Shown here: positions 1 through 64,000 of the stretch, in pieces
Layout: each line of letters starts with the position of its first letter
How positions within the stretch are numbered: the stretch's first letter is position 1
Source: Paracoccaceae bacterium
GTDB lineage: Bacteria; Pseudomonadota; Alphaproteobacteria; Rhodobacterales; Rhodobacteraceae
Length of the DNA stretch: 64,000 nt
NCBI GenBank assembly: GCA_014762635.1
Contig: JABURR010000015.1
Coordinates: forward strand, 1 to 64,000
Direction of reading: 5' to 3'
Notes under the pieces: generated by a model
The model's input: the letters and a program-made list of their open reading frames with translations, nothing else
Database searches by the model: none
Told to the model about the DNA's origin: nothing
Translations under genes and position numbers: made by a program

Positions 1-1087
<1,087 letters not shown>

Positions 1088-1202
1088 TTCGCCGGACTCC
1101 TTGCATTTCCTCGTTTGGCGGTCAGATAGCACCCGGCCCCGGTCTCGACAATGGCGCGGTGCTCCGGATAGGTGGGAACAGGCTCAAGAAACCGGGAAAC
1201 CC

Positions 1203-1793
1203 ATGAAACAGACCCGCGCCTGGCAACGGATGCTCTCGGGGCGGAGGCTCGACCTCCTGGACCCGACGCCGGTGGATATCGAGATCGAGGACATCGCCCA
1301 CGGGCTTGCCTTCGTGGCGCGCTGGAACGGGCAGACCATGGGCGATTGGCCTTATTCCGTTGCCGAACACTCGCTGCTGGTGGAGCAGATCTTCACCCGT
1401 CTCTACCCGTCCGAACCGGTGAAATGGCAGCTCGCGGCGCTGCTGCACGACGCCCCGGAATACGTGATCGGCGACATGATCAGCCCGGTGAAAGCCGCCG
1501 TCGGCCCCGGCTATGAGGAAATGGACGCGCGGCTGATGGCCGCGATCCATATCCGCTTCGGCCTGCCCGCCGCGCTGCCCGCGCAGGTGAAAAAGCGCAT
1601 CAAGAAGGCCGACAAGATCAGCGCTTGGCTCGAGGCGACGCAGATCGCGGGCTTCTCCGAGGCCGAGGCCAACCGCTTCTTCGGCCGCCCCGACATGCCC
1701 CGGATCGAGGGGCTGCGCATCCACCTGCGCCCCCCGGTCGAGGTCCGCGCCGACTACACCGCCCGCCACGCGGAGCTGCTGGCGGGCCTGTAA
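1203..1793 (+). CDS. HD-domain phosphohydrolase (YfbR-like)
   Basis: A 196-residue protein of the HD superfamily of metal-dependent phosphohydrolases. The visible metal-ligand pattern is a first histidine in YSVAEHSLLV, the HD pair in ALLHDAPEYVIGD, and a later aspartate in IKKADKISAWLEA. This arrangement resembles YfbR-type 5'-nucleotidases, so a role in nucleotide housekeeping is likely, but the substrate cannot be read from sequence. The ATG at 1203 was chosen because it opens the conserved part; an in-frame TTG upstream at 1101 lies in the ahcY leader and would add unrelated sequence. The gene stands alone, divergent from ahcY. Confidence 0.85.
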   Translation: MKQTRAWQRMLSGRRLDLLDPTPVDIEIEDIAHGLAFVARWNGQTMGDWPYSVAEHSLLVEQIFTRLYPSEPVKWQLAALLHDAPEYVIGDMISPVKAAVGPGYEEMDARLMAAIHIRFGLPAALPAQVKKRIKKADKISAWLEATQIAGFSEAEANRFFGRPDMPRIEGLRIHLRPPVEVRADYTARHAELLAGL

Positions 1794-1839
1794 TCCGGGC
1801 ACTCCCCCGAATCACGGGTTAACACCTTGGAATCCATCC

Positions 1840-1858
1840 ATTTTCCAAATCTGAAAAT
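1840..1858. repeat. Small AT-rich inverted repeat
   Basis: ATTTTC (1840-1845) and GAAAAT (1853-1858) can pair around a 7-base loop in the gap between two convergent genes. It could be a weak termination signal, but there is no GC-rich stem or T-run. Confidence 0.3.
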
Positions 1859-1859
1859 T

Positions 1860-1892
1860 ATCGGAATTCTATCGGACTTTCATCGGACTTTT
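1860..1892. repeat. Three tandem 11-bp direct repeats
   Basis: Three contiguous 11-base units: ATCGGAATTCT (1860-1870), ATCGGACTTTC (1871-1881) and ATCGGACTTTT (1882-1892). ATCGGA is identical in all three and the period is close to one helical turn. They lie in a 243-base gap between convergent genes, so they are not in an obvious promoter position. Function unknown. Confidence 0.6.
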
Positions 1893-2036
1893 CGGGAGAC
1901 ACCCTCGGTTTACGCAACGTGCGCAGGGATGGCTTATCTGATCGGGCCACACCCTTCTTTGGCTGGCGGGGTGTCTTCCGATAACAAAACCAGCTCCTGA
2001 GCGCACATGGTTAGCTTGGAGATGGCGTCGGAGCTC

Positions 2037-2552
2037 TTAGTCCCCAAAAATTGAGATGTAGGCGACACTCTCGTGAGAGAGGACCTGGATATTACAATCG
2101 TACCGATCGCAAACCGTTCCTGCGCCAAGCGGGAACTCAAGTGTGAAGTACCGGAAGTCTCCGACTTCTCCACCGAGGTCCTGCCTTTGCTCATCCGAAA
2201 GGCTTCTGATCATGTGCGCGCGATATTCGTCACCCCCATGCAGGCGCATCAAGGAATAGAACTTGGCATTGAATTCCTCGCCCTCGTCAATTTTCACAAG
2301 CCAGACCGCGCTTGGCTCACCGAAAAATACCCGCCTATCCAGGTAGTAGGTCTTTACCGTTTCGAACCTTGAGACCCCGGCTTCTTCCATCAGCTTGTCG
2401 AGCGTGGCGGTGAGTTGAAACCCCGACTGGAAGAAGTGGAAAACGAAGCCAAGCAGGACAAAGACCAACAGCAAGAACGGGGCGGCGATGAGTCCGAACA
2501 GAATCCTGCGAAAGGTTTTTGCCAAGGTCGGCGGGCCAAGGTCTTCGGGCAC
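2037..2552 (-). CDS. Hypothetical membrane-anchored protein
   Basis: A 171-residue protein I do not recognise. One strong hydrophobic segment at about residues 15-41 (ILFGLIAAPFLLLVFVLLGF) is followed by a soluble charged domain with no known motif. It contains two cysteines close together (GTVCDRYDCNIQV) that could form a disulfide if the domain is periplasmic. The start is GTG at 2552 with CGGAG about 8 bases upstream. The ORF avoids stops over its whole length and has a normal membrane-protein composition, so it is probably real, but no function is proposed. GC content here is lower than in the neighbours. Confidence 0.6.
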   Translation of the reverse strand: MPEDLGPPTLAKTFRRILFGLIAAPFLLLVFVLLGFVFHFFQSGFQLTATLDKLMEEAGVSRFETVKTYYLDRRVFFGEPSAVWLVKIDEGEEFNAKFYSLMRLHGGDEYRAHMIRSLSDEQRQDLGGEVGDFRYFTLEFPLGAGTVCDRYDCNIQVLSHESVAYISIFGD

Positions 2553-2644
2553 CCGTCACACTCCGTTCCGTTGCGTCCCACTGCTCCAGTGAAGGGGATA
2601 AACGGGTGGGGCGTCAATCATGGATTGTGTGCGGCGCCATGACT

Positions 2645-3268
2645 CTACACCCGCGGCGGGCGCGACTTGTAGACGGGGAGTTGCCAGCCGAAAGCCAGGC
2701 TCCCGGCGCGTAGAGCCAGCGTGGCGATGCCCGCCGAGAGCAGGACCGTGGTATTCCCGGCCCCAATCCAGACGGCACAAAGGCCAGCAGCGGCGCCTGC
2801 GAAGGCGGCGGTGACGTAGAGTTCTCCCTGTTTCAGGACCAGCGGCACCTCGTTGCACACGACGTCGCGCATCAGCCCGCCGAAGCAGCCCGTCGAGACC
2901 CCCATGATCAGCACGATGACCGCAGGTTGCTCCATCGACAGCGCCACGCCCACACCGGCGGGCACGGCCACTGCCAGCGCCGCCGCGTCGAGCCAGAGCA
3001 GCGCGCGGTAGCGGCTCTCAAAAATATGCGCTGTGAAGAAGACCAGCACCGCCGCGACGGAGGCCGCCAGCACGTAGCGCGGCTCGGCCACCCAGAAGAC
3101 CTGGTCGCGGTCCAGCAGCACGTCGCGCACGGTGCCCCCGCCCACGGCGGTGAGCGCGGCGACGAAGATGAAACCCACGATATCAAGCTGCGCGCGGCTG
3201 GCAGCCAGCCCGCCCGACAGCGCGAAGACGAAGACCGCCGCAAGGTCGAGCAGGCCGGTCGCGCTCAT
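2645..3268 (-). CDS. TRIC-type cation channel (UPF0126 family)
   Basis: A 207-residue polytopic inner-membrane protein of the bacterial trimeric intracellular cation (TRIC) channel family. It has the duplicated three-helix plan of the family, and each half carries the signature glycine-arginine-aspartate turn: GGGTVRD at residues 43-49 and GGLMRD at 130-135. TRIC proteins form potassium-permeable trimers; the physiological role in bacteria is poorly known. ATG 3266-3268 overlaps the TGA of rnhA (ATGA), so it is the translationally coupled last gene of the leftward operon that starts with ispH. Confidence 0.85.
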
Positions 3269-3732
3269 CGCTTGCCCTTGCCGGGCTTGTAGGGGGCCAT
3301 GCCGGTGCGGGCCAGTTCGTCGGCGCGTTCGTTCTCGGGGTGGCCGGCGTGGCCCTTGATCCATTCCCAGGTGACCTGGTGGCGGGCCTGCGCCTCATCG
3401 AGGCGGCGCCAGAGATCCTCGTTCTTCACTGGCTTGCGGGCGGCGGTGCGCCAGCCGTTCTTCTTCCAGCCGTGGATCCAGCCGGTGACGCCGTTCTTCA
3501 CATAGGCGCTGTCGGTGACCACGGTGATCGTCGAGGCGCGGCTGAGCGATTCGAGCGCCGAGATCGCCGCCAGCAGTTCCATGCGGTTGTTGGTGGTCTC
3601 GGCCTCGCCGCCCATGAGCTCGCGTTCCTTGACCACGCGGCTGCCCTCGCGCGCGATAAGCAGCACGCCCCAGCCGCCGGGGCCCGGATTGCCCGAACAG
3701 GCGCCGTCGGTATAGGCGAAAAGCTCAGCCAT
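3265..3732 (-). CDS. rnhA: Ribonuclease HI
   Basis: Cuts the RNA strand of RNA:DNA hybrids (R-loops, primer remnants) with two metal ions. 155 residues, the standard bacterial size. Carboxylate catalytic positions are visible in order: Asp in [17 protein letters not shown] near the N-terminus, Glu in [10 protein letters not shown], Asp in [12 protein letters not shown], and the late Asp in [12 protein letters not shown]. The basic handle region ([20 protein letters not shown]) is present, as in E. coli RNase HI. It overlaps the upstream DUF3429 gene by 8 bases and the downstream TRIC gene by 4. Confidence 0.97.
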
Positions 3733-4183
3733 AGATCGTCACCATCAGGCAGGCGGCCACGACCGCGGTCAGCAGCACGCGCAGGCGCATCCACCAGGCG
3801 GGCGCGAGGCCATGGTTCCAGAACATCCAGTCGAGGCCCAGAAGCCCCACGAAGCCCACAAGCAGGTAGACCGCCGCGCTGACCGGCCCGCCGCCCACGA
3901 AGAAGAACGCCCAGAGCGCCGGGATCACTGACAGCGCGTAACCGGTGGCGGCCACGCGGCCCTCGGCCCGTGTGGCAAAGCCCCAGAGCACGCCGGACAT
4001 GAACGACAGGATCACCGTGCCATAGGAAAGCTGCACGTAGGGGCCGACGAAGCGCGGCCCAAAGGTGCGCAGGCCCCAGCCCTGCAGGTCGGTCCAGACC
4101 ATGCTGGCCGCGCCCCAAAGGAACGGGATCAACCCGGCAAGGCCAAGCAGCAGGGCGGCGCGAGGGATCGAACGATCAGGCAT
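3725..4183 (-). CDS. DUF3429 membrane protein
   Basis: A 152-residue inner-membrane protein with five hydrophobic segments, matching the DUF3429 family of small polytopic proteins in Proteobacteria. Function unknown. An in-frame TTG at 4189 would add two residues (giving a MPMPDRS start); the ATG at 4181-4183 is preferred. It overlaps the stop of the upstream methyltransferase by 8 bases and the rnhA start by 8 bases, so all five genes of the operon are probably cotranscribed and translationally coupled. Confidence 0.75.
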
Positions 4184-4763
4184 GGGCAAACATCACGATC
4201 CAAGAGTCGGTGGTTCCGGCAAGGCCCTTGCCCGCGCCGGTGATCGCGTCCGTTGGGGTGAACCCGGCCTGGGACAGGTGATCGCGCAGGTCGGCCTCGG
4301 AGTAATAGCTGTAGAACCGGCCCAGGTGATCCTCGCCTTCGCCAGAGCCGGTCTTCATGCCAAGACCCAGCGGGGAGCCGGGCCGACAGGCCACATGCAG
4401 CGCGCGCAGGTGGCGCGGGAAAACGGCCTTGGGCGCGTGCAGGAGCGAAAAGCTGGCCCAGACGCCCTCGAACTGTCCAAGGTCGGGGATGTCGTCGAAC
4501 GTCGCCTGACGGACGGTGATGTCCCCGTGCTGCGCGGCGCGGGCGACCATCCCGGCCGCCCCGTCGACGGCGAGCACATCATGCCCCGCCTCGGCGATCC
4601 GGGCGGCATCGAAGCCCGGCCCGCAGCCCAGATCCAGCACCCGGGACGCGGGCGGAAGGAGCGCGAGGAATTGCGTCAGCCCCGGCGTCTCCCACCCGGC
4701 GGCCATCGCGGCGTAGTCCTCGACCATCCGGTCATAGACCGTCAGGGTTCCGGTCGCGTTCAT
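4176..4763 (-). CDS. Class I SAM-dependent methyltransferase
   Basis: A 195-residue single-domain Rossmann-fold methyltransferase. Motif I is clear ([19 protein letters not shown]), followed by an acidic residue at the end of strand 2 ([14 protein letters not shown]) that would bind the ribose of SAM, and the motif-IV region ([12 protein letters not shown]). The substrate cannot be inferred. ATG 4761-4763 overlaps the TGA of ispH as ATGA. Genes of this class often sit beside ispH in alphaproteobacteria without an evident link to isoprenoid synthesis. Confidence 0.85.
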
Positions 4764-5710
4764 GCCGGTTCCCGCAGCACGCGGGGGACCTTGAACTCCA
4801 CCCGTTCCTGCGCGGTCTCGACGGTCTCAACGGTGACGTCGAACCGGGCGCGGAACGCGTCGATCACCTCGTTGACCAGCACCTCGGGGGCCGAGGCCCC
4901 GGCGGTGAGCCCGACCGAGCGGATGCCCTCCAGCGCGCGCCAGTCGATATCGGTGGCCCGCTGGACAAGCTGCGCATATTTGCAGCCCGCCCGGGAGGCC
5001 ACTTCCACCAGCCGCTTGGAGTTCGAGGAATTCGGCGCGCCGATCACCAGGAGCGCATCGCAATCGGGCGCCATCGCCTTGACCGCCTCCTGCCGGTTGG
5101 TGGTGGCGTAGCAGATGTCTTCCTTGTGCGGCCCGACGATGGCCGGGAACCGGGCCTTGAGCGCCGCGACGATCTCGGCGGTGTCATCGACCGACAGCGT
5201 GGTCTGGGTGATGTAGGCAAGTTTTTCGGGGTCGCGCACCTCGAGGCCCGCCACATCCTCGGGGGTTTCGACCAGCAGGACCTCGCCCTCGGGCAGTTGG
5301 CCCATGGTGCCGATCGTCTCGGGGTGGCCGGCGTGGCCGATCATTACCATCTGCAGGCCGTTGCCGCTGTGACGCTCGGCCTCGATATGCACCTTCGAGA
5401 CCAGCGGGCAGGTCGCGTCCACATAGACCATCTCGCGCCGGGCGGCTTCGGCTGGGACGGCCTTGGGCACCCCGTGGGCCGAGAAGATCACCGGCCGGTC
5501 CGGGGGGCAGTCGTCCAGTTCCTCGACGAAGACGGCGCCCTTCTCGCGCAGCCCGTCCACCACGTATTTGTTGTGGACGATCTCGTGCCGCACGTAGACC
5601 GGCGCGCCCCATTTCGAAAGCGCCATCTCGACGATCTTGATCGCCCGGTCGACGCCGGCGCAGAAGCCGCGCGGCGCGGCGAGGTAGAGGGTAAGCGGCG
5701 GGGTCGGCAC
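4760..5710 (-). CDS. ispH: 4-Hydroxy-3-methylbut-2-enyl diphosphate reductase
   Basis: Last step of the MEP (non-mevalonate) isoprenoid pathway: reduces HMBPP to IPP and DMAPP using a [4Fe-4S] cluster. 316 residues, typical length. The three cluster cysteines are visible in [26 protein letters not shown] and [14 protein letters not shown]; the catalytic glutamate region (LVETPEDV) and the substrate-binding histidines ([18 protein letters not shown]) are also present. Start is GTG at 5708-5710, with AGGA about 9 bases before it. First gene of the leftward operon ispH-methyltransferase-DUF3429-rnhA-TRIC. Confidence 0.97.
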
Positions 5711-5848
5711 GTGGATGAGGTCCTGAGTGTTGCGTTCCTGCGGGAAACTATGGCGATGACGTGGATTTGACCAGTGGACAGAGGAATTTCCTTGACCTTC
5801 CGGCGCGAAATCGCCCTATGCGGACGAGGGGGCCGGAAGGAAGTTTGA

Positions 5849-6298
5849 ATGCGGAATGTAACGATTGCGGGGGCAATGTTTACGATGGCTGCGGGGATGG
5901 CCCACGCGCAGCAGGTGGATCTGGAAGGCGGTATCCTTCCCTACGAGGACGAGGCCGCCGTCGCGCTAGGTGCGTCGATCTACGAAGACAACTGCGCATC
6001 CTGCCACGGCGCCGAGCTTGAAGGTCAGCCCAACTGGCAGGATCCCGGCCCGAACGGCCGACGCCCCGCCCCGCCACATGACGCAACCGGCCACACCTGG
6101 CACCATCCCGATAGCCAGCTTTTCCTGATCACCAAGTTCGGGATCGAGGCGCTGGTGGGCGGTGACTACAAAAGCGACATGCCCGGGTTCAAGGAAGTCC
6201 TGAACGACCAGGAAATCCTCGATGTTCTGGCCTTCATCAAGAGCACCTGGCCCGACCGCGTGATCGAGACCCACAACAAGATCAACGCGGATCAGTAA
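5849..6298 (+). CDS. Periplasmic monohaem cytochrome c
   Basis: A 149-residue exported class I cytochrome c. An N-terminal signal peptide (MRNVTIAGAMFTMAAGMAHA) precedes a mature domain of about 129 residues. The single haem site is NCASCHGAELEG, and a methionine in YKSDMPGFKEVL is the likely axial ligand. The insert NWQDPGPNGRRPAPPHDATG with a following HTWHH histidine cluster is characteristic of small cytochromes found near copper or oxidase genes, but no such genes are near here. GGAAGGAAG lies about 7 bases before the ATG. It runs convergent with the YqaA-like gene, overlapping by 7 bases at the 3' ends. Confidence 0.88.
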   Translation: MRNVTIAGAMFTMAAGMAHAQQVDLEGGILPYEDEAAVALGASIYEDNCASCHGAELEGQPNWQDPGPNGRRPAPPHDATGHTWHHPDSQLFLITKFGIEALVGGDYKSDMPGFKEVLNDQEILDVLAFIKSTWPDRVIETHNKINADQ

Positions 6299-6729
6299 CC
6301 GGCGGCGGCGGTGAGCCATGCCAGCGCGATATAGCGCCCGGTCTTGGCCACGGTGACGAGCAGCAGGAACATCCAGAGCGGCGTGCGCATGACGCCCGCC
6401 AGCACCGTGAACGCGTCCCCCAGCGGCGCCCAGCTCAGCAGCAGGGTCCAGACACCGTAACGCGCATACCAGTGCCGCGCTCGGTCAAGGGACTCGGGGC
6501 TTGCGGGAAACCAGCGCCGGTCACGGAAATGCTCGATCCAGAGGCCCATGACGTAATTCACCACCGATCCCAGGACATTGCCGACCGAGGCCACCAGCAG
6601 GATCGCTGCAAGTGAAACCTCGCCCCGGACCTGAAGCGCGACGAAGACCACCTCGGACTGGAACGGCAGGATCGTCGCCGCCCCGAAGGCGGCGGTGAAG
6701 AGGGCAAGCAGGGAAAAGATATCGACCAT
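6292..6729 (-). CDS. YqaA/DedA-like inner-membrane protein
   Basis: A 145-residue membrane protein with about four hydrophobic segments, resembling YqaA-type relatives of the DedA/VTT family. Characteristic elements are the conserved re-entrant region near the N-terminus (LPFQSEVVFVALQV) and the GxxxG-type turn (SVGNVLGSVVNYVMG). DedA relatives act in membrane homeostasis or lipid-carrier flipping; the role of YqaA itself is not established. ATG at 6727-6729 was preferred over an upstream in-frame start at 6843 because the extra 38 residues are charged and unlike the family. Confidence 0.8.
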   Translation of the reverse strand: MVDIFSLLALFTAAFGAATILPFQSEVVFVALQVRGEVSLAAILLVASVGNVLGSVVNYVMGLWIEHFRDRRWFPASPESLDRARHWYARYGVWTLLLSWAPLGDAFTVLAGVMRTPLWMFLLLVTVAKTGRYIALAWLTAAAGY

Positions 6730-6882
6730 CAAAGCAGGACCCGGGGCGCGGAAGTGCTCCTTATGTCGCACACGGTGCTCAGCCGCAACGCGGAAGGCTT
6801 GATGCCTTGCGGGAGAGTTCGATGTCACATTTTCGCCAAGCAAATGTGCTGCTCAGAAGCGGGGAGATGAGGGAAATTTGTC

Positions 6883-8316
6883 ATGCGTTTCACTTGGCCC
6901 GGTCTGCGGGACATTACCTATCGCTTGTGGCGGCTTCGCCGCCTGATCGCAGTTTGTACGGCCCTGCCGCTGCTCGTTTTCGGACTGATGGGTCAGACCG
7001 GACTCAGTGAAATCGCGAGCGACGGGCGCGGATTGATCATCACGACGGCGGTTCTGTTTTTCCTGGTTTCGGCCCACGCGGTGATCTTCCCGAATTCAAA
7101 TCAGGAGACGGTGGCGATCTCGCTTCTGCTGGCGGTCTTCGCCCTGGTTGCGCCGATCATCTCGGGGTCGGGGCTGGGGTGGCTGATCTTTGTGATCTTC
7201 GCCTTGTGGGTACTCTGGTCAGGCCAGAGGCGTATCCTGTCGTGGCAATCTTCAACGCGCAACCACAGGCCGGTTTTCAAGGCCCGGGTCCGTACCGGCA
7301 GGCCCATCGAGGAGGCCCGCGCCTGGTTCCCGCTTAGGCCAGGTCACGTTCGGGGGGCGTACACCTGCGGCGAGGCAGATGCGGAGGGCCGCTTTCCCGT
7401 CTGGTACGAACTCGGACAAGCGAACTGGATGGAAGCGCTCGGGATCACGCTGCCGGACCTTCCCGGAGAACCGGACGAGGCGGCGTTTGCCGACCTTGCG
7501 ATGCGCGGGGACCCAGCCTTCTACGCAAAGATCGAGGAGGACGGGCCCGACTACCAGAGAACCCGCATCCTGGAAGGCGAAGACGAAGTGGCCTCAGTGG
7601 TCGAGCATCGGTTCAAGGCGCGGGGAAATGGCTGCGCCGTGACCGAGAGTGAGACCGCGATGAGTTTTCCCTGGGGGCAAAGCCTGTTCATGTGGCTTGC
7701 CGATTTCCAGCAGGATATCCTTTGCCTTCACCGTGATCTACTTGAGGGGCGTCAACCGGTGGCCCTGCGGGAGGCACATCGCCATTCGCTGTTCACGATC
7801 CTGACAGGCTTGATGTTCCGAAAGCTTTTATTTCGTGGCATGAACCCGGAAGCCCTGCGAGGCGAAGTACCCTATGACGAGGAGGAGCGCGAGGAAAGCG
7901 ATCCGGACAAGCTGGCGGAACTTCTCTCGCGTTTGGGGGCGGATTTCCAAAGCCAGGGGTATACGCAAGGGCCCATGCCGCTGGTCACCCTCGAGGAGTT
8001 CTTCGAAGGAAATCGCGATGGCAGTTCGTTCCAGGGCGGACCGCTTTCGGCGGCACACCGCGGTCTGATGAAGCTGCGCGAGCACGAAGACATCGCGGAC
8101 ATTCGGATGGGAATCACGCAGTGGGAAGGCCCGTCGACCTGGCCACTGGCGGAATACATCTACCTCGTGACATCGGCCGACCCCGCAGACGTCGGCTCAT
8201 GGCTCAAGAGTTCGGGTATTTGGGTCGACGAATTGGCGACCAGCGGCGAGCACCGCCCTCGCGAAGAGTTGACGGTGCCGCCGGGTCACCAGGTTGTCTG
8301 GGCCTGGATCGACTGA
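6883..8316 (+). CDS. Large hypothetical protein with N-terminal membrane segments
   Basis: A 477-residue protein I cannot assign. Four hydrophobic segments occupy roughly residues 18-120 (for example AVCTALPLLVFGLMGQTG, LIITTAVLFFLVSAHAV, TVAISLLLAVFALVAPIIS and WLIFVIFALWVLWS). They precede a cytosolic or periplasmic region of about 350 residues that is rich in Trp, Glu and Asp. The sequence around residues 130-260 (ARAWFPLRPG, WYELGQANWMEALGI, VEHRFKARGNGC) has the look of a lipid- or ligand-binding START/SRPBCC-like barrel, but this is only an impression. GAGGGAAA is about 8 bases before the ATG. The gene is monocistronic, convergent with the NYN gene. Confidence 0.7.
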   Translation: MRFTWPGLRDITYRLWRLRRLIAVCTALPLLVFGLMGQTGLSEIASDGRGLIITTAVLFFLVSAHAVIFPNSNQETVAISLLLAVFALVAPIISGSGLGWLIFVIFALWVLWSGQRRILSWQSSTRNHRPVFKARVRTGRPIEEARAWFPLRPGHVRGAYTCGEADAEGRFPVWYELGQANWMEALGITLPDLPGEPDEAAFADLAMRGDPAFYAKIEEDGPDYQRTRILEGEDEVASVVEHRFKARGNGCAVTESETAMSFPWGQSLFMWLADFQQDILCLHRDLLEGRQPVALREAHRHSLFTILTGLMFRKLLFRGMNPEALRGEVPYDEEEREESDPDKLAELLSRLGADFQSQGYTQGPMPLVTLEEFFEGNRDGSSFQGGPLSAAHRGLMKLREHEDIADIRMGITQWEGPSTWPLAEYIYLVTSADPADVGSWLKSSGIWVDELATSGEHRPREELTVPPGHQVVWAWID

Positions 8317-8324
8317 ACGAATTA

Positions 8325-8894
8325 TCAGTCCTGATAGGCCTCGACCCGCTCGTTCTCGCGCGGTTCGCGCGGCGGGCGACCGATGACTTCGCGCAACTCA
8401 TCCAACTCGATGAAATTGTCGGCCTGGCGGCGCAGTTCGTCGGCGATCATCGGCGGCTGGCTGCGGATCGTCGAGACAACCGAGACCCGGACGCCCTGAC
8501 GCTGCAGGCTTTCTACCAGCGGCCTGAAATCGCCATCGCCCGAGAACAGCACGATATGATCCACGCGCGGCGCAAGTTCCATGGCATCGACCGTGAGTTC
8601 GATATCCATGTTGCCCTTGACCTTGCGGCGACCCTGGCTGTCGGTGAATTCCTTCGCCGGCTTGGTGACCATCGAGAACCCGTTGTAGTGAAGCCAGTCC
8701 ACCAGCGGACGGATCGGCGAGTAGTCGTCATTTTCGAGAAGCGCCGTGTAGTAGAAGGCGCGCAGCAGTTTCCCACGGCGCATGAACTCTTGACGCAGGA
8801 GCTTGTAGTCGATGTCGAACCCGAGCGACTTCGCCGCCGCATAGAGATTCGATCCATCAATGAACAGCGCGAGCCGTTCGTCCTTATAGAACAT
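8325..8894 (-). CDS. NYN/LabA-type PIN-like domain protein
   Basis: A 189-residue NYN-domain protein (formerly DUF88, LabA-like), a PIN-fold family of predicted metal-dependent ribonucleases. The acidic triad expected for the fold is visible: Asp in ALFIDGSNLYAAAK, Asp in VKGNMDIELTVDAM and the DxD pair in VLFSGDGDFRPLVE. A late segment IADELRRQADNFIELDEL caps the fold. Start ATG at 8894 has GGAAGG 7-8 bases upstream; the in-frame TTG at 8909 overlaps that ribosome site and is less likely. Role in this organism unknown. Confidence 0.88.
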   Translation of the reverse strand: MFYKDERLALFIDGSNLYAAAKSLGFDIDYKLLRQEFMRRGKLLRAFYYTALLENDDYSPIRPLVDWLHYNGFSMVTKPAKEFTDSQGRRKVKGNMDIELTVDAMELAPRVDHIVLFSGDGDFRPLVESLQRQGVRVSVVSTIRSQPPMIADELRRQADNFIELDELREVIGRPPREPRENERVEAYQD

Positions 8895-9322
8895 AATATG
8901 CCCTTCCAAATTAGCTGTTCCGCCAGGAAGCGTGAGTGGTTTGAGTGGTGTGACCGGTCAGTGAGTGCCGGTGTTGGCGAAACGGGGGCCAATGTAAGGG
9001 ATTTATGACAGCCCGCAACAATTTGATCATTTTTGTTCCTCAGGGCGGTCTTACACATGGCTGAAAATATTGAAAATCAGGACAATCCCGCGGTGGAAAA
9101 AGACTGTTTACAATGTCAATCGAATGCGAATCAGGAGTGAAAGCCCGGGTGGACTCCGGCGTTTTGGGCGCCGCGAACCGGTCTTCGGCGCCGAGATAGC
9201 CCGCGCAGGCCTTTTTATATGGCCGGTTCGGGGCGGAGAGCAGCAATCGCCGCTTGTCAAGATAAATCAGAGCAATTACATAGCGGGTTCCATATCTCCC
9301 CTTACAAGGATTGGAGTCGTTC
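8895..9322. other. Divergent intergenic region, NYN gene / rpoZ
   Basis: A gene-free stretch of 428 bases holding the promoter regions of both flanking genes. Apart from the rpoZ promoter candidate at 9254-9282, I see no conserved RNA or further gene. Short open frames across it have no ribosome-binding site. Confidence 0.5.
9254..9282 (+). promoter_or_regulatory. Candidate housekeeping promoter of rpoZ
   Basis: TTGTCA (9254-9259) and TACATA (9277-9282) are separated by exactly 17 bases and lie 40 bases before the rpoZ ATG. They fit a sigma-70 promoter with a slightly weak -10 element. Confidence 0.5.
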
Positions 9323-9676
9323 ATGGCCCGCGTGACGGTTGAAGATTGCGTTGACAAGGTACCGAACCGGTTCGAGCTGGTGATGCTTGCCGCCCATCGG
9401 GCGCGGGAGATCGCGGCTGGTGCGCCGATCACCGTTGACCGCGACAACGACAAGAACCCTGTCGTGTCGCTGCGCGAAATCGCCGACGAGACCCAAGCCG
9501 CCGACGACCTGCGCGAGCGCCTGATCGAAAGCCACCAGACCCAGATCGAGGTGGACGAGCCCGAAGAGGACGCGATGGCGCTTCTCATGGGGGCCGAGGC
9601 CGACAAGCCCTCCGACGACGACATGTCGGAAGAGAAACTCCTCCGTGCGCTGATGGAAGCGCAGGAGCAGAAGTAA
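9323..9676 (+). CDS. rpoZ: RNA polymerase omega subunit
   Basis: Assists assembly of the RNA polymerase beta' subunit and contributes to the ppGpp site. 117 residues, normal for alphaproteobacteria, which carry an acidic C-terminal extension ([18 protein letters not shown]). The N-terminus [20 protein letters not shown] and the following [11 protein letters not shown] are diagnostic. ATG 9323 is used; an in-frame TTG 12 bases upstream only adds MESF. It is directly followed by rsh, the usual pairing of an RNA polymerase ppGpp-site subunit with the ppGpp synthetase. Confidence 0.97.
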
Positions 9677-9706
9677 AGGGCCGAGGCCCAAGATGTGGCG
9701 GACCGG

Positions 9707-11824
9707 ATGATCGACGTCGACGACCTGATCGCTCTGGTCCGCAACTACAATCCCCGCACCAATGAAGAGCTGATCCGCAAGGCCTATGCCTACGGACAGC
9801 GGATGCACGAGGGCCAGTTCCGCCGCTCGGGCGAGCCCTATTTCACCCATCCCGTCGCGGTGGCCGCGATCCTGACCGAGATGCAGCTTGACGATTCCAC
9901 CATCGTCACCGCGCTGCTGCACGACACGATCGAGGATACCAAGTCGACCTTCTCGGAAATCTCGCGGCGTTTCAGCCCCGAGGTCGCCGAACTGGTGGAC
10001 GGCGTCACCAAGCTGACGAACCTGCAGCTCAGTTCCTCCGAGACCAAGCAGGCCGAGAACTTCCGCAAGCTGTTCATGGCCATGTCCAAGGACCTTCGGG
10101 TAATCCTGGTGAAACTGGCCGACCGGCTGCACAACATGCGCACGATCAAGTCGATGCCGCATGAAAAGCAGGTGCAGAAGGCGCGCGAGACGATGGACAT
10201 CTTCGCGCCGCTTGCGGGTCGCATGGGTATGCAATGGATGCGCGAGGAACTCGAGGACCTTGCCTTCCGGGTTCTGAACCCCGAGGCGCGCAACTCGATC
10301 ATCCGCCGGTTCATCTCGCTGCAGAAAGAATCCGGCGACGTGATCCAGAAGATCACCAACGACATCCGGACCGAACTCGACAAGCAGGGGATCGTGGCCG
10401 ACGTGTTCGGCCGGGCCAAGAAACCCTATTCGATCTGGCGCAAGATGCAGGAGAAGGAACAGAGCTTCTCGCGCCTGTCCGACATCTACGGCTTCCGCAT
10501 CATCACCCGCGATGACCATGATTGCTACCGTGTGCTCGGCGCGATCCACCAGCGCTGGCGCGCGGTGCCGGGGCGGTTCAAGGATTACATCAGCCAGCCG
10601 AAATCGAACGGCTACCGCTCGATCCACACCACGGTTTCGGGGCGTGACGGCAAGCGGGTCGAGGTGCAGATCCGCACCCGCGAGATGAACGACGTGGCCG
10701 AGGCCGGTGTCGCCGCGCACTGGTCCTATCGCGACGGGATCCGGGTCGAGAACCCCTTTGCCGTGGACCCGGCGAAATGGTTGGCCTCGCTGACCGAACG
10801 CTTCGATTCCGCCGAGGATCACGACGAGTTCCTCGAGCATGTGAAGCTCGAGATGTATTCCGACCAGGTGTTCTGCTTCACCCCCAAGGGCGAGGTGGTG
10901 AAGCTGCCGCGCGGGGCGACGCCGCTGGACTATGCCTATGCGATCCACACCAGGATCGGCCATAGCTGCGTCGGCGCCAAGGTGGACGGCATCCGCGTGC
11001 CGCTCTGGACCCGCCTCAAGAATGGCCAGTCGGTCGAGATCATCACCGCCGAGGGGCAGCGCCCTCAGGCGACCTGGCTTGATATCGTTGTCACGGGCCG
11101 CGCCAAGGCGGCGATCCGCAAGTCCCTGCGCGAAGAGGATCGCGAGCGGTTCATCAAGCTGGGCAAGGAACTGGCCCGCGTGGCCTTCGAACATATCGGC
11201 AAGCGCGCCACCGAGAAGGCCCTGACCACCGCCGCACGGCAGTTGAGCCTTGGCACGTCCGAGGATCTTCTGGCCCGTCTGGGCAGCGCGGAACTGACCG
11301 CGCGAGAAGTGGTCGAGACGCTCTACCCCGAGCTGGCCACCATCGACGACACCATCGACGAGAAACGCGCCGTCGTGGGTCTGTCTCCGGACCAGACCTT
11401 CAAGCGCGCCATGTGCTGCCAGCCGGTCCCCGGAGAGCGCATCGTCGGCATCGGCTACCGTGGTCAGGGCGTGGTGATCCATGCCATCGACTGCGCGGCG
11501 CTGGCCGAATTCGAGGACCAGACCAACCGCTGGGTCGACCTGCAGTGGCATAGCGGCAAGCACCCAGCGTCCAACACGGTCAGCCTGGATCTGACGATCA
11601 GCAATGATGCCGGGGTCCTGGGACGAATCTGCACATTGATCGGCGAGCAGAAGGCCAATATCTCGGACTTGCAATTCATCGATCGCAAACCAGATTTCTA
11701 CCGTGTCATCGTCGATGTCGAACTGAGTGACATCGAGCACTTGCACACCGTCATGCTGGCGCTCGAGGCCGACAGCGACGTGGCTTCGATTTCACGGCAC
11801 AGGGATCTTGGGCGGAAGCCCTGA
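9707..11824 (+). CDS. rsh: Bifunctional (p)ppGpp synthetase/hydrolase
   Basis: Makes and degrades the stringent-response alarmone (p)ppGpp. 705 residues with full RelA/SpoT architecture. The N-terminal HD hydrolase has an intact HD pair (TALLHDTIEDT, H72-D73). The synthetase domain is marked by GRAKKPYSIWRKMQ, LSDIYGFRIITRDD and SNGYRSIHTTV. Next come TGS (VFCFTPKGEVVKLPRGATPL), a helical region, and a C-terminal ACT domain (DLTISNDAGVLGRICTLIGE). Both active sites look intact, as expected for the single Rsh of alphaproteobacteria. ATG 9707 opens the conserved N-terminus; an in-frame GTG at 9695 with GAGG 8 bases upstream is a plausible alternative, adding four residues. Confidence 0.96.
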   Translation: MIDVDDLIALVRNYNPRTNEELIRKAYAYGQRMHEGQFRRSGEPYFTHPVAVAAILTEMQLDDSTIVTALLHDTIEDTKSTFSEISRRFSPEVAELVDGVTKLTNLQLSSSETKQAENFRKLFMAMSKDLRVILVKLADRLHNMRTIKSMPHEKQVQKARETMDIFAPLAGRMGMQWMREELEDLAFRVLNPEARNSIIRRFISLQKESGDVIQKITNDIRTELDKQGIVADVFGRAKKPYSIWRKMQEKEQSFSRLSDIYGFRIITRDDHDCYRVLGAIHQRWRAVPGRFKDYISQPKSNGYRSIHTTVSGRDGKRVEVQIRTREMNDVAEAGVAAHWSYRDGIRVENPFAVDPAKWLASLTERFDSAEDHDEFLEHVKLEMYSDQVFCFTPKGEVVKLPRGATPLDYAYAIHTRIGHSCVGAKVDGIRVPLWTRLKNGQSVEIITAEGQRPQATWLDIVVTGRAKAAIRKSLREEDRERFIKLGKELARVAFEHIGKRATEKALTTAARQLSLGTSEDLLARLGSAELTAREVVETLYPELATIDDTIDEKRAVVGLSPDQTFKRAMCCQPVPGERIVGIGYRGQGVVIHAIDCAALAEFEDQTNRWVDLQWHSGKHPASNTVSLDLTISNDAGVLGRICTLIGEQKANISDLQFIDRKPDFYRVIVDVELSDIEHLHTVMLALEADSDVASISRHRDLGRKP

Positions 11825-11849
11825 ACCGGACTGAAGGAGCCCCCGGAGC

Positions 11850-12518
11850 GTGTTCAAGCGGAGGATCAAGAGGTCCTATCCCCGGATCGTTGCGGAGGCG
11901 TTCTACCCCCGCGGCGGCTGGACGCGCGCGGCCTCTTACATCGGCCACCGTCTGCGCCGCCTGCCGGACCCGCCGCACAAGATCGCGCGGGGCATCGCTG
12001 CCGGGGTTTTCGTGTCGTTCACGCCGATCTTCGGATTCCATTTCGTACTGTCTGCCCTCATCGCCTTCTTGCTGCAGGGCAATATCGTGGCCTCGATCCT
12101 GGCGACGTTCTTCGGGAACCCGGTCACCTTTCCGATCATCGCCAAGATCTCGATGGAGACCGGGGCCTGGCTTCTGGGCATGCCCGGCGGCATTCCCTGG
12201 CAACGCGTGGTGGGGGCGTTCTCTTTCGCCTCGGTCGAGATCTGGGACAACATCAAGGCCATCTTCACCAGCGACGTGGCGCACTGGACCCATCTTGGGG
12301 ACTTTTTCCATACGGTGTTCTGGCCCTATCTTGTGGGCAGCCTGATCCCGGGAACGATCGTGGGCATCCTGGCCTACACGGTGAGTCTTCCGGTGATCGA
12401 GGCCTATCAGAAGCGCCGGATCCGGCGGCTCAAGCAGCGGTTCGAAAAGCGGCGCGCGCAGGCGCAGGCCGCAGCGGCAGCCGCCGCCGCACGCGAGGAC
12501 AAACCCGAAGAGGGATGA
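11850..12518 (+). CDS. DUF2062 membrane protein
   Basis: A 222-residue inner-membrane protein of the DUF2062 family. The conserved core [23 protein letters not shown] is followed by further hydrophobic helices and the [11 protein letters not shown] segment that typifies the family. The C-terminus is a highly basic and alanine-rich tail ([18 protein letters not shown], then an alanine run), probably cytosolic. Function unknown. Start is GTG 11850-11852 with GGAG close by. It lies 25 bases after rsh and 13 bases before pdxJ, inside the same operon. Confidence 0.85.
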
Positions 12519-12531
12519 GAGGGGAACCGAG

Positions 12532-13290
12532 ATGTCGACACCTGCACCACTTGGCAAGCTGCGGCTGGGCGTGAACATCGACCACGTGGCCACGGTGCGC
12601 AACGCACGTGGCAGCGCCTATCCCGATCCGGTCCGCGCGGCGAAGCTGGCCGAGGAGGCCGGGGCCGACGGTATCACCGCCCATCTGCGCGAAGATCGCC
12701 GCCACATCTCGGATGCCGATATCGAGGCGCTGATGGAAGCGCTGACCCTGCCGCTCAACTTCGAGATGGCCGCAACCGACGAGATGCTGGCCATCGCGCT
12801 GCGCCACAAGCCGCACGCGGTCTGCATCGTGCCCGAGCGCCGCGAGGAACGCACCACCGAAGGCGGGCTGGAAGTGGCGCGCGAGGAAAACCGGCTGGCA
12901 CATTTCATCGCGCCCCTGCGCGACGCCGGATGCCGCGTGTCGATCTTCATCGCCGCCGACGCGGCGCAGATCGAAGCTGCCGCCCGGATCGGCGCGGCGG
13001 TGGTGGAATTGCACACCGGCGCCTATTGCGACGCCCATGCCGAAGGACGTCTCAAAGAACGCGACGCCGAACTGGAACGCCTGCGCGAGATGTCCAGCTT
13101 CGCCCACTCTCTGGGGCTGGAGGTCCATGCGGGGCACGGCCTGACCTACGACACGGTCAGCCGGGTCGCGGCCTTCCCCGAGGTGATGGAGCTCAACATC
13201 GGGCATTTCCTGATCGGCGAGGCGATCTTCCGCGGCCTCGTCCCGGCGATCGAGGAGATGCGCCGCCTGATGGACGAGGCGCGGGCATGA
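12532..13290 (+). CDS. pdxJ: Pyridoxine 5'-phosphate synthase
   Basis: Condenses 1-deoxyxylulose 5-phosphate with 3-amino-2-oxopropyl phosphate to form pyridoxine 5'-phosphate in the DXP-dependent vitamin B6 pathway. 252 residues, a TIM barrel. Diagnostic stretches include [16 protein letters not shown] near the start, [31 protein letters not shown] (containing the catalytic glutamate), [12 protein letters not shown] and [21 protein letters not shown] precedes the ATG. The TGA overlaps the ATG of acpS; this pdxJ-acpS-lepB-rnc-era order is conserved in many proteobacteria. Confidence 0.97.
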
Positions 13291-13691
13291 TCCTGGGGAT
13301 CGGCACGGACCTTGCGAATATCGAGAGGATCCAGGGCACTCTGGACCGGTTCGGCGACAGGTTCCGCAACCGCGTCTTCACCGAGACCGAGCAGAGCAAG
13401 GCCGAGCGCCGCTTCGACACCGCTGGCACCTATGCCAAGCGCTGGGCCGCCAAGGAGGCCTGCTCCAAGGCGCTGGGCACCGGCCTGCGCATGGGGATCT
13501 CCTGGAGGGACATGGCGGTGAAGAACATCCGCACCGGCCAGCCGGTGATGGAGGTGACAGGCTGGGCCGCGGATCGCCTGGCCGAACTCACCCCCGCAGG
13601 GCACGAGGCGATCATCCATGTCTCGCTGACCGACGATCACCCCTGGGCGCAGGCTTTCGTGGTGATCGAGGCACGGCCGATCAGCAAGTGA
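13287..13691 (+). CDS. acpS: Holo-[acyl-carrier-protein] synthase
   Basis: Transfers the 4'-phosphopantetheine arm of CoA onto a serine of acyl carrier protein. 134 residues. The two magnesium-binding signatures are present: [15 protein letters not shown] with Asp8 and the [16 protein letters not shown] helix with the catalytic Glu. ATG 13287-13289 overlaps the pdxJ stop (ATGA), so translation is coupled. Confidence 0.96.
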
Positions 13692-13699
13692 CCGCCCCC

Positions 13700-13742
13700 G
13701 GCAGGCGCCGTCCTTGACACGGGCCTGCCCGCCAATCATGTA
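13700..13742 (+). promoter_or_regulatory. Candidate internal promoter of lepB within an inverted repeat
   Basis: TTGACA (13714-13719) is a consensus -35 element; 17 bases downstream is CATGTA (13737-13742), a weak -10. The -35 lies in the loop of an inverted repeat, GGCAGGC (13700-13706) and GCCTGCC (13723-13729). The 80-base gap between acpS and lepB is the largest in this operon, which supports an internal start. Confidence 0.4.
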
Positions 13743-13771
13743 CCGCCGCAGGTTTTCAAAGAGGGTTTTTC

Positions 13772-14548
13772 ATGGCCAAGAAAGAGGACGGGATCGTCGA
13801 GACGGTCAAGACGGTGGTCTATGCGCTGCTGATTGCTGGGATTTTCCGCTCCCTGTTCTTCCAGCCTTTCTGGATTCCTTCTGGCTCGATGAAAGACACG
13901 CTGCTGGTGGGCGACTTCCTCTTCGTGAACAAGATGGCCTATGGCTACTCGCAATACTCCTGCCCTTTCAGCTTCTGCCCGATCGACGGCCGTATTCTGG
14001 GCGCCGAGCCGGAACGCGGCGATGTCGTGGTGTTCCGCCACCCGGTGAACAACTCGGACTTCATCAAGCGGGTGATCGGCCTGCCGGGCGACCGGATCCA
14101 GATGAAAGACGGCCAGCTTTTCATCAACGGCGAACCTGCCCCGCAGGAGCCGGACGGCACCTTCACCGAGGTCTTCGCCAAGCAGGGCTCGGTGGGTAAC
14201 TTCCCGCAGTGCGAGAATGGCGGCGTGGGCATCGGCGCCACCTGCGAGAAGTCGCGCTATGTCGAGACCCTGCCCAACGGGCGGCAGCACAAGATCCTCA
14301 ACATCCGCGACAGCCGGTCGGATGACACGCAGGTCTTTACCGTGCCGGCGGATCACTACTTCTTCATGGGCGACAACCGCGACAATTCGACGGACAGCCG
14401 CGTATCGCAGGCCGCCGGTGGCGTGGGCTTCGTACCCTTCGAGAACCTGATCGGCCGCGCGGACCGGATCATGTTCTCCTCGGCGGGCAAGTCGATGCTG
14501 TATTTCTGGACGTGGCGGTCCGACCGCTTCTTCAAGGGGATCGAGTGA
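13772..14548 (+). CDS. lepB: Signal peptidase I
   Basis: Membrane serine protease that removes Sec and Tat signal peptides on the periplasmic face. 258 residues. One N-terminal transmembrane helix ([19 protein letters not shown]) is followed by the catalytic Ser39 in [11 protein letters not shown] and the general-base Lys99 in [13 protein letters not shown]. The C-terminal [11 protein letters not shown] box is intact. Two cysteines in YSCPFSFCP and two more later ([19 protein letters not shown]) suggest disulfides in the periplasmic domain. Its stop overlaps the GTG start of rnc. Confidence 0.97.
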
Positions 14549-15228
14549 AGCTTTCCGCCGACCTCACGTCCTTCTCGGAACGGCTGGGCCACGAGTTCAA
14601 GCGGCCCGACCTGCTGCTGCGCGCGGTCACCCATTCCTCGATCTCCTCGCCGACGCGACCTGACAACCAGCGGCTCGAGTTCCTGGGTGACAGGGTGCTG
14701 GGCCTCGTCATGGCCGAGGCGTTGCTGCGGGCCGACCGGGCAGCCGCCGAAGGCCAGCTTGCCCCGCGCTTCAACGCGCTGGTGCGCAAGGAGACCTGCG
14801 CCGCCGTCGCGCGCGAGATCGACCTGGGAGAGGTCCTGAAGCTTGGCCGGTCCGAGATGATGTCGGGCGGGCGTCGCAAGGATGCCCTGCTGGGCGATGC
14901 GATGGAGGCGGTAATCGCCGCGGTTTATCTTGATGGCGGGTTCGAGTCCGCCGCGGCCCTGGTGCTGCGGCTCTGGGGCAAGCGCATCGAGACGGTCAAG
15001 GAAGATGCCCGCGACGCCAAGACCGCCCTGCAGGAATGGGCGCAGGCGCGTGGCGAACCGCCCCCGACCTATACCGAGGTGGGTCGCACCGGCCCCGATC
15101 ACGCTCCGCAGTTCACCATCGAGGTCCAGCTGAAATCCGGCGCTTCTGCCCGGGCGGAGGCCTCATCCAAGCGGCAGGCGGAACAGGCAGCGGCAAAGGC
15201 ACTTCTGGGAAGCGTCACCAAAGAATAG
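14545..15228 (+). CDS. rnc: Ribonuclease III
   Basis: Double-strand-specific endoribonuclease for rRNA precursor processing and mRNA turnover. 227 residues with a nuclease domain then a dsRNA-binding domain. The signature [14 protein letters not shown] (residues 41-54) carries catalytic acidic residues Glu45 and Asp49; a further site is [16 protein letters not shown]. The dsRBD ends with [16 protein letters not shown]. The start is GTG 14545-14547, giving a GTGA overlap with lepB; no better ATG exists upstream in frame. Followed directly by a terminator, whereas in many relatives era would follow in the same operon. Confidence 0.96.
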
Positions 15229-15253
15229 GGGCGGCACGAGGCCACCCCTTTTT
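15228..15253. terminator. Bidirectional rho-independent terminator between rnc and the desaturase
   Basis: GGGG-C-GGC (15228-15235) pairs with GCC-A-CCCC (15241-15248) around a 5-base loop, followed by TTTTT on the plus strand. On the minus strand the same hairpin is followed by a TATTCTTT stretch, so it can also end the convergent desaturase transcript. Confidence 0.75.
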
Positions 15254-15276
15254 CGTTCCAGCTTCGGACCTGGTGA

Positions 15277-16311
15277 TCAGCCGTAGAGCGCGCGCGCCTC
15301 GGCGAAGGACAGAAGCCGACGAGAGTTTTCGTCCCACAGATGCAGCTTGGCGCATCTCAGGCTTTCGCGGATGGTCATGCGGTTGTTGTCAGCCAGTTCC
15401 GCGTGATCGCGGATCACGTCGGGCAGGCGGTAGAACGGGATCCGGCTGTAAAGATGGTGCACGTGGTGAATGCCGATATTGGCCGAGAACCACTGCAGGA
15501 TCTTGGGCATCACGTAATGCGAGCTTCCGTACAGAGCAGCCTCATGCAGGTCCCAGTCCTCGTGCTTGTCCCAGTGGGTGGTCTCGAACTGGTGCTGGAC
15601 GAAGAACAGCCACACACCCATGGTTGCCGCGAGGAGCGTCGAGGGCACGAAGATCAGCAGGATCGGTGTCCAGCCGCCGAAATACCAGATGGTGGTCAGC
15701 GCGGCGAGGATGACAAGGTTCGTGCTCATGGCGCTGACCCAGTACTTGAGCGAGTTCATCAGCCCGAGCGGCAGGCGGTACTGCAGGAAGAACACGGCCG
15801 CCGGCCCGATGCCGAACAGGGTGATCGGGTTGCGATAGGCGCGATAGGCAAGCCGTCCAAGAGGGCTGAGCGCGCGATATTCCGACACCGTCAGCGTGTT
15901 GACATCGCCGAGGCCCCGCTTATCGAGGTTCCCCGAACCGCTGTGATGCTCCGAATGAACGCGCTTCCAATAATCGTAGGGCGAGAGGGTGAACACACCC
16001 AGGACCCGGCCGACCCAGTCACCCACCTTCCGGTTCCGGAAGAATGCGCTGTGTCCGCAATCATGCTGAATGGTGAAGAGCCGCACCACGAACGGCGCGA
16101 TCAGAAGGGAAAGACCGAAGGCCAGCCAGTAGCTGAGCGACATTGACCACCAGGCCAGGGCCCAAAGTGCAAGGAACGGAATCGCCGTCACGGCGATCTC
16201 GTAGCTGCTCCGCAGATCAGAGGGCTCGCGATACTGCGAGAGGGTCTTGATCCAGTTGCGGGCGGGGGCCGGAGCGGGGGTGGACTCCGCGAAAACAGGA
16301 AGCGTGTTCAT
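15277..16311 (-). CDS. Membrane fatty acid desaturase
   Basis: A 344-residue integral-membrane di-iron desaturase. All three histidine boxes are intact: HDCGH (83-87), HSEHH (119-123) and HHVHH late in the protein, with a fourth His-rich segment FFVQHQFETTHW. The pattern fits acyl-lipid (delta-12/omega-6-like) desaturases of bacteria, which introduce a double bond into membrane-lipid chains with an electron donor. Regiospecificity cannot be told from sequence. The gene is opposite in direction to its neighbours and splits rnc from era, suggesting insertion into an ancestral rnc-era operon. Confidence 0.9.
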   Translation of the reverse strand: MNTLPVFAESTPAPAPARNWIKTLSQYREPSDLRSSYEIAVTAIPFLALWALAWWSMSLSYWLAFGLSLLIAPFVVRLFTIQHDCGHSAFFRNRKVGDWVGRVLGVFTLSPYDYWKRVHSEHHSGSGNLDKRGLGDVNTLTVSEYRALSPLGRLAYRAYRNPITLFGIGPAAVFFLQYRLPLGLMNSLKYWVSAMSTNLVILAALTTIWYFGGWTPILLIFVPSTLLAATMGVWLFFVQHQFETTHWDKHEDWDLHEAALYGSSHYVMPKILQWFSANIGIHHVHHLYSRIPFYRLPDVIRDHAELADNNRMTIRESLRCAKLHLWDENSRRLLSFAEARALYG

Positions 16312-16672
16312 ACTTGTATCTTGGGTCCTCTAGGAACGGATATGGTACTCTGTGGCACCACTATTCTCTGCCGGGCGCCGGGCCGATTGAAGTTCACACT
16401 ACGGAACATACAGAGCGGGATTGTTTCCACATAATGGCATAGGTTGGGCAACAGAAGGGCTTTGGTAGCTCCCGCTGCTGGGGTTCGGTGTCGATGGGAT
16501 ACGTTAAACCGGTGTCTGGCAAGCGCGAACATCCGGTTTTTCAGGGAAATATCGCGATTCACCGTGTTCGACCGGTACTCGGCAAATTTCCCCCGGGCGC
16601 GTCTTTTCGCCGCTGGCTGGCCTTCGTCACGGAAACCGGCTACTGGCTCGACATCGTATCGAAAGAGAAATC
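16312..16672. other. Intergenic region, desaturase / era
   Basis: 361 bases between divergent genes, presumably holding both promoters. I see no RNA gene, no strong hairpin and no clear consensus promoter. Short open frames on both strands lack ribosome sites and family resemblance. Confidence 0.4.
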
Positions 16673-17581
16673 ATGACCACACGCGCCGGATTCGTTGCCC
16701 TGATCGGAGAGCCCAACGCGGGCAAATCCACCCTGCTGAACCGCATGGTGGGGGCGAAGGTCTCGATCGTCACCCACAAGGTGCAGACCACGCGGGCACG
16801 CATCCGCGGGGTCGCGCTGGAAGGCGAGAGCCAGATCGTTTTCGTGGATACGCCGGGCCTCTTTCGCCCACGCCGTCGGTTGGACCGGGCGATGGTCGCC
16901 GCAGCTTGGGGCGGGGCGGCGGATGCCGATATCGTGGTTTTGCTGATCGAGGCACAGCGCGGCATCACCGAGGGGGTCGAGAATATCCTCGAAACCCTGA
17001 ACGAACGCGCGCCGGGGCGCCCCGTGGCGCTGGCGATCAACAAGATCGACCGGGTGAAATCCGATGTCCTGCTGGCCCTGTCGCAGGAGATGAACGAACG
17101 GTTCCCCTTCACGCGTACCTTCATGATCTCGGCCGAGAAGGGCTACGGCGTGGACGATCTGCGCCAGTGGCTCGCGGGCGAAATGCCCGAGGGTCATTGG
17201 CTCTACCCCGAGGATCAGATCGCCGATCTGCCCATGCGGATGATCGCCGCCGAGATCACCCGCGAGAAGCTGACCCTGCGCCTGCACCAGGAACTGCCCT
17301 ACCAGTTGACCGTGGAAACCGAGAACTGGGAGGAGAAACCCGACGGGTCTGCGGTGATCCACCAGTTGATCTTCGTCGCCCGCGACGGGCACAAGGGCAT
17401 CGTGCTGGGCAAGAAGGGCGAGACGATCAAGGCCGTGAGCCAGGCCGCCCGGACCGAGCTGGAAGAATTCCTCGGGCGCAAGGTGCATCTTTTCCTGCAG
17501 GTGAAGGTGCGGCCGAACTGGCTGGAAGAGGCCGAGCGCTACTCCGAGATGGGCCTCGATTTCCGCGACGGCAATGGCTGA
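16673..17581 (+). CDS. era: GTPase Era
   Basis: Essential GTPase that binds the 3' end of 16S rRNA and checks 30S subunit maturation. 302 residues. G-domain motifs in order: G1 IGEPNAGKSTLLN (residues 11-23), G3 VDTPGLF, G4 NKIDRVKSD. The C-terminal KH RNA-binding domain has the GxxG-type loop in HKGIVLGKKGETIKAV. ATG 16673 follows GAAAGAGAAATC, a modest ribosome site. The 3' end overlaps the DUF1491 start by 8 bases. Confidence 0.97.
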   Translation: MTTRAGFVALIGEPNAGKSTLLNRMVGAKVSIVTHKVQTTRARIRGVALEGESQIVFVDTPGLFRPRRRLDRAMVAAAWGGAADADIVVLLIEAQRGITEGVENILETLNERAPGRPVALAINKIDRVKSDVLLALSQEMNERFPFTRTFMISAEKGYGVDDLRQWLAGEMPEGHWLYPEDQIADLPMRMIAAEITREKLTLRLHQELPYQLTVETENWEEKPDGSAVIHQLIFVARDGHKGIVLGKKGETIKAVSQAARTELEEFLGRKVHLFLQVKVRPNWLEEAERYSEMGLDFRDGNG

Positions 17582-17909
17582 GCCACGGCTGACCTCGGCC
17601 TTCTGGGTCCAGGCCTATCGCCGACGGCTGGACATGCTGGGAATTCCCGTCTTCGTCGTCGCACACGGGGACGACACGGCAGGCGCGGTGCTGATCAAGC
17701 TCAATACGCTGGACGGAAACGCGCGGCTTTTCACGCGCCGGTTCGACCTGATGGAGGATCGCAGGCGGTGGGAAGTTCTGGCCGAAGGCGGTCACACAGA
17801 TGTCGATGCGGCCATCACCCGCGAGCGGGGCTTCGACCCGGACCTCTGGGTGCTTGAAATCGAAGACCGCGAGGGCCGTCACATGCTGGACGAGCCAGGC
17901 TTTGCCTGA
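17574..17909 (+). CDS. DUF1491 protein
   Basis: A 111-residue soluble protein of the DUF1491 family, found in alphaproteobacteria and often beside era. Conserved stretches are AFWVQAYRRRLDMLGIP and GNARLFTRRFDLMEDRR, with a tryptophan-containing end ([18 protein letters not shown]). No catalytic motif is apparent. It overlaps era by 8 bases and runs 31 bases into the 3' end of the convergent Pr6Pr gene. Confidence 0.85.
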   Translation: MAEPRLTSAFWVQAYRRRLDMLGIPVFVVAHGDDTAGAVLIKLNTLDGNARLFTRRFDLMEDRRRWEVLAEGGHTDVDAAITRERGFDPDLWVLEIEDREGRHMLDEPGFA

Positions 17910-18496
17910 ACGATCCGGGCGCCGTAGATCATCCCCAGCCCCCCGGCCGAGAAGCCCGCGAACAGGATCACCACCCAGTTGGCAATGCCTGCCCAGCCGG
18001 TCTTGACCGGGTCAAGGAAGAAATAGGGGTATTCGCCATCGAACGCCCCCCGAACCAGCGCATAGCCCGCATAGCAAACGGGCCAAAGCGCCCAGACAAA
18101 GGCGTCCCGCGCACGCAGCCCATCCTTGGGCGCCCAGATCAGCCACAGCGCGACCATGCCCAGCGGGGTGGCTGCGTGCAGCCCGAGGTCGGACCAGAAC
18201 TCCAGCCCCTCGAGCGGACGCGCGAGCAGGGCGTAATAGACGCTCCCCACGAAGGCTATCCAGAGCGTCACCGCGGTGCTTCTGCTTGCCGAGGGAAATC
18301 CCTTCACAGCAATCTGAACCAGGACCACCGCAACGATGGCATTGGTCAGGATGGTGAAATACCGGACCATGCGCCACACCACACCGGCGGGGCCTGACCC
18401 GGGGTTCTCCCACGAGGTGACGAAATAGTCGGCCACCAGCGATGCGATGGCGACAATCGCGATGACCGTGGCAAAGGTACGGGCGCTGCGTGACAT
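17879..18496 (-). CDS. Pr6Pr-family membrane protein
   Basis: A 205-residue membrane protein with six hydrophobic segments. It matches the Pr6Pr (FAR-17a/AIG1-like) family. Characteristic motifs are [18 protein letters not shown], near the second helix, and [19 protein letters not shown] in the loop before the fifth helix. In some relatives these proteins are linked to lipid hydrolysis, but the function here is unknown. Convergent with DUF1491, divergent from recO. Confidence 0.85.
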
Positions 18497-18570
18497 GTGC
18501 GAAGAGTGCCTCAGCCCTGACGCGCCTGCAAGCGCTTGCCAGCATCGCCCGCCCGGCGGATAAACCCGGG

Positions 18571-19305
18571 ATGGATTGGCGGGATCAAGGGGCTTTGCTC
18601 AGCGTCCGGCGCCACGGGGAAAACTCGGCGATCATCGAGGTCTTCACCGAGGCGCACGGGCGCCATGCGGGCGTGGTGCGCGGCGGCGCTGGGCGCAAGC
18701 TTGCGCCGGTGCTGCAGCCGGGCGCCCAGCTTGACCTGGCCTGGCGCGCGCGGCTCGATGAGCACATCGGAAGTTTCACGGTGGAGCCGCTGCAAAGCCG
18801 GGCTGCCGCCGTCATGGGCGACCGGCTGGCGCTGGCGGGGTTGAACGCGGTGACCGCGCTTCTGGGCTTCGCCCTGCCCGAGCGCGAGGCACATCCCGCG
18901 CTTTATCGTGCGACCATGGCTTTGCTTGATTCGCTGGGAACGACCGAGGGCTGGCCGCTGGTCTACCTGCGCTGGGAGCTTGGGTTGCTGGAAGAGATGG
19001 GCTTCGGCCTCGATCTCGGATCCTGCGCCGTGACGGGGACACGCGATGACCTTGTCTATGTCTCGCCTAAATCGGGCCGCGCGGTCAGCCGCGCGGGCGC
19101 GGGCGACTGGGCCGACCGGCTGCTACCGCTGCCGCCCTGCCTGCTGGGACAGGGGCCAGCGTCAAACGATGAGATCGCGGCGGGGCTTCGCACCACCGGC
19201 TATTTCCTCGAGAAATGGCTGGCAGGCGAGCTTCTGGGAAAACCGCTCCCCGCCGCGCGCCAGCGATTCTCGGATGCTTTCGCGCGTCACTCCGGGAGGC
19301 GTTGA
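18571..19305 (+). CDS. recO: DNA repair protein RecO
   Basis: Recombination mediator of the RecFOR pathway: loads RecA onto single-stranded DNA and anneals strands. 244 residues. An N-terminal OB fold ([19 protein letters not shown], then [18 protein letters not shown]) precedes an alpha-helical domain ([33 protein letters not shown]). ATG 18571 matches the usual family start; 27 in-frame residues upstream (from 18490) are unlike the family and lie in the promoter. The 3' end overlaps the convergent META-domain gene by 19 bases. Confidence 0.94.
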
Positions 19306-19673
19306 TAGACCAGTACCGGCCCGTCTTCGTCGCTCAGGATCAGGGTGTTGTCGGAGGCCTCGGCCAGGGACACGCCTCGAAGCCGGTCGAGGTAGCGCGC
19401 CTCGAAAGCCAGGTCGGGACAGGCACGCTCCGTCGAGAACAGGTCTTCGACCGAAATCCACGGATAAGGCACCGTCTGACGGGCGCCGTAGCTGTTGCAG
19501 GGACCGGCGCCGGTGATCTTCCCTTCCTCGGGAAAGGCGATGGTGACGGCTGGACCTGCCGGGTTGCCATCCATTTCCAAAAGGCGATAGCGCGCGGCGG
19601 GATCGGCATAGCCCGAGATCGTCTCATCCCCCGCACAGGCCGCCAGCAGCAGAAGCGGAAGCAGCCGGATCAT
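19287..19673 (-). CDS. META-domain lipoprotein (HslJ-like)
   Basis: A 128-residue predicted lipoprotein. The signal [17 protein letters not shown] has an LAAC lipobox with Cys13 as the lipidated residue. The mature part is one META domain, recognised by [20 protein letters not shown] and by [24 protein letters not shown] proteins such as HslJ are tied to heat or novobiocin stress in E. coli; no enzymatic role is known. ATG 19671-19673 overlaps the stop of the YcjF-like gene (ATGA). Last gene of the ycjX operon. Confidence 0.85.
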
Positions 19674-20665
19674 TTCGGCACCGAGAAAAGCCCGGCCAAG
19701 GCACTTTTCACCGTTCCGGTGACGGTCGGGCGGCGCTCGGCGCGGAAGGGCAGCGGGCGGCAGACCTCCATCGCGGCGATGCCCACCCGCGCGGTGAGGG
19801 CGCCGTTGACCACCCCCTCGCCGAACTTGCGCGAGATCTTCGAGGCGAGCCCGCCCCCGGCGACCGAACCTATCAGGTCGTCGCCCACCGCCACGGCGCC
19901 TGTGGCGACAAGGTGGGTCAGCACCGACCGGGTGAGGCGCCAGCCGCCCAGCACCCCGGTGCGCCCGCCGTAAAGCTCGGCGATGCGCCGGATCATCCGC
20001 AGGTTCCCGGCCAGCGCGGCGGCCACATCGGCGAAGGCCAGCGGCACGATGGCGGTCACCGTGGCGACCTGCCGCGCGGCGGCCTCGATCTCGGCCCGGG
20101 CGGCGGCGTCGATGGGGGCCAGCACCTCGCGTTCGGCCATCTCGAGAAGCGCATCGCCGTCCACCGGGTCGGCCCGATGCTCGCGGAACCGGTCGAGACC
20201 CCAGGCCAGATCCTCGCGCCGGGCGTAAAGCCGTTCCAGCCGATCCGCCACGCGCCGTGCCTCGTCCAGATCGCCCGCGACGATGGCGGCATCGGCGGCG
20301 CGGTGGATCGCGTCGATCCGCTCCAACCGGGAAAATCCTGCCGCTTCGCGCAGGATGATCGCAAGGCAGACCAGCAGGAACAGCCCGGTCAGCCCCAGCG
20401 CGGCATAGCCGATATAGCTGTTGCGCAGGAGGAGCCCCGTCACGAAATCCCAAACCGCCACGCCAAGCGCCATGGTCAGCAGCGCCCCCAGAAGCCGCCA
20501 GAACCAGCGGGTCAGCGCCGATGGCCGTCGCGCGGCCAAGCGGGCCATGCGCTGCATGGCGCGGCCTTCGGGCGGTAGCGCAGGTTCCGGCACCGGTGGC
20601 GCGGCGGCGGGGGACGGCGCGTCGCCCTCCAGTTCGATCAGCACGGGGCCCTTGCGGTTGGCCAT
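19670..20665 (-). CDS. ycjF: YcjF-like membrane protein (TIGR01620/DUF697)
   Basis: A 331-residue membrane protein resembling E. coli YcjF. A proline-rich N-terminus (SPAAAPPVPEPALPPEG) is followed by two transmembrane helices (LLGALLTMALGVAVWDFV and YAALGLTGLFLLVCLAIIL). Then comes a helical cytosolic domain, and a C-terminal DUF697-like stretch (GGWRLTRSVLTHLVATGAV, IGSVAGGGLASKISRKFGEG). It is encoded in the same operon as the YcjX-like ATPase, the pairing seen in E. coli. Function is unknown beyond an envelope-stress link in enterobacteria. Confidence 0.85.
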   Translation of the reverse strand: MANRKGPVLIELEGDAPSPAAAPPVPEPALPPEGRAMQRMARLAARRPSALTRWFWRLLGALLTMALGVAVWDFVTGLLLRNSYIGYAALGLTGLFLLVCLAIILREAAGFSRLERIDAIHRAADAAIVAGDLDEARRVADRLERLYARREDLAWGLDRFREHRADPVDGDALLEMAEREVLAPIDAAARAEIEAAARQVATVTAIVPLAFADVAAALAGNLRMIRRIAELYGGRTGVLGGWRLTRSVLTHLVATGAVAVGDDLIGSVAGGGLASKISRKFGEGVVNGALTARVGIAAMEVCRPLPFRAERRPTVTGTVKSALAGLFSVPK

Positions 20666-20666
20666 G

Positions 20667-21110
20667 CTAGTCCTTCCTTTCCCAGCGCAGCTTCACGTCC
20701 GGAAGCCGTTGGTCATTGCCTGCCCCGTGGCTCGCCGCGACCTCGGTGAAGCCTTCGCGCGCGTAGAACCGGCGTGCGCCGTGGTTTTCCTCGAAACACC
20801 AGAGGACGAGGGTTTCGGCCTCCGCCTTCGCCGCATCGAGCAGGCGACGGCCCACGCCTTCGCCTCGTGCAGAGGGGGTCACGTAGAGCCCCTGGATCAC
20901 CTCGCCTTCGCAGGCAATGAACCCCAGCGGCCTGTGCCAGCGCCGCGCTACGGTCACGCCGCCGCGGTCGATGAGGCTGGCCAGAGCGGCGGCGTCGGCG
21001 GCGGGGCTGTCGGGCGGCGGCATGAAGGGAACCTCCTCCGACCAGCCATGGACGATCCCGGCAAGCTGTCGCGCCTCGGGCGCGCGGGCGGGTGTCAGGC
21101 GCAGGATCAC
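20667..21110 (-). CDS. GNAT-family N-acetyltransferase
   Basis: A 147-residue acetyltransferase with the acetyl-CoA pyrophosphate loop clearly visible in TPSARGEGVGRRLLDAAKAE and the C-terminal ENHGARRFYAREGF strand-helix. The acceptor is unknown. Start is GTG at 21108-21110, overlapping the stop of ycjX as GTGA. Its position between ycjX and ycjF is unusual compared with the adjacent E. coli pair. Confidence 0.88.
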   Translation of the reverse strand: MILRLTPARAPEARQLAGIVHGWSEEVPFMPPPDSPAADAAALASLIDRGGVTVARRWHRPLGFIACEGEVIQGLYVTPSARGEGVGRRLLDAAKAEAETLVLWCFEENHGARRFYAREGFTEVAASHGAGNDQRLPDVKLRWERKD

Positions 21111-22519
21111 AGCCGGTCTCCGATCAGGAATTGCAGCGCCCGGTCGAGGCGGATGTGCGGCGGCCCGTCCCCGGGTTTGAGCGTCAGCGGCGCGGGCGCG
21201 AATTGCATCACGCCATAGTCTGCATCCAGCCAGCTGTCCGCGCCCTCCCGCGCCGGACCCAGAAGCCGGGCCGGGTCCTCGGGCAACTCACCGGGGTAGA
21301 ACGCCGCGCGCTTGCCGTCGAGCAGGGTGCCGCGCACGCAATCCAGCGGGCCGTCCTTGTGGGCGACGGTATCCTCCACCGTGGTGCGCAGCGCGGCGAT
21401 CGACATGGCAGCGGTGCTGGCGCCCGCGAAATCGGCGCGGCTGCGGGCCTCTTTCACCAGCGCCTCCATGATCGCCGTCAGGCGGGGATGCTGGCGGTGG
21501 TGCAGGTGGTCGGCCTTGGTCGCGGCGAACAGGATACGCTCCACCCGGCGGCCCAGAAGCAGGCGACTGAGCCAGGCGTTCCGACCGGGGCGAAAGGCCG
21601 ACAGGATCTCGGTCAGGGCGTGGCGCATGTCCTCCACCGCGCGCGGGCCCGCGTGGATCGCGCCCAGCGCGTCCACCAGCACGATCTGCCGGTCGATCCG
21701 GGCGAAATGGTCGCGGAAGAAGGGCTTCACCACCTTGCGCTTGTAGGCTTCGAACCGATGCTCCATCTCGCGCCAGAGGCTGCGGCGCGGCGGGCGGTCC
21801 GGCGTAGGCAGCGGCGCGAAGGTCAACACCGGAGAACCCGCAAGGTCACCCGGCAGAAGGAAGCGCCCGGGGGTACAGTCGTAGAACCCAGCCTCGCGCG
21901 CCTCGGTCAGATAGTCTGCGAACCCGCGGGCCAGGGATTGCGCGACAGGCTCATCCAGCGGTGCGGTAGCATCCGTGGCCTGAGCCCGGCCTAGGTAGGC
22001 AGCGGCCTGGGGGCGTTCGGCGATGCGGGTCAGAACCTCTGCCGACCAGTCGGCGTAGGAAAGGTCCAGCAACGCAAGATCAAGCAGCCATTCGCCGGGG
22101 TAGTCGACGATGTCGAGATGCACGGTGCGCGGCCCCGACAGCCCGCCCAGAAGGCCTGAGGGTTGGACCTTGAGTGACAATCTCAGCTCGCTGACCGCGC
22201 GGGTGCTTTCTGGCCAGTGCGGCGTGGCCGAGGTCAGCGCCGCGAGATGTGATTCGAAATCGAAACGCGGGATCGTCACGTCGGGCTGGGGCTGCAGAAA
22301 CGCCGTGCGGATGCGGCCTTCTGCGGCGGCGGCCAGTTGTGGCATCCGCCCCCGGTCGATCAGGTTGGCGACGAGCGAGGTGATGAAGACGGTCTTGCCC
22401 GCCCGCGACAGACCCGTAACGCCCAGCCGGATGACCGGCTCGAAGAATGCGGAACTGACGGTGTCCTGCACCGTCTCGACGCCGCGCGTCAGCCCCTCCG
22501 CGATATCGCCGATGATCAA
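21107..22519 (-). CDS. ycjX: YcjX-like P-loop NTPase
   Basis: A 470-residue P-loop NTPase of the YcjX family. Walker A is [18 protein letters not shown] (near residues 32-49) and a Walker-B-like strand is [15 protein letters not shown]. The family signature [15 protein letters not shown] and the region [15 protein letters not shown] also match. The start is TTG at 22517-22519 with GAGGAG 10 bases upstream; no ATG nearby fits better. Heads a leftward operon with a GNAT enzyme, ycjF and a META lipoprotein. Divergent from truA. Confidence 0.9.
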
Positions 22520-22625
22520 GCTGCGGGTTCTCCTCGAATTTTTTGAAACATATGCAGGCGCGGCGCCTCTGCCTAGCCCGGTGGTGGGGATTGTTCGCGT
22601 GGCGCAGGCGCGATATGGCAGCGGA

Positions 22626-23393
22626 ATGCCCCGCTATGCCCTGAAAATCGAATATGACGGCGGTCCGTTTGCCGGTTGGCAACGGCAGAAAGAGCACCCC
22701 TCCGTGCAGCAGGCGGTGGAAGAGGCGATCTGCAGGCTGGAGCCCGATGCGCCTGGGATCGGCGCGGCGGGGCGAACCGATTCCGGGGTGCATGCCCTGG
22801 CGCAGGTGGCCCATTGCGACATGGCCAAGGACTGGGAGCCGTTCCGCCTGATGCAGGCGCTAAACCACCACCTGAAGCCTGCGCCTGTGGCGATCCTTGC
22901 CGTAGCCGAGGTTGCCGAGGACTGGCACGCGCGGTTCTCGGCCATCGAGAGGCGCTACCTGTTCCGGCTGGTGAACCGGCGCGCGCCGGTGACGCATGAC
23001 CGGGGGTTTGTCTGGCAGGTCCCGCATCCGCTGGAAGGCGCACCCATGCGCGAGGCGGCGGCGGCCCTGATCGGCACCCATGACTTCACCACCTTCCGCG
23101 CCTCGGAATGCCAGGCGCTGAGCCCGGTGAAGACTCTAGACGAGATTCGAGTCGAGGAAAGCGAGATCCCCCACGGGCGCGAGTTCCGCTTCCACCTGCG
23201 GGCGCGCAGCTTCCTGCACAACCAGGTGCGCAGCATCGTGGGCACGTTGGAACGGGTCGGAGCAGGCGCCTGGCCGCCCGAGGCGATGCGCGAGGCGCTG
23301 GAGGCCTGCGACCGCGCTGCCTGCGGCCCGGTGTCACCGCCGGACGGGCTGTATCTTGCGGGCGTGGGCTACCCGGAAGATCCGTTTACCTGA
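22626..23393 (+). CDS. truA: tRNA pseudouridine(38-40) synthase
   Basis: Isomerises uridines 38-40 in the tRNA anticodon arm to pseudouridine. 255 residues. The catalytic Asp52 lies in [17 protein letters not shown]. Other family stretches are [19 protein letters not shown] at the start and [17 protein letters not shown] near the C-terminus. ATG 22626 opens the conserved N-terminus, although the frame is open far upstream across the ycjX gene. Overlaps the convergent DUF1489 gene by 8 bases. Confidence 0.96.
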
Positions 23394-23817
23394 CGCCGAT
23401 CTCGGCAAGTGCGGCCATGAGTTGTGGTGGCAGGTCGTCTTCCTTTGCCCCGGCGCGGGTCAGGTCGCGCGGCGAATCCTCGGGCTTGAGGTACCGCCAG
23501 CCCTGGAACGGACGGCGCGGGACCGCCTCGACGCGGATAATCTCGGGGTCCAGGATGATGCCGCAACGGGTGATGCCATCCTCTCCGATCACCTCGTCCA
23601 GACGCAGGATGCGCTGACGCGCCAGCATCACGCCCTTGAACACCCAGTAGAGCGAGCCGCCGTCCAGAAGTTCGGCCTCGCGCTTGGGCCACATGCGCGT
23701 GACATGGCGCGGCAACCCGTCGGGGTTCAGCGCCGCGCGGGTCTTCTGCCAGAGCTCCAGGTCCTCGACCCGCTCGGCGCCCACGCAGAGTTTCACAAGA
23801 TTTATGTGCCCGGCCAC
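23386..23817 (-). CDS. DUF1489 protein
   Basis: A 143-residue soluble protein of the alphaproteobacterial DUF1489 family. Recognised by the N-terminus [17 protein letters not shown], the [20 protein letters not shown] region and [16 protein letters not shown]. Function is unknown. Start is GTG 23815-23817. It is divergent from the ribonucleotide reductase gene, with 116 bases between them. Confidence 0.82.
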
Positions 23818-23826
23818 GGCGACTCC

Positions 23827-23899
23827 TCAAGTTGAAGGGGTATGTTAACTTTTTCGGGCGTCGCTTCAAGTTGACCCGCCCCGGGGGCGGGCCTATTCT
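23827..23899 (+). promoter_or_regulatory. Promoter and direct repeats upstream of the ribonucleotide reductase gene
   Basis: TTGACC (23871-23876) and TATTCT (23894-23899) with a 17-base spacer fit a sigma-70 promoter ending 34 bases before the start codon. A 9-base direct repeat TCAAGTTGA occurs at 23827-23835 and again at 23866-23874, where it overlaps the -35 element. The repeat could be a regulator site. The region is too short for a cobalamin riboswitch. Confidence 0.5.
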
Positions 23900-23933
23900 G
23901 AAAAGCCTTCTCCGGTAACCAGGATATTCGTGA

Positions 23934-26498
23934 ATGACCCGTTTTTCCGCGCCCATCGCCGAGCAGATCTGGGACATGAAATACCGGCTGAAAGAGGCCG
24001 ATGGCACACCGATCGACGGAACGGTGGAGGATACCTGGCGCCGCATCGCCCGGTCCTTGGCCAAGGTCGAGAAGGATCCGGCCGCCTGGGAAGAGAAATT
24101 CTACGCCGCGCTGGAGGATTTCAAATACCTGCCCGCGGGCCGGATCACCGCGGGTGCGGGCACCGGGCGTGACGTGACGCTGTTCAACTGTTTCGTCATG
24201 GGCACGATCCCCGACAGCATGGGCGGCATTTTCGACATGCTGAAGGAGGCCGCGCTGACCATGCAGCAGGGCGGTGGCATCGGCTATGACTTCTCGACGA
24301 TCCGGCCCAAGGGCGCGGATGTGAAGGGCGTGGCCGCCGATGCCTCGGGACCTCTGTCGTTCATGGATGTCTGGGACGCCATGTGCCGCACGATCATGTC
24401 GGCGGGCTCGCGCCGGGGCGCGATGATGGCGACGATGCGCTGCGATCACCCGGATATCGAGGATTTCATCTCCGCGAAATCCGACCCGGCGCGGCTGCGG
24501 AATTTCAACGTCTCGGTGCTGGTGACCGATGCCTTCATGGAGGCGGTGAAGGCTGGAAAAAGCTGGGATCTGGTCTTCGACGGCAAGGTCTATCGCACGG
24601 TCGATGCGCAGGATCTTTGGAACCGGATCATGCGCGCGACCTATGATTTCGCCGAGCCCGGCGTGATCTTCATCGACCGGATCAACGCGATGAACAACCT
24701 CGCCTATTGCGAGACAATCGCCGCCACCAACCCCTGCGGCGAGCAGCCCTTGCCGCCCTATGGCGCCTGCCTCTTGGGCTCGATCAACATGGCGCGGCTG
24801 GTGACCAATCCGTTCGAAAAGAACGCAGAGCTGGATCAAAAGGCGCTGGATGAACTGGTGCGGCTTGCGGTGCGGATGATGGACAACGTGGTCGATGCCT
24901 CGCGCTTCCCGCTGCCGCAGCAGGCGGAAGAGGCGAAGAACAAGCGCCGCATCGGATTGGGCGTGACGGGGCTGGCGGATGCGCTGCTGATGCTGGGGCT
25001 GCGCTATGGCTCGGACGAGGCCGCGAAACAGACCGAGGCCTGGATGAAACAGATCGCGCGGGCGTCGTACCTGGCGTCCGTGGACCTGGCCAAGGAAAAG
25101 GGCGCCTTCCCGCTGTTCAATGCCAAGAAGTACCTTGCCTCGGGCAACATGAAGCAGATGGACAAGGACGTGCGCGAGGCGGTGAAAAAGCACGGTATCC
25201 GCAACGCGCTGGTCACCTCGATCGCGCCCACCGGCACAATCAGCCTTTACGCGGGGAACGTCAGTTCCGGGATCGAACCGGTCTTCGCCTATGCCTATAC
25301 CCGCAAAGTGCTGCAGAAGGACGGATCGCGCACCGAGGAAGAGGTCGTCGATTATGCGGTCGAGATGTGGCGCAAGAAATTCGGGGATCGAGACCTGCCG
25401 GACTTTTTCGTCAACGCCCAGACTCTGCAGCCGTCTGAACATGTGAAGATGCAAGCCGCGGCGCAGCGCTGGATCGACAGCTCAATCTCCAAGACGATCA
25501 ACTGCCCCGAGGATATTTCCTTCGAGGCGTTCAAGGACATCTACATGCAGGCCTATGAAACAGGCTGCAAAGGCTGCACGACCTATCGGCCCAACGCCGT
25601 GACCGGCAGCGTGCTGAGCGTGGAGCCGAAGGCCGAAAAGACGGAAGAGGCGAAGTCAGCCGAGTCGGTGGCCGCCCCCGACCCCGAAACGATCGCAGGC
25701 CGGATCGAGGCCGCCGCGCCGCGCATGGGAATCGACGATATCGAAACACTGGCCGAGCGCGCCGGGGTGGAGCCTGACGTGATCGCTTCCTGGGGCTTTG
25801 GCGAGGTGCCGTCGAACCGCGAGGCGCGCGCCGTGGCCGATGCATTGGAAGTCACGCCGCGCTGGCTGCTCTTTGCCGAGGGCGTTGGTCCCTCGGCGCC
25901 ACCTGCCCCGCAACCGCCCGAAGTTGTCGCGCAAAGCCCGGCGGAACCGCAGACCCCGCATGGCGACGTGGTTTATATCTCGGAGCCGCTGGACCGCCCG
26001 GCGGAACTGGAAGGCAACACTTACAAGCTGAAATGGCCCGACAGCGAGCATGCGATCTACATCACCGTGAACGATATTGTCGTGGCCGGACGGCGGCGCC
26101 CGTTCGAGGTGTTCATCAACTCCAAGAACATGGAGCATTTCGCCTGGACCGTGGCGCTGACACGGATGATCTCGGCGGTGTTCCGGCGCGGCGGCGACGT
26201 GTCCTTCGTGGTCGAGGAACTGAAGGCGGTGTTCGACCCGCGCGGCGGCGCCTGGATGAAGGGGAAATACGTGCCCTCGATCCTGGCCGCGATCGGCGGA
26301 GTGATCGAGCAGCACCTGATCTCGATCGGCTTCATCGCCGGAGAAGGGCTGGGCCTGAAATCCGACCCGCAGGCCGAGATCGCCGATGGCAGCGCGCCCC
26401 GTCGCGGCAAGGCCTGTTCCAGCTGCGGCAGCTACGAGATGCGCATGGTCGAGGGCTGCATGACCTGCGCGAGTTGCGGTTTCTCCAAATGTGGATAA
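23934..26498 (+). CDS. nrdJ: Adenosylcobalamin-dependent (class II) ribonucleotide reductase
   Basis: Reduces ribonucleotides to deoxyribonucleotides with B12-generated radicals, needing no oxygen. 854 residues. The catalytic barrel occupies about residues 1-565, with active-site cysteines in TLFNCFVMG and NPCGEQPLPPYGACLLGS (N-x-C-x-E), and the partner strand around KGCTTYRPN. A TSCPD domain (about 665-810) and a cysteine-rich tail (CSSCGSYEM, then CMTCASCGFSKCG) follow. Unusually, residues 586-650 look like an XRE/Cro-type helix-turn-helix: IETLAERAGVEPDVIASWG, then ARAVADALEVTPRWLLFAEG. This sits between two linkers rich in Ala, Glu and Pro. No small subunit gene is near. Confidence 0.95.
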   Translation: MTRFSAPIAEQIWDMKYRLKEADGTPIDGTVEDTWRRIARSLAKVEKDPAAWEEKFYAALEDFKYLPAGRITAGAGTGRDVTLFNCFVMGTIPDSMGGIFDMLKEAALTMQQGGGIGYDFSTIRPKGADVKGVAADASGPLSFMDVWDAMCRTIMSAGSRRGAMMATMRCDHPDIEDFISAKSDPARLRNFNVSVLVTDAFMEAVKAGKSWDLVFDGKVYRTVDAQDLWNRIMRATYDFAEPGVIFIDRINAMNNLAYCETIAATNPCGEQPLPPYGACLLGSINMARLVTNPFEKNAELDQKALDELVRLAVRMMDNVVDASRFPLPQQAEEAKNKRRIGLGVTGLADALLMLGLRYGSDEAAKQTEAWMKQIARASYLASVDLAKEKGAFPLFNAKKYLASGNMKQMDKDVREAVKKHGIRNALVTSIAPTGTISLYAGNVSSGIEPVFAYAYTRKVLQKDGSRTEEEVVDYAVEMWRKKFGDRDLPDFFVNAQTLQPSEHVKMQAAAQRWIDSSISKTINCPEDISFEAFKDIYMQAYETGCKGCTTYRPNAVTGSVLSVEPKAEKTEEAKSAESVAAPDPETIAGRIEAAAPRMGIDDIETLAERAGVEPDVIASWGFGEVPSNREARAVADALEVTPRWLLFAEGVGPSAPPAPQPPEVVAQSPAEPQTPHGDVVYISEPLDRPAELEGNTYKLKWPDSEHAIYITVNDIVVAGRRRPFEVFINSKNMEHFAWTVALTRMISAVFRRGGDVSFVVEELKAVFDPRGGAWMKGKYVPSILAAIGGVIEQHLISIGFIAGEGLGLKSDPQAEIADGSAPRRGKACSSCGSYEMRMVEGCMTCASCGFSKCG

Positions 26499-26572
26499 CC
26501 CAGGCTTGAGTTGACACGTCCGGGGCCGTGGGCGCACCCTGAGGTGTGGGGGCGCGGTTTGGAGACCGTGCT

Positions 26573-27133
26573 ATGCGCTGGATTGTTGCGCTTTTGATGG
26601 TCACGCTCCACGTCGCGCCTTCGGGTGTCGGCGCCCAATCTTTTTTGAACGAAGGAAAAAACGTCGTCGACATGACCTTCATGGCAGGCGAAGGCGATTT
26701 CGCCCCCGGATTCGGATACGGCTTTTACTCGGTGCCCGAGTCGGGTGTGGGCTTCTACGGAAGCTTCCTGTCGCCCCTGAGCTTCAACATGCCCTATTAT
26801 GACGAACTTTCGGTTGGCGCCTTCGGCGACCCGATCACCGACCGGACCCGGCTGCCATTCGCGTTCAATATCGGGATGACGGTCAACGTCATGGAACCGC
26901 TCAGCCTCTATGGCGGCCTTGGCATCGCGGGAAGCACCGGCGAAGCCGAGCAATTCGATTCCACCTACACGCTTTCGTACGACGGCTACTACTACGTCCA
27001 CGATCCAAGCCGCGAGGATGTCGCGATCAACGGCAACGTGGGGGCCCTTCTCACGGTTGGCACCGCGGCGGTAAACGCCGGGTATCATACCTATTTCGAT
27101 CAGGGCTACCTGGGGATCGGGTTCCGCTTCTAG
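26573..27133 (+). CDS. Putative outer-membrane beta-barrel protein
   Basis: A 186-residue exported protein with signal peptide MRWIVALLMVTLHVAPSGVGA. The mature part alternates hydrophobic and polar residues, is rich in Gly, Tyr and Phe (FGYGFYSVPESGVGFYGSF), and ends in aromatic Phe (LGIGFRF), as outer-membrane barrels do for recognition by the Bam complex. The size suggests an eight-stranded barrel. No specific family was recognised. TTGACA at 26511-26516 is a good -35 element upstream but the -10 (CACCCT) is poor. It precedes an LpxR-like barrel gene in the same direction. Confidence 0.65.
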   Translation: MRWIVALLMVTLHVAPSGVGAQSFLNEGKNVVDMTFMAGEGDFAPGFGYGFYSVPESGVGFYGSFLSPLSFNMPYYDELSVGAFGDPITDRTRLPFAFNIGMTVNVMEPLSLYGGLGIAGSTGEAEQFDSTYTLSYDGYYYVHDPSREDVAINGNVGALLTVGTAAVNAGYHTYFDQGYLGIGFRF

Positions 27134-27227
27134 AATCGGAAAGAACCCGGCTGTCTCCGCTCCGGAAAATTCAACCATAGGGATTGTGGCAGATCGGGCA
27201 CGGCCCGGCAGAATGCGCGCGGCTCCC

Positions 27228-27256
27228 TTGGGGCCGGTCGGGGGCGGGCGTATAAG
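27228..27256 (+). promoter_or_regulatory. Candidate promoter of the LpxR-like gene
   Basis: TTGGGG (27228-27233) and TATAAG (27251-27256) are separated by 17 bases, 38 bases before the start codon. The -10 is near consensus; the -35 is moderate. Confidence 0.5.
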
Positions 27257-27294
27257 CAGTCCTTGGGGGGCAAGAAAGGAATCCGGGGTCGCGG

Positions 27295-28194
27295 ATGCGT
27301 TGTCCTGTGCTCATCATTCTGGCCCTGTCGGCCCTGAGCACCGCCCCAGCGGTGGCGCAGGACGATTCGCCTCGGCTCAGCTTCGGCGCGATGTTCGGCA
27401 ATGATGCAATTGGCGACGGGGACAATCGGTGGCGCACCGGCTCTCTCGTGGTCAGCACCGTCACGGAAATGGGCAAGCCCGATGCCGAGGATTGGAAACG
27501 CGGCCCACTTCTCGAGTACCGGCTCCGCTCAGAGGTGATCTCTCCCCGTGATCTGACGGTCTCCGATCCGTTGGATCGGCCCTACGTGGGGGCGGTATCC
27601 GTCGGGGTACATAGCCACTTCAATCTGAATTCATATGATCTGAGCCTTGGCGGCGACTTGGTGATGACCGGTCCGCAGACCGGGCTTGGAGATCTGCACG
27701 GGCAGCTTTCCGGATTCTCGGGCAGCCCGGTTCTCGACGACCAGGTTCCCAACTCCGTCCACCCGACGGTCACTGTCGAGGCCGGGCGCAGTTTCCGCCT
27801 GTTCGACCGAGCCGACCTGACGCCGTTCGTGGAGGCCCAGGCCGGGGTGGAGACCCTGATCCGCGTGGGTGGCGACATGACGGTCGGGCGGTCTCCGGAC
27901 GGACCGATGCTGAGGGACGTGGCAACCGGACAGCGCTATACCAGCGCGACGGGTGAGGCGACGGGGTTTTCCTTCGTGGTGGGCGGGGATGTCGCCTATG
28001 TGGACAGCAGCGCCTACCTGCCCGCGTCGGACGGCTACGTGCTGACCGATCAACGTTCCCGCGTCCGGGCCGGGGTGCAGTGGTATGGCGAGCGGTCCGA
28101 GATGTTCTACGGCATGACCTGGCTGGGCGAGGAATTCGAAGCCCAGGACGAGGGGCAGTTTGTCGGCTCGCTGAACCTGCGCCTTCGGTTCTGA
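27295..28194 (+). CDS. LpxR-family outer-membrane lipid A deacylase
   Basis: A 299-residue outer-membrane protein of the LpxR (DUF2219) family; LpxR removes the 3'-acyloxyacyl chain of lipid A. The signal peptide ends at AVAQ. The N-terminal MFGNDAIGDGDNRWRTGS carries the conserved Asn36-Asp37 and a following Thr48, which correspond to active-site positions of LpxR. DPLDRPYVGAVSVGVHSH matches the RPY-x-G signature, and VPNSVHPTVTVEAG carries a later conserved-looking histidine. It ends LRLRF, an outer-membrane terminus. Activity is inferred from these residues only; some family members act on other substrates. Confidence 0.8.
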   Translation: MRCPVLIILALSALSTAPAVAQDDSPRLSFGAMFGNDAIGDGDNRWRTGSLVVSTVTEMGKPDAEDWKRGPLLEYRLRSEVISPRDLTVSDPLDRPYVGAVSVGVHSHFNLNSYDLSLGGDLVMTGPQTGLGDLHGQLSGFSGSPVLDDQVPNSVHPTVTVEAGRSFRLFDRADLTPFVEAQAGVETLIRVGGDMTVGRSPDGPMLRDVATGQRYTSATGEATGFSFVVGGDVAYVDSSAYLPASDGYVLTDQRSRVRAGVQWYGERSEMFYGMTWLGEEFEAQDEGQFVGSLNLRLRF

Positions 28195-28210
28195 CAGGTG
28201 GCTGCGGCCA

Positions 28211-28238
28211 TTGACTCCCCCATATTCCACTGTATAAG
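28211..28238 (+). promoter_or_regulatory. Strong promoter of rpsD
   Basis: TTGACT (28211-28216) and TATAAG (28233-28238) with a 16-base spacer, about 140 bases before the rpsD start codon; the best-looking promoter in the window. Confidence 0.65.
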
Positions 28239-28266
28239 CGCGCCATCGTTCCGGTCCTTTGTGGCC

Positions 28267-28358
28267 GGGCGTTTCATTTGGTGTTGGTGGCCCCCGCGAG
28301 GGGATGCCTGTCAGGCTTCGGCCAGAGGACAACGCCCTTCATAGCCGCCCCGGGCGGC
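28267..28358 (+). promoter_or_regulatory. Structured mRNA leader of rpsD
   Basis: The transcribed leader can fold around an outer stem GGGCGTT (28267-28273) / AACGCCC (28331-28337). Inside it are CCCC-GCGA-GGGG (28292-28303), closed by a GNRA-type loop, and GGC-TTCG-GCC (28314-28323), closed by a UUCG loop. A further hairpin GCCGCC-CCG-GGCGGC (28344-28358) sits just before the ribosome site AAGGAGA. S4 is an autogenous repressor in several bacteria, so a regulatory leader is plausible; no named leader family was recognised. Confidence 0.5.
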
Positions 28359-28381
28359 GCCTCGAAAGAAGGAGATCAGCC

Positions 28382-29002
28382 GTGACCAAACGCACGTCTG
28401 CCAAGTACAAGATCGACCGCCGGATGGGCGAAAACATCTGGGGTCGTCCGAAATCCCCGGTCAACCGCCGCGAATACGGCCCCGGCCAGCACGGCCAGCG
28501 CCGCAAGGGCAAGCTTTCCGACTTCGGTATCCAGCTGCGCGCCAAGCAGAAGCTCAAGGGCTACTACGGCGACCTGACCGAAAAGCAGTTCCGCCGCATC
28601 TACGCCGAAGCCGAGCGTGTGAAGGGCGACACCGGTGAGAACCTCGTCGGCCTGCTCGAGCGCCGCCTCGACGCCGTGGTCTACCGCGCCAAGTTCGTCG
28701 CCACGATCTTCGCTGCACGCCAGTTCGTGAACCACGGCCACGTGAAGGTGAACGGTCGCCGGGTGAACATCCCCTCCTATCGCGTGAAGGAAGGCGACGT
28801 GATCGAGGTCCGCGACAAGTCCAAGCAGCTTGCTTTCGTCCTCGAGGCGTCGCAGCTCGCCGAGCGTGACGTGCCCGATTACATCGAGGCCGACCATTCG
28901 AAGATGACCGCGACCTTCGTCCGCACCCCGGCCCTGGGCGATGTGCCCTATCCGGTGATGATGGAACCGAACCTGGTGGTCGAATTCTACGCAAAGAACT
29001 AA
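28382..29002 (+). CDS. rpsD: 30S ribosomal protein S4
   Basis: Primary 16S rRNA-binding protein that starts assembly of the 30S body and affects decoding accuracy. 206 residues. Family stretches include [20 protein letters not shown] and [20 protein letters not shown]. The S4 RNA-binding motif follows ([15 protein letters not shown], then [19 protein letters not shown]). The start is GTG 28382-28384 with AAGGAGA 6-7 bases upstream. It is monocistronic, with its own promoter, leader and terminator. Confidence 0.98.
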
Positions 29003-29025
29003 GGGACCTACCCTCGTTCTTCACG

Positions 29026-29055
29026 AAGGCCGCCCACCGGGCGGCCTTTTCTTTT
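29026..29055 (+). terminator. Rho-independent terminator of rpsD
   Basis: AAGGCCGCCC (29026-29035) pairs perfectly with GGGCGGCCTT (29039-29048) around a 3-base loop, and the T-run TTTTCTTTT extends to 29055. It lies 23 bases after the stop codon. Confidence 0.9.
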
Positions 29056-29155
29056 GCACGGGTCGGGCCATCCATAACGCCTTCACAGCAATCGGGCACT
29101 GGCCTTGGCGCTGCGGCGCGGCTAGAACAGGACCAACAGGATTTCGAGCAGCCAC

Positions 29156-30241
29156 ATGACCAAGATCACCCCACAGCCCGGCCTGATGGATATCGCCCTT
29201 TACCAAGGCGGCCAAAGCCGTCTGGATGGCGTCAGCGAGGTGCTGAAACTCTCTTCGAACGAGAACCCGCTTGGGCCGGGCGAAAAGGCGAAAGAGGCCT
29301 TCGCGCGCACGGTGCACGAGTTGCATCGCTATCCCTCGACCGATCACCTGTCGCTGCGCACCGCCATTGCCGAGGTGCACGGGCTTGATGCCAATCGTAT
29401 CATTTGCGGCGTGGGTTCGGACGAGATCATCCACTTCCTCTGCCAATGCTATGCCGGCCCGGGCGATGAGGTGATCCATACCGAGCATGGCTTCGCCATG
29501 TACCGGATCTCGACTCTCGCGGCCGGGGCGACCCCGGTCGAGGTGCCTGAATGCGATCGCTCCGTGGATGTGGCCGCGATCCTTGCCGCCTGCACCAAGC
29601 GCACGAAACTGGTCTTCATCGCCAACCCGGCGAACCCGACCGGTACGATTCTGGGCGCCGAGGATGTCGCGCGGCTGGCCGAGGGGATTCCGCCGCAAGC
29701 GATCCTCGTGCTCGACGGGGCCTATGCCGAATTCGTGGACGGGTTCGACGGGGGCGCCGCGCTGGTCGAGACGCGTGAAAACGTGGTGATGACGCGTACC
29801 TTCTCGAAACTCTACGGGTTGGGCGGGTTGCGCGTCGGTTGGGGCTATGGCCCGAAGGCGATCATCGACGTGCTGAACCGTATCCGGGGGCCGTTCAACC
29901 TGTCGGAAACCCAGCTTCAGACCGCCGAGGCCGCAGTTCGCGACCGCGCCTTTGCCGAAAAATGCCACGACCTGAATGCCCGGATGCGCGACTGGCTGAC
30001 CGCCGCCCTGCGCAAATTGGGCATCGAGGTCGACCAGTCCTATGCGAATTTCGTTCTGGCCCGCTTCGCCACCCCGGACGAGGCCGAGGCCTGCGATGCG
30101 CATCTGAAATCCGAAGGGATCATCGTCCGGCGCGTGACCGGCTACAAGATCCCCGAAGGTCTGCGGATCACCGTCGGCGACGAGTCCGCCTGCCGCCGGG
30201 TTGCCCATGCCATCGCGCGGTTCAAGGGGGTCGAGGAATGA
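29156..30241 (+). CDS. hisC: Histidinol-phosphate aminotransferase
   Basis: PLP enzyme converting imidazole-acetol phosphate to histidinol phosphate with glutamate as amino donor; relatives also transaminate aromatic amino acids. 361 residues, fold type I. The PLP lysine is in [18 protein letters not shown]. Other marks are [40 protein letters not shown] and [13 protein letters not shown]. The stop overlaps the start of a prephenate dehydrogenase gene (ATGA), so it may serve mainly in tyrosine/phenylalanine synthesis, a known role for such pairs. Confidence 0.94.
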
Positions 30242-31158
30242 GCCCGATCTACGATCGCGTCGCGCTGATCGGCCTGGGCCTCATCGCCGGGTCGATGTCC
30301 CATGCGATGCGCCGGGCCGACCTGGCGGGCGAGATCGTGGGCACCGCCCGCAGCCCAGAGACCCGCGCCATCGCCGAGGAGATCGGGCTGTGCGACCAGA
30401 TCGTGGCCACGAACGCAGAGGCCGTGGAAGACGCTGACCTGATCGTGCTGGCCGTGCCGGTCGGCGCGATGGGCGCGGTCGCGGCAGAAATCGCACCGCA
30501 TCTGAAACCGGGCGCGACCGTCACGGATGTGGGCTCGGTCAAGAAGGCAGTGGTCGAGGCCGTCGCCCCGCACATCCCCGAAGGTGTCCATTTCATCCCG
30601 GCGCACCCGCTTGCGGGGACCGAACATTCCGGGCCGCGCTCAGGCTTTGCCGAGTTGTTCGAGAACCGCTGGTGCCTGATTGTCCCTGACGAGAACACCG
30701 ATGCGCAGGCGCTCGACCGGCTCACCTGCCTCTGGGAGGCTATGGGCTCCAACGTCGAGACGATGGACGCCGAGCACCACGATCTCGTGCTGGCCGTCAC
30801 CAGCCACACGCCGCACCTTATCGCCTACACGATGGTGGGCGTGGCCGATGACCTGCGCCGCGTGACCGACAGCGAGGTGATCAAGTTCTCGGCTGCGGGT
30901 TTCCGGGATTTCACCCGGATCGCCGCCTCGGACCCGACCATGTGGCGCGACGTTTTCCTGTCGAACAAGGAGGCGACGCTGGAAATCCTTGGCCGCTTCA
31001 CCGAGGAGCTTTTCGCCCTGCAGCGGGCGATCCGGACCGGCGATGGCGACCAGCTGTTCGACTATTTCACCCGGACCCGTGCGATCCGCCGCGGTATCAT
31101 CGAGGCCGGGCAAGACACGGACGCGCCGGATTTCGGCCGCGTGGCGAAAAAACCGTGA
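30238..31158 (+). CDS. tyrC: Prephenate/arogenate dehydrogenase
   Basis: Oxidative decarboxylation of prephenate or arogenate in the tyrosine branch, using NAD(P). 306 residues. The dinucleotide fold begins [19 protein letters not shown]; the catalytic region has [15 protein letters not shown] with its histidine, and [15 protein letters not shown] helical dimerisation domain follows. No chorismate mutase or ACT domain is fused. Coupled to hisC upstream (ATGA) and to the extensin-like gene downstream (GTGA). Preferred substrate and cofactor cannot be told. Confidence 0.92.
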
Positions 31159-32066
31159 GGCTGCGCGGCGTCATATCCCTGGGGCTTGCCCTTGCGGTGG
31201 TGGCGAACGCCGCGCTTGCGGATGCGCCCCGCACCTCGATCCGGCCGATGCCCAAGCCCGGCGGCGCCTCGGCCACCAGCGAGTATGTGGTGATCTACAC
31301 CAACGCGCCGGGGGTGCGGGAATCGCTCCGCCCCCGCATCAGCCCGAGGTCCCGCTATGGCGCGCCCGCGCCCATCGCGACGCCCGTGGCATCTGCCCCG
31401 GTCATCTATTCCACCGCACGGCTTGCGCCGTCCCGGTCGCTCCGCCCCGTACCCCGTCCGCGTCGCGGGGCGGTGCCTGCGCCTTCCGTGGCGCCGGCCC
31501 CCGTCACTGCGCCGCCGCCGCAGGTCGTGGCGCTTGGATCGCAGGGGCGCGTCTGCCGCAGCCGTGACATCCGCGGCGAACGGCTACGTGACATCCCGGG
31601 CGAGCTCCGCGGCTGCGGGGTGAACAACCCCGTGCGCGTCTCCTCGGTTTCGGGCGTGGCGCTGAACCCACCCGCTGTCATGGATTGCGACACTGCCAAG
31701 GCGCTGAACGAATGGGTCGATGAGGGCGTGAAACCCACGATCGGCCGGCTCGGCGGTGGCATTGCCGAACTGCGTGTTGTCGATGACTACAGCTGCCGCC
31801 CACGCAACAACCGCCCCGGGGCGGAAATCTCGGAGCACGGGCGCGGCAAGGCCATCGACATCGCCTCGTTCAATCTTCGAAACGGGGTCAGGATCCCGGT
31901 CGAGGGCGGTTGGAACGACCGGGTGCAGGGACGACTGCTCAAGCAGATGCACCGCGAGGCCTGCGGCCCCTTCGGCACGGTGCTCGGCCCCGATGCCGAC
32001 CGGTATCACCAGGACCATTTCCACCTGGACACGGCGCGCCACGGCAACGGCAACTACTGTCGCTAG
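31155..32066 (+). CDS. Exported extensin-like domain protein
   Basis: A 303-residue exported protein. Signal peptide [22 protein letters not shown] is followed by a basic proline/alanine-rich linker (residues about 25-130, with SRSLRPVPRPRRGAVPAPS). The C-terminal extensin-like domain (about 135-303) has GRVCRSRDIRGERL, DCDTAKALNEWVDEGVKPT and ISEHGRGKAIDIASF. It ends in the histidine/aspartate-rich YHQDHFHLD, reminiscent of the metal site of peptidoglycan peptidases of the VanY/MepA type. A cell-wall role is inferred. Start GTG 31155 gives a GTGA overlap with tyrC. Confidence 0.8.
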   Translation: MRLRGVISLGLALAVVANAALADAPRTSIRPMPKPGGASATSEYVVIYTNAPGVRESLRPRISPRSRYGAPAPIATPVASAPVIYSTARLAPSRSLRPVPRPRRGAVPAPSVAPAPVTAPPPQVVALGSQGRVCRSRDIRGERLRDIPGELRGCGVNNPVRVSSVSGVALNPPAVMDCDTAKALNEWVDEGVKPTIGRLGGGIAELRVVDDYSCRPRNNRPGAEISEHGRGKAIDIASFNLRNGVRIPVEGGWNDRVQGRLLKQMHREACGPFGTVLGPDADRYHQDHFHLDTARHGNGNYCR

Positions 32067-33064
32067 CGGATCACCATCCGGGGCGCGCGGCCCAGCGGGA
32101 AAGGCCCGAAAGCCACGAGGCCGTTCTTGAAGCTGAGCGGTGCGTCGATGGTTTCGGGCGGGCCTGACATGGCGGCCAGCAAGGTAAGCGCATTCTCTAC
32201 CGTCGGCGCGATTTCCGCGGGCACCAAGCCCGAAGCCTGCGCCATCGCCAGCATCTCGCGCCAGTTCGTGGCCTTGACGACGATCCGGCCCTCGGGGTTG
32301 CCGGCCTCGTCGACCGTAAGGTCACCGGCCAGCCGCAGGTCGAGGTTGCCCCAGGTCGCCTGCACCAGCTTCAGGTCCAGATCGGTGATCTGTGGGCGGG
32401 CATCCTCGATGGCATAACGGTCCCAGGGGGCATCGAACCCCATAGTCATGTCGATCTTCAGGGTCTCGACGGTCTCGGGCAGCGCCCCGAGAGGGTCGAG
32501 TTGCCTGCGCACCTGATCCGCTGGCCGGAAGCCCAGCGCCTCGAAGGCGATATCATGGGTATCCGTCTGACCCGGCGTCTGGCGGGTAGAAAGCTGGCCA
32601 CGCTCCACCGCTGCATCCCAGCCGGCGTTCGAGACCAGCCGGAAGCGATCGAGCACGATGGTCGACCGATCCAGCGCCAGGGCAGTATCGGGTTCGAACA
32701 CCACGCTGCCCTTCATCTCGGCGCTTTCGATGGTGATGCGCTGGTAGGGCGAGGCGATGGTCTGGGTACGGGGCCAGACCGCGATGATATGGTTCGGGCT
32801 GTAGCTGAGGGTCAGGATCTGGAAGAATGGCGCGCTCCAGGCGACACCGGTCTGCGGGTCCGCCAGTTGCAGGTCCAGGAAGGTCGTGTCGAATCGGTTG
32901 GGAAAGCCTTGAGTTTCGAGGCTGGCATATTCCGCCACCCAGCCTTCGTCCGCGCGGGCGTCGATCCAGTTGCGCAGGCCCTTTTCCATCGCCGTGGAGC
33001 CCACGACCCAGTAGCTGCCCCAAATGGCACCCAGTGACAGCATCACCACCAGAAGTCTGCGCAT
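32063..33064 (-). CDS. DUF2125 exported protein
   Basis: A 333-residue protein of the DUF2125 family, common in alphaproteobacteria. One N-terminal hydrophobic anchor or signal (LLVVMLSLGAIWGSYWVVGS) precedes a large beta-rich periplasmic domain (TQGFPNRFDTTFLDLQLAD, LSYSPNHIIAVWPRTQTIA). Such domains resemble the repeated beta-strand plan of lipid-transport proteins, but function is unproven. ATG 33062-33064 with AAAGGGG 5 bases upstream is preferred to a TTG 15 bases earlier. Overlaps the 3' end of the extensin-like gene by 4 bases and is divergent from the ChaC-like gene. Confidence 0.82.
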   Translation of the reverse strand: MRRLLVVMLSLGAIWGSYWVVGSTAMEKGLRNWIDARADEGWVAEYASLETQGFPNRFDTTFLDLQLADPQTGVAWSAPFFQILTLSYSPNHIIAVWPRTQTIASPYQRITIESAEMKGSVVFEPDTALALDRSTIVLDRFRLVSNAGWDAAVERGQLSTRQTPGQTDTHDIAFEALGFRPADQVRRQLDPLGALPETVETLKIDMTMGFDAPWDRYAIEDARPQITDLDLKLVQATWGNLDLRLAGDLTVDEAGNPEGRIVVKATNWREMLAMAQASGLVPAEIAPTVENALTLLAAMSGPPETIDAPLSFKNGLVAFGPFPLGRAPRMVIR

Positions 33065-33128
33065 GAAAGCCCCTTTCAACCCGGACCAGCGTCGTGTTTA
33101 CAGTCCGGCAGATAGGAGGACCAGAGCC

Positions 33129-33677
33129 ATGGGCCAAGGGCCGTTGTGGATATTCGGCTACGGATCGCTGATGTGGAACCCCGGATTCCCGGTGGCCGAA
33201 CGCGTGCTGGCGACCCTGCCGGGCTATGCGCGGACCTTCTGCATGTGGTCGATCCATCACCGGGGCACACCGGAAAAGCCCGGCCTTGTCCTGGCGCTGG
33301 ATGAGCACCACGAGGCGGCCTGCCACGGGCTGGCCTTTGCCGTCACCGGCGGGGCGGAAGAGGAAACCATCGCCTACCTGCGCGAGCGGGAACTGATTTC
33401 CTCGGCCTACCTAGAACGGGAATTGTCGGTAACCCTGGTGGATGGGCGCCGCGTCGACGCAGTGACCTACGTCGTCGATCCCCATCACGAACAATACTGC
33501 GGCGGGCTGCCGCTTGAAGATCAGGCTCAGGTGATTTCCCGTGCACACGGCGGCCGTGGGCCGAATACCGAGTACCTGTTCAACACCGCCGAACACCTTG
33601 CGGAACTGGGAATCGAGGACCCCGATCTGGGCTGGCTGACCGACCGTGTCCGAAAGATCGCCGACGGAACATACTGA
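33129..33677 (+). CDS. ChaC-like gamma-glutamylcyclotransferase
   Basis: A 182-residue cytosolic protein of the ChaC/GGCT fold. ChaC enzymes split glutathione into 5-oxoproline and Cys-Gly. The substrate-binding YGSL motif appears in WIFGYGSLMWNPGFP; the conserved core ARTFCMWSIHHRGTPEKPGL and the region of the catalytic glutamate (LRERELISSAYLERE) are present. AGGAGG lies 9 bases before ATG 33129. An open frame extends upstream to 33024 but overlaps the divergent gene's leader. Confidence 0.9.
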   Translation: MGQGPLWIFGYGSLMWNPGFPVAERVLATLPGYARTFCMWSIHHRGTPEKPGLVLALDEHHEAACHGLAFAVTGGAEEETIAYLRERELISSAYLERELSVTLVDGRRVDAVTYVVDPHHEQYCGGLPLEDQAQVISRAHGGRGPNTEYLFNTAEHLAELGIEDPDLGWLTDRVRKIADGTY

Positions 33678-33752
33678 GACTATTGCCGGTTGGCACCGCC
33701 GGTAATCGCCTCTATCCTCCGGCCCGAGAAAACATCGACAGGACATGGCCCT

Positions 33753-34997
33753 ATGAACCGTCGGGATCGCGAGGCCGAGCCATTCTTTTCGCATCCGGTG
33801 CGTCAGATCTTCCTGATGCTCATCGCCCTCGGACTCGTGGGCGGCGGGCTCTTTTTGGCGTTTCCCCGGGTTGCGCCGGTCTTTCTGGCCAACCTTTACC
33901 TGAACGGGTTCATCTTTCTGGTCTTCATCATCGGGATCGTGACCTGTTTCGCGCAGGTCTTCCAACTGTCGTCCTCGGTGAACTGGATCAAGGGCTTCGC
34001 CGAAGAACGCCCGGGCCATTCGCTGGTGCGCCCACCGCGGCTGCTTGCGCCGTTGGCCGCGCTGCTGCGCTCGCGCGGGCGGGAGATGCAGATCAACGCG
34101 ACCTCGGCCCGATCAATCCTCGATTCCGTGGCGACCCGGATCGACGAGGCGCGCGACATCACGCGCTACATCGTCAACCTTCTGATCTTCCTTGGCCTGC
34201 TGGGGACGTTCTACGGCCTTGCGACCACGGTCCCGGCGGTGGTCGAGACGATCCGCTCGCTTGCCCCCAACGACAGCGACACCGGGATGGAGGTCTTCGC
34301 CCGGCTGATGTCCGGCCTTGAGGCACAACTCGGCGGCATGGGCGTGGCGTTTTCCTCCTCGCTTCTGGGCCTTGCCGGATCGCTGGTCGTTGGCTTGCTG
34401 GAACTGTTCGCCAGCCACGGGCAGAACCGGTTCTACCGGGAACTCGAGGAATGGCTCTCGACGATCACCCGGCTTGGCATCGCATCCGCGGACGGAAGCG
34501 ACGAGGGCAGCCAGGCCATTGCGGTTCTGGATCGGATGGCCGAACAGCTCGACGTTCTCCAGACGCTTTTCGTGCAATCCGACGAAAGCCGTGCGCTGGT
34601 GGACGAGCGTCTCGGGGAAGTCTCCGAAGCGCTGAGCGGATTGATTCGTCGCCTCGACTCCGAAACCAACCCTGCGGCCGCGCTGGATCGCCTGGCCGAT
34701 GGTCAAGATCGCCTGATTTCGGTGATTGAACGCTCCGGCTCCCGGGCCGCGTCCTCGGAGGCGCTCGACCGTATCGCCGACGGGCAAGAGCGGATGATCG
34801 CGGCGCTTGAGGGTACGAGCAAGGAGGGCGGCGCCCATTGGGACGCCGAGAACCGGATGCGGATGCGCTCCATCGACGTGCAGCTTCTGCGTATCCTCGA
34901 AGAGCTCACCGCCGGGCGTCAGGATGCCGTTTCCGAATTGCGGGCCGAGTTGCGGGCGCTGACCCGCGCCGTGCGCGGCGAGGATCAGGACAGCTAG
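33753..34997 (+). CDS. MotA/TolQ/ExbB-type membrane protein with a repeated C-terminal tail
   Basis: A 414-residue protein with four hydrophobic segments: FLMLIALGLVGGGLFLAF, a second at about residues 46-68, YIVNLLIFLGLLGTFYGLA, and FSSSLLGLAGSLVVGLLEL. The last two match the pore helices of MotA/TolQ/ExbB proton channels (GLLGTFYGLATTVPAV). After the last helix a tail of about 200 residues carries near-repeats: VLDRMAEQLDVLQ, ALDRLADGQDRLISVIE and ALDRIADGQERMIAALE. It is followed 3 bases later by a MotB-like gene, forming a stator-like pair. Which process the proton flow drives is unknown; no flagellar, Tol or Ton genes are near. Confidence 0.8.
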   Translation: MNRRDREAEPFFSHPVRQIFLMLIALGLVGGGLFLAFPRVAPVFLANLYLNGFIFLVFIIGIVTCFAQVFQLSSSVNWIKGFAEERPGHSLVRPPRLLAPLAALLRSRGREMQINATSARSILDSVATRIDEARDITRYIVNLLIFLGLLGTFYGLATTVPAVVETIRSLAPNDSDTGMEVFARLMSGLEAQLGGMGVAFSSSLLGLAGSLVVGLLELFASHGQNRFYRELEEWLSTITRLGIASADGSDEGSQAIAVLDRMAEQLDVLQTLFVQSDESRALVDERLGEVSEALSGLIRRLDSETNPAAALDRLADGQDRLISVIERSGSRAASSEALDRIADGQERMIAALEGTSKEGGAHWDAENRMRMRSIDVQLLRILEELTAGRQDAVSELRAELRALTRAVRGEDQDS

Positions 34998-35000
34998 GTC

Positions 35001-36644
35001 ATGCCCCCATCCAGAAGATCGGTGAATCGCATGGCGGGCAGCATCTGGCCCGGATTCGTCGATGCGATGACTGCGCTTCTGCTGGTGCTGATGTTCGTTC
35101 TGACGATCTTCATGATCGTGCAGTTCGTCCTGCGCGAGACGATCTCGGGGCAGGAATCGGAACTGGACGAACTCTCGGGCGAGATCACCGCGCTGGCCCA
35201 GGCGCTGGGCCTGGAACAGCAGCGCTCCAACCAGTTGGAGGACCGCGTGCAGAACCTGGACGCCTCGCTGGCGGCGGCCCGGAACGAGATTTCGACCCAG
35301 TCCTCGCTGATCGCGGCGCTGACCGCGCAGACGGAATCCCAGGCCGCCGAGCTTGAGGACCGCGCGGCAAGAATCGCCAGTTTCGAGGCTCAGGTCGCCT
35401 CGCTTCTGTCCGAACGCGACAGCGCCCGCGCCGAGGTCTCGGCGCTGGAGGAAGAACGTGGCGAGCTTCTGTCCGAGCAGGAAGCCCTGAACCTTGCCCT
35501 GGCCCGCGCCCGCGACGAGATCGACGCCAACGCAGAGGCCGCCCGGCTGGCCGCGGCCCGGCGCGAGGCACTGGAAGCCCTGATCGCTGATTTGCGGACC
35601 GAGGCGGCGGAACGCGACGCGGAGCTTGCCGACACGCAGCAGGCCCTGAGCGACACCCAAACCGAACTGTCCGAGGAAGAGGCCGCGCGGCTGGCCGAGG
35701 CCGCCGCCGCGGAAGCGCTTCGCAAACGGCTGGAGAACAGCGAAGCGGAACTCACCGCCATGTCGCTTGCACTGGAAGAGCAGCGCAAGCAGGCGGAAGA
35801 AACCCTGACACTGCTTGCTGCCGCCCGCGCAGCCGCTGAGGAAGCCGAAGCGGCCGCCTCTCAGAACATGACCGAGGCAGAACGCCAGGCGGCGCTGCTT
35901 GCACTGGCGAACCAGAAGCTCTCGGAAGAGGAAGCCAAGTCCGCCGACAGCCTGCGGCGCGTCGCGGCGCTGAATGAACAGGTCGCGGCGCTGCGCGGCC
36001 AGCTGGGTCAGCTTCAGAACCTGCTGGACGAGTCTGACGCCCGGGATGCCGCCGCGAGGGTTCAGATGGAGTCGCTTGGCAACCGGCTGAACGCGGCCCT
36101 GGCCCGTGCTGCCTCCGAGGAGCGCAAGCGCGCGGAATTGGAAGAGGCCGAGCGCAAGCGGCTCGAGGCCGAGGCCAAGCAGCTTGAACGCTACCGTTCG
36201 GAATTCTTCGGCCGCCTGCGCGAGGTTCTGGCCGGGCGCGAAGGGGTCAGGATCGTCGGCGACCGGTTCGTCTTTTCCTCCGAGGTCCTGTTCGAACCCG
36301 GCCGCGCCGAACTGGGTCCAGAAGGCCAAGCCCAGATCGCCCGCGTCGCCCGGCTCTTGCAGGACGTCTCGCGCGAAATCCCCGGGGATATCGACTGGAT
36401 CATCCGGGTCGATGGCCACACGGACAACATCCCCCTCGGCTCGGGCAGCGAGTTCGCCGACAACTGGGAGCTTTCCACGGCCCGCGCGCTGTCGGTGGTC
36501 AACTACATGATCGACGATCTCGGCTTCCCGCCCGAGCATCTGGCTGCCACCGGTTTTGGTGAGTTCCAGCCTGTCGACCCCCGCAACACATCCGCCGCCC
36601 GCGCCCAGAACCGCCGGATCGAGCTCAAGCTGACCGAGCGTTGA
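35001..36644 (+). CDS. MotB-like protein: membrane plug, long coiled coil, OmpA domain
   Basis: A 547-residue protein. A single transmembrane helix near the N-terminus carries an acidic residue at its cytoplasmic edge (FVDAMTALLLVLMFVL, Asp21), the position of the proton-carrying aspartate of MotB. A very long coiled coil (about residues 45-395, rich in Ala, Glu, Leu and Arg) leads to a C-terminal OmpA/MotB peptidoglycan-binding domain (about 405-547). That domain has FVFSSEVLFEPGRAELG, IIRVDGHTDNIPLGSG and ARAQNRRIELKL. The coil, if extended, could reach some 50 nm. It pairs with the upstream MotA-like protein. Confidence 0.85.
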   Translation: MPPSRRSVNRMAGSIWPGFVDAMTALLLVLMFVLTIFMIVQFVLRETISGQESELDELSGEITALAQALGLEQQRSNQLEDRVQNLDASLAAARNEISTQSSLIAALTAQTESQAAELEDRAARIASFEAQVASLLSERDSARAEVSALEEERGELLSEQEALNLALARARDEIDANAEAARLAAARREALEALIADLRTEAAERDAELADTQQALSDTQTELSEEEAARLAEAAAAEALRKRLENSEAELTAMSLALEEQRKQAEETLTLLAAARAAAEEAEAAASQNMTEAERQAALLALANQKLSEEEAKSADSLRRVAALNEQVAALRGQLGQLQNLLDESDARDAAARVQMESLGNRLNAALARAASEERKRAELEEAERKRLEAEAKQLERYRSEFFGRLREVLAGREGVRIVGDRFVFSSEVLFEPGRAELGPEGQAQIARVARLLQDVSREIPGDIDWIIRVDGHTDNIPLGSGSEFADNWELSTARALSVVNYMIDDLGFPPEHLAATGFGEFQPVDPRNTSAARAQNRRIELKLTER

Positions 36645-36657
36645 ACTGGCTTGCTGT

Positions 36658-38925
36658 TCAGCGCCGCGGATCCTCCGAGTAGGACGCCCCGAGAACCCAA
36701 CGCGCAATTGCCGTCCCCATTCGACGCAATGCAGAGGGTGCGACCCTCTGGACACGATACTCGAGCGACATGGTCGAATCCCCGAAGGCATGCGCTTTCC
36801 GGACATTTACCCGGGTTGCCACCAGGAAGAGGGGCGCAAGCCGGGCCTCCTCGAGTATCCGCCGCATCGCCATGACCGCGCTGCGCGGCGTATGATTCCA
36901 TCGCGAGAAAGCGACCAACCCATCGGCCATCCGAAGCAGAGCGACAATATCCGGCGAGGCCAGAACCGGCGGCATGTCGAGAATGATGCAGTCGTACTCC
37001 TTCTGCAGCGACGAGATCACAAGGGTGAGGGTGTGATCGTCGCGCAGCAGCGGGCCATCGTTCGCCTCCCATGCGGGCAAGATATCCAGGCCCTTCACAG
37101 GCATGTGCAGGATCGCGCGGGATACCGCCCCGGGATCCTTGCGGGTGCGTTCAAGCAGCCGCTTTGTCATCTTGGACCGCCCCCAGTAGGGCGAGTGGGC
37201 GGGATCACAGTCCACGATGATCGTCTTGCGCCCGGTTGCCGCATAGCTTCGAGCCAAGACCACGAGTGCAGTCGACTGGCCTTCGCCCGGCAAGGCGGAA
37301 ACACCCGCCAGAACGATACTGCATTTCTCGTTTTCCGGGTTCGCGTGATCGCTACCAGCCCCCTGTGCCTCGGGCCATCCCGTTAATGGATCCTGGCCCA
37401 GCGCCGATTGTATGGCGGGGTCGGCATCGATGGTGGAAGCGATCGTTCGGCCAAATCTCGACAAGGCCGGTTGCGCCTGAGCGTCAGGATCGAAAAGCGC
37501 CTCAAGCGGCGCCTCCGCCTTTCTGACTTCCGGAAAACTGCCCGCGAACGGCAATCCGGCGTATTCCTCGAATTCTCGCTGGGTTCGAAGGCGGTTTTGG
37601 AAGCCTTCCCGCAGAATGACCACGCCCGTCATCAGAAAGAACGCAAGTGCCCCTGCGGTTACGGCGATGAGCGCCCGGTTTGGCTCTGACGACTCGATGG
37701 GAACACGGGCACGCTCGATGATCTGCGCATCAGGCTCAAGATACTGGTCCTGCTGGGTGCGGCGGCTCAATTGCTGAACGAAATCCAGGTAGATCGCCTC
37801 GGTCACAGCGATTTCGTTCTTGATCCGTCCGGCTGCCGCATCATGCTGTGCCTGCCGGGCCTGGTCGGCCTTCAAGTCGTCGAGTAGCGCGACAATCACA
37901 TCCAGGCGCTCCTGAACGGCCTCCATACTGCGCTCCAACCTCTCCATTGCGCTGCGAACCACCGCCTCGGTGACCGGCACGCCGGACGGAAGATCCGCCA
38001 GGTCCGCCGCCTGCGCCAGATCATCGGCGCCCAGTGCCGCCTTCAAACCCGAAATCCGGGACTCCAGATCGGAAAGATTGTCCGTTTCACTGCGAAACTC
38101 GCGCCCGGCCCGAACACGTTGCGCCTTGATCGTCGCATATTCTTCCGGCGAGAACGGCGCCTCGAGCGCATGGTCCTCCAACTCCGCCGCCAACTTGTTG
38201 AGGTGCTCCTGCAATTCCTGGGTTCGGACCGTGAGCCAGCCCTGCGCCTGCGCCAAGGCGCGCAGCTTTGCCTCGCGCTGCGCCGTCAGGTATTCCTCGG
38301 CCAAGGCATTTGCGATCGCCGCCGAACGCTGCGGGTCAAGCGATGTGATCCGGATCTTGTAGACCGCCGAGGCCTCGCCAACCTGTTCGATACTGCGCGA
38401 CTTGGCGACCCGTTCGATTGCCCGTTCCTTGAGCAGATGAGCCGCCTCTGCGGCGTCAACGTCGGTCTCTGCCTCGCTTTCGGTCACTTCGGCCTTCAAC
38501 GCCCTGAGCAGGGAAAGAGGTGAAAGAGATATCGAGGCGATCTGCCCCGAGAACTCGGGATCTTCCGTCAGGTTCAGACGATCGACCACACGTTCGATCA
38601 GGTCGGTCGAGCGCAGCACTTCCAACTCGCTCTGCAAAGAGGTGAGCGTGGTCGGAAGGCCGGAAACCTGCGGGGTGTATTCCGGATCCGCCACGACGCG
38701 TGTATCGATCATGACCTGTGCCGCGGAACTGAACCGCTCGTCCGTCAGGTAGGACAGGGCATAGGCTGCCACGGCACCGGCAAATGCGACCAGGAAAATG
38801 GCCGCCATCCCGCGCCGCAGGGCCCAGTAGATCTCCTTCAATTTCCGGATTTCCGCATCACCGGGAAGCTCTTCCACATGTCCGTGGAAATCATTCGAAA
38901 CGTTGGAATGGGCCGGGCTATTCAT
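36658..38925 (-). CDS. Wzc-like chain-length/tyrosine-kinase protein with degenerate nucleotide site
   Basis: A 755-residue inner-membrane protein of the polysaccharide co-polymerase family: Wzz domain with two transmembrane helices (AAIFLVAFAGAVAAYAL; ALIAVTAGALAFFLMTGVVI) around a periplasmic coiled coil, then a cytosolic BY-kinase-like P-loop domain. The Walker A reads SALPGEGQSTALVV, with Gln550 where the catalytic lysine should be. The Walker A' reads IIVDCDPAHSP, without the usual arginine, while CIILDMPPVLASPD (Walker B) is kept. There is no C-terminal tyrosine cluster. It probably sets chain length without kinase activity. ATG 38925 is preferred to TTG 38931. Confidence 0.88.
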   Translation of the reverse strand: MNSPAHSNVSNDFHGHVEELPGDAEIRKLKEIYWALRRGMAAIFLVAFAGAVAAYALSYLTDERFSSAAQVMIDTRVVADPEYTPQVSGLPTTLTSLQSELEVLRSTDLIERVVDRLNLTEDPEFSGQIASISLSPLSLLRALKAEVTESEAETDVDAAEAAHLLKERAIERVAKSRSIEQVGEASAVYKIRITSLDPQRSAAIANALAEEYLTAQREAKLRALAQAQGWLTVRTQELQEHLNKLAAELEDHALEAPFSPEEYATIKAQRVRAGREFRSETDNLSDLESRISGLKAALGADDLAQAADLADLPSGVPVTEAVVRSAMERLERSMEAVQERLDVIVALLDDLKADQARQAQHDAAAGRIKNEIAVTEAIYLDFVQQLSRRTQQDQYLEPDAQIIERARVPIESSEPNRALIAVTAGALAFFLMTGVVILREGFQNRLRTQREFEEYAGLPFAGSFPEVRKAEAPLEALFDPDAQAQPALSRFGRTIASTIDADPAIQSALGQDPLTGWPEAQGAGSDHANPENEKCSIVLAGVSALPGEGQSTALVVLARSYAATGRKTIIVDCDPAHSPYWGRSKMTKRLLERTRKDPGAVSRAILHMPVKGLDILPAWEANDGPLLRDDHTLTLVISSLQKEYDCIILDMPPVLASPDIVALLRMADGLVAFSRWNHTPRSAVMAMRRILEEARLAPLFLVATRVNVRKAHAFGDSTMSLEYRVQRVAPSALRRMGTAIARWVLGASYSEDPRR

Positions 38926-39029
38926 GTGCAACTCTTGTAACCCCGCCGTAGATGCTACCGTCAGCCATCGGATCTGAATTTACCATTTGCCGCCAGACCA
39001 AACTTCTCAGCGACCAAAAAACGGGGTCA

Positions 39030-39059
39030 ATCAATAACTTTACATTGGATTGTTGATTA
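39030..39059. promoter_or_regulatory. AT-rich imperfect palindrome in a divergent promoter region
   Basis: AATCAATAA (39030-39038) and TTGTTGATT (39051-39059) form 9-base arms with one mismatch, 12 bases apart, in the 249-base AT-rich gap between the Wzc-like gene and the WecG-like gene. It could be an operator for both directions. The regulator is unknown. Confidence 0.35.
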
Positions 39060-39174
39060 ACCGGTAAGCAGTTTCAACCTAAACGTCCAAACCCCACGGA
39101 CGCGCTTGGTGAGAATCGGTTTTGATGCTACCCAACATCAGGGGTATTAATAGAAATTTTTCAACGGTTGCGCG

Positions 39175-39987
39175 ATGGGTGGGGACCTTTCTAAGCGCGT
39201 TCATCACATTTTCGTCGGCGGCATGCCGGTTGCCGATGTGTCGGAACGCGATCTTCTGGAGGCGATGGCTTCCGATATCGAGCGTCTACGCTTGGGTGAG
39301 TTGCCGCAGGCTGTATCGGTGATGGACAGCAACGGGCAGGCGTTGTCTCTTTACGCCTCTGATCCGAATTTTCGGAAAGCAATCGACTCGGCCGACATCA
39401 TTCACGCCGACGGGCAGTTTATCGTCTGGGCATCCCGTCTGGGGGCAGCCGAGCCGGTGTCGGAACGGACTGCAACCACGGATTTCATTCACGCAGCTGC
39501 CGCGAAGGCCGCGTCGTCGGAATTCAGTTTCTATCTGCTGGGATCCACGGAACGAGTAAATGCCCGCGCCGTCGACAAGCTCCGCGACTCCTACCCCGGG
39601 CTTCGGATCGCCGGGCGGCGCAACGGTTATTTCGACGAGGCGGAGGTCGACGGGATCATCGAGGATATCAATGCCAGCGGGGCCGACGTGGTCTGGGTAG
39701 GCCTCGGAAAGCCGCGCGAGCAGTTCTTCGTGGAGACTTACAAGCATCGCATCGACACTGCTTGGATCGTGACATGCGGTGGGTGCTTCAATTTCCTCGC
39801 TGGCGACTACGTGCGCGCGCCCGTTTGGATGCAGCGCTGGGGCCTCGAATGGCTGCACCGTATGGCGACGGGCCCGGGGCACCTCATCGGACGATATCTC
39901 TACACGATTCCCCATGCCATCGGTTTGGTGATCTGGAACGATATACTCCGAATTGGTCGCACAACCCGTGAGAACCGCCCAACATGA
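39175..39987 (+). CDS. WecG/TagA/CpsF-family glycosyltransferase
   Basis: A 270-residue glycosyltransferase (GT26). Members add the second sugar, often a ManNAc derivative or glucuronate, onto an undecaprenyl-linked first sugar at the inner membrane. Characteristic stretches are VMDSNGQALSLYASDP, SADIIHADGQFIVWASR with the catalytic aspartate, GADVVWVGLGKPREQFF and CGGCFNFLAGDYVRAP. The start ATG 39175 is in the usual position. First gene of a rightward operon; its stop overlaps the sulfotransferase start by 4 bases. Confidence 0.93.
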   Translation: MGGDLSKRVHHIFVGGMPVADVSERDLLEAMASDIERLRLGELPQAVSVMDSNGQALSLYASDPNFRKAIDSADIIHADGQFIVWASRLGAAEPVSERTATTDFIHAAAAKAASSEFSFYLLGSTERVNARAVDKLRDSYPGLRIAGRRNGYFDEAEVDGIIEDINASGADVVWVGLGKPREQFFVETYKHRIDTAWIVTCGGCFNFLAGDYVRAPVWMQRWGLEWLHRMATGPGHLIGRYLYTIPHAIGLVIWNDILRIGRTTRENRPT

Positions 39988-40937
39988 TTCTGGTGAACCA
40001 CACCACGGCTTCGGGGCCGACGCTACCGCCCAAGGTCGGATTCATCGGAATCGGGGCTCAGAAATCGGCGACCTCCTGGCTCCATGCGGTTCTTTCGGAA
40101 CATCCTTCCATCTGCCCAGGCCGAGAAAAGGAGCTGAACTTCTTCACCGCGAATTTCGACCGCGGCTACCTCTGGTACGAAGGTTGTTTTCCCGACTTCC
40201 AACCCCGGCAATTGAAAGGGGAATGTTCGCCTACCTATTTCTTCAATTCTGACGCCCCATACCGGGCCAAAGCCTATAATCCGGACATGCGCATCATCGC
40301 CGTCCTGCGCGATCCGGTCGCGCGTGCGTTTTCCAACCACCTGCACGAGATTCGCAAACGTCACATTCCCGAGGAAACGAGCTTCGATGACGCGCTGGCC
40401 ACCAACCCGGCCTACGTCCTCCAGAGCCGCTACAAGGAAAACCTCTGCCGATGGGTCGATGCCTTCGGACGCGAGGCGGTGCTTGTGCTCTTCGCCGAGG
40501 ATATCGCCAACAATCCCCTCAGTGCCTATCGCCAGGTCTGCGAACATCTCGGGATCGGGGCAGAACCGGTACCCGTGGGCCTGTCGAAGCGGCGACACGA
40601 AAGCGTGGCCCGGCGGTCTCGCCGTCTGGAGCAATTCCTGCGCGGGGGCGGCGACCTGATGCGAAAGATCGGGCTGCGGAAACTGGTGGAAGCCGTGAAA
40701 TCCGCGCCACCCGTTCGCACGCTGCTCCGCCTGAACGACAAGGACCTGCGGCTGGAGGTGCCGCCGATGGCACCGGAAACCCGGATGAGGCTGGCGCTCT
40801 TGTTCAAGGAAGACATGGCGTATGTAGCGGAATTGACAGGACGGCAAAATTTGCCCTGGCCGTCCTGGCAAGCCCTCGCGACGAGCGCTACAGGCAAGAC
40901 ACATTCCACTCCGGAGGCCCACGCCCATGCGAGTTGA
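39984..40937 (+). CDS. Sulfotransferase 1
   Basis: A 317-residue cytosolic sulfotransferase using PAPS as donor. The 5'-phosphosulfate loop is GIGAQKSATSWLHAVL (residues 22-37), the standard K-S-x-T-S-W form. The 3'-phosphate site is IIAVLRDPVARAFSNHLHE. Its position among glycosyltransferase genes suggests it sulfates a sugar of the repeat unit or lipid intermediate. Overlaps the WecG-like gene upstream (ATGA) and the next sulfotransferase by 11 bases. A basic region in the second half (SVARRSRRLEQFLRGGG) could bind an anionic acceptor. Confidence 0.9.
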   Translation: MILVNHTTASGPTLPPKVGFIGIGAQKSATSWLHAVLSEHPSICPGREKELNFFTANFDRGYLWYEGCFPDFQPRQLKGECSPTYFFNSDAPYRAKAYNPDMRIIAVLRDPVARAFSNHLHEIRKRHIPEETSFDDALATNPAYVLQSRYKENLCRWVDAFGREAVLVLFAEDIANNPLSAYRQVCEHLGIGAEPVPVGLSKRRHESVARRSRRLEQFLRGGGDLMRKIGLRKLVEAVKSAPPVRTLLRLNDKDLRLEVPPMAPETRMRLALLFKEDMAYVAELTGRQNLPWPSWQALATSATGKTHSTPEAHAHAS

Positions 40938-41898
40938 TCGGTATCGCAAGATTCTGACCTCGCAGCGCCTGCCCGATCTGGTGCGGCTTTCGCGGCGGGT
41001 TCTGGGCTTGAACTATCTCAAACCAGAAGATTTCCTGCCCGATATCTCGCCCACCGACGCCGCACGGCTGGCGGATCTCGCGCATAACGCACGGGGCGAG
41101 GGCCCGGCTCCGATCCTGGTGATGGGTGTCATGCCGCGCTCCGGCACCAATTTCATCAGGGATCTTCTGGCACAGCATCCCGACGTCCATGCCGACCCGG
41201 GCCGGTACTACGAATTTCCGCTTCTCCACGCGGCGCGCGGCATGGGCGGGTTTGCCGACGAGTTCCTGTCGTACTTTCCCCGCAACGCCGAGATCATGGG
41301 GCGCTGGGATCCCTTGGCACTGCTTGCGGGCGCTTGGATGCGGGAGTTGCAGCGCGAGGCAGGATCGCGGCACATCCTGTTGAAATGCCCCCATGTCCAG
41401 AACCTGACCCTGGCGCCGCTAATCTTTCCGGACGCCAAGATCGTCCTGTGCGTTCGCGACGGGCGCGACGTGATCGACTCGACCCAGCGCACCTTTGGTC
41501 GCTGGTCACCGGCACGGAAGACCTTCGCTCAACTGTCCGAGGAATGGCGCCTCGGCGTGGAGGCGATCTACGCGGTCGCCGACGCCCCCCACCAAACCGA
41601 CGCGGACGTCGTGGTGCTGCGCTACGAGGACGTGGTGACAGATACGCGTTCGGCCATGCGCAACCTGCTGGAACGGATGGGTTTGCAGAGCGATGGCTAT
41701 CCTTTCACCAAGCTCGACGCCATGCCAGTGCGCGGATCCTCGAGGTCCAAGGCCTCAGATGACACGCGCTGGCAGCCAGAAGCGAAAACCGCGAACTTCA
41801 ACCCGGTCAAGCGTTGGGCAGACTGGCCCGGCCCTCGCAAGGCACGGTTCGACCGCATCGCGGGTCCGTCGCTCAGGTTGGCTGGATATGAGGCCTGA
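40927..41898 (+). CDS. Sulfotransferase 2
   Basis: A 323-residue sulfotransferase not closely similar to its neighbour. The PAPS loop is VMGVMPRSGTNFIRDLL, the R-S-G-T-N form common in sulfotransferases related to tyrosylprotein and heparan types. The 3'-phosphate site is IVLCVRDGRDVIDSTQRTFG. It lacks a signal peptide and membrane anchor, so should act in the cytosol. Two distinct sulfotransferases in one operon suggest sulfation at two positions or on two sugars. Confidence 0.87.
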   Translation: MRVDRYRKILTSQRLPDLVRLSRRVLGLNYLKPEDFLPDISPTDAARLADLAHNARGEGPAPILVMGVMPRSGTNFIRDLLAQHPDVHADPGRYYEFPLLHAARGMGGFADEFLSYFPRNAEIMGRWDPLALLAGAWMRELQREAGSRHILLKCPHVQNLTLAPLIFPDAKIVLCVRDGRDVIDSTQRTFGRWSPARKTFAQLSEEWRLGVEAIYAVADAPHQTDADVVVLRYEDVVTDTRSAMRNLLERMGLQSDGYPFTKLDAMPVRGSSRSKASDDTRWQPEAKTANFNPVKRWADWPGPRKARFDRIAGPSLRLAGYEA

Positions 41899-41902
41899 GA
41901 GT

Positions 41903-42853
41903 ATGGATACTCCCGCGCTCAGGGTCGCGATCTGTATCGCGACCTATCGACGCCCGGAAGGGTTGCTGGCGCTTCTGACGAGTCTGAGCGCGTTGCAATT
42001 CGGCGACGCACCGCCGCAGGTCGAAATCATTATCGTCGACAATGCCCCTGAAGCTCCGGCGGTGGAAACGCTTGGCCCCCTTGGCGGGTTGTCGCGCTGG
42101 CCAATCACCTATGTCATCGAGACGGTCCGCGGCATCGTCGCCGCGCGCAACCGCGCGCTGGACGAAATAGCTGCGCAGGTCGATTACATTGCATTCCTCG
42201 ATGATGACGAGATCGTCGAGCCGATTTGGCTGGCCGCGTTGCTTGCGACGATTCAGCGAACTGGAGCTGCCGCCGTGCAAGGCCAGCTGGAGCCGATCTA
42301 CGAGACTTCACCAACAAGCTGGATGGACGATCTGGGAATATTTCGATTGGGGCCATATCAGGAAGGTGAGGTCAAACCCTCTGCCGCGGTTGGCAATGTC
42401 TTGATCGATGCTGCATTCATTCGGGAACACGCCCTAAGATTCGATATGCGGTTCAACCTCACAGGCGGTGAGGATGAAGAATTCTTCAAGCGATTGCGTC
42501 GCGTGGGCGGTCTCATCGTGACCTCTCCGAGAGCTCTTGTGCGCGAAACCGTCCCGGCGGCTCGGATGACCGCAAGCTGGATCGCCCAGCGTTACTTCAG
42601 GAAGGGAAATACCCTGGGTCGTATCGCGCTCCTGCACGCCAATGGAAGAGCGATACGCCTTTCCAAAGGACTGGCGGGGATTGGGATTGGCGCCGTGGTT
42701 GCGCTTGTAAGTTGGCCATTTTCGGCCTCTCGGGCAATTAAGGGCCTGCTGGAAGTCTGTCGAGGCGCCGGAACATTGGCTGCGTTCGTGAACTTCGAGT
42801 TCCTAGAGTACAGAGCTTCAGCGGTAGATCGCGACCGGCGGAGAGAACTCTGA
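41903..42853 (+). CDS. Family 2 glycosyltransferase
   Basis: A 316-residue GT-A glycosyltransferase. The nucleotide-sugar fold opens VAICIATYRRPEGLLALL; the metal-binding acidic cluster is YIAFLDDDEIVEP; a later ED motif lies in LTGGEDEEFFKRLRRVGG. The C-terminal segment GIGIGAVVALVSWPFSA is hydrophobic and may anchor it to the membrane. ATG 41903 has GAGG 9 bases upstream; ATG 41888, inside the upstream gene, is an alternative adding five residues. Donor and linkage unknown. Confidence 0.9.
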   Translation: MDTPALRVAICIATYRRPEGLLALLTSLSALQFGDAPPQVEIIIVDNAPEAPAVETLGPLGGLSRWPITYVIETVRGIVAARNRALDEIAAQVDYIAFLDDDEIVEPIWLAALLATIQRTGAAAVQGQLEPIYETSPTSWMDDLGIFRLGPYQEGEVKPSAAVGNVLIDAAFIREHALRFDMRFNLTGGEDEEFFKRLRRVGGLIVTSPRALVRETVPAARMTASWIAQRYFRKGNTLGRIALLHANGRAIRLSKGLAGIGIGAVVALVSWPFSASRAIKGLLEVCRGAGTLAAFVNFEFLEYRASAVDRDRRREL

Positions 42854-42854
42854 A

Positions 42855-43784
42855 ATGGCGAACCAGGCGGAAACCCCGATCTTCTCGGTGATCATCCCCG
42901 CGCGGAACATGTCGCGCTTCATTTCCGAGACACTCGTCTCGCTGCGCGATCAGAGCCTGCGCCGTTTCGAGGCGCTTTGCGTTGACGATTGGTCAACCGA
43001 TGATACGCCGCGGATCATCCGGGAATTCTGCCGCTCGGACCCCCGTTTCCGTCTTTTGCCGGGGCCGGGCATTGGCGTGAGCGCGGCCCGCAACCTCGGC
43101 CTGTCCGAAGCGCGAGGCCGCTACGTGCTGTTCCTCGATGCCGACGACCTGCTCGCCCCGGATGCGCTCGCGCGCTTCGCCGCTTGCCTTGAGGTCGGAA
43201 GTTGCCCGGCCGCGCTTGGGGGCATTCGCCAGATCTCCGTCACAGGCGCGCAGCTTCCCGGGCGCAGCAACCTCGAGATCGTACCGGAATCGGGACACCT
43301 CGAAGCGCTGTTGAAGAAGAACTTCATCGTGAACGGCGGCGCGTTGGCGATACGGCGCGAGGCCGTGGACAAGGCGGGCGTCTACGATGCGACCCTGCGC
43401 AATGGTGAAGACTGGGAATTCTGGTGCCGCCTTGGCCTTCAGGGGGATTTTGGCCTACTCGACCCGGAACCCGTCCTGTTTTACCGGCAGGTCCCGACCG
43501 GGGCCAACTATCGAACGCGCAACGGCACCTTCGCCCGAACCGTTCCCTGCATCGACCGGATCGCGGAAAATCCGGATTTCAGGGAGCGGTTCGGGCCGAT
43601 GTTGCCGAAACTTCTTCGTGCCCGCCGCGTGGACACGTTCTGGAGCGCAGTGCGCAACGAATACCGCTACGGCTCACGACTACGAGCCCTGTTGATCGCC
43701 TTCGGCGGTTTGGCCATCTACCCCGACAGCTTCGCGCGACCGCAGCTTGCCATGCGGTTCTTCGCCAGCCTGAGGCCCTCATGA
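42855..43784 (+). CDS. Family 2 glycosyltransferase
   Basis: A 309-residue GT-A glycosyltransferase with FSVIIPARNMSRFISETL, CVDDWSTDDTPRII, GVSAARNLGLSEARGRYV and the metal-binding LFLDADDLLAPDAL. The DWEFWCRLGLQGDFGL region gives the usual catalytic ED-type motif. It starts one base after the stop of the previous glycosyltransferase and its stop overlaps the Wzy-like gene start (ATGA), so the genes are coupled. Confidence 0.92.
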   Translation: MANQAETPIFSVIIPARNMSRFISETLVSLRDQSLRRFEALCVDDWSTDDTPRIIREFCRSDPRFRLLPGPGIGVSAARNLGLSEARGRYVLFLDADDLLAPDALARFAACLEVGSCPAALGGIRQISVTGAQLPGRSNLEIVPESGHLEALLKKNFIVNGGALAIRREAVDKAGVYDATLRNGEDWEFWCRLGLQGDFGLLDPEPVLFYRQVPTGANYRTRNGTFARTVPCIDRIAENPDFRERFGPMLPKLLRARRVDTFWSAVRNEYRYGSRLRALLIAFGGLAIYPDSFARPQLAMRFFASLRPS

Positions 43785-45124
43785 CGCCGCTCGCGGTCAC
43801 CCGGCTCCGCCAGAACCGCCGGTCAGGCGTCAGCTTCGCGAACACGATGTTGGTCGTCGTTGCTGTGCTGATCACGCTGGTCGGGACCGAAATCTACTCC
43901 ACCTTTTTCGGCGCACGACCCGGCACCGGGCCGGAGGTTCTGGCGACTCTGGTTCCGCTTGCCGGGATGGTTGCGCTCTATTCGCGGCACCTCCTGCGCG
44001 GTGCCGTGGCAAGCCCCGAGTTAACGGCCCTGGCGCTAATCGCTCCGATCTCCGTCCTGTGGAGCATTCATCCCCCCACCACCATTGAACGCTCACTACC
44101 GCTTCTAGTGATTTCAGCGCTTGGTATGGTACTCGGCAGTCTCGCGACGATGCGGAAACTGATCTACGTCTTCGCCGGCGTGGGGGCATTCGCAACCGTC
44201 TCAAGTTTAGCGGCGATCGTGCTTGTTCCCGAATCCCAGGGGCTTGGGGCATGGGAGAATACCTGGAACGGCGTCTACAATCACAAGAACACCCTCGGGT
44301 CCGCGGCAATGCTCGCGTTCATCAACCTCTCAAGTGCTGCGCTTGTGTCTCGTACCCGGATGCGACTTGCTTTCGCGCTGTTGGCCGCTCTGGCCTTCCC
44401 CCTTCTGATCGGGTCAGAATCGCGGACGTCGCAGATCATGGCTACGCTTGCCATCATTGGGCTGGCCAGTGGCGTAGTTATCCGCCGCTATGCGTTGCTC
44501 TGGTCGGTGGGCTATCTTGTACTTTTCGCCGCATTCATCGCGGTGGCGTCCTTTGTCATCACAAGCCCGCTCGCGGAGCCTCTGTTCGACCACCTCGATC
44601 GAAAACCTACGCTATCGGGGAGAATCCCGCTTTGGGAGATCGTTTGGCCGATGGCCCAGGAAGAGATCTGGCTGGGCTATGGCTATGCTGCCTTCTGGCG
44701 TCCTGATGCAGCTCACGTGGTTGCGATGGCAAGTAACCCGGCGCTTCTGTTCTCTCCACACTATTCCCACAACGGTGCGTTGGAGATCCTGTTGAATGCC
44801 GGCGTGCTTGGCTTCGGCCTTTTGACATGGGCGATCCTCAGGAGCACCCTATCTGCATTCACGATCTTCCGCTTGAGTACAGACAGGGTCCCGGCGATCT
44901 GCCTTTTCGTCATCCTAATCGGCATCCTGTCTTTGAACATCACCGAGAATTTCCTGCTGGTTCGCACCAGCATCGGTTGGGTTTTCTTCGTGGCCCTAGT
45001 CGTCCGGCTCAGCCTCTCGGCGAGGGAGGTCAAAGCCAGTGGAACCCACGGGCGGGAAGCCGGAATGCGGCGGGACATCCGAGGATTCGGCGCTCGTGCG
45101 GAACGACCAATGCAAAGGGCCTAG
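43781..45124 (+). CDS. Wzy-type polymerase / O-antigen ligase-like membrane protein
   Basis: A 447-residue inner-membrane protein with about ten transmembrane segments and a large periplasmic loop between the later helices (residues about 250-330). The loop contains GRIPLWEIVWPMAQEEIWLG and the O-antigen ligase/polymerase mark YSHNGALEILLNAGVLGFG. Wzy proteins polymerise lipid-linked repeat units on the periplasmic face; ligases attach glycans to acceptors. In this setting, with a flippase and a co-polymerase, polymerase is the likelier role. Confidence 0.85.
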   Translation: MTPLAVTRLRQNRRSGVSFANTMLVVVAVLITLVGTEIYSTFFGARPGTGPEVLATLVPLAGMVALYSRHLLRGAVASPELTALALIAPISVLWSIHPPTTIERSLPLLVISALGMVLGSLATMRKLIYVFAGVGAFATVSSLAAIVLVPESQGLGAWENTWNGVYNHKNTLGSAAMLAFINLSSAALVSRTRMRLAFALLAALAFPLLIGSESRTSQIMATLAIIGLASGVVIRRYALLWSVGYLVLFAAFIAVASFVITSPLAEPLFDHLDRKPTLSGRIPLWEIVWPMAQEEIWLGYGYAAFWRPDAAHVVAMASNPALLFSPHYSHNGALEILLNAGVLGFGLLTWAILRSTLSAFTIFRLSTDRVPAICLFVILIGILSLNITENFLLVRTSIGWVFFVALVVRLSLSAREVKASGTHGREAGMRRDIRGFGARAERPMQRA

Positions 45125-46548
45125 CCCGAACGTCCGGAATGAAACCTTCCAAGCACCCTTCCAAGATGACGAACGGCTTCCAGCGCAGCCTGCTGGCCAA
45201 GCCAGGCCAGCAACGCGACATAGAGGGCGAACCCTGCGACAATGCACAGGAAGAAGAGCGGTACTGCCGCGCTAGCGCTCGCCAACATTCCAAAAAGCCC
45301 GAGAACAGCACTCCCGACAAGCGCAGCGCCGATTTCCACGCGTGGGAGAAAGACCGGTTCCAGACGGCGGCCGATAACGAAAAAGATGGTTATGCCGAGG
45401 AACGCGCTCATAACCATGCCAACGCCTGCTCCGCTGCCCCCAAGAAAAACAATTGCCGCCAGAGAAAAGGGAAGATGCAACGCGAGCGTCATGGCGGAGG
45501 CCAGGAATTGCAGATCAGTCCGGCGCGAGAGTGTGAACGGCAAGGCGAAGAAATTGCCCTGCAGGCCCGTAGCGAGTGCGGCCACGGCGAGGAGCGGAAG
45601 GAAACCGGCAACGTTTTGGGCGAAGGCCTCATCGAACAATACGGCTGCGACCGAGTTACTTGCGGTCGCCAGCAACATGACAAACGGCAGTGCAAGAAAC
45701 ACGAGAAACGAGAAATGCCGCTTGATATGCTCGGCGCTTTCGGTTCGCCCGCCCCGCTCGTGAGCGCCGAAAATCACTACCTCGTTCGAGCGCGTGAGGC
45801 TCGTCATCGGAAGAACGATCGTGCGTTGTGCAATGGTCTGCGCGGCCGCAAAATACCCCACCGCCTCCAGACCCACGAACTGCGCCAGAAGGTATTGCAT
45901 CACCAGAAGCAAGATCATGCCGCTTGAAGCGACGATGCCAAGAGGAACTCCGAATGTCAGGAAGGTGCGCAAGGACCTCAGGCTGGGAAGTGTTGGTCTC
46001 GAATGCTGCATCATCTTCCGGAGCGCGATTCCGCCGGACAATGCCGCCCCGAGGGCCATGCCGAGGACGGCGGCCGAATAGCCCATTCCGGTGGCCACCA
46101 GTGAAACGGCCAGAGTCACGCCGATCACGGGCCGGAACAAGGCAACGGCAGTATAGAGTTTCCGCTCCTTCATGATCTGAAGACCCGCGAGCCCGATTTC
46201 ATGAACCGCGTGCGACGCGCCGAAAACCGCCACCATCAACACCGCGAGCCCCCGCCCGTCCGGCAGGATGGCATAGAGAAGAAGAGCAATCGGGAGCACC
46301 GTGACGAGCAGCACGAACGTGCATCCCAGGATCATCGCTTGCGTGCGTTCCCCGTGTTCGGGGGCGCTATGGAACCGCACCAGGGCCGCGACCATCCAGG
46401 CCGAAATGAGTGTGTGGCCCGTCGTGCCCGTGACGAGGATCACGCTGTAACGCCCGAAATCCGCCGCGCCAATCAGGCGCGTCAGGACCATGAGAACGAT
46501 GACCGTCATCCCGGCGGACAAAACCCTGGGCAGGAAATACCAGTTCAT
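45121..46548 (-). CDS. Polysaccharide flippase (Wzx, MATE-like fold)
   Basis: A 475-residue inner-membrane protein with about 12-14 helices. It matches the oligosaccharide flippase family, which moves undecaprenyl-linked repeat units from the inner to the outer leaflet. N-terminal LPRVLSAGMTVIVLMVLTRL, then LIGAADFGRYSVILV, is typical, as is GVPLGIVASSGMILLLVMQY at the start of the second half. It is transcribed leftwards, convergent with the Wzy-like gene (4-base overlap). Confidence 0.88.
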   Translation of the reverse strand: MNWYFLPRVLSAGMTVIVLMVLTRLIGAADFGRYSVILVTGTTGHTLISAWMVAALVRFHSAPEHGERTQAMILGCTFVLLVTVLPIALLLYAILPDGRGLAVLMVAVFGASHAVHEIGLAGLQIMKERKLYTAVALFRPVIGVTLAVSLVATGMGYSAAVLGMALGAALSGGIALRKMMQHSRPTLPSLRSLRTFLTFGVPLGIVASSGMILLLVMQYLLAQFVGLEAVGYFAAAQTIAQRTIVLPMTSLTRSNEVVIFGAHERGGRTESAEHIKRHFSFLVFLALPFVMLLATASNSVAAVLFDEAFAQNVAGFLPLLAVAALATGLQGNFFALPFTLSRRTDLQFLASAMTLALHLPFSLAAIVFLGGSGAGVGMVMSAFLGITIFFVIGRRLEPVFLPRVEIGAALVGSAVLGLFGMLASASAAVPLFFLCIVAGFALYVALLAWLGQQAALEAVRHLGRVLGRFHSGRSG

Positions 46549-46804
46549 CGTCGGGCGTCCTTCACTCCACGGGATGATTCTCCGTCACCGAGGGCCTGGG
46601 ACCGGCGGCCGTCCGGGCAGTCTAGGCAGTGGTGTCTGACCCGTCCATTCAATTCATTGATGTGCAAAGAAATTCGCGGTCGGCAAAGTGCATGCATCCA
46701 ACATCATTGCTTGCGTGGTTTCCCTTGGCCCTAGTACGCTCGGTCCCGTTACACGAGTGAATTTGACAAACGATCATTTGTTTCGTGCGGGAGTCGGGGG
46801 CGCG

Positions 46805-49366
46805 ATGCGAGGATTTCCATTTCCCAATCTGGGACGCCGCGCCTTTCTTCTTGGAAGCGCCGCCGCACTCACCTTCGCGGATCTTTCCGCCTCTTCGGCA
46901 AGCGCAACGGATGCGCCGTCGCCCATGGTGGGGTTCGCCGGGCCCAACTTGGTGCAGATCACGCTCGAGGACGGGGCAGTGATCGAGCCAAGCGCGCAGA
47001 TGGTCGCGCCTCAAGATATCCGGAACTGGTCCCCGGACCCTTGGAACACCTTCGGAGGTCGAGGGACGCTACACGGGATCGCGGGGAATTTCTCGGGCGA
47101 TCATAACAGCACCGAACCGCAGGTCTTCTTCCCATGGCCCGAAGCCGTACCGGGGGCCTCCCTGATCGGCCACACGGCCGAACCGTCCGCGCCAGCCGGA
47201 AACCCGTCGCGGTGGAGGGTGGCCATCGACGGGGTCGAGGTGCGGGTTCAGTCCGTTTTTCGAAAGATGGTGCCGGTGCGTAGCGTCACGCTGGATGACC
47301 GCAGTCAAGCTCATGTCAAACGGAACCTTGTGACGCTCTCGCTGGATCGCGACATCCCCTTGGCGGCCGCGGTCGAGGTCCAAGGCCCCTCGGTCGGGCC
47401 AATTGACGTGACGCGGCGGGAATCGAACCTGTCGGAAGCGATCCACATCTGTCAGATCGGCTATGACACGGGCGGGTCGAAGAAGGCCTATGTGGGCCTC
47501 TGGCTGGGACTGGACCGGAACGGGATGCACGGGTCGACCGACGGTGCGCTTTCGGAAGAAACTACCTGGCGACTCGTCGATGTCGGGCGGCAGGAACAGG
47601 TGCTGACAGGCAACCTGCGGCTCGAAAAACCGGCTGCGGAGCCTCATTTGCGCGACCAGAACTTCAACGGATGCGATATCTACCTAGCCGACTTCTCGGC
47701 TCTCGATCAACCGGGCACCTATCGGCTCGAGGTCGAGGGGATAGGCGCTTCGCCGGAATTCCCTGTGGCCGCAAACCCCTATGGCGATGCGCTGCGGGCC
47801 GCTGCGCGGTGGTATTTTCACAAGCGATCGGGCTGTGCGATCTCGGAACCACACGGAGAGGGGCGAACACGTCCCCGCAACGGGCACCCGAAAGATGGGC
47901 TGACGGTCTGGCAGAGCACGATCCGCCTGAGCGATACGACCGAGGGCGCCGGCAACCAATCTCCGGAAAAGCTCTTTGCGCGCCAATTGACGCGGGTCGA
48001 GGCGGAAGCCCAAGGCATCATTCCGCAACCCGGCGCCCCCAATCCACGTGCCTGGGGTGGCTGGCACGATGCTGGGGACTGGGACCGGCGCATCCAACAC
48101 ATGGATGCCGTCTACCAGATGGCGCTGGCGGTGGAGCTTTTCCCATCCGTGCGCGAACTCGACCTGAACCTGCCGGAAAGCGGCAAACCCTTTGTCGACA
48201 CGGGGGTCGAAGCGCGGGTTGACCCGGAGGATACCGGCGATGGCAAGACCATCCTGCCCGACCTGATCCACGAGGCGCTTTGGGGAATATCGCTGTGGCG
48301 CCGGACACAGGGCGAAACCGGAGCCATCATCGGTGGCGTGGAGTATTCCCGCTCCGGGATCATCGGGTCGGTATCCTGGAATCCGCTGCAACTGGCCTTC
48401 GCCTACGCCCCCGAGGATTGGGCCGCGTATCATTTCGCACATGCCGCCGCCAAACTCGGCCATGTTATCCGCGAGGTGTGTGGGGACCAGGTTCTGGGGC
48501 ATCGACTGATCTCGGAAGCCTCGGCCGCCTGGCACTGGGCGGAAGCCTCGGGCGAAACCGAGTTCGGACCGGATCTTGATGCCCGGGCACGTTCGGTCTC
48601 GCATATCCGGGTCGCGTCGGCCGCGACGCTCTATCGTGCGACGGGTGATCCTGCCGCCGCGCGGGTTTTCGAGGCACACAATCCATTTCTCCCGAAATCG
48701 GAGATGCGAGAGCTTGGCACCGCGCGCGGGGTCTTCACCTTCTCTTCGCTGGACTATGTGCAGGCCGCACGCGAGGGGCGCGCCTTCGACCGCGACATCA
48801 CCGCAGCGATCTTTGGCTGGATCCGGCAAGCCGTGCGCCGGGATCGGAATAACCGCATGGGGCGCGACTATGGCCTTCATTCGACCAAGATCTATGATTG
48901 GGGCCGTGGCTGGCTACGGTTCGGTCCCGGGATGAACTGGCCGGCAGGCCGTTTCGGGCTGGCCTACGTGGCAACCGGGGCGAAGACCATCCCGCTTCGA
49001 CAGATCGTGACCGAGGGCATGTGGTTCGCCCTGGGCTGCAATCCGTCAAATGTCTCGTTCGTTCAGGGGCTGGGCCATCGCTGCTTCGGTGACCCACTGC
49101 TGCTTGACGGGCGCGGTGAACCCCCAATCCCGGGCCAGATCAGCTTCGGCGTGGCCGGTGGCCCGCTGCACCCTTGGGAAAAACGCCGGATTTCCGGCGC
49201 GATCTTCCCGGAGGATCAGGGCGACTGGCCGATCTATGCGCAAATCTTCGAAAGCCGCCATGTGGCGATCTGCGCTGAGCATGGCGTCAAATCGAACGCG
49301 ATGGAGTGGCTCTTTGCCTGCGCCATGGTCAACGACCTGATCAAGCAATCGCAGGATAGCGACTAG
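46805..49366 (+). CDS. Tat-exported GH9-family glycoside hydrolase
   Basis: An 853-residue secreted hydrolase. The N-terminus has a twin-arginine signal (LGRRAFLLGSAAALTF, Arg11-Arg12). An Ig-like CelD-type module (about residues 225-335; IHICQIGYDTGGSKKAYVGL) precedes a GH9 (alpha/alpha)6 domain. The catalytic-base motif is GGWHDAGDWDRRI (Asp422, Asp425); the likely acid is Glu825 in CAEHGVKSNAMEWL. GH9 enzymes cleave beta-1,4-glucans. In this locus it probably trims or releases the locus polysaccharide or a beta-glucan. ATG 46805 has GGAG-GGGG spacing; upstream frame is non-coding. Confidence 0.85.
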   Translation: MRGFPFPNLGRRAFLLGSAAALTFADLSASSASATDAPSPMVGFAGPNLVQITLEDGAVIEPSAQMVAPQDIRNWSPDPWNTFGGRGTLHGIAGNFSGDHNSTEPQVFFPWPEAVPGASLIGHTAEPSAPAGNPSRWRVAIDGVEVRVQSVFRKMVPVRSVTLDDRSQAHVKRNLVTLSLDRDIPLAAAVEVQGPSVGPIDVTRRESNLSEAIHICQIGYDTGGSKKAYVGLWLGLDRNGMHGSTDGALSEETTWRLVDVGRQEQVLTGNLRLEKPAAEPHLRDQNFNGCDIYLADFSALDQPGTYRLEVEGIGASPEFPVAANPYGDALRAAARWYFHKRSGCAISEPHGEGRTRPRNGHPKDGLTVWQSTIRLSDTTEGAGNQSPEKLFARQLTRVEAEAQGIIPQPGAPNPRAWGGWHDAGDWDRRIQHMDAVYQMALAVELFPSVRELDLNLPESGKPFVDTGVEARVDPEDTGDGKTILPDLIHEALWGISLWRRTQGETGAIIGGVEYSRSGIIGSVSWNPLQLAFAYAPEDWAAYHFAHAAAKLGHVIREVCGDQVLGHRLISEASAAWHWAEASGETEFGPDLDARARSVSHIRVASAATLYRATGDPAAARVFEAHNPFLPKSEMRELGTARGVFTFSSLDYVQAAREGRAFDRDITAAIFGWIRQAVRRDRNNRMGRDYGLHSTKIYDWGRGWLRFGPGMNWPAGRFGLAYVATGAKTIPLRQIVTEGMWFALGCNPSNVSFVQGLGHRCFGDPLLLDGRGEPPIPGQISFGVAGGPLHPWEKRRISGAIFPEDQGDWPIYAQIFESRHVAICAEHGVKSNAMEWLFACAMVNDLIKQSQDSD

Positions 49367-49371
49367 GGGCG

Positions 49372-50652
49372 CTACTGGAAAAGGGCGCCGATTTCCTCGG
49401 GACGGATTACCTTGATCTCGACCGTGTCACCCGGCCATAGTTCCGTGCTCTTCTCGGCGGAGAATTCCTCCATCTCGTCCATGTGGCGGCGGAAGATCGT
49501 GGCCGTGTAGTCGGGATCGGACATCAGCAGTTCAAGCGCGTAGCCCCCGACACTGGAAAGGTACTGGCGGAAATTGTCCATGCGTATCCGGGCCTGGGTG
49601 GCCTCGGTCTGTGCCGCATCACGCTGGGTCAGAAGCTCGAGGCGGCGCAACTCCTGCTGCTGGACCCGTTCCCGTTCCAGCCCGGTCAGCGCCAGCCCCG
49701 CCGCGGCGAGCGCCTCTTCCAAGTCGAGCAGCCGGGTGGCCGAGGCCACCGTGTTGCGCCGGATATCCGCAAGCCGGGAGCTGGGGGCGAGCCCGTCCTG
49801 CACAAGCTTCCGGGTTCGTTCCTCCTCGGCCTCGTCAGTCGCCACGGCACTGGCCTGCTGTTCCTGCTGGCGCAGGAGGATGTCGATCCGCTGCCGGGCT
49901 TGCGCGATCGCGTCTTCGAAGTATTTCAGATCACCTTCCTCGGTTCGCTGATTGGTTTCCATGATCCGGCGCTGCTCGGCGATGATGCTTTCCAGCAGAT
50001 CGTCGGGAACCAGAAGCTCCTGAGCCGGGAGCATGTCCTCAGGCTCCTCGCCCAGTTCCATCGAGGTGCGCCAAACCCGCGCCAATGCGTGGGCATGTTC
50101 GATGGAAGCCTGGGTCAGAGAGGCGCGCCACGAGATGATCTGTTCCTGTCTTGGCACAAGGAGGAGGCCGCGCAGTGGATTATCGAGCCCCCCGGAAAGA
50201 GCCACCACGTCGCGGACCGTCAGGCCCGGCTTGTAGTCGATCTGGCCATTCGCCACCACGTCACCGCTGACAATCACTGGACGCTGGCGGCTCAGGGTCA
50301 GGTCGACCTGGCTGGCTTCAAGCTGGATGATGAAGATCTCGCCATCCCGGTCATACTGCTTGATGATCTCGCCAGCAGCGTTGGCGCGGACTTCTTCCTC
50401 GACGTCGGATGGTAGCCGCCCCTCGGCCTCGTAGAAGCCAAGCCAGGCCAAGTCGAGCTGACCTTCGGCTCTCACTGTAGCCTCGAAATCCAGATGAGAA
50501 AGCCCGGCGATGGATACCCTGACGGTATCGCCCCGCATGAGAACGGCGTCGGCCAAGAGCGGCGTCGCGCCCATGGCAACAAGTCCCGCCAGCAGAAGGC
50601 CGAAAGCCCTCGCGATTGCTCTTCCCCAGAAAACCATGAATGCCCCCAGCAT
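49372..50652 (-). CDS. ExoF/Wza-like polysaccharide export protein with internal coiled coil
   Basis: A 426-residue exported protein. The signal peptide (LLLAGLVAMGATPLLADA) has no lipobox cysteine, unlike Wza. The polysaccharide-export domain begins LMRGDTVRVSIAGLSHLDFE and is followed by an SLBB-like segment (VIVSGDVVANGQIDYKPGL). A helical coiled-coil region spans about residues 195-370. The end (LWPGDTVEIKVIRPEEIGAL) resembles a second SLBB strand pair. This layout resembles rhizobial ExoF. It should form the periplasmic or outer-membrane part of the exporter with the Wzc-like protein. ATG 50652 follows GGGGTGAG; GTG 50661 and ATG 50637 are alternatives. Confidence 0.82.
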   Translation of the reverse strand: MLGAFMVFWGRAIARAFGLLLAGLVAMGATPLLADAVLMRGDTVRVSIAGLSHLDFEATVRAEGQLDLAWLGFYEAEGRLPSDVEEEVRANAAGEIIKQYDRDGEIFIIQLEASQVDLTLSRQRPVIVSGDVVANGQIDYKPGLTVRDVVALSGGLDNPLRGLLLVPRQEQIISWRASLTQASIEHAHALARVWRTSMELGEEPEDMLPAQELLVPDDLLESIIAEQRRIMETNQRTEEGDLKYFEDAIAQARQRIDILLRQQEQQASAVATDEAEEERTRKLVQDGLAPSSRLADIRRNTVASATRLLDLEEALAAAGLALTGLERERVQQQELRRLELLTQRDAAQTEATQARIRMDNFRQYLSSVGGYALELLMSDPDYTATIFRRHMDEMEEFSAEKSTELWPGDTVEIKVIRPEEIGALFQ

Positions 50653-51082
50653 AATTCTCACCCCAAGAAATTCCGGGCTCCAATATCAGGACCGTAAAAT
50701 CGCCCCGGCATCCCGTGAAAGGTTAAACGAGAATTCAATTGGAACCGTAGGAAAAAATTTGTGCCCGAAAATAGACGGAAACAGTATCCGGCACCTGATG
50801 CCATCGTCCCCCCTTTTCCCGACATTGTTCTTTTCTTCGCCTCCCGCTGAACTTGCGCAAGACGAAAGGCTTGCGACAAAGGGTGAATCATAGCACTCTT
50901 TCCGGCGGGGTTGCCGAGTTTTCGGCGAGGGGCAAATTGGCAATTTCGGCCGGAGCCAGGTCGACAATCACGCAACCTCTATTTTGAGTATTCCTTCGGC
51001 GCGGGGGGCGCCGGAGTTCTGTTTTTCAGTCTGCACTATCTCCGCCGCTGTGCGGAGTGGAGGCATTTTTCTGGGGGGTGTT
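50653..51082. other. Divergent regulatory gap, ExoF-like / cytidylyltransferase
   Basis: 430 bases of relatively AT-rich sequence between divergent genes. It holds a small hairpin GCCGA-GTTT-TCGGC (50913-50926) but no gene I can support; the short open frames here lack ribosome sites and family resemblance. It probably contains both promoters of the export and CDP-sugar operons. Confidence 0.45.
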
Positions 51083-51988
51083 GTGAAGGTTGCAATTTTC
51101 GCGGGCGGAAAGGGTTCCCGGCTGATCGAGGAAACTCGAATCCGTCCGAAGCCGCTTGTCGAGATCGGGAACCGGCCGATCCTGTGGCATATCATGATGC
51201 ACTACACGGTCCACGGGCACACCGATTTCGTGCTCGCGCTCGGCCATATGGGCGATCTCATCAAGAAGTACATCGCGGATCTCTGCCAGTATCAGGGTGA
51301 CATCCGGATCGATTTCAAGAACCGCGCCCTGATGGGGTCGCAGGTGCGTGAAAGCATCTCGGACGGTGTGCTGCCCTGGGTCGTGGACCTTATCGAAACC
51401 GGCGAGGAGACGATGACCGGAGGGCGACTTGCACGTCTTCAGCCCTATCTCGGCGACGACACGTTCATGCTGACCTACGGCGACGGGGTCTCGAACGTGG
51501 ACATCGAGAAACTCCTGGCCTTTCACAAGGCGCATGGGCGCCTGGCGACCATGACCATGGTGCGGCCATTCACGACATTCGGCCATCTCAACGTGGCCGA
51601 GGATGGCCAGGTCCGCGGCTTCGAGGAAAAACCCGAGACCGCCGCAGACTGGATCAACGGCGGGTTCTTCGTGCTTGAACCCGGGGTTTTCGACGCGATC
51701 CGCGATGTCAACGGCGACGGCGTCATGTGGGAAGAGGGCCCGCTGAGACGACTCGTGGAGATGGGGGAGCTGATGGCCTACCGCCATTCGGGCTTCTGGT
51801 ATTGCATGGATCATTTGGCAGACAAACGACGTTTGGAAGGGATGTGGAGCGATGGGAGCAGACCGTGGGCAACCTGGGAAGAAGACCGTCCTGGTAACGG
51901 GGCATCTGGGCTATGTCGGGACGGTCGCGACCCCGGTATTGGCCGCGGCGGGATACCGAGTACTTGGGTGCGATATCAATCTCTTTGA
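51083..51988 (+). CDS. rfbF: Glucose-1-phosphate cytidylyltransferase with extended tail
   Basis: Makes CDP-glucose from glucose 1-phosphate and CTP, the entry to CDP-deoxysugars. The nucleotidyltransferase loop is [38 protein letters not shown] and FNGG-type [17 protein letters not shown] are diagnostic. Start is GTG 51083 after a G-rich ribosome site. The family normally ends near [18 protein letters not shown], at about 257 residues; here the frame continues to 301 residues. The extra tail (about 40 residues) is read from the 137 bases shared with the next gene in another frame. Confidence 0.9.
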
Positions 51989-54236
51989 CCGGGCGGATTT
52001 CTTCCCCGGGGGCGAGATCCCGGATGTTCCGAACCTTGCGAAGGACGTGCGCGACCTGACCGCCGAGGATCTGGCCGGGGTCGATGCGATCGTTCACCTC
52101 GCGGCTCTGTCCAACGATCCATTGGGCCAGCTTCGGCCGGGCCTGACGCAGGAAATCAACCACCTCGGCACGGTTCACGTCGCCAAATGTGCGAAGGAGG
52201 CCGGAGTCGGGCGTTTCGTCTTCGCCTCGTCATGCTCGAACTATGGGCGCGCGGGTGCGGACATGATCGACGAAACCGGGCAGTTGAACCCGCAGACCGA
52301 TTACGGAACCTCCAAGGTTCTGGCTGAGCGGGACCTGAAACCGCTGGCGGATGACAGTTTCTGCCCGGTCTTCCTGCGGTTCGCGACAGCCTATGGCGTC
52401 AGCCCACGGATGCGGTTCGACATCGTGCTGAACAACCTCGTGGCGCACGCCTATTCCTCGGGACGGATCCTGATGATGTCCGACGGCACGCCCTGGCGTC
52501 CGATCATCCACGTCGAAGACATGGCCCGGGCGATGGCGGCGGCGCTGCAGGCCGATGCCGACGCGATCCGGGGCGAAGCCTTCAACGTCTGCCGGACCGA
52601 GAACAACTACCAGATCAAGGACCTGGCCGAGATCGTGGCCGAGATCGTGCCCGGCTCGCGCATCGACTATGCCGCCGACGCGGGGCCTGACAACCGCTCC
52701 TACCGCGTGAGTTCGGCGAAGATCGAAAAGCTGATCCCGGGGTTCAAACCGAAATGGGATGCGCGGGCGGGTGCAATCCAGCTCTACGAGGCGGTGCGCA
52801 GTTACGACATCCGCCCCGAGGATTTTGACGGTCGGAAGTACAAGCGCCTGGCGCAGCTTGAGGCCCTGGTGAGCGAGCGGCGGATCGACGACTCCTTCCG
52901 CCTGACCGGGCCGGTCCAGCCGGTGCCGCGCTTGCGCTCGGAAGGGCTGCCCGAACACCGCTCAGCCGAGGATTTCGCTTCCGCTTGCGCAGGGGCCCGG
53001 GATCGCTGCACAGGGAAGCCCGGCATCCTGCCGGTCCTTGACCTTGGCCTGATGCCGAATTCGAACAGCCTCGTCGCGCCGAAGGATCTATGGCGACAGG
53101 AGGCGCGATGGCCGCTGGAACTGGCCTTCGGGCCGGAGTCCAAGCTTTGCCAGATCGTCACCTCTGTGCCGCGGGAAATCCTTTTCAACGCCGACTATCC
53201 GTATTTCTCGTCGGTCTCCCCAGCCCTGCTGGAACATTCGCGCGCCCATGTGCACGAGGCGCTTCGCACCCGCGCGCTGGACGAGAACAGCCTTGTGGTG
53301 GAGCTGGCGTCGAACGACGGCTACCTGCTCAAGTATTTCGTCGAGGCGGGCGTGCCGGTTCTAGGCATCGACCCCGCGCCGAAACAGGTGGAGGAAGCCA
53401 ATCGGATCGGCGTCCGATCGATCTGCGAATTCTTCGGGGAAGACCTTGGCAAACGGCTCCGCAGCGAAGGCCATGCCGCCGACATGATCCTGGCCAACAA
53501 CGTGGTGGGCCATGTTTCGGACCAGAACGATTTCGTCGCGGGCATGGCGGCGATGCTCAAGGACGACGGGGTGGTCGAGGTGGAGTTCCCCTATGTGCGC
53601 CACCTGATCGACCGGCTGGAATTCGACACGATCTACCACGAGCATTTCTGCTATTTCTCCTGCACCTCGGCGCGGAACCTGTTCCTGCGGCACGGGCTGC
53701 ACCTCAATGACGTGACCGAGTTCCCGATCCATGGCGGGACGATCCGGCTGGCCTTCGGCAAAACACCTGCCCCGGCCGCACGCCTGACGGCAATGCTGGA
53801 AGAGGAGGAACGGATCGGCCTCACCCGTCCTGAGTACTACGCCGATTTCGGGGCGCGGGTGCGGGACCTGCGGTCGCGGGTTAGGGCCTTCGTCACCGAT
53901 CTGAAGAAACAGGGGAAACGGATCGCGGCCTATGGCGCGGCGGCGAAAGGGACGATCGCGCTGAATTATTTTGGGCTCGACGGCTCGGTGATCGACTTCG
54001 CCGTCGATCTCAGCCCACACAAGCAGGGCAAGTACATGCCCGGTGTGCGGGTGCCGATCCGCCATCCGGACGCGCTGGTGGACGAGGCCCCGGACTACGT
54101 GATCATCCTAGCCTGGAACTTCGCCGACGAGATCATGAAACAGCAGACCGCCTATACCGACCGGGGCGGGCGTTTCGTCACACTCTGCCCCTACCCGCAG
54201 ATCCACGAACCGGTGCGCGAGCTTGTCGATGCCTGA
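51852..54236 (+). CDS. Fused SDR epimerase/dehydratase and sugar C-methyltransferase
   Basis: A 794-residue bifunctional protein. The N-terminal half (about 12-335) is an extended SDR with [11 protein letters not shown] (Rossmann loop) and catalytic Tyr151/Lys155 in [11 protein letters not shown]. The C-terminal half (about 365-794) resembles NDP-hexose C-methyltransferases: [12 protein letters not shown] (residues 482-493, SAM site), [20 protein letters not shown], and the C-terminal [15 protein letters not shown] domain. These are usually separate neighbours; here they are joined. Zinc cysteines expected at the FCPEC-like position are Gly427 and Ser430. Likely acts on the CDP-sugar. GGAG is very close to the ATG. 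Confidence 0.88.
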
Positions 54237-55161
54237 CACGGTACTGGTCACGGGGGCGTCTGGCTTCCTGGGTCAAGCGATGGTGGCGGCCCTGGTTGCG
54301 GATGGGCATCGCGTGGTGGGAACGTTTCGCAACGGCGATCCTACGGCCATCGACGGGGTGTCATGGCGGCGTTGCGATTTGGCCTCCCGGGCCGAGGTCT
54401 CGGCGCTTCTGGCCGAGGAACGCCCGACGCATCTCGTGGCTCTTGCATGGCACATGGGGCCGGGGAACCAGCAGGCGGTCGAGAACTACCGCTGGATCGG
54501 TCCTTCAATCGACCTTCTCATGGACTTCGCCGGAAACGGCGGTCAGCGCGTGGTCATGTGCGGCAGTTGCCGGGAGTATGTCTGGGGAGATGATGCGCCA
54601 CTGTGCGAGGAGAGCTCCCCCCTTGCCGAGGCACCGCCCTATGGCCACGCCAAGGCGGCGCTCTGGCAGGTCTTCGGACCTCTGTGTCAGGAGCTTGGGC
54701 TATCCGGCGCCTGGGCGCGTCCGTTCTTCCTTTATGGCCCGGCGGAACCGGCGCATCGGCTTGTCCCCGATGTCATCCTGTCGCTTCTCGACGGGCGAGA
54801 GGCTGCTTGCAGCAGCGGCACCCAGCGCCGGGACTACCTGCATGTCGGCGATGTCGCCTCGGCTGTGCTCACGCTGATGAACAGCGATCTGCAGGGCGCG
54901 GTGAATATCGGGGCGGGCGAGGCAATTGCCCTCAAGGACATCGTTCTGGAAATAGGGCGTCAGATCGGACGCGAGGATCTGATCCGGTTGGGCGCTCGCC
55001 CGGACAGGCCCGATGACCCACCGGTCATCATCGCCGATACCAGACGCCTTTCCGATGAGCTGGGCTGGAAACCGGAAATTCCGCTTGAAGCAGGACTGCG
55101 ACAAACCATCGACTGGTGGCGCGCCCGGCATGACACCGCGCGCAAGGAAAAGGCATCATGA
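54229..55161 (+). CDS. NAD-dependent epimerase/reductase (extended SDR)
   Basis: A 310-residue nucleotide-sugar SDR. The dinucleotide loop is [20 protein letters not shown]; catalytic Tyr/Lys are in [23 protein letters not shown] and the substrate-domain [15 protein letters not shown] follow. Similar proteins are found next to CDP-glucose cytidylyltransferases and C-methyltransferases, as 4-reductases or epimerases of the modified sugar. ATG 54229 overlaps the stop of the fusion gene by 8 bases; a TTG at 54223 is in frame but less likely. Confidence 0.88.
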
Positions 55162-56474
55162 GCGAACCCGATATCCTTGTTCTGGGCTCCGGTATGGCGG
55201 CGCTTGGCGCATCGCACGAGCTGGCCCAGCACGGGCTGCGCGCGCGCCTTTTCGACAAGAACGCCTATCCCGGCGGCCACACCGCGACCTTCGTGCATGA
55301 TACCGGCTTCGTGTTCGATGACGGGCCGCATATCTCGTTCACCAAATCCGAACGGCTTCAGACCCTTTTCGCAGAGAACGTCGGCGGGGCGTTCGAAACG
55401 CTGGACGCCTATGTGAACAACTACTATCGCGGCACATGGGTGAAGCACCCGGCGCAGGTCAATCTTCACAACCTGCCGCCGGAGCTGAAGCTGCAATGCG
55501 TGCTGGATTTCCTCGACGCGAGCAAAGTCCCCGAGCAGGAGAGGCCGGAAAATTACCTCGACTGGCTGATCGCGGCCTTCGGCGAAACCTTCGCGCGCGA
55601 GTTTCCGGCCGTATACGGAACCAAGTATCACACGGTGCCGCCGGAGAAGATGAGCACGGTCTGGATGGGTCCCCGCCTTTATCGCCCCTCGGTCGAAGAG
55701 GTGCTGCGCGGCGCCATGTTCGAGGAAACGCCCGACGTCCATTATGTCTCGCATTTCCGCTACCCGACGACCGGCGGCTTCATGTCCTACCTGACGCCGT
55801 TTCTTGAGAAATGCGACCTGACACTGGACCACAAGGTGGTGGCGATTGATCCGGTCGGAAAGATCGTCAGCTTCGCCAATGGGCGGACCGAACCCTATGA
55901 TCGCCTGATCAGTTCGATCCCCCTGCCGACCCTGATTCCGATGATCGACGGTGCGCCTGAGGCGGTACGCGAGGCCGCGGCGCAGCTTGCCTGCACCACC
56001 TGCGTCACGGTGAATATCGGCCTGCCCCGGAACGACGTCAGCCGCGCCACCTGGAGCTATGTCTACGACGAGGACATCGTTTTCACCCGGCTCAACTTCC
56101 CACACAACATGTCGCCCGGCACCTGCCCCCCCGGCTGTGGCTCGATCCAGGCGGAGTGCTATTTCTCTCCGAAATACAAGCCGTTGGACATGCCGGCCGA
56201 AGCGCTGATCCAGCCGGTCATCGACGACCTGGTGAGGATCGGACTGCTGCAAAAGGACGAGAAGATCCTGCACACCGATGCGCGGGTCATCCCCTATGCC
56301 AACGTGATTTTCGACCTTGATCGGGAAACAGCCTTGCCGGTGGTTCACGACTACCTGGATTCACTTGGCATCATCTACGTCGGTCGCTTCGGCGAATGGG
56401 GCTATCACTGGACCGACGAGGCCTTTATCTCGGGCGAAGAAGGCGCAAAACGCGCCTTGGGGCTAGCCGGTTGA
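55158..56474 (+). CDS. FAD-dependent oxidoreductase (amine-oxidase/UDP-galactopyranose-mutase-like)
   Basis: A 438-residue flavoprotein. The FAD-binding fold opens DILVLGSGMAALGASHELAQ and DKNAYPGGHTATF; a C-terminal flavin segment is IIYVGRFGEWGYHWTDEAF. This group is related to protoporphyrinogen oxidases and UDP-galactopyranose mutases. In polysaccharide loci it may isomerise or oxidise a nucleotide sugar. It has no signal peptide, so it acts in the cytosol. ATGA overlap with the SDR upstream makes it the fourth gene of the CDP-sugar operon; its 3' end overlaps the convergent GMC gene by 12 bases. Confidence 0.83.
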   Translation: MSEPDILVLGSGMAALGASHELAQHGLRARLFDKNAYPGGHTATFVHDTGFVFDDGPHISFTKSERLQTLFAENVGGAFETLDAYVNNYYRGTWVKHPAQVNLHNLPPELKLQCVLDFLDASKVPEQERPENYLDWLIAAFGETFAREFPAVYGTKYHTVPPEKMSTVWMGPRLYRPSVEEVLRGAMFEETPDVHYVSHFRYPTTGGFMSYLTPFLEKCDLTLDHKVVAIDPVGKIVSFANGRTEPYDRLISSIPLPTLIPMIDGAPEAVREAAAQLACTTCVTVNIGLPRNDVSRATWSYVYDEDIVFTRLNFPHNMSPGTCPPGCGSIQAECYFSPKYKPLDMPAEALIQPVIDDLVRIGLLQKDEKILHTDARVIPYANVIFDLDRETALPVVHDYLDSLGIIYVGRFGEWGYHWTDEAFISGEEGAKRALGLAG

Positions 56475-57947
56475 GGCCAGGTGATCGGCAAGCCGCAGGG
56501 CCAGTTGCACGATGGTGAAGGTCGGATTGGCCGCGCCGGAGGTGGCGAATGCACCCGACCCCGCGACGTAAAGATTTCCGATCCCATGCACCCGGCAATT
56601 GGCGTCGACCACGCCGGTTTCTGGGGTTTCGGACATGCGCGCGCCACCCATGTGGTGGAAGCTGTAGTCATAGGTGATCTCGCTCTCGGTGTCCCAGATT
56701 TCAGGGTCCACCTGCATCCGGCCCAACCCTGTGCGGATCAGCATCCGCGCGGCCTCGAGCGTGCCTTCGCGCAGGGTGCGCGCGTCGATCTCTGACAAGC
56801 GCCAATCGAGCCCCAGCTTACGCAGGCCGAAATCGTCGCGATCCTGCACCAGGACCACACGGCTGAGCGGGTTCGGGGCCTGTTCGCTGATGCAGTAGGT
56901 TTCCCCGACGAAGAAATAGTCCTCATCGTATTTCAGGGCGCCGATCACCTCGGAGCCGCCGATCTCGCGGTCTCTCAGGGGGCGCCGGCTCAGACGCCGA
57001 AGATGGAGCAGGGCATTCAGGGTTCCGGTCTCGCGCATATGCTCGGGTCGCGGGCTGAGCGTTTGTTCCGGAACCTGGGCGCGGATCAGGCGCTCGAATT
57101 CCCAGTACTTGGACAGAGAGAACAGGCGCCGCGTTATGAAATAGGCGCCATGATGCTTGATGGGATGTTCCATGAAGCAACGCCCGACCATGTCACCTTG
57201 GTTGCCAAGCCGGTTCTCGTGGCGCTCGTTCATCAGCAGCAGGAAGCGCGCGTTTTCCAGCGCGCCCATGGCAAGGACGAACTGATCCGCCAAGACTTCC
57301 TGAACATCTCCCGAGTACGAACGGTAGGTGGCCGAGGCGATCCTTCCCGTCGCCCCGTCGAGGCCCAGTGCGGTGACGTTTGCGTTCAGGACCACGTCGA
57401 TATTTTCCGACTGGCTCAGGTGATCGAAGTAGAATTCCGAGAACCTCAGGATATCGACATCGCCCGTGACCTCGTAGAACTCCCGCTGCGAACTCCAGCG
57501 TTGCTCGACAACGTCGATCTTGCCGTCATATCCCGGGGCGCGGCCTTCACCGAACCGGGCGATGTTCATGACCTCGCAGGCGGCATCCTCGAACGGGGCC
57601 AGATCGGAATAGGAGATCGGCCAGCCGCTGAGCGGAACATCCTTGCGCCGTTCGAAGTCGAAGTCGTCCATGCGGATGCACTGGCCGCCCCAATGACCGC
57701 TGGTGCCCCCCAGGTAGCGAAGCCGCACCGCGTCGGGTGGGCCGTAGTCATATCCCAAGATTTTCCCTTCGTAGAAGCGCTGCGAGTCTCCGGTGAAATC
57801 CCGGTCCCCGGCCTCCAGAAGAAGCACGCGCTTTCCCTGTTCGGCCAACCTCAGGGAAAGTGATATTCCGGCGGGTCCCGCGCCGATGACGCAAACATGG
57901 TAGGGTGCGCCTGAAGGTGGTCCGGCGACATTCGCATCGAAGATCAT
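56463..57947 (-). CDS. GMC-family FAD oxidoreductase
   Basis: A 494-residue glucose-methanol-choline oxidoreductase. The FAD fold is HVCVIGAGPAGISLSLRLAE and VLLLEAGDRDFTG; LRYLGGTSGHWGGQCIRMDD is the flavin-binding region. The C-terminal domain has YSFHHMGGARMSETPETG and GNLYVAGSGAFATSGAANPT with active-site His and Asn. GMC enzymes oxidise sugar or alcohol hydroxyls. It has no signal peptide. It is coupled (ATGA) to a tiny Tat-signal protein upstream, an arrangement like the small subunits that carry sugar dehydrogenases to the periplasm. Likely substrate: a sugar of the locus polysaccharide. Confidence 0.9.
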   Translation of the reverse strand: MIFDANVAGPPSGAPYHVCVIGAGPAGISLSLRLAEQGKRVLLLEAGDRDFTGDSQRFYEGKILGYDYGPPDAVRLRYLGGTSGHWGGQCIRMDDFDFERRKDVPLSGWPISYSDLAPFEDAACEVMNIARFGEGRAPGYDGKIDVVEQRWSSQREFYEVTGDVDILRFSEFYFDHLSQSENIDVVLNANVTALGLDGATGRIASATYRSYSGDVQEVLADQFVLAMGALENARFLLLMNERHENRLGNQGDMVGRCFMEHPIKHHGAYFITRRLFSLSKYWEFERLIRAQVPEQTLSPRPEHMRETGTLNALLHLRRLSRRPLRDREIGGSEVIGALKYDEDYFFVGETYCISEQAPNPLSRVVLVQDRDDFGLRKLGLDWRLSEIDARTLREGTLEAARMLIRTGLGRMQVDPEIWDTESEITYDYSFHHMGGARMSETPETGVVDANCRVHGIGNLYVAGSGAFATSGAANPTFTIVQLALRLADHLASTG

Positions 57948-58162
57948 TGGTTGTCCGGACCTTCCCTGTCGCGCGCATCAAGGATCCAGCCATCCTCGTA
58001 AACGAGCGATGGCCGCTTGCGCTGCGCCATGGGGTTGTCGCGGATCTTGAGTGCCGCCACGCGTCCTGCTGCCACGGCGATGATTACGATCCCGCTCGCA
58101 GCAAACAGGCGTCGCCTGCTGAGGCGGCCCGGGCCTTGTCGCCGTTGCGCGGATGTTGTCAC
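57944..58162 (-). CDS. Small Tat-signal protein, possible escort subunit for the GMC oxidoreductase
   Basis: A 72-residue protein with a twin-arginine-like signal (GRLSRRRLFAASGIVIIAVAAG), leaving only about 35 residues after the hydrophobic stretch (ALKIRDNPMAQRKRPSLVYE, then DGWILDARDREG). Start GTG 58162 has GGAGGG 4-5 bases upstream; ATG 58189 has no ribosome site. Its stop overlaps the ATG of the GMC oxidoreductase. Gluconate and fructose dehydrogenases use small Tat-signal subunits to export a flavoprotein; this may be a minimal version. The alternative is a membrane anchor for the enzyme. Confidence 0.65.
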   Translation of the reverse strand: MTTSAQRRQGPGRLSRRRLFAASGIVIIAVAAGRVAALKIRDNPMAQRKRPSLVYEDGWILDARDREGPDNQ

Positions 58163-58214
58163 GCTGCCCTCCAGAACTTTTCCGGTCATGCTAGTGCGCG
58201 ATGCGTCACGGAGG

Positions 58215-59360
58215 CTAGCCCGTCATACGCGACGCGCCCGCGGTTGCCGACGCGGGCGAACGATCCCGGAGACATTGCCGCCGGGTCTTCATCGTCGGTG
58301 TCTCGGAAAGCCCGAAGTGATCAAGGATCAATGCCCATCGATGAAGCCAGTCGTGCCTCATCAGTGCATTCCGAAGGTTGATCGCGCGCCGTCGGTCGAT
58401 CTCGTCCGGCGCATCAAGCAGGGCTGCAATCTCCCGCGCCGCCTCGGCAGGATCCTCGGGCAGGCGAGAAACGGCCTCGGGCCAGTCGAAATGGGAAAGA
58501 TAATCCGCCGTGTCCGGCGCATAGCCGACCTGCGCCGCACCGCCAGCCATGCCTTCCACGTGGCGTGGTCCCCAGGCGATCTCGCCCCGGATCTGGTCCA
58601 CGTGGCCGATCTTGGCATAGTCCACCACGAAGATCTTCGAACGCTGAACAAGGCTGGCAAAGTAATCCCGATGCGCCACGTGATCGGTCACGACGGGCGC
58701 CCCTACGCCGGTGTCGTAGATGTAGAACTCATCGCGCGCGCCGAGAAGTTTCAGCAACTCCTGGTGCAGGTCTTCCCGCCGCCGCCCCATGTAATAGACG
58801 TCGACCGGGCGCTCGTTCGACGGACGGTCATCGGCAAACCTCAACATGCCGGCCGCGCCCGGAAGGTGAATTACCGGCCTCCCTGTAAGGCGGCTCAACT
58901 CTTTGCAGGAACCCGCGAAAGCGCAGGTGATCAGGTCGAATTCCGAGAGGGTTTTCACCAATGGCCGGAACTGGTCGATCGTCGTCAGCCATAGTTCCTC
59001 GATGACGCAGACGGCCAGACGCGAACGTTCGCGCCAGTTCGGAATCGCATCCAGAGTCAGAAGTTCCAACGGCTTCTGAATCCCGCAAACGAAGAGGTCG
59101 TAGTCCTCCTGCAACGGGCCATGATCGGCGCACGAAGGCAAATGGCGAAACAGCCCGGAGCGTTTCGACATCCACCGGCGCGCACGAAACTTGCGGTCGT
59201 ACCCTTTGCTGGGCCTTGCGACAGCCAGATCTCCACCTTCGAGGTCGCAGATCACATCCTCGAATTCATAGCCCGAGCATCTTGACGCGTTGGTCTGGAT
59301 CGCACGTTGCGAGAAGACCAAGACATTGCGCTTGGGCATGGGGACGACGCCGAACTCCAT
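58215..59360 (-). CDS. Family 1-like glycosyltransferase
   Basis: A 381-residue protein resembling CgeB/Glycos_transf_1_2-type GT-B glycosyltransferases. The C-terminal half has DVYYMGRRREDLHQELLKLL, a typical donor-domain opening, then GEIAWGPRHVEGMAGGAAQV and DDPAEAAREIAALL-like helices. The N-terminal half contains several cysteines. Start ATG 59360 has GAGGAG 7 bases upstream; ATG 59339 (MPKRNVL) is a weaker alternative. Donor and acceptor unknown; it belongs to the leftward operon led by the priming transferase. Confidence 0.75.
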   Translation of the reverse strand: MEFGVVPMPKRNVLVFSQRAIQTNASRCSGYEFEDVICDLEGGDLAVARPSKGYDRKFRARRWMSKRSGLFRHLPSCADHGPLQEDYDLFVCGIQKPLELLTLDAIPNWRERSRLAVCVIEELWLTTIDQFRPLVKTLSEFDLITCAFAGSCKELSRLTGRPVIHLPGAAGMLRFADDRPSNERPVDVYYMGRRREDLHQELLKLLGARDEFYIYDTGVGAPVVTDHVAHRDYFASLVQRSKIFVVDYAKIGHVDQIRGEIAWGPRHVEGMAGGAAQVGYAPDTADYLSHFDWPEAVSRLPEDPAEAAREIAALLDAPDEIDRRRAINLRNALMRHDWLHRWALILDHFGLSETPTMKTRRQCLRDRSPASATAGASRMTG

Positions 59361-59420
59361 TTCGGGCTCCTCGATCTCAGGCGCGCCGCGCCGGGTGGCA
59401 CGGCGTGTCGTTATGATGGA

Positions 59421-60119
59421 TCAGTAACCCGAGCACCTCAGCACGGCGCCAACGGTACGGAACATCGTCCGAATATCGGTCAGCAGGCTCATTTCCCGCC
59501 AGTACCGCCCGTCATGCTGCGCACGGGTCGCGAAAGATACGCTGTTGCGGTCCGACACCTGCCAGAAACCGGTGATCCCGGGGCGCATCAACTCGTAGTG
59601 ATGGCCCGGATAAAGCGGGCGCTGTTCCGGCAGCATCGGGCGCGGGCCAACGAGGCTCATGTCACCCACCAGCACGTTCCAGAGCTGCGGGAGTTCGTCC
59701 AGTGAGGACTTGCGCAAGAAACGTCCCATCCGCGAAATACGAGGATCGTGCTTCAGCTTCTGGGTTTCAGCCCATTCCCGCGCAGCCGCGGGATTCGAGG
59801 CAAGATAGTCCTCCAGCATCTGGTCGGCGCCTTCGACCATCGAACGGAATTTCCAGAATCGGAATCGCCGCCCACTTTCACCGATCCGGACCTGTGAATA
59901 GAGTGCCGGGCCGCCATCGCCCCGCACCAGAACCGCGATGACCAGCAATACCGGCAGGACGAAGATCCCCCCGATCAAAACGATGATGATGTCGAAGAAA
60001 CGCTTTCCGAAATCCCGGTACAGAAGACCCTTTCGGCCCGTGTAGTAATCCAGCGGCAACCCATGCGCCTTGTGCCATCCCTTGACCGGGTCGCGCACGG
60101 TATTCGTGTCTAACATCAT
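59421..60119 (-). CDS. Undecaprenyl-phosphate sugar phosphotransferase (ExoY-like)
   Basis: Starts the repeat unit by transferring a sugar 1-phosphate from a nucleotide sugar to undecaprenyl phosphate. 232 residues: short ExoY-type form with one membrane helix (FFDIIIVLIGGIFVLPVLLV) and a cytosolic catalytic domain. The signature stretches FRFWKFRSMVEGAD, FLRKSSLDELPQLWNVLVG and MSLVGPRPMLPEQ are intact. Start is ATG 60119 (a second ATG follows directly), after GGGGGAAGAGGA. First gene of the leftward operon at the right edge of the locus. Confidence 0.93.
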   Translation of the reverse strand: MMLDTNTVRDPVKGWHKAHGLPLDYYTGRKGLLYRDFGKRFFDIIIVLIGGIFVLPVLLVIAVLVRGDGGPALYSQVRIGESGRRFRFWKFRSMVEGADQMLEDYLASNPAAAREWAETQKLKHDPRISRMGRFLRKSSLDELPQLWNVLVGDMSLVGPRPMLPEQRPLYPGHHYELMRPGITGFWQVSDRNSVSFATRAQHDGRYWREMSLLTDIRTMFRTVGAVLRCSGY

Positions 60120-60563
60120 TCCTCTTCCCCCATAAAATTCAGCAGCAACAAAAAACCAGGAAATCCCTCCGGAGTTCCTTCGGTGATCGAGGGCAACAAA
60201 AACACCCCACCGCCGATGGCAGAAAACGCGAGCCCTTCGGCAAATCAACCGATCAAAATAATCACAATTCTCTTGATGATGGAGGTCCAGCAATCTCGCA
60301 CCCCAAGCACGCCTCAATACTGCCACATTTCCGCCTCAAATCAAGGACCCTCGCGGAATGAAGACATTTATCCACAAATCATTCTCGATGCGCCTGAAGC
60401 TTGTGCGGATTTGCGGACCAAAGCACTGAAAGAGTGGTAATTGTTTCAGAATTTGTGACGCGAGATGGACCCAACCGAGAATCACTCGGCCGCAGAACCT
60501 CGGAGGAATGTTGTTGGCGCGGGATTCGTTTTCGGGTCTATCGGGAAATGCTAGGTATCGACC
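60120..60563. other. AT-richer gene-free region upstream of the priming transferase
   Basis: 444 bases with lower GC than the genes around it. It should contain the promoter of the leftward ExoY-like operon. Plus-strand open frames across it (for example 60183-60440) have no ribosome site and low-complexity, unconvincing translations. I see no strong hairpin or RNA gene. Confidence 0.45.
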
Positions 60564-60767
60564 CTAAGCTTCCCCGTCGCCGCCGTGCGCCGGATCTGCC
60601 TTGTCACTCTGCCTGGACCTGACGCTCCGCAAGGCAACGCCGGCAACCCCAAGCGAACCCAGCACCCAAGACATCAAGAGCGCCACGGGCCAAGAATACC
60701 CGACTGCCATGAGCCCAAGAAAGGCTGGCACGAAGATGGCGGGACCAACGAGCAGATACACAATCAT
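60564..60767 (-). CDS. Small two-helix membrane protein
   Basis: A 67-residue protein with two hydrophobic segments (MIVYLLVGPAIFVPAFLGLM and [20 protein letters not shown]) and a charged C-terminal tail (RSVRSRQSDKADPAHGG). The amphipathic layout is typical of a real small inner-membrane protein. Family and function are not recognised. It stands alone between the polysaccharide locus and the sigma-factor genes. Confidence 0.6.
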   Translation of the reverse strand: MIVYLLVGPAIFVPAFLGLMAVGYSWPVALLMSWVLGSLGVAGVALRSVRSRQSDKADPAHGGDGEA

Positions 60768-61091
60768 GGGCGACTAGATAACCTCGAAATCACGGATGGC
60801 GAATCCCTTGAACAAAGGGCGACCCGGACATCCAACCACTCTCCTCGCCGCTCGCGGCTCGCAAGTGGAACGGCGAAATGAGCGCAAGATACTTCTCTCC
60901 CGTGCCCCTGCGGCACTTGTCCATCAAGGATGACTGAGGGAATCAGCCTTCGCAACGCCGAGCTTCGCAATCGGACATCCGTCGGCGATGAACCGCTGCG
61001 ATCACGCATGGATCAAGCGCTGGCAGCCGGATTCACTCAGGCGTTGAAAGAGTCTTTGACCGGGATCGCAACCAGGGTCACTATCAATGCC
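60768..61091. other. Gap upstream of the ECF sigma factor
   Basis: 324 bases. An open frame in phase with the sigma factor begins at 60930 but its 54 extra residues do not resemble the family. GGAAC occurs at 60867-60871, the kind of -35 element used by ECF sigma factors, but no matching -10 follows at the right distance. I see nothing else. Confidence 0.35.
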
Positions 61092-61604
61092 ATGAGCCGC
61101 GCACATCAGATCGAAAGCCTTTTCCCTGAACTCAGGGCCTATGCTCGTTCGATCTCTGATCGTCTGGACGCGGCAGAGGATCTTGTTCAGGACGCAGTCG
61201 AACGCGCCCTGCGCCATGACGACCGACCGACCGAGCTGTCTGACCTCCGGCCGTGGATGTTCCGCATCATCCGGAACCTGCGCTATGACGAACTCAGAAA
61301 ATTCCGCGTGCGCCGGGAATATTTGGCGCGCGAAAAACGTTTGTCTAATAACGCGCGAGAGTTATCTGACCCTGAGAGGGATATCTTGTTCCGACTGGCG
61401 TTCGAGCGTCTGCCGCCGGAAAAGAGAGAGGTGTTGTTCCTGGTGGATGTGATTGGTTTGAAATATGCCGAAGCTGCCGAGGTCATGGGCGTTGCCTCTG
61501 GCACGGTGATGAGTCGGCTCAGCCGTGCCCGCCAGGCCCTGCGCGACGCCGTCGATGGCACCACGGACCAGGGCCACGCAAAGGCCGAAGGTGGCGCGCC
61601 ATGA
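61092..61604 (+). CDS. ECF-type RNA polymerase sigma factor
   Basis: A 170-residue extracytoplasmic-function sigma factor with region 2 (LRAYARSISDRLDAAEDLVQ, then DLRPWMFRIIRNLRYDELRK) and region 4 (LPPEKREVLFLVDVIGLKYA, then EVMGVASGTVMSRLSRARQA). Region 2 binds the -10 and region 4 the -35 of target promoters. The start ATG 61092 fits the family, though no strong ribosome site is seen; ATG 61008 is an alternative. Its stop overlaps the anti-sigma gene start (ATGA), the standard sigma/anti-sigma arrangement. Confidence 0.9.
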   Translation: MSRAHQIESLFPELRAYARSISDRLDAAEDLVQDAVERALRHDDRPTELSDLRPWMFRIIRNLRYDELRKFRVRREYLAREKRLSNNARELSDPERDILFRLAFERLPPEKREVLFLVDVIGLKYAEAAEVMGVASGTVMSRLSRARQALRDAVDGTTDQGHAKAEGGAP

Positions 61605-62329
61605 CCGTTTCCGATCATGATTTCGACCTTCTGAGCGCCTATCACGATGGTGAACTTGACGCGGAGGCGGCCGCCGTGCTGAGCGATCGAATTGCGCGTG
61701 AGGAAGATCTGCAGAGAGCCTTGAGCGAAATCCGAGAGGTTTCGTCGGCGTTGAAAGGGCTGAGGCCAGCGCTTCTCGCGGAGCCATCACCGGCACGTCC
61801 CGTCCGGTCATCGCCGATCACGTTGAAACGCGCAGCCGCAATCGGGGCGCTGGCGATTCTCGGCGGGTGGGCGCTTCTGGACTCGAATACTGCGGACACT
61901 TCGCCCCTGGGGCGGCACATGGAATTTGCCGCGTCCACCCCGCTGGAGGGGAATGGCGAAACCGTCGACCTCGTCGCGCATTGGCTGGGCAGCGCACCGG
62001 ACCTGTCAGAGGCCGGGCTGCGCCTTGTGAATGCCGTGACCGTCGGGCAGGAAGAAGTATTCCTGCACTACACCGGCCGAAATGACTGCCACCTGACATT
62101 CGGCGCCCATGCCGAGGCCCCCACGGTTCCCGAGGCGGGCGATGGGTTGCTGGTGAGCGCGTGGAACGTCGGCGACCTGTCGTTCTCGTTGATCGCCGAC
62201 GGCATGGATCCGGACCGGTTCGACGCGATCTTCGTACTTCTGGAAGAAAGAACGCGGACGCAATTCGCGGAGCCGGAAACCCTGCTGGCGATGCGCGCGG
62301 CCACCGAGGCCGCGCGACCCTGCGCCTGA
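61601..62329 (+). CDS. Membrane anti-sigma factor
   Basis: A 242-residue predicted anti-sigma factor. A short cytosolic N-terminal domain (FDLLSAYHDGELDAEAAAVL) resembles anti-sigma domains but lacks the HxxxCxxC zinc motif. One transmembrane helix (RAAAIGALAILGGWALLDS, about residues 77-95) leads to a periplasmic domain with no known fold that carries one Cys in RNDCHLTFGAHAE and one at the end. It should hold the upstream sigma factor inactive until an envelope signal. Convergent with the cytochrome gene. Confidence 0.82.
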   Translation: MTVSDHDFDLLSAYHDGELDAEAAAVLSDRIAREEDLQRALSEIREVSSALKGLRPALLAEPSPARPVRSSPITLKRAAAIGALAILGGWALLDSNTADTSPLGRHMEFAASTPLEGNGETVDLVAHWLGSAPDLSEAGLRLVNAVTVGQEEVFLHYTGRNDCHLTFGAHAEAPTVPEAGDGLLVSAWNVGDLSFSLIADGMDPDRFDAIFVLLEERTRTQFAEPETLLAMRAATEAARPCA

Positions 62330-62339
62330 AACCACCCGA

Positions 62340-63041
62340 TCAGTTCTTCGGGAAGTTCGGGCGATCCGTGTTGTAGTGGGCTTCGAGGTAGTCGAGGATG
62401 ACCGTGCGATCATCGGCCGAGGGCTCAGACATGCCCTGCTCTTCCACCATCCAGTCAAGCATCTTGTCCCAGTCATGCCGGGTCTTGCCCTGCTGCACGA
62501 CGATCATCTCGGAGTGGCAGGCGGTGCAGGAATAGTAGACGACATCAACGCCTTCACCTGGGACAAGCGCACCAAAATCCTCTTCCGCCGGTTCCGTCGA
62601 GGCACTCGACTCGCCGCCACCTTCAAAGGTCATCGGCGCATCGCTGTTGGAATTCAGATAGGCGATCATGTCGGCGCGGTCCGCCGGGTCGGAAATCCCG
62701 CGGAAACCCATGCGCGTTCCGGGCACCGCCTTGCGCGGATCCTCCAGGAAGGCGTCCAGACGCTCGACGCTCCACTCGCCGCCGAACTCCGAAAGAGCCG
62801 GGGAATACTTGAAGCCATCCACGGCGGCGACTGATCCGCCGACGATACCATAAAGGTTGGGGCCGACGCGGTTCGGTCCACCGCTTTCGACCGTGTGGCA
62901 CGCCTTGCACTGGCGGAAGGCCCGCTCTCCCTTGGCGGGATCGGCCGATCCCATCAGCTCCGAGGCGCTCTGGGCAAGGGCCGGGGCGGTCGAAAGACCC
63001 ATGGCGAGTGAGAGAGTGGCGCAGATCGAACCGAGGCGCAT
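62340..63041 (-). CDS. Periplasmic dihaem cytochrome c, partner of the molybdoenzyme
   Basis: A 233-residue exported cytochrome with two haem sites. After a signal peptide (ATLSLAMGLSTAPALAQ), a cytochrome c2-like domain has CKACH (45-49) and the axial methionine in PGTRMGFRGI (Met111). After an acidic linker (about 135-158), a short second domain has CTACH (172-176) followed by RHDWDKMLDWMVEEQGM. Such cytochromes accept electrons from sulfite-oxidase-type enzymes. ATG 63041 follows AGGAGT. It is the second gene after the molybdoenzyme; a strong hairpin lies between them. Confidence 0.88.
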   Translation of the reverse strand: MRLGSICATLSLAMGLSTAPALAQSASELMGSADPAKGERAFRQCKACHTVESGGPNRVGPNLYGIVGGSVAAVDGFKYSPALSEFGGEWSVERLDAFLEDPRKAVPGTRMGFRGISDPADRADMIAYLNSNSDAPMTFEGGGESSASTEPAEEDFGALVPGEGVDVVYYSCTACHSEMIVVQQGKTRHDWDKMLDWMVEEQGMSEPSADDRTVILDYLEAHYNTDRPNFPKN

Positions 63042-63068
63042 CAAGAAACTCCTGTGTGTTGAATATAA

Positions 63069-63099
63069 TATGGCGGCGACATCCCGTGCCGCCGCCATA
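63069..63099 (-). terminator. Intercistronic hairpin between molybdoenzyme and cytochrome genes
   Basis: TATGGCGGCG (63069-63078) and CGCCGCCATA (63090-63099) are perfectly complementary with an 11-base loop. In the direction of transcription the stem is followed by ATTATATTC, not a true T-run. It may act as a partial terminator or protect the upstream message. Confidence 0.5.
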
Positions 63100-63108
63100 C
63101 AATTTCGC

Positions 63109-64000
63109 TTAGCTGACTTTCAAGCCAACGCGGTGCATCGTGTTGTTGAGGTACCCCTTCGGGTTCCAGTCGATGGCATGCGGCTGCGCGACACCCGCGC
63201 TGTCCGTCGCCCGCGCCCAGACCTCGTAATAGCCGGACTCGGGGAAGGTCACGTTCGCGCGCCAGTTCTGCCAGGCGCCGTCATTGGCCGGAGCGTCCAG
63301 CGTGGCTTTCTGCCAGGTGGCTCCGAAGTCGATCGAGATATCGACCGCATCGATGGTGCGATCGCCCGACCATGCGTGGCCGCGCACCTCAGTCGACATG
63401 CCAGATTCCGCACCGTTGGCGGGGAAGGTGACCAGAGATTTGACCGGCATCCGCTCGATGATCTCAAAGTCTTCGGTCGGAACCTCTGTTCCGGCAGACA
63501 CCGGGTAGGCGGGAACACGATATGCCTTGCCGGTCATCTTCGGACCATCGTGCACGACGTCGCGCAATTCGATCCGCTTGAGCCACTTCTGCGAGCAAGA
63601 CCCCGGCCAGCCGGGGACCACCAGACGCAGCGGTGCGCCATTCATAACATGCAGGTCCGCGCCGTTCATCTGGAACGCGATCAGGATGTTGTCGGTCATG
63701 GCCTTGTCGATCGGCATCCCGCGCGAGATCGGCAACTTTTCCGGATCGCCCGAAAGGTGGGCATCCGCGCCATAATGAGCGGTGTAAACCACGTTCGACT
63801 GAACGCCTGCCTTTTCCAGCACGTCCTTCAGGCGCACACCGGTCCATTCCGAACAGGCCACCGCGCCATAGGTCCACTGGTTGCCACTTGCCGGCGGATC
63901 AAAGAAGGCCCGGCCATTGCCGCCGCACTCGATGGTCAGCGCCATGGTGACGACTTCAAACTGGCTCTTGAGGTCGGCGATGCTCAGCGTCATCGGGTTG
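63109..64000 (-). CDS. Sulfite-oxidase-type molybdopterin enzyme (SorA/SoxC-like), N-terminus outside the window
   Basis: C-terminal 297 residues of a sulfite-oxidase-family molybdoenzyme; the frame is open to the window edge. The molybdenum cysteine is in ALTIECGGNGRAFF. Further family stretches are CSEWTGVRLKDVLEKAG, LRLVVPGWPGSCSQKWLK and, in the dimerisation domain, VRGHAWSGDRTIDAVDIS with FGATWQKATLDAPANDG. It probably oxidises sulfite, or a sulfane sulfur bound to a carrier, in the periplasm and passes electrons to the dihaem cytochrome encoded next. SorA and SoxC cannot be separated without the missing N-terminus and wider context; no other sox genes are visible. Confidence 0.85.
   Translation of the reverse strand, partial: NPMTLSIADLKSQFEVVTMALTIECGGNGRAFFDPPASGNQWTYGAVACSEWTGVRLKDVLEKAGVQSNVVYTAHYGADAHLSGDPEKLPISRGMPIDKAMTDNILIAFQMNGADLHVMNGAPLRLVVPGWPGSCSQKWLKRIELRDVVHDGPKMTGKAYRVPAYPVSAGTEVPTEDFEIIERMPVKSLVTFPANGAESGMSTEVRGHAWSGDRTIDAVDISIDFGATWQKATLDAPANDGAWQNWRANVTFPESGYYEVWARATDSAGVAQPHAIDWNPKGYLNNTMHRVGLKVS

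Follow-up and report, generated by a model that had tools for sequence, protein, structure and literature searches.

A catalytic barrel, a TSCPD domain and a cysteine-rich tail are common to the class II ribonucleotide reductase (RNR) NrdJ, as represented by the TIGR02504 family and the Thermotoga maritima structure 1xje, and to the protein considered here. In most class II RNRs turnover is mediated by the cysteine-rich C-terminal domain (PMC5704485, Loderer et al.). The other alphaproteobacterial and viral NrdJs that we read have a disordered linker without a helix-turn-helix (HTH), unlike the present enzyme, whose linker holds a segment resembling the XRE-type HTH of bacteriophage repressors. 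With the XRE family (HTH_3; 434 Cro, P22 c2, SinR) this segment shares the five-helix fold, the size, the core pattern and the ‘WLLFG’-type ending, but it is embedded in the linker of an enzyme and comes without the repressor C-terminal domain.

Three described systems offer points of comparison. The CI-type repressors of temperate phages carry HTHs of the same type; the HTHs found in NrdJ are as diverse as those of heteroimmune phages, and two of their free-standing relatives are prophage-borne, although the NrdJ inserts lack dimerisation and cleavage domains and the HTH is carried on an RNR. An XRE-like fold is fused to an enzyme in HppE, HEPD/PhpD and MPnS, just as in NrdJ. In those enzymes the domain is a fixed component, and we know of no DNA role for it in HppE, HEPD or MPnS; in NrdJ, by contrast, the domain is interchangeable. 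Finally, in exchangeable specificity modules such as the HsdS target recognition domains and phage immunity regions, a conserved scaffold has its specificity domain swapped between relatives. The likeness of NrdJ to these is one of behaviour only, the NrdJ scaffold being a metabolic enzyme.

The XRE-like segment of the NrdJ linker

The window (the whole 64,000-nucleotide stretch of DNA that was analysed) encodes an adenosylcobalamin-dependent reductase whose domains are listed in the table below. Its sequence assigns it firmly to NrdJ_Z, by a score of 605 bits against the TIGR02504 equivalog model (cut-off 400) together with the barrel and TSCPD domains, and the nearest solved structure is that of the T. 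maritima enzyme (1xje, E 2e-83). The NPCGE motif is conserved, and C268, C828, C831, C842, C845 and C848 are invariant or nearly so (alignment A2). Given the role of the tail in turnover (PMC5704485), the HTH-bearing linker therefore lies between the active-site barrel and the re-reduction domains. A long NrdJ (PRK07562) is also encoded in 118 of 120 family genomes, the genome of the window being among those with both enzymes, and the NrdJ with the insert is thus an accessory RNR.

Features of the window in and upstream of nrdJ (positions in the window)
Feature	Residues	Position	Strand	Basis
nrdJ, adenosylcobalamin-dependent (class II) ribonucleoside-diphosphate reductase, 854 aa		23934..26498	+	ORF; TIGR02504; 1xje
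RNR all-alpha N-terminal domain	7-79	23952..24170	+	PF00317, E 4.8e-13
RNR catalytic barrel	85-551	24186..25586	+	PF02867, E 2e-132
Inter-domain linker (variable slot)	562-678	25617..25967	+	alignments of 129 NrdJs
XRE/lambda-repressor-like HTH (predicted)	586-650	25689..25883	+	AlphaFold2; PDB fold matches; PHROGs repressor matches
Helix 3 (recognition-type), PDVIASWGF	614-622	25773..25799	+	model; sibling comparison
TSCPD domain	697-795	26022..26318	+	PF12637, E 2.9e-11
C-terminal cysteine-rich tail, CSSCG..CMTCASCGFSKCG	828-854	26415..26495	+	sequence; alignment A2
Near-palindrome TCAAGTTGA, two copies upstream of nrdJ		23827..23840; 23866..23878		

Translation of the HTH-coding positions gives exactly the segment that the original prediction had likened to an XRE/Cro repressor. 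An AlphaFold2 model of the linker, built on 55 homologous linkers (that of the window and 54 others), has five helices, at residues 587-598, 603-610, 614-622, 628-638 and 642-647, with pLDDT of about 90-98 against about 52-73 in the flanking linkers. Five such helices in a model built on homologous linkers argue that the HTH call is not due to chance. When the model was compared with the PDB by Foldseek, 434 Cro and the P22 c2 repressor ranked first, with a target-normalised TM-score of about 0.8 and a probability of 1.0; the E-values were modest (1.5e-3 and above), as is common for domains of 65 residues. A full-length model (33 sequences; mean pLDDT 61, which is poor) again has the five helices, standing apart at pLDDT 74-91 between neighbours below 50. 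The PHROGs repressor family phrog_2328 matches residues 575-658 (E 8.5e-8), and Pfam HTH_3 matches at 18.6 bits (E 0.0019), short of the curated cut-off of 23 bits. We thus assign the segment to the XRE fold on the strength of its structure and its siblings, without counting it as a curated member of Pfam HTH_3. As modelled, it is a genuine five-helix XRE (lambda-repressor-like) domain forming a separate module in a disordered linker, so that the fold proposed originally is borne out, structure prediction having returned the five helices rather than some other architecture; so too is its placement, flanked by disordered linkers, after the barrel and ahead of the TSCPD/cysteine tail.

Two other identities for the segment were considered and set aside. 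It is not a phage CI repressor, since a Pfam search found no C-terminal dimerisation/S24 domain in the protein, nor an intein of the kind found in RNRs, there being no Hint match and the insert being a 65-residue HTH. The variation between inserts described below consists of whole unrelated domains, not of adenine-directed changes of single residues as in a diversity-generating retroelement. Within the window genome, the search for other XRE–enzyme fusions gave HTH_3 matches in regulator-size frames, NrdJ being the only one of 854 residues.

An exchange slot in the Rhodobacteraceae enzymes

We collected NrdJs from 80 loci of a contig collection and 60 from whole family genomes, which gave 129 distinct proteins. 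The linker is mostly 17-30 residues long in 74 of the 129 and 85-131 residues long in the other 55, a share that is not a prevalence, the sample having been drawn by similarity to an insert-bearing query. Of 353 family genomes that have this gene, at least 43 (about 12%; whole-genome search together with L127 and L205) carry an insert, and because most appear to be without one, the insert seems dispensable. The inserts resemble one another in kind: 51 of the 55 match HTH_3 (E up to 0.01, best 1.1e-16), 48 match phrog_8 and 47 match phrog_4, and a profile of all 55 matches the SinR, 434 and P22 repressors in the PDB.

In sequence the inserts do not follow the enzyme that carries them, and almost every insert-bearing species has an XRE domain of its own at this position. 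Median HTH identity is 0.21 where the backbones are 90-95% identical and 0.26 where they are 75-90% identical; a Mantel test finds no correlation between the similarity of the HTHs and that of the backbones (rho 0.047, p 0.23; with the window type excluded, p 0.27), and in only 2 of 55 cases does the closest protein by backbone also have the closest HTH. L009 and L095, for example, have backbones that are 93% identical and HTHs that are unrelated, and L002 has an HTH while its neighbours L030 and L047 have none. With the 129 proteins placed on a tree of their backbones (736 columns, LG+G4, quick search), no fewer than 29 changes between presence and absence of the insert are needed, and starred branches force 15 of these. 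L094, with an HTH, and L039 of Ruegeria pomeroyi, without one, have flanking DNA that is 94.5% and 93.7% identical on the two sides, level right up to the linker; such level identity in close pairs rules against allelic transfer of long nrdJ stretches, and exchange therefore seems to be confined to the linker region. A conserved flank of the PHGD type stands at the end of 45 of the 55 inserts as against 14 of the 74 insert-free linkers (Fisher p 5e-13), and its occurrence in the latter means that some insert-free alleles may be losses. The linker is a slot for recurrent insertion and exchange: unrelated XRE domains of the phage-repressor kind repeatedly enter it, are stacked there, give way to others and disappear, while conservation of the enzyme remains at about 90%. 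The earlier picture of a single fusion is thus half right: there is an XRE domain in NrdJ, but it is one occupant of a hypervariable slot.

These patterns bear on two of the functions first suggested. That the fold has been re-used for oligomerisation or allostery of the enzyme would be in keeping with the presence of HppE/HEPD/MPnS-type enzymes among the profile and fold matches, and with the lack of a typical recognition helix in the window copy; it predicts, however, that the domain is conserved in sequence along with the enzyme, and the opposite is seen. A fixed oligomerisation role fits poorly with the swapping of unrelated HTHs among neighbours whose enzymes are about 90% identical, and we regard a structural explanation of the slot as improbable, while a structural role for the window type alone, which is vertically inherited (see below), is possible. 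Autoregulation, in which the HTH would let NrdJ bind and repress its own promoter, can draw on the class of the domain and on nothing else; L094, with an HTH, and L039, without one, have almost identical nrdJ promoters, so that no operator came with the domain, and every swap would require a new operator. We consider it highly improbable.

The region upstream of nrdJ has features of its own. The DnaA-box word TTATCCACA occurs within 200 bases upstream of the gene at 49 of 126 loci, with and without an insert, in a survey that included L094, L039 and L003; the exact word is absent upstream of the window nrdJ. Such words in the upstream sequence suggest cell-cycle control of the accessory RNR. 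The near-palindrome TCAAGTTGA, present in two copies in the window, was found in 3 of the 54 genes with an insert and in none of the 72 without one, possibly by chance.

As far as seen, the slot is a feature of the Rhodobacteraceae. No HTH was found in the linkers of the 37 readable NrdJs (40 loci fetched) from other alphaproteobacterial families, nor in the readable linkers among 54 viral NrdJ loci, several of which were incomplete or unreadable by the motif used; the viral result argues against a phage origin of the whole insert-bearing nrdJ. Linkers and enzymes of other kinds were also encountered. NrdJ of L159, a viral contig, has a long, charged, helical-looking linker insert that is not XRE-like, and the linker of L015 has a (GE)n run of about 20 residues after its HTH, a low-complexity expansion. 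Probable inteins were noted in NrdJ of other Alphaproteobacteria (G489, G432, G435, G509, G577, G578, G459 and G410) and of phages (L193, L194 and L196), on the grounds that matches break at the NPCGE motif or that frames are 1063-1217 residues long.

Age, composition and flanks of the inserts

The window’s own HTH type was found in 6 of 385 family genomes, always within NrdJ and never free-standing at E 1e-8, in a search with a consensus-like sequence composed from its members. Its synonymous divergence resembles that of the backbone and its dN/dS is about 0.2-0.3, which together indicate that the type has been inherited vertically under purifying selection. In other pairs of the same type the HTH dS is mostly far above the backbone dS, a comparison that is saturated and hence qualitative only. 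The recognition helix of the window copy, EPDVIASW, has E, P and D at exposed positions and is without the usual contact residues, and the domain has 6 basic and 12 acidic residues among its 65, unlike most sibling inserts, whose recognition helices are mostly polar or basic at the exposed positions. With so atypical an acidic helix in a net acidic domain, DNA binding by the window copy is doubtful, and the tethering near DNA once suggested for it is poorly supported. This copy is an old, settled occupant of the slot that may have lost canonical DNA binding.

Most of the other occupants look different. Across the 55 genes, GC3 averages 0.60 in the HTH codons and 0.83 in the rest of the gene, and in 50 of the 55 the HTH lies below every enzyme window of the same length, the window copy (0.78 against 0.84) being among the exceptions. 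By codon composition, most of the HTHs look recent and foreign. At L205 (genome G118, minus strand, 1261-1662) two tandem HTHs of different type stand in one uninterrupted frame: the 5′ one is L008/L011-like with a GC3 of 0.62 and the 3′ one is of the window type with a GC3 of 0.94, close to the 0.91 of the barrel. It looks, on these values, as if a newer domain was added 5′ of an older one.

The insert-bearing genes also have a strand-asymmetric bias at fourfold sites on either side of the insert. Around the left junction, over about a dozen codons, these sites are C-poor and G-rich, with a skew of +0.57 (about 0 in insert-free non-PHGD genes), and after the insert they are G-poor and C-rich, with a skew of −0.38 (−0.10 in the rest of the gene). 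Were a break to fall within the insert, the strand left as a 3′ overhang would on either side be the C-poor one. The bias extends for some 30-50 bases per side, sets these genes apart from insert-free ones (p 2e-7 and 2e-5) and rises with the GC3 deficit of the HTH, that is, it fades with compositional age (rho 0.53, p 3e-5; 55 genes), p values which are optimistic, the genes being related by descent. Pairing of the two flanks as a stem was discounted, own pairs being no better than swapped ones (p 0.27), and no clear match was found to a known error-prone-polymerase signature, the mutation spectrum reported for Caulobacter ImuC/DinB (PMC7198004).

A bias that is stronger where the HTH composition is newer points to a DNA-level event, as would be expected if the linker were a neutral insertion hot spot into which some DNA-level process inserts mobile-element repressor fragments, small folded domains without function that are tolerated in the flexible linker of a redundant enzyme. 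That the host enzyme is accessory in most genomes and its linker unconserved fits such a process as well. Against it, each of the 55 inserts is a complete domain of the one fold, joined in frame, whereas random insertion should yield other domains and broken frames (though these may be purged), and the window type has been kept over long divergence at the low dN/dS given above. We therefore regard neutrality as somewhat unlikely.

Probable origin and possible role of the inserted domains

Free-standing relatives of the inserts are rare within the family and distant, 41-50% identical at best. In G088, a relative of the L094/L008 type has an integrase gene on one side and genes for terminase, portal and HNH proteins on the other, and one of the L016 type in G286 adjoins an excisionase-like gene and an integrase; the two regulators themselves gave no PHROG match at 1e-5. 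Searches of phages, plasmids and viral contigs with several HTH queries found no near-identical donor, the matches being repressors from unrelated hosts, distant in sequence and mostly with 31-55% identity. Over its 12-residue recognition segment the G088 regulator has an identity of 0.92 to L008 and of 0.75 to L094; over the rest of the domain the values are 0.27 and 0.39, respectively; an excess of this kind was not seen for L098, L011 or L019. This comparison, over 12 residues and in part of one type, favours retention of DNA specificity in part of the inserts. It is left unexplained, as is the frequent replacement of the HTH, by the idea that any HTH suffices as a generic tether that keeps the reductase near DNA and raises the local dNTP supply. 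Conservation of the fold alone among the inserts, and not of sequence, is what a tether would lead one to expect, but the window copy is acidic, and we find the idea quite improbable.

The explanation that we favour, tentatively and at a little less than an even chance, is that the linker works as an exchange slot for HTHs captured from the repressors of mobile elements and probably employed in DNA recognition, with turnover by way of selection on specificity. Its parts have falling support in the order of repressor origin, retained DNA recognition and selection on DNA specificity. The inserted domains would derive from repressors of prophages and similar elements. Most would keep DNA recognition and, as RNRs of this class work as dimers, the enzyme would present two HTHs in the manner of a CI dimer. 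Turnover would be driven by selection on DNA specificity; most likely, an abundant chromosomal protein sitting on the operators of circulating temperate elements would protect the cell or damp the elements. Roseobacters are exposed to temperate phage-plasmids in which losing repressor function releases lysis (PMC10090143), and protection by a chromosomal repressor-like protein is plausible for that reason. A further-reaching proposal, which we think unlikely, is that the nrdJ linker is an active capture site, where break-associated in-frame insertion would leave the strand-asymmetric footprints and the resulting chimeras would serve as a rapidly renewed, chromosomal repressor-type immunity.

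It is unusual for a single domain of a metabolic enzyme to turn over far faster than the remainder, and to be replaced by the same fold each time seen. We found no description of an HTH in NrdJ in the open-access literature (most subscription journals lay outside this coverage), and we know of no exchangeable repressor-type domain described in a metabolic enzyme; the parts are of known kinds, and it is their combination that is, to our knowledge, new. The chimeras occur in cultured species, including Pseudooceanicola batsensis, Roseovarius nubinhibens and Antarcticimicrobium sediminis, and the flank footprint could reveal the mechanism of in-frame domain capture. Were it neutral, the slot would still keep a natural record of the repressors passing through roseobacters. 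Its turnover suggests that nucleotide metabolism and mobile DNA are connected in a fast-evolving way that has gone unrecognised, and if the HTHs bind the operators of circulating phages and plasmids, they would constitute an undescribed form of repressor immunity borne on a housekeeping-type protein, in which dNTP supply would be tied to the control of mobile elements.

Follow-up and report, generated by a model that had tools for sequence, protein, structure and literature searches.

Two adjacent genes, here called A and B, lie in a 64,000-nucleotide stretch of a Paracoccaceae genome (the window) and almost certainly encode a stator-type pair, which with high confidence belongs to a core system that is neither flagellar nor part of Zorya. 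The pair probably functions as an envelope stator driven by the proton motive force, joined to peptidoglycan by a coiled-coil tether and inherited within the core of many Alphaproteobacteria. Known stators drive motility, import and constriction at the outer membrane, and defence; this one is kept by many Alphaproteobacteria, even in genomes below 1 Mb, and the literature searched contains neither a function for the pair nor a phenotype for A or B. Two observations are new here: a three-gene cassette, C-A-B, outside Rhodobacteraceae, and variation of the B coil length in whole heptads. A first-pass annotation, made from the DNA letters, had proposed the pair, and both open reading frames (ORFs) were confirmed where it had placed them, on the forward strand with 3 bases between them. 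Since orthologs in the same order are found across the class, the pairing is not a matter of chance. The features discussed below are as follows, in window coordinates.

33024-33677, forward: ChaC-like gamma-glutamylcyclotransferase, upstream neighbour conserved in Rhodobacteraceae only and not claimed as part of the system
33690-33718, forward: candidate promoter-like site 5' of A, TTGGCA-17-TATCCT (consensus scan only, 9/12 matches)
33753-34997, forward: gene A, 414-aa channel subunit of the TolQ/ExbB/ZorA/MotA fold (ORF, predicted fold, ortholog alignment)
34206-34208, forward: Thr152 in TM3 of A (LGLLGTF), proposed ion-path residue (114/114 orthologs)
34359-34361, forward: Ser203 in TM4 of A (AFSSSLLGL), proposed ion-path residue (114/114 orthologs)
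34500-34994, forward: cytoplasmic helical tail of A, residues 250-414 (ortholog alignment, AlphaFold2)
35001-36644, forward: gene B, 547-aa MotB-like partner, NCBIfam NF006542 (PRK09039.1-1)
35061-35063, forward: Asp21 in the transmembrane helix of B (WPGFVD), proposed proton-carrying residue
35139-36191, forward: periplasmic coiled coil of B, about residues 47-397 (proline, periodicity and anchor-segment analyses)
35793-35876, forward: predicted-helix break in B, residues 265-292 (ortholog alignment and single-chain model)
36288-36614, forward: OmpA-type peptidoglycan-binding domain of B, residues 430-538 (PF00691, 59.4 bits, cut-off 27.2)
36658-38925, reverse: Wzz/BY-kinase-like polysaccharide co-polymerase, convergent neighbour, not part of the system

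An antisense frame of 897 codons (34113-36806, reverse strand) covers nearly all of A and B; such frames are typical of GC-rich coding DNA, and it was not taken as a gene. An Rfam search of the locus returned no RNA family.

The predicted structure of A (AlphaFold2, pLDDT 79.9) consists of helices at residues 16-46 and 48-83 (TM1-2), 116-169 (TM3) and 178-247 (TM4), followed by the helical tail. In a VIA-align comparison, the top rows for the model were stator subunits with Z-scores of 9.5-12.2 (TolQ 12.2, ExbB 11.7, ZorA 10.6, MotA 9.7), a range in which helical bundles, at Z below about 13, may match by arrangement alone; Foldseek E-values for the model were weak, the best being 4e-3. The PF01618 (MotA_ExbB) model scores 15.3 bits on A, under its curated cut-off of 22.9, so that the proposed channel function rests on the fold and the conserved residues. 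A search of solved structures by sequence gave no match for A alone, and the A profile matched only unrelated coiled coils there. The features of the stator superfamily are nevertheless found across the pair: the core fold of A, the hydroxyl residues in its TM3 and TM4, and an aspartate in the transmembrane helix of B.

Subunit B is assigned to NF006542, a family annotated as peptidoglycan-binding protein, with 806 bits, about twice the cut-off of 388, while MotB-type NCBIfam models fall far below theirs (e.g., NF005831, 74.2 bits against 301). Its layout agrees with the earlier description of a MotB-like protein with membrane Asp21, a coil of about 350 residues and an OmpA domain, as one transmembrane helix and a 351-residue coil were found and the nearest solved chains to the OmpA domain are MotB and PomB. 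Asp21 is present in all 109 B orthologs (108 by pattern, the remaining one reading WPSFVD). The NF006542/PRK09039 family, which covers B only, has the same architecture, and it has been named but given no function; since its five models measure 342-350 and 627, the family already accommodates variation in coil length, of which no discussion was found. In the searches made, no orthology to a characterised stator emerged that would tell against the first-pass annotation: the family of B is named, and no functional study of it was found.

The flagellar stators MotAB and PomAB share with the pair four transmembrane helices in A and, in B, an Asp-bearing transmembrane helix and an OmpA domain. They differ in that the window genome lacks FliG, the A profile has no similarity to E. 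coli MotA, and the coil of B is far longer. A flagellar role was rejected on the lack of any FliG_C match in this 96%-complete genome, the 59 genomes that have A without FliG, and the sub-threshold MotB models. The proposal of a stator-type, ion-driven pair with a conserved Asp21 and no flagellar partner is thus borne out. The same annotation had described the pair as occurring without flagellar, Tol or Ton genes, which holds for the neighbourhood and not for the genome: a tolA-tolB-pal or tonB gene order beside A/B is absent among the window neighbours and in the class survey, while the only full PF01618 match of the genome is a TolQ on contig C43, which also carries a Pal-like gene.

Among the families tested, A is nearest to ZorA by profile score, since the A profile finds, besides orthologs, Zorya type III ZorA at 36-57 bits and E. 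coli TolQ, ExbB and MotA at only 0-4 bits; its weak matches outside the class are likewise type III ZorA/DUF802 proteins. The Zorya likeness suggested at first reading therefore stands as far as this relationship goes, and fails for membership, because the NCBIfam ZorA model gives A 15.9 bits against a curated cut-off of 500. ZorAB, especially with type III ZorA (DUF802), shares a membrane Asp and an OmpA partner with A/B, and its solved structure is a 5:2 motor (PMC11890865). The long element of Zorya, however, is the cytoplasmic ZorA tail, whereas that of A/B is the periplasmic coil of B. A Zorya-like anti-phage motor, in which phage damage would cause B to bind peptidoglycan, opening the channel and sending a signal through the A tail, accords with type III ZorA as the nearest non-orthologous relatives found, with ZorB3 profiles matching B (8.2e-22) and with the helical cytoplasmic tail. 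We nonetheless hold it to be very unlikely: Zorya effector genes (ZorC/D/E or type III partners) were not seen among the neighbours checked, several orthologs have almost no A tail, synteny is constant over the class, and the distribution is that of a vertically inherited core rather than an accessory system, as set out below.

A was found in 159 of 241 alphaproteobacterial genomes and FliG in 144, with both present in 100. Genomes of 0.7-1.1 Mb contain A, and in one 0.9-Mb genome (locus L158) both A and B were confirmed. The pair is absent from some alphaproteobacterial families and so is not required by every member of the class; outside Alphaproteobacteria, clear orthologs occur in only a few genomes. 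A mobile or viral origin was considered and rejected, as no relative was found in phages or viral contigs and matches in the plasmid collection are confined to large, chromosome-sized replicons of 3.5-4.6 Mb, observations that also weigh against an anti-phage role. One Rhodobacteraceae genome listed as 100% complete (G023) is without A, which 26 genomes of the family in that sample contain; in family f13, too, several of the genomes sampled lack it.

The gene order around the pair follows two patterns. In Rhodobacteraceae, the usual order is hisC-tyrA-(extensin)-DUF2125-ChaC followed by A/B, and the nine window neighbours scanned were metabolic, ChaC, DUF2125, extensin-like and polysaccharide genes. 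Elsewhere in the class, thiE, IMPase and C precede A and B in that order, and a convergent ABC transporter and rpmE come after. There, B adjoins A at every locus where B was detected (89 of 89), C lies directly upstream in 65 of 93 loci and IMPase is near in 76 of 93, so the pair usually forms the end of the cassette C-A-B. The C protein comprises a hydrophobic N-terminus (signal-peptide-like by eye), a variable and usually proline-rich middle, and an OmpA domain. It was seen upstream of A in L052-L058, L061 and 57 further loci (e.g., L057:9426-10532), and its middle extends to several hundred residues (L061, 843 aa; L181, a frame of 1,140 codons). C is missing at all 20 Rhodobacteraceae loci examined and is absent from the window genome, where its profile gave only a 24-bit match to the Pal-like gene on C43. 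The description of the pair as stand-alone consequently suits this genome but not the class elsewhere, where C usually precedes A.

The polysaccharide genes downstream had raised the idea of a link with an adjacent exporter. In the window, the convergent Wzz/BY-kinase gene ends 14 bases past B, but none of 113 orthologous loci has it as a neighbour, which leaves a functional link extremely improbable. Beside that gene, the segment 39175-41898 carries a WecG/TagA-type glycosyltransferase and then two sulfotransferase-like genes, and is probably part of a sulfated exopolysaccharide cluster.

The cassette also bears on whether the pair is a second Tol/Ton-like transducer, one that would use C to energise a process at the outer membrane and the B coil as a TolA-like arm. 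Such a transducer would suit the adjoining secreted OmpA-domain protein outside Rhodobacteraceae and the highest Z-scores of A, as TolQR-Pal and ExbBD have the same core fold. A differs from TolQ and ExbB by an extra N-terminal transmembrane helix, its profile similarity to them is nil, the genome has its separate TolQ, and B has an OmpA domain of its own, unlike E. coli TolR and ExbD; moreover, B is kept where C is missing. We regard this transducer as rather unlikely, while giving it some weight.

In S. meliloti, the pair is annotated as MotA/TolQ/ExbB and peptidoglycan-binding protein, and a sel1-repeat (sel1/TPR) gene is found two genes away; judged from its domain content and gene order, this gene is probably RgsF (SMc03995). 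RgsF is essential, acts in zonal wall growth and co-localises with RgsP (PMC7327166); PMC5929573 likewise reports it as essential. A ChvI-bound DNA fragment lies in SMc03993 (PMC3687685), which might belong to the pair.

The tail of A contains a repeat, as noted at first reading, present as LDRLADGQDRLISVIE and LDRIADGQERMIAALE, together with a conserved end, RMRLRSIDVQLLRILEE...GRQ. In Rhodobacteraceae, R370, R372, D375 and G388 of this end are invariant, and this conservation, with the probable RgsF gene near the S. meliloti pair, could indicate that B is a passive wall tether and that the tails of A act on a cytoplasmic growth or division factor by turning or binding it. This cytoplasmic role appears improbable, as the tail is mostly missing in some orthologs outside Rhodobacteraceae and very short in L054, L055 and L061, where the whole of A measures 295-304 aa and the B aspartate and OmpA domain stay.

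The coil of B in the window contains 0 proline residues and has a hydrophobic period of 3.50. The long coil had been placed in the MotB-like partner, which is correct here, but its length is not fixed and varies at least 11-fold among orthologs, from a B protein of 302 aa (L061, coil 111) to one of 1,439 aa (L040, coil 1,243). Nearly all of the length variation falls in the coil, and both ends are conserved; ortholog coils contain 9 prolines in 50,287 residues. When anchor-to-anchor segments were compared in 40 orthologs, the modulo-7 phase was kept in 40/40, 39/40 and 39/40 (118/120), although the segments sharing a phase ranged over 151-200, 55-335 and 90-159 residues. Coiled coils tolerate length shifts of 3 and 4, known as the stammer and stutter. 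The fourth segment, which contains the helix break, takes phases 0, 3 or 4 in 38 of 40 orthologs; the main variable-length, phase-shifting point lies in this break, near residue 281, and the single-chain model of B (pTM 0.36) shows a low-confidence break there. Between near-relatives, 135 of 296 coil gaps are multiples of 7. Outside Rhodobacteraceae, the total length of B is 6 mod 7 in 54 of 88 loci and in 25 of 51 lengths counted once (p 4e-9), a register p-value that overstates independence because orthologs share descent. Many distinct lengths nevertheless share one phase, which descent from a single length does not explain. The coil is thus very likely locked in register yet free in length.

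Since segment lengths show no consistent compensation (one weak positive and one weak negative correlation, otherwise none), a parallel coil is favoured over a hairpin, and a parallel, two-stranded arrangement is likely. A fixed intramolecular antiparallel hairpin was rejected as unlikely, given this lack of equal-length compensation. The idea that coils grew because C was lost was also rejected: in loci outside Rhodobacteraceae, the presence of C goes, if at all, with a longer B (median 426, compared with 366 where C is absent; p 0.06).

In MotAB, MotA turns around a wall-anchored MotB. By homology to MotAB, TolQR and ZorAB, the envelope stator proposed here, probably A5:B2, would be driven by protonation of Asp21 inside the ring of A subunits, causing A and B to turn relative to each other; the sequence is compatible equally with A turning around a wall-anchored B and with a turning B rod. 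Two B chains would continue as the parallel coiled coil and carry their OmpA domains to the peptidoglycan, and selection would keep the heptad register along this rod, not its length. The periplasm is some 20-30 nm wide. If straight (0.1485 nm per residue), the coil measures about 52 nm in the window protein and reaches about 185 nm in L040; being longer than the periplasm, it may well lie along the wall, a lateral placement to which we give even chances. A rod of free length and fixed register is not a ruler between two membranes. It would instead act as a lateral tether or shaft in which the ends matter, the motor at one and the wall-binding domains at the other, coupling the motor to peptidoglycan at a distance, and secreted C, where present, would probably make a further wall contact. 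The coil amounts to a natural experiment in which evolution has tried lengths from 111 to more than 1,200 residues while keeping the heptad phase, from which it follows that what counts is continuity of the coil, not its reach. Such length variants make it possible to test directly how a motor acts by way of a rod that exceeds the width of the periplasm.

Wall growth or envelope upkeep is suggested by three observations: small genomes keep the pair, C carries a wall-binding domain, and a gene near the S. meliloti pair is probably RgsF. Our best guess is that A/B drives cell-wall growth or envelope maintenance, and we judge a role in wall or envelope maintenance about as probable as its opposite. 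More speculatively, the pair might represent a class of envelope motor not described before, in the form of a rotary stator with a register-locked, length-free shaft along the periplasm that exerts force on peptidoglycan tens to hundreds of nanometres away, originally an alphaproteobacterial C-A-B system and possibly engaged in cell-wall growth.

Tandem repeats were also observed in B coils and are one way in which the coil grows, as in L050 and L140. The window coil has no strong repeat of fixed length (best self-identity 34%), while that of L140 has repeats of 35/70/140 residues. At L050:10915-17994, a B ortholog reads about 2,360 aa, an approximate length as a masked stretch lies inside; its coil consists largely of near-identical 113-residue repeats, and that of L040 carries repeats of 109 residues that have diverged. 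Contrary to the heptad rule elsewhere, neither repeat length is divisible by 7. Finally, G306 (L153:5915-7633) and G398 (L152:5203-6555) encode diverged A proteins of 573 and 451 aa, with a weak B match in a frame of 261 or 257 aa located upstream, not downstream; these are possible further stator families.
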